Of a stretch of DNA of 8,273 nucleotides, positions 1-8,273 are shown one piece after another. This stretch comes from a bacterium. GTDB taxonomy: Bacteria; CAIWAD01. Under the pieces are notes generated by a model, which was given only the letters and a program-made list of their open reading frames with translations, did no database searches and was not told where the DNA came from. Every line of letters starts with the position of its first letter. Position 1 is the first letter of the stretch. The DNA is taken from the NCBI GenBank assembly GCA_030429345.1, contig JAUIFJ010000063.1:1-8273 (forward strand), given 5' to 3'. The position numbers and the translations under genes are program-made.

Positions 1-412
1 GTGCAAACCTGCAGTCCGTACCATGAAGGGAATCTTGCAGCGTCGTCATGTTAACCCCCTCGGGGGAGCAAGGGAGAGCCGAGAAGTTGGTGCACTTCGA
101 AGGCCAAGGAAGAGGCGAAGAATCTGGAAACGCAGCCTCGAAGAACTCCCCGGCGTATGGAGAGTGGAATGCAGGGACAGTCGTCAGGGAAACAGGAGAG
201 ATCTCGTCGGGTCGCGGATCACACGCCGCGTAAGAAGTGGTATAAGTCCATTTGACGAAATCCACGACGACGCCCGGCGAGAAGTCGGAGGGGGTCATAG
301 TACCGGTGACGCGTAAGACAACACAACTTGCGCCAGGGAAGGACCCCTGCTTCAGCAATGGCCAGCGGGAAGGAACGTGACGGTGCATGCTCCCAGGAGC
401 CAACAACACCCG
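1..412 (+). other. Decayed group II intron / leader of intron reverse transcriptase
   Basis: No intact gene is visible here. Short open stretches in different frames resemble the low-complexity N-terminal or upstream region often found before group II intron reverse transcriptases. The clearest is the peptide EKSEGVIVPV at about 280-309, which resembles a KSxGVIVP stretch I recall from such proteins. Stops and frame changes separate these pieces: TGA at 253-255 closes nothing coherent, and the peptide containing EKSEGVIVPV stops near 380. Together with the better preserved segment immediately downstream (413-538), the simplest reading is a degraded 5' part of a group II intron. I cannot identify the intron's 5' boundary or its RNA domains by eye, and the remnant may begin before the window. 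Confidence 0.4.
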
Positions 413-538
413 TTTGAAAAGTCACGAAACCTCCAGCGCAGCCTCTACCGTGCGGCCAAAAGGAGTGGAACCCGGCGGTTCCATGCCCTGCTGGACCGCC
501 TCGTTCGGCCCGATGTGTTCTGGCGGGCCTGGGTGGAA
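413..538 (+). pseudogene. Group II intron reverse transcriptase/maturase, N-terminal fragment
   Basis: This stretch lies in the open frame 377-577. It encodes about 42 residues that match, from memory, the conserved N-terminal block of group II intron reverse transcriptase/maturases: a LQRxLYRAAK segment, then RRFHALLDR, then RPDVFWRAW. In intact proteins this is followed by the first RT motifs, including a GVDG stretch. Here the similarity breaks off after WRAWVE, and the frame ends about 13 codons later. No finger/palm motifs, YADD box, maturase or endonuclease domain exists downstream, so no active enzyme can be made. The break is only about 35 bases before the left core of the first attC-like repeat. 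The fragment may therefore sit inside, and have been truncated within, an older gene cassette. The family call is recollection-based; truncation is seen directly. Confidence 0.6.
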
Positions 539-571
539 ACCAGATTGCTCTTGTGTGATCCAGGCGCCACT

Positions 572-697
572 GTCTGACCCTACAAGCGGATGCCTCGCCT
601 TGTCACGGCCTTTGCCTGGAATTGGCGCCGCTGCGCGTCGCGGTGGCTCGGGCAAAGCCCGCGTCAAGCCGGTCACAGCTTATGCAGAACGTTAGCT
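572..697 (+). other. attC-like integron recombination site 1
   Basis: This site is the left copy of a repeat whose body (586-691) matches 1587-1692 at about 97 of 106 positions with no gaps. The right end carries the core GTTAGCT (691-697), one base from the attC consensus GTTRRRY, with cleavage expected between 691 and 692. The left core may be GTCTGAC (572-578), one base from RYYYAAC. The interior has inverted complementarity, for example CCTTTGCC near 609-617 against GGGCAAAG near 650-657. This allows the long imperfect stem that the integrase recognises on the bottom strand. The inner left arm is poorer here than in copy 2. The core at 691 is the exact reverse complement of copy 2's left core, as expected for a cassette boundary. 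Confidence 0.7.
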
Positions 698-787
698 TTA
701 CCTGAATCCACTGTTAGACAATCCCGAACGATTCGCGGAAACTGATTTTGCCTGGCTCTGGGCTATTCATCATGCTTTAGAAAACGA

Positions 788-839
788 TTGACTTACTCAG
801 TGCATTCATGCATTCTTACATGTAAGATCGGGAGGTGCC
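788..839 (+). promoter_or_regulatory. Toxin-antitoxin promoter with two operator-like palindromes and RBS
   Basis: TTGACT (788-793) is a good -35 box. At 17-bp spacing CATTCT (811-816) is a mediocre -10 box. Two perfect palindromes overlap or follow it: TGCAT-TC-ATGCA (801-812) and CTTACATGTAAG (815-826). They lie between the -35 element and the ribosome binding site GGGAGG (830-835), which sits 4 bases before the antitoxin ATG. AbrB/MazE-type antitoxins usually autorepress their own operon, so these are the natural candidate operators. The sequence elements are seen directly; the regulation is inferred. Confidence 0.55.
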
Positions 840-1103
840 ATGAGTAGGTTATCGACAACCAAGCTTTCGTCCAAGGGTCAAGTTGTGATCCCCGAAGAGA
901 TTCGCCTGGAGCTGGGGCTGGAGCCAGGAGAACGCTTTCTTGTTGTTGCTGAGAATGATGTTGTTGTTTTGAAGAAACTTGCGCTTCCATCCGCCAAAGA
1001 GTTTCGGTCTTTGGTGAAGAGGGCACGCGATCAGGCAAAAGCCGTAGGTCTAACGGAATCTGACATCGAAGCAGCTCTAAAGGCTCACCGCGGCAAGTCA
1101 TGA
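840..1103 (+). CDS. AbrB/MazE-family antitoxin
   Basis: This is an 87-residue protein. Its first 45 or so residues form a SpoVT-AbrB (MazE-like) swapped-hairpin DNA-binding domain, recognisable by STTKLSSKGQVVIPEEIR, then LGLEPGERF and a VVVLKK strand. The C-terminal part (about 50-87) is charged and helical, as expected for the segment that wraps and blocks a partner toxin. The ATG is well placed after GGGAGG. The gene overlaps the PIN toxin start by ATGA, which implies translational coupling and an operon. It should neutralise the toxin and repress the shared promoter through the palindromes upstream. It lies inside an integron cassette. Family assignment is firm; the specific antitoxin role rests on the toxin neighbour. 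Confidence 0.88.
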   Translation: MSRLSTTKLSSKGQVVIPEEIRLELGLEPGERFLVVAENDVVVLKKLALPSAKEFRSLVKRARDQAKAVGLTESDIEAALKAHRGKS

Positions 1104-1507
1104 AGTTCGTGCTTGATACAAACGTTCTGATGTCTGGGATCTTCTTCAGAGGGAAACCTGGACAAATCCTCGATTGGTGGTTGGAAGGAAATGCGACACT
1201 GCTAGTCAGTGATGAAATCCTTCAAGAGTATGAGTCAGTTTTCATGCGCCTTTCTGCCAAGTACCCAGCTCTTGAGGCAAAACGTTTACTGAACTCTGTT
1301 GCCGTGCATGCATCTGTGATACATGCCAAACAGTTGCCCGTTCAGGTAACTGATGACCCGGATGATGAGAAATTCGTTGCTTGTGCCTTACAAGGGCGTG
1401 CGCATGTGATTGTGAGTGGTGACAAGCATTTGCTTAGCGTAAATGGGTGGGAAGGGATTGAAATTCTTAATCCATCGACGTTTCATGCGCGCTTTCTCAC
1501 GAACTGA
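1100..1507 (+). CDS. PIN-domain toxin (putative VapC-like endoribonuclease)
   Basis: This 135-residue protein spans a whole single PIN domain of the family annotated as 'putative toxin-antitoxin system toxin component, PIN family' (COG1569). PIN toxins are magnesium-dependent RNases that cleave tRNA, rRNA or mRNA. The acidic residues expected in the active site are present: D6 in VLDTN, E43 in the ILQEYE helix, D89 in the PDDEKF motif, and D108 in VSGDKHLL. The toxin therefore looks intact. The start overlaps the antitoxin stop by ATGA. A stretch of about 60 bases without a gene separates its stop from the attC-like site that closes the cassette. The RNA target cannot be predicted from the sequence. 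Confidence 0.88.
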   Translation: MKFVLDTNVLMSGIFFRGKPGQILDWWLEGNATLLVSDEILQEYESVFMRLSAKYPALEAKRLLNSVAVHASVIHAKQLPVQVTDDPDDEKFVACALQGRAHVIVSGDKHLLSVNGWEGIEILNPSTFHARFLTN

Positions 1508-1568
1508 CATGAAACTGGCCCCTGAAGTGGAACCGGCAGTTGCGAGCGGCGACCATCTTGGCAGGAAT

Positions 1569-1698
1569 AGCTAACTACAGCATTAAGCGGATGCCTCGCC
1601 TTGTCACGGCCTTTGCCTGGAAAGGGTGCCGCTGCGCGTCGCGACGGCCGGGGCAAAGCCCGCGCCAAGCCGGTCACAGCTTATGCTGAACGCTCGTG
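1569..1698 (+). other. attC-like integron recombination site 2
   Basis: This right-hand copy closes the toxin-antitoxin cassette. The left core is AGCTAAC (1569-1575). The inner arms CAGCATTAAGC (about 1578-1588) and GCTTATGCTG (1680-1689) are complementary except for one extra T in the left arm. That matches the known asymmetry of attC stems, where extrahelical bases in the left arm set strand choice. The central region contains a second stem (CTTTGCC against GGCAAAG) and a GC-rich loop near 1631-1645. The right core is degenerate: G at 1692 is followed by CTCGTG rather than TTRRRY. This site may therefore mark the end of the array or be inactive on that side. Confidence 0.68.
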
Positions 1699-1948
1699 GC
1701 CTCTATCTACTCAGCACAGAGATTGTTGTATACAATCTATGTGATTGCAACAAGTAGTTTGTGTTCTCTAGCTCCGGAATACTGTACTCCTTTTTCGAAT
1801 GCAGAGCAGGTCTCGATCAAGCGGGATTTCGATTGTCAAATAGGAGGATTGAGCTACATTCCAACCAATAGCAGCATTCCCCTCTTCGGCTGACCATCGG
1901 GTGTTTCTTGAGCTGCAATCTTCCTAGGACAACTGTGATAGTGAATGA
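1693..1948 (+). other. Gene-poor spacer with a small palindrome
   Basis: This is AT-richer DNA between the second attC-like site and the propeller gene. A 65-codon GTG-started frame at 1696-1893 has no ribosome binding site and no recognisable family, so I do not call it. The palindrome TTGTATACAA (1726-1735), within AGATTGT-TGTAT-ACAATCT (1720-1738), could be an operator or part of a promoter. No strong promoter pair can be picked by eye. Confidence 0.3.
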
Positions 1949-3049
1949 ATGAACACCTACACAAAGACACTACTTGTCATCGCTCTTCTTGCCACCTTCG
2001 CGAGTCAGGGCGTGTCTGTTGAATCAGTACCGCGTGTATCCGCCAACACCATGATCGAAGGACCCGAAAGCGAGGACACAGCGACCTTGCCGCTTCGGTA
2101 TACTTCCGGAATCCGTTCCATCTATGAGGACAGCAAGGGGCGCTTCTGGTTCGGTAGCCACGAGGAAGGTGTGTGCCTGCTCGAAGGAGACACGTTCACA
2201 TACTACACGACTGAGGACGGATTAAGCGGCAATCAGATCCGAACGATCCAGGAGGACCGGACCGGTCTCATGTGGTTCGCAACGGAGAGTGGAATCTCCA
2301 GCTTCGATGGAATCACTTTCAGGTCTTACACCGGAAAGAATACGTTCAGTCCAGCTGCCATCACTGGAGTGGCCTGGCGGAAGGAAGCCGGCGATCTCTG
2401 GTTTCCCGGCGACAGCGGGCTGCCTGCGAACACCAATGATGGCCAGGGCGTGTATCGATATGATAACCGGACTCTCGAGTATCTGGCCTTTCCCATCCCG
2501 CAGGATAGCGCGGCGGAGAACACTTTTCGAGTGACAAGTATCGTGGAGAGTCGCGACGGCAGAATCTGGTTCGGGACCTATTCAGCCGTATTCGAGTATG
2601 ACGGCCATTCCTTCACGATCATCGACAACTCAACTAAAGGAATCGGGCCCGACGAGGAAGACCTGCATGTTCGCAGTCTTTTCGAGGACAGCAGTGGAAC
2701 TCTCTGGATCGGAAACAACGGGCTTGGGGTTATGAGTTTCGATGGACAAGCCCTTTCCAACTTCAGCGAACTGCATGGACTTAGCATCAGGGAGAAAGGT
2801 CCGACAGGATCGCTGGGGAGGGTGTTCTCGATTGCGGAAGACGCTTCCGGAAACATGTGGTTTGGAACACGCGACAACGGTGTGTGGTGCTTCGATGGCA
2901 CGTCAATGAGGAACTTCCGCCTCGCGGATGGGTTGACCAGTCTCATGGTGTGGGCGATTTATCGGGATAAAAGAGATTCCCTTTGGCTCGGCATGGGCGA
3001 CGGCAGTGTGTGCCGCTTTAACGGCACCTCCTTTGAGAAGATCTACTAG
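1949..3049 (+). CDS. Secreted stand-alone Reg_prop seven-bladed beta-propeller protein
   Basis: This 366-residue protein starts with a Sec-type signal peptide (about 1-20) without a lipobox, so it should be exported. Seven repeats of the 'two-component regulator propeller' type follow. Each has an xIxEDxxGxxWFGT-like core and then a [FY]DG-x-FxxY strand. The W[FIL] positions fall near residues 67, 109, 151, 207, 253, 304 and 346, giving exactly one closed seven-bladed propeller. Blade 3 (about 140-181) has a longer insert. Such propellers usually form half of the periplasmic sensor of hybrid histidine kinases, but no transmembrane helix, kinase or cyclase follows here. Function is unknown; a ligand- or polysaccharide-binding role is plausible. 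The ribosome binding site is weak, so the start rests on the signal peptide. The gene is less GC-rich than those downstream, suggesting separate acquisition. Confidence 0.82.
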   Translation: MNTYTKTLLVIALLATFASQGVSVESVPRVSANTMIEGPESEDTATLPLRYTSGIRSIYEDSKGRFWFGSHEEGVCLLEGDTFTYYTTEDGLSGNQIRTIQEDRTGLMWFATESGISSFDGITFRSYTGKNTFSPAAITGVAWRKEAGDLWFPGDSGLPANTNDGQGVYRYDNRTLEYLAFPIPQDSAAENTFRVTSIVESRDGRIWFGTYSAVFEYDGHSFTIIDNSTKGIGPDEEDLHVRSLFEDSSGTLWIGNNGLGVMSFDGQALSNFSELHGLSIREKGPTGSLGRVFSIAEDASGNMWFGTRDNGVWCFDGTSMRNFRLADGLTSLMVWAIYRDKRDSLWLGMGDGSVCRFNGTSFEKIY

Positions 3050-3386
3050 GAAGCTTGTGCGGACCAAACGGAGCGCAGGATCCAGTGATCTCCTACAAGG
3101 ACAATTGAAGCATTTCTGGAACTCGCCCCTGTGAAACATGTTCTTGAATCACATATACAGATCTTGCTTGCACGCTCTCGACATCAGCCTCAAGGTGTTG
3201 ACAGCCGGCCTCCAGGCCACAGCGAGTCCTCTGGCCGATCCCGTCGAGGACTATTCTGGACTACAAAGCCAGAATGGCTGGACCTTCAGTAAATGCACGG
3301 CGGGCCGAATCGTACTCCTCCGGAAACTTGTTTTCTGGCCAGCGATGCAGAGATCCCCGGCTCCGTAGTTGTACATTCTTTGAACC
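3050..3386. other. 337-bp stretch without a convincing gene
   Basis: The gap separates the propeller gene from the transporter operon. A 76-codon frame (3138-3368) lacks a ribosome binding site and any familiar motif, and looks accidental. I see no rho-independent terminator after the propeller and no clear promoter pair or Shine-Dalgarno sequence before the ATPase start at 3387. The composition changes across this gap from AT-richer accessory DNA to GC-rich coding DNA, so the boundary between the two blocks probably lies here. Confidence 0.4.
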
Positions 3387-4145
3387 ATGACACGAAGCAG
3401 CGCCACTCTTTCCCTTCTTCAGGTGAGAAAATCCTTCGATGAGCATCCTGTCATACGAGATGTAGACCTGGACGTGCCCCCTGGCACCACCCTGGCACTG
3501 ATCGGACCGAGCGGCTGCGGCAAGTCGACCTTGCTGCGCCTGATGAACGGGCTGCTGCAACCGGACAGGGGCAAGGTCCAAGTCAAAGGCGAGCGTCTTG
3601 TCGCACAGAACCTGCTCAGCCTGCGTCGGCGCATGGGCTACGTAATCCAGGAAGGCGGCCTCTTCCCCCATCTGGATGCGCGACAGAACATCACCCTGAT
3701 GGCCGACCACCTGGCCTGGAAGCCGGAGCGCATCGAATCCCGCCTGCTGGCGCTGCTACAGCTGACCCACCTCGAAACCGACCTGTTGCAACGCTTTCCC
3801 TTTGAGCTTTCCGGCGGCCAGCGGCAGCGCGTCGCGCTGATGCGCGCGCTGATGCTGGACCCGGAAATTCTCCTGCTCGACGAACCGCTGGGAGCGCTCG
3901 ACCCGATCATTCGCTTCGATTTGCAGAAGGAACTCAAGGGAATCTTCCAGGCGCTGGGCAAGACGGTCGTGCTCGTCACACATGATCTTTCCGAGGCAGC
4001 CTATCTGGCCGACGAGGTCTTGTTGTTGCACGAGGGTCGCATCGCGCAACGGGGACACATGAGTGATCTGGTTCACCGGCCCGCTGACGCCTTCGTGGAA
4101 CGCTTCGTCAAGGCGCAGCGCGGCCACGACTGGAGTGCCTTATGA
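3387..4145 (+). CDS. Quaternary amine-type ABC transporter ATP-binding protein
   Basis: This 252-residue cytoplasmic ATPase would power the fused binding protein/permease encoded next. All motifs are intact: Walker A GPSGCGKST (40-48), Q-loop Q88 in VIQEGG, signature LSGGQ (141-145), Walker B ILLLDEP (161-167), D-loop GALD (169-172) and switch histidine H199. The VIQEGGLFPH Q-loop and the partner gene point to the OpuA/OsmV/ProV group that imports glycine betaine, choline and similar osmolytes. ProV and OpuAA carry C-terminal CBS domains that sense ionic strength. This protein ends right after the ATPase core, so that sensor is absent. The stop overlaps the next start by ATGA, implying coupling. 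The ATG at 3387 has no good ribosome binding site, so the start is the least certain point. Substrate is inferred from family only. Confidence 0.88.
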   Translation: MTRSSATLSLLQVRKSFDEHPVIRDVDLDVPPGTTLALIGPSGCGKSTLLRLMNGLLQPDRGKVQVKGERLVAQNLLSLRRRMGYVIQEGGLFPHLDARQNITLMADHLAWKPERIESRLLALLQLTHLETDLLQRFPFELSGGQRQRVALMRALMLDPEILLLDEPLGALDPIIRFDLQKELKGIFQALGKTVVLVTHDLSEAAYLADEVLLLHEGRIAQRGHMSDLVHRPADAFVERFVKAQRGHDWSAL

Positions 4146-5611
4146 TGCCCCTACTGTTTCCAGCCCTGCTCCTGCTACTCCTGGCTGGTTCCGCAGCGCA
4201 AGGGGAGATCCGCGTCGGCTCGAAGAAGTTCACCGAGTCCGTGATCCTAGGCGAGATCGCCTCAGGGCTGCTGCAGGATGACGGCGCATCCGTAATACAC
4301 CAGCGGGAGTTGGGCGGTACAAGGATCCTCTGGAATGCCCTGAAAGCCGGGGAACTGGACCTCTACCCAGACTACACCGGCACTCTGCGTCACGAAATCC
4401 TGGCCGGCGACGCCCCGGACGAGGGCCTGGAGGGCCTGCGCAAGGCGCTTGCGCCCCACGGCATCGGGATCACCGCACCCCTGGGGTTCAACAACAGCTA
4501 TGCCCTCGGCATGCTCAAGGCGCGTGCTGCCGAGCTTGGTATCTCGCAGACATCGGACCTGGCCCGGCATCCGGACCTGTTGCTCGGCTGCAGCAGCGAA
4601 TTCCTCAAGCGCGCCGACGGTTGGCCCGGGCTGCAGCAGCTCTACGGCCTGCCGCATCAGCCTCGCGGCATGGATCACGACCTGGCCTATCGCGGATTGG
4701 CCTCCGGCAGCCTGGACCTGACCCTGTTGTATACCACCGACGCCGAGATCCGCTACTACGATCTTGCGGTGCTGAAAGACGACCGGGAGTATTTCCCGCG
4801 CTACGAATCGGTCATCGTATACCGTCTGGATCTGCCCGAATCCAGGCTCGAAACCCTGCGGAGGCTGGAAGGCCGGATCAATGCGACACGCATGATCGGC
4901 ATGAACGCCGCGGTAAAGCTGGAAGGGCTAAGCGAGGCTGAAACGGCAGCGGAATTCCTCTGGGAGCGTTTCGCCATCGACACAGTCTTGAGTCAACAGG
5001 GATTGGCTTCCAGGCTTCTGCAGCGCACTCTGGAACACCTCTTCCTGGTAGCGCTTTCGCTCGGCATGGCCATCGCACTCGCCCTGCCCCTGGGGATCGT
5101 TGCCGTGAAACACGCCCGCCTTGGACAAGTCGTGCTGGCGATCACTGGCGTGATGCAGACGATCCCCTCCCTGGCCCTGCTGGTGGTGATGATTCCCCTG
5201 CTCGGCATCGGTGCAGCGCCGGCGATCGCGGCGCTGTTCCTCTACAGCCTTCTGCCCATCGTGCGCAATACACACGCCGGTCTGGCCGGCGTGCCGGCAA
5301 GTCTGCGGGAATCGGCCCAGGCCATGGGCCTGCCGCCCCCTGCCTGCCTGAAGCGCATCGAGCTGCCGCTGGCCTTGCCGAGTATTCTCGCCGGCATCAA
5401 GACCGCTGCCGTGATCAACATCGGCACCGCGACCCTGGGCGCCCTTGTCGGCGCGGGCGGCTACGGCCAGGCGATCCTCACCGGCATTCGCCTCGACAAC
5501 ACGGCCCTGATCCTCGAAGGCGCCCTGCCCGCCGCGGCCCTGGCCCTGGCGGCCCAGTGGCTGCTGGAGAAAGGCGAGAAGCACTGGGTGTCCCGGGGAG
5601 TGCGACAGTAG
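4142..5611 (+). CDS. Fused quaternary-amine binding protein/ABC permease
   Basis: This 489-residue two-domain membrane protein starts with a hydrophobic leader (1-19) ending in AGSAAQG, which is either a cleaved signal or an anchor. A periplasmic substrate-binding domain follows at about 22-285. It is of the OpuAC/OsmF type, with the family hallmarks GSKKFTES (26-33), ELGGTR (56-61) and DLYPDYTGT (73-81). From about 295 to 480 comes a BPD-type permease with roughly five or six membrane segments. It has QTIPSLALL (339-347) and an EAA-type ATPase coupling loop, ESAQAMGL...RIELPLALPSI (390-415). With the ATPase it would form a complete importer. Best-known fusions such as OpuABC and EgtUB have the permease first and binding domain second; here the order is reversed. 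A second ATG lies at 4145, but the ATGA overlap favours 4142. Glycine betaine, choline or proline betaine are likely ligands; the exact one is unknown. Confidence 0.87.
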   Translation: MMPLLFPALLLLLLAGSAAQGEIRVGSKKFTESVILGEIASGLLQDDGASVIHQRELGGTRILWNALKAGELDLYPDYTGTLRHEILAGDAPDEGLEGLRKALAPHGIGITAPLGFNNSYALGMLKARAAELGISQTSDLARHPDLLLGCSSEFLKRADGWPGLQQLYGLPHQPRGMDHDLAYRGLASGSLDLTLLYTTDAEIRYYDLAVLKDDREYFPRYESVIVYRLDLPESRLETLRRLEGRINATRMIGMNAAVKLEGLSEAETAAEFLWERFAIDTVLSQQGLASRLLQRTLEHLFLVALSLGMAIALALPLGIVAVKHARLGQVVLAITGVMQTIPSLALLVVMIPLLGIGAAPAIAALFLYSLLPIVRNTHAGLAGVPASLRESAQAMGLPPPACLKRIELPLALPSILAGIKTAAVINIGTATLGALVGAGGYGQAILTGIRLDNTALILEGALPAAALALAAQWLLEKGEKHWVSRGVRQ

Positions 5612-5848
5612 CAAGGAAGTAGATCGTCAGATTGTAGTACGAGCCCCGGGAGTCGACTTCATTCTGTCCGGGCGGGTCCTGGTCGCCAATCGATCGATCG
5701 CCTGATCCTCGCCCTGGCATGCCCCGTCCCCGGGAAATCACGACCGGCAGGAAAGCGCTTGCGAAAGGACCCTGAGGCACTAAGTTGCTGTAAGGCAACC
5801 TGCAGATGCAGTGTGCCTGCTGCAGCACACACTGGTCGTGGAGTCCCA
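5612..5848. other. Intergenic region with two small stem-loops before the DUF1569 gene
   Basis: Two short inverted repeats lie just upstream of the next gene: GTTGC-6-GCAAC (5784-5799) and GTGTGC-8-GCACAC (5811-5830). Neither is followed by a T-run, so they do not look like rho-independent terminators. The second ends about nine bases before the GGAG (5839-5842) that serves as ribosome binding site, so it could modulate initiation. I see no gene and no convincing promoter in the remainder. Confidence 0.3.
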
Positions 5849-6301
5849 ATGATATCCGCATTCAACCGAGACGATGTCGACAGCCTCAAGGCACGCATCC
5901 ACCAGCTGACCACAGCAACACGCCCGCTGTGGGGCAAGATGAACTCCTCCCGGATGCTGGCCCATTGCAATGTGACCTACGAGCTGGTTTACGACCCGCC
6001 TGCCAAGAGGCCCAACGCGGTGCTGCGGTTCCTGCTGAAGGTCTTCGTCAAGCCGGCGGTTGTCAACGAGAAGCCCTACAAGCGCAGCCTGCGTACGGCG
6101 CCCTACTTCGTCATCAGCGACGAGCGGGAATTCGACAAGGAGCAGGCGCGACTGCTGGCCTACATGGATCGGACACTGGCACTGGGCGCGGCGTCCTTCG
6201 AGGGCAGGGAGTCCTATTCCTTCGGGGCCCTGACCGCGCAGGAGTGGAGCAACATGTTCACCAAGCACCTCGAGCACCACCTTGCGCAGTTCGGAGTCTA
6301 G
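5849..6301 (+). CDS. DUF1569 domain protein (DinB/YfiT-like fold)
   Basis: This 150-residue cytoplasmic protein matches DUF1569 almost end to end. It has RPLWGKMNSSRMLAHC near the N-terminus, VVNEKPYKRS (71-80), RTAPYFVISDEREF (82-95) and a C-terminal TKHLEHHLAQFGV. DUF1569 belongs to the DinB/YfiT four-helix-bundle superfamily, which usually binds a metal through three histidines. Plausible ligands here are H39 and the H140/H144 pair. Some superfamily members are thiol-dependent transferases, but DUF1569 itself has no established reaction. The open frame reaches back to 5759, but I chose ATG 5849. The family similarity begins there, and GGAG lies 6 bases upstream. The gene appears to stand alone between the transporter and the VOC genes. 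Confidence 0.85.
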   Translation: MISAFNRDDVDSLKARIHQLTTATRPLWGKMNSSRMLAHCNVTYELVYDPPAKRPNAVLRFLLKVFVKPAVVNEKPYKRSLRTAPYFVISDEREFDKEQARLLAYMDRTLALGAASFEGRESYSFGALTAQEWSNMFTKHLEHHLAQFGV

Positions 6302-6340
6302 CCGGACGGATAGTGCCTCTTCCGAGAAAGTCCTGTGAGA

Positions 6341-6466
6341 ATGAACACGTTAGGCATCATTGGAAGCCTGACCTATCGGATCGCCCGTTTGATCCCGCTG
6401 TTGCTGGGACTGCCCCCTTGTCCTGGGGATTCACAACGCGTCCGAAAGAGGGACTTCGCAGACTGA
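6341..6466 (+). CDS. Possible 41-residue hydrophobic peptide
   Basis: A short ATG frame encodes a peptide starting MNTLGIIGSLTYRIARLIPL, then a proline/leucine stretch and a basic tail. It is preceded by TGTGAGA, a poor ribosome binding site. The hydrophobic segment around residues 4-25 could be a membrane helix. No family is recognised. It may equally be chance or the 5' stump of a lost gene in the 223-base gap between the DUF1569 gene and the VOC leader. Confidence 0.18.
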   Translation: MNTLGIIGSLTYRIARLIPLLLGLPPCPGDSQRVRKRDFAD

Positions 6467-6524
6467 GCGCAGCAACAAGCCTTGTGTCACATTGAACGAT
6501 ATGGATTGATCCCGGAGGGGCCCC

Positions 6525-7127
6525 ATGAGCCGTCATACGACCTGGACGAACTTCCTGATCGCCTGTATCACCCTCTGCACGCTCACGCTTTCAGGAAGCA
6601 CGACGGCAGTGGACTAGGCCGCTGGCGCGAGAGTGCACTACCTGGAAATCGTCACTCCGGACTTGGCCGTCCACTGTGCAATCCTGGAAGAGCTCCATGG
6701 CCTGGCCTTCGGCGACCCGGTCGCCGACCTGGGAAATGCCCGTGTTGCGAGGGCGGCGGACGGCAGCCTGATCGGCGTGCGCGCTCCACTTGCCGAGCAC
6801 GAAGCTCCGATCGTCCGGACCTGCCTGGAAACGGACGACATCAGATCTGCCGTCAAGCGGGCCGAGGCCGCCGGCGCCCTGATCGCCTACCCGCCGACGA
6901 AGCAGGGGGACACGGGCACCGGGGTGATCTACATCCTCGGAGGCGTACAGATCGGCCTGTGGCAGAAGTACACAACCCTTGACCATGTAGGGAAATCCCA
7001 TGCACGATCTCTTCACACCCGGCGTCGGCCGCGTGAACAGCGCGGACATTGCCCTGCCGGATCACAAGCGAGCCGTCCGCTTCTACTCCCGCGTTCTCCG
7101 CACGGGAAGGACTCCATGTTGGCGTGA
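6525..7127 (+). pseudogene. VOC-family protein with signal peptide, interrupted by in-frame TAG
   Basis: ATG 6525 follows a strong GGAGGGG (6514-6520) and encodes a 30-residue export leader with hydrophobic core FLIACITLCTLTL, ending in TTAVD. TAG (6615-6617) then stops the frame. In the same frame the sequence resumes as AAGARVHYLEIVTPD and runs through one VOC (glyoxalase/bleomycin-resistance fold) domain to GLWQ at 6957-6965. In related proteins, as I recall them, a leader precedes just such a domain and the protein ends near GLWQ. Here the frame continues to 7127, overlapping the next gene by 128 bases with no sensible protein, so the natural stop also looks lost. A GTG at 6633 could restart translation and yield a leaderless protein of up to 164 residues, but it lacks a good ribosome binding site. 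A nonsense-mutated gene is the likeliest reading. Confidence 0.65.
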
Positions 7128-7809
7128 CGACCTGATGAACAGCCAAGGCATGCCGGTCATCGGCGTAGGTGCGAGATCGGCCGAAATCGAGGCCCTTCCT
7201 CTTCAATGGATGCCACACATCCAGGTGCAGGACGTGGGTGCCGCCGTATTACGCGCATTGAAGTTGGGCGGTTCGGAACTGCTGCACGGCAGAGACAAGA
7301 ACGGCTACAGCCAGTGGGCCGTGTTGCTGGATCCGAATGGCGCGGCTTTCGGTCTGATTCCGGTCGTGTCCAGGGAGGAACTGCCACAAGCCGAAACCGC
7401 GCCAGCAGGAGAAAGCGCGATCCAGCCCGGGCACATTGCCTGGCTGGACCTGACGGTTCCGGCCGCCGTGGCGATACGCGATTTCTACAGCCAGGTCATC
7501 GGCTGGACGGCGCAGGAAGTCGAGATGCGGGACTCGGGCGAGCACTACGCCGATTTCAACCTGCTCGGCGCGGATGGATCACCGGCAGCCGGCATCTGTC
7601 ACGCGCGCGGCATGAACAAGGATCTGCCGCCTGTCTGGCTGCTCTATCTTCCCGTGGGCGACCTGACCGAGAGTCTACGCCGCGTACGAACGGAAGGCGA
7701 TACCGTTCTCCGGGAAGCCAAGCAGTCGAGCGGCGAGATCGCTTTCGCCGTCATTCGTGATCCAGCCGGCGCATGCCTGGCGCTGATGCCCGGTCAGCAG
7801 TCGGATTGA
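7000..7809 (+). CDS. Two-domain VOC-family (glyoxalase/bleomycin resistance-like) protein
   Basis: This 269-residue protein, apparently cytoplasmic, contains two VOC domains. Domain 1 (about 10-122) runs from [19 protein letters not shown] to [15 protein letters not shown]. Domain 2 (about 144-264) runs from [11 protein letters not shown] through DFYSQVIGW to [15 protein letters not shown]. The FYxxVxGW and DPxGAxxxL signatures typify this fold. Domain 1's first half is more divergent, with [14 protein letters not shown] replacing the usual FYxxVLGW. Such two-domain VOC proteins are often annotated as hydroxylases or glyoxalases with no proven substrate, so I do not assign a reaction. ATG 7000 follows AGGGA at 6989-6993. 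It begins inside the run-on end of the damaged VOC gene, and the two may once have formed an operon. Confidence 0.8.
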
Positions 7810-7868
7810 CGGCGCCCTGCAATCCAATGGCAGGCAGCAGGCATGCATACATCGAAGGCCTGCATACC

Positions 7869-7934
7869 TTAAGCCGGTTTTTCAAGCCCGACATTTCCGT
7901 AACTCATCTCGACCAGCTTGCGTGCGGCTTCCAT
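7869..7934 (-). pseudogene. Possible 3' tail of a minus-strand gene cut by the minisatellite
   Basis: On the minus strand the frame beginning at 7934 reads [20 protein letters not shown] plus a final A and a TAA stop (7871-7869). It has natural-looking composition. Upstream on that strand the same frame passes through PWLPN and straight into the tandem repeat, where it reads as repeated HRPW. It could be the C-terminal end of a gene disrupted by repeat expansion, or a chance frame. I do not recognise the family. Confidence 0.22.
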
Positions 7935-7942
7935 GTTTGGAA

Positions 7943-8273
7943 GCCAAGGACGGTGCCAAGGACGGTGCCAAGGACGGTGCCAGGGACCGTGCCAAGGACG
8001 GTGCCAGGGACGGTGCCAGGCACGGTGCCAGGCACGGTGCCAGGGACCGTGCCAAGGACCGTGCCAAGGACGGTGCCAAGGACGGTACCAGGGACGGTGC
8101 CAGGGACAGTGCCAAGGACGGTGCCAGGGACGGTGCCAAGGACGGTGCCAAGGACGGTGCCAGGGACGGTGCCAAGGTCGGTACCAGGGACGGTGCCAGG
8201 GACGGTGCCAGGGACGGTACCAGGGACAGCGCCAAGGTCGGTACCAGGGACGGTGCCAGGGACGGTGCCAGGG
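7943..8273. repeat. 12-bp minisatellite, 27 full units plus 7 bases, running off the window
   Basis: The unit is GCCARGGACGGT, where the R position is A in 12 units and G in 15. Every full unit is exactly 12 bases with no indels. Variants include GGACCGT, GGCACGGT, GGACAGT, GGTCGGT and an A in place of the first G. Near the right edge a 60-bp higher-order period appears: 8171-8213 equals 8231-8273 exactly. Because 12 is divisible by 3, several frames stay open: repeated AKDG or ARDG on the plus strand, and LAPS or HRPW on the minus strand. Openness is therefore weak evidence of coding. Units 7 and 8 create the inverted pair GGCAC-G-GTGCC, so parts can fold. The array's right end lies outside the window. 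Confidence 0.93.

Follow-up and report, generated by a model that had tools for sequence, protein, structure and literature searches.

The DNA considered here (the window, 8273 bases) is the complete contig C85 of a bacterial genome of 4.24 Mb in 92 contigs. Towards its left end, a two-gene toxin–antitoxin (TA) operon lies between two copies of a palindromic repeat, in the following arrangement.

1–545, + strand: 5′ part of a group II intron, truncated; its reverse transcriptase (RT) frame (377–545) ends inside the RT/maturase N-terminus
572–697, + strand: attC1, the left boundary, assigned from its fold and as a 94% copy of the attC on contig C58; GTCTGAC at the R″ position (572–578, degenerate), R′ GTTAGCT (691–697, intact)
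692–1692, + strand: proposed inserted cassette in its linear form, 1001 bp, from the TT of the left core to the G of the right core position, delimited by the repeat offset and the G/TT rule
788–816, + strand: promoter-like TTGACT-N17-CATTCT, with the layout of TTGACA-N17-CATAAT in the homologue L111
814–827, + strand: palindromic candidate operator TCTTACATGTAAGA, a perfect inverted repeat
840–1103, + strand: antitoxin of the AbrB/MazE fold, 87 aa (PF04014, 35.5 bits, cut-off 24.7; TIGR01439, 42.1 bits, cut-off 28.3)
1100–1507, + strand: toxin, a PIN-domain RNase, 135 aa (PF13470, 79.6 bits; TIGR00305, PIN-family TA toxin, 56.7 bits, cut-off 29.15)
1569–1698, + strand: attC2, the right boundary, assigned from covariance model R1 and its fold; R″ AGCTAAC (1569–1575), GCTCGTG at the R′ position (1692–1698, core lost)

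By its protein families, the operon belongs to the type II TA systems that pair an AbrB-fold antitoxin with a PIN toxin: both families are present in adjacent genes, the antitoxin gene coming first and overlapping the toxin gene by four bases. D6, E43, D89 and D108 of the toxin are acidic residues among those that would be available for an active site. Relatives of the PIN protein occur in 32 of the 290 genomes searched, this one included, and in eight fetched loci besides the window an antitoxin gene lies beside the PIN gene. Gene order, the four-base overlap and a palindromic operator before the antitoxin gene are common to operons of this kind (TIGR01439 with TIGR00305). By contrast with the other close AbrB and PIN operons, the fetched flanks of which are without attC, that in the window is packaged as a cassette. 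A further, related AbrB-like and PIN pair in another genome (L144:636–1305, G035:C206) lies 1.2 kb before a strong attC (2548–2623, 41.9 bits); as a second integron-borne copy it was rejected, another ORF being present between the PIN relative and the attC.

The promoter-like site, which is not called by a strict consensus scan, is overlapped by the palindrome TCTTACATGTAAGA, located 12 bases before the antitoxin start. The motif TCTTAYNNRTAAGA is found just before the antitoxin gene in six other operons, the closest to that in the window (L111, L112, L113, L114, L115 and L117), and nowhere else in the 79 kb of those loci or in 873 kb of background. It is thus a candidate operator for this AbrB and PIN TA family, seven related operons including that in the window. 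Since the conserved palindrome overlaps the promoter-like site, the cassette seems to bring its own autoregulated promoter, by analogy with the Vibrio TA cassettes, for which such a promoter has been described (PMC11023631).

The repeats that flank the operon (584–691 and 1585–1692) are 108 nucleotides each, 92% identical and 1001 bases apart, and both are palindromic and internally complementary. The heptamer GTTAGCT at 691 and its exact reverse complement AGCTAAC at 1569 each occur only once in the window. The initial annotation, in proposing that near-identical, self-complementary repeats with complementary cores enclose the operon, is thus borne out in each of these respects. It had further recognised that the same repeat scattered genome-wide beside unrelated genes would speak against a cassette; the 4.24-Mb genome contains only three copies, two in the window and one on contig C58 (94% identical to the left window copy over 584–692), together with one decayed relic (C60:41976), and the repeat is for this reason not a dispersed one. 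The relic, at L014:3971–4070 (G000:C60:41970–42069), appears on our own reading to lie between nuclease-like and protease-like ORFs. The repeat is absent from the sister genomes, and the attC family to which it belongs is private to this genome among the 60 searched.

The copy on C58, a contig separate from the window, lies beside a true integron integrase gene; the initial annotation had placed further copies and an intI to the left of the window. The IntI protein (C58:12288–13223) scores 452.5 bits with TIGR02249, for which the cut-off is 265, and each of the three sister genomes in the family also has an intI (51–63%). On C58 the intI gene is followed, after 116 nucleotides, by the core GTTATGT (L013:4344), an ORF of 197 aa with no recognised family and then the repeat, 1.2 kb after intI, with R″ ACATAAC (L013:5426) and R′ GTTAGAA. 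Within these 5.7 kb GTTATGT and ACATAAC occur once each, one the exact reverse complement of the other; the core rule thus also holds for the cassette adjoining intI, and GTTATGT, as the exact partner of the R″ of the first attC, is the core of an attI next to intI. An attI-like TAGTTA site likewise follows intI in the sisters G001 and G002, and no attC was hit in the fetched intI contigs of the sister genomes. The orientation of intI, towards attI and the cassettes, is that of the Treponema integrons (PMC3607928), which are of a different lineage; the IntI described here is 61–64% identical to its best matches in public genomes, many of which are from Synechococcus/Cyanobium and others from metagenome-assembled genomes of several phyla.

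In all three copies of the repeat, including both of those in the window for which the initial annotation had suggested bottom-strand folding, the bottom strand folds better than the top. The difference is clearest for the C58 copy (z −6.53 versus −2.93) and is also evident for the right window copy (−3.10 versus +0.45), the bottom-strand value for the left copy being weak (−1.44 versus +0.56). An attC covariance model, R1, was trained on 37 sites from the integrons of other genomes, with none from this genome, and has 15 pairs, 12 of them with pair-preserving changes on both sides. The model matches the C58 copy over its full length at 31.7 bits (E 5e-6 in 22 kb). For the right window copy the score is 14.7 bits in a filtered search of 22 kb (E 0.057) and 16.4 bits in an unfiltered search of 3 kb (E 0.003). 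In L″, the T that stays unpaired between AGCAT and AAGC coincides with the bulge position of the model. The left copy was not recovered whole, such that the proposed match of both repeats to an attC model stands for the right copy, and for that on C58, and fails for the left copy as a complete site. When this model was run over the whole genome, scores were obtained for only 150 of 7477 candidates and the known C58 site was not recovered, so that the search is uninformative on absence; its hit on C89 was rejected, since to our eye it looks like coding sequence.

With respect to the full set of R″, L″, L′ and R′ elements, each of the window sites is incomplete, and both are relatives of the intact attC on C58. 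In attC1, R′ and L′ are retained, L″ is shortened and the R″ position reads GTCTGAC; in attC2, R″, L″ and L′ are retained and GCTCGTG occupies the R′ position, the point of IntI cleavage. The use of core complementarity as a diagnostic was examined with strong attC candidates from a descriptor scan of integron loci of other organisms. A left core and the next R″ were complementary at 7/7 positions in 16 of 24 neighbouring pairs, compared with 7.5% of pairs drawn from different loci; some of the neighbouring pairs that fail probably skip an undetected attC.

Taken together, the matches to the attC model, the copy beside intI and the low number of repeat copies support the initial interpretation as an integron cassette, and we are highly confident, on the basis of these sequence comparisons, that the TA operon is a gene cassette of the resident chromosomal integron of this genome. 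Integron integrases cleave according to a G/TT rule. IntI from C58 would recognise the folded bottom strand of attC sites of 120–130 nucleotides, exchanging strands at G/TT, and would have inserted a 1-kb circle carrying the AbrB/MazE-type antitoxin gene and the PIN-domain toxin gene. Integration would split the site of the circle, leaving GTTAGCT at 691 and the partner heptamer AGCTAAC at 1569, and it is because both derive from this single site that the distant heptamers would be exact complements. The TA operon would then be expressed from its own promoter and probably repress itself via the TCTTAC/GTAAGA palindrome. If the cassette were lost, stable toxin would be set free, an addiction that may select for retention of this part of the array. 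Since the left site is degenerate in R″/L″ and the right is without the R′ core, excision is probably impaired today, and the cassette would no longer leave efficiently.

The similarity of the repeats (92–94% identity) and their palindromic nature are also features of ordinary dispersed elements of the MITE or REP type, between two of which the TA operon might have come to lie by chance. We regard this explanation as very improbable: it does not accord with the number of copies given above, with the complementarity of the cores across the cassette in both cases where it can be assessed, or with the matches to an independently trained attC model, and it is already contradicted by the location of one copy downstream of intI and attI on C58. 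There is likewise little probability that the cassette is still fully mobile, with attC1 × attC2 recombination excising it at normal rates. The elements that each site retains would favour such recombination, but the loss of the core from attC2 at the very position of IntI cleavage and the degraded R″/L″ arm of attC1 argue against it.

The position of the window relative to C58 is more evenly balanced. No contig joins C85 to C58, the window being a whole contig with its left end inside the group II intron, and the C58 contig ends 111 bases after its attC. The chance is not far short of even that the array in the window is a CALIN, or lies behind an attI without an integrase gene on contig C52, rather than being part of the C58 array; the TA operon would in either case still be an integron cassette. 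The separation of the two contigs and the existence of the site on C52 both favour such an arrangement, and nothing argues directly against it, since the 92–94% likeness of the C58 and C85 attC sites fits one system either way.

The C52 site is itself informative. The end of C58 and that of C52 are identical at 109 of 109 bases from the G of GTTAGAA onwards, and share no bases leftward of it (regions concerned, G000:C52:15762–15981, L158:7763–7982, and C58:13232–14666). To the left of the junction C52 has, in place of an attC, sequence like the C58 attI. Counting from the G, both regions carry TATCCTC at −111 and GAGGATA at −87, and nowhere else in the genome is this two-box pattern present. 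Comparison in register, anchored on the core, is the valid test of these two attI regions, and gives 19/26 matches beside the core (p ≈ 1e-6) and 61/115 overall (p ≈ 3e-9); a local alignment left free scored no better than shuffled sequence. We read the C52 site as probably a second attI without an intI nearby, followed by the cassette that the first platform also carries, with the join falling exactly at G/TT. It is possible that the C52/C58 junction is a misassembly, but this would not create the attI-like left side. The exact G/TT junction common to C58 and C52 provides indirect support for IntI recombination, and points to past action of the resident integrase on another attI in this genome. 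It may tentatively be proposed, with rather less than even confidence, that one integrase serves two platforms, i.e. the intI–attI of C58 and the integrase-less attI of C52 with a cassette also present behind the first, and that the TA cassette, held at an array end by the damage to its attC sites, would anchor the array against deletion.

A stabilising effect on integron arrays is ascribed to TA cassettes. Their presence in integrons is well known (PMC7370490, PMC8618304, PMC11023631), and those of sedentary chromosomal integrons, e.g. the Vibrio superintegron, resemble that described here in comprising a two-gene TA operon with its own promoter, bounded by attC and with a resident intI. By contrast with the Vibrio type, the present cassette has an AbrB and PIN pair, a genome-private attC family and damage to both flanking sites; no PIN-domain or VapC entries were found in the one cassette survey searched (PMC7370490). 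The cassette is thus a clean new example of a well-known kind, from the same system as an intact IntI on another contig, and contributes, from a lineage of which few members have been sampled, an AbrB and PIN pair that has a conserved operator and damage to both of its flanking attC sites. The damaged pair of sites enables the question of whether TA cassettes persist after loss of mobility to be asked.

The intron fragment on the left of the cassette, which ends 26 bases before attC1, has a counterpart in the truncated group II introns found next to attC sites in integrons and CALINs (PMC7923331). Group IIC-attC introns, however, are inserted in the attC bottom strand and normally run opposite to the cassettes (PMC7923331), whereas the fragment in the window is on the + strand and runs in the cassette direction. 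Its RT frame matches ltrA by tblastn against plasmids (55% over 56 aa, E 1e-12), the RT/maturase match stopping at residue 56 for the best hits, tail included, and the intron matches by blastn at 67% over window positions 1–489. This short RT fragment is missed by Pfam and NCBIfam, and a search of the genome for RT/maturase families found none. Rfam gave no match at the gathering score over the window, only sub-threshold ones, i.e. a weak group-II-D1D4-1 (265–344) and one chance match. A 98-bp stretch on C61 is 95% identical to window positions 272–369.

No close OpuAC relative was found in the sister genomes, and there is therefore no empty site for comparison. In favour of the cassette reading, the cassette body has a GC content of 48.5%, against 63% in the genes at 3387–7809. 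Beyond these, at 7937–8273, the window contains an array of a 12-bp unit (GGACGGTGCCAA/G), repeated 20 times or more and cut off by the right end of the contig.
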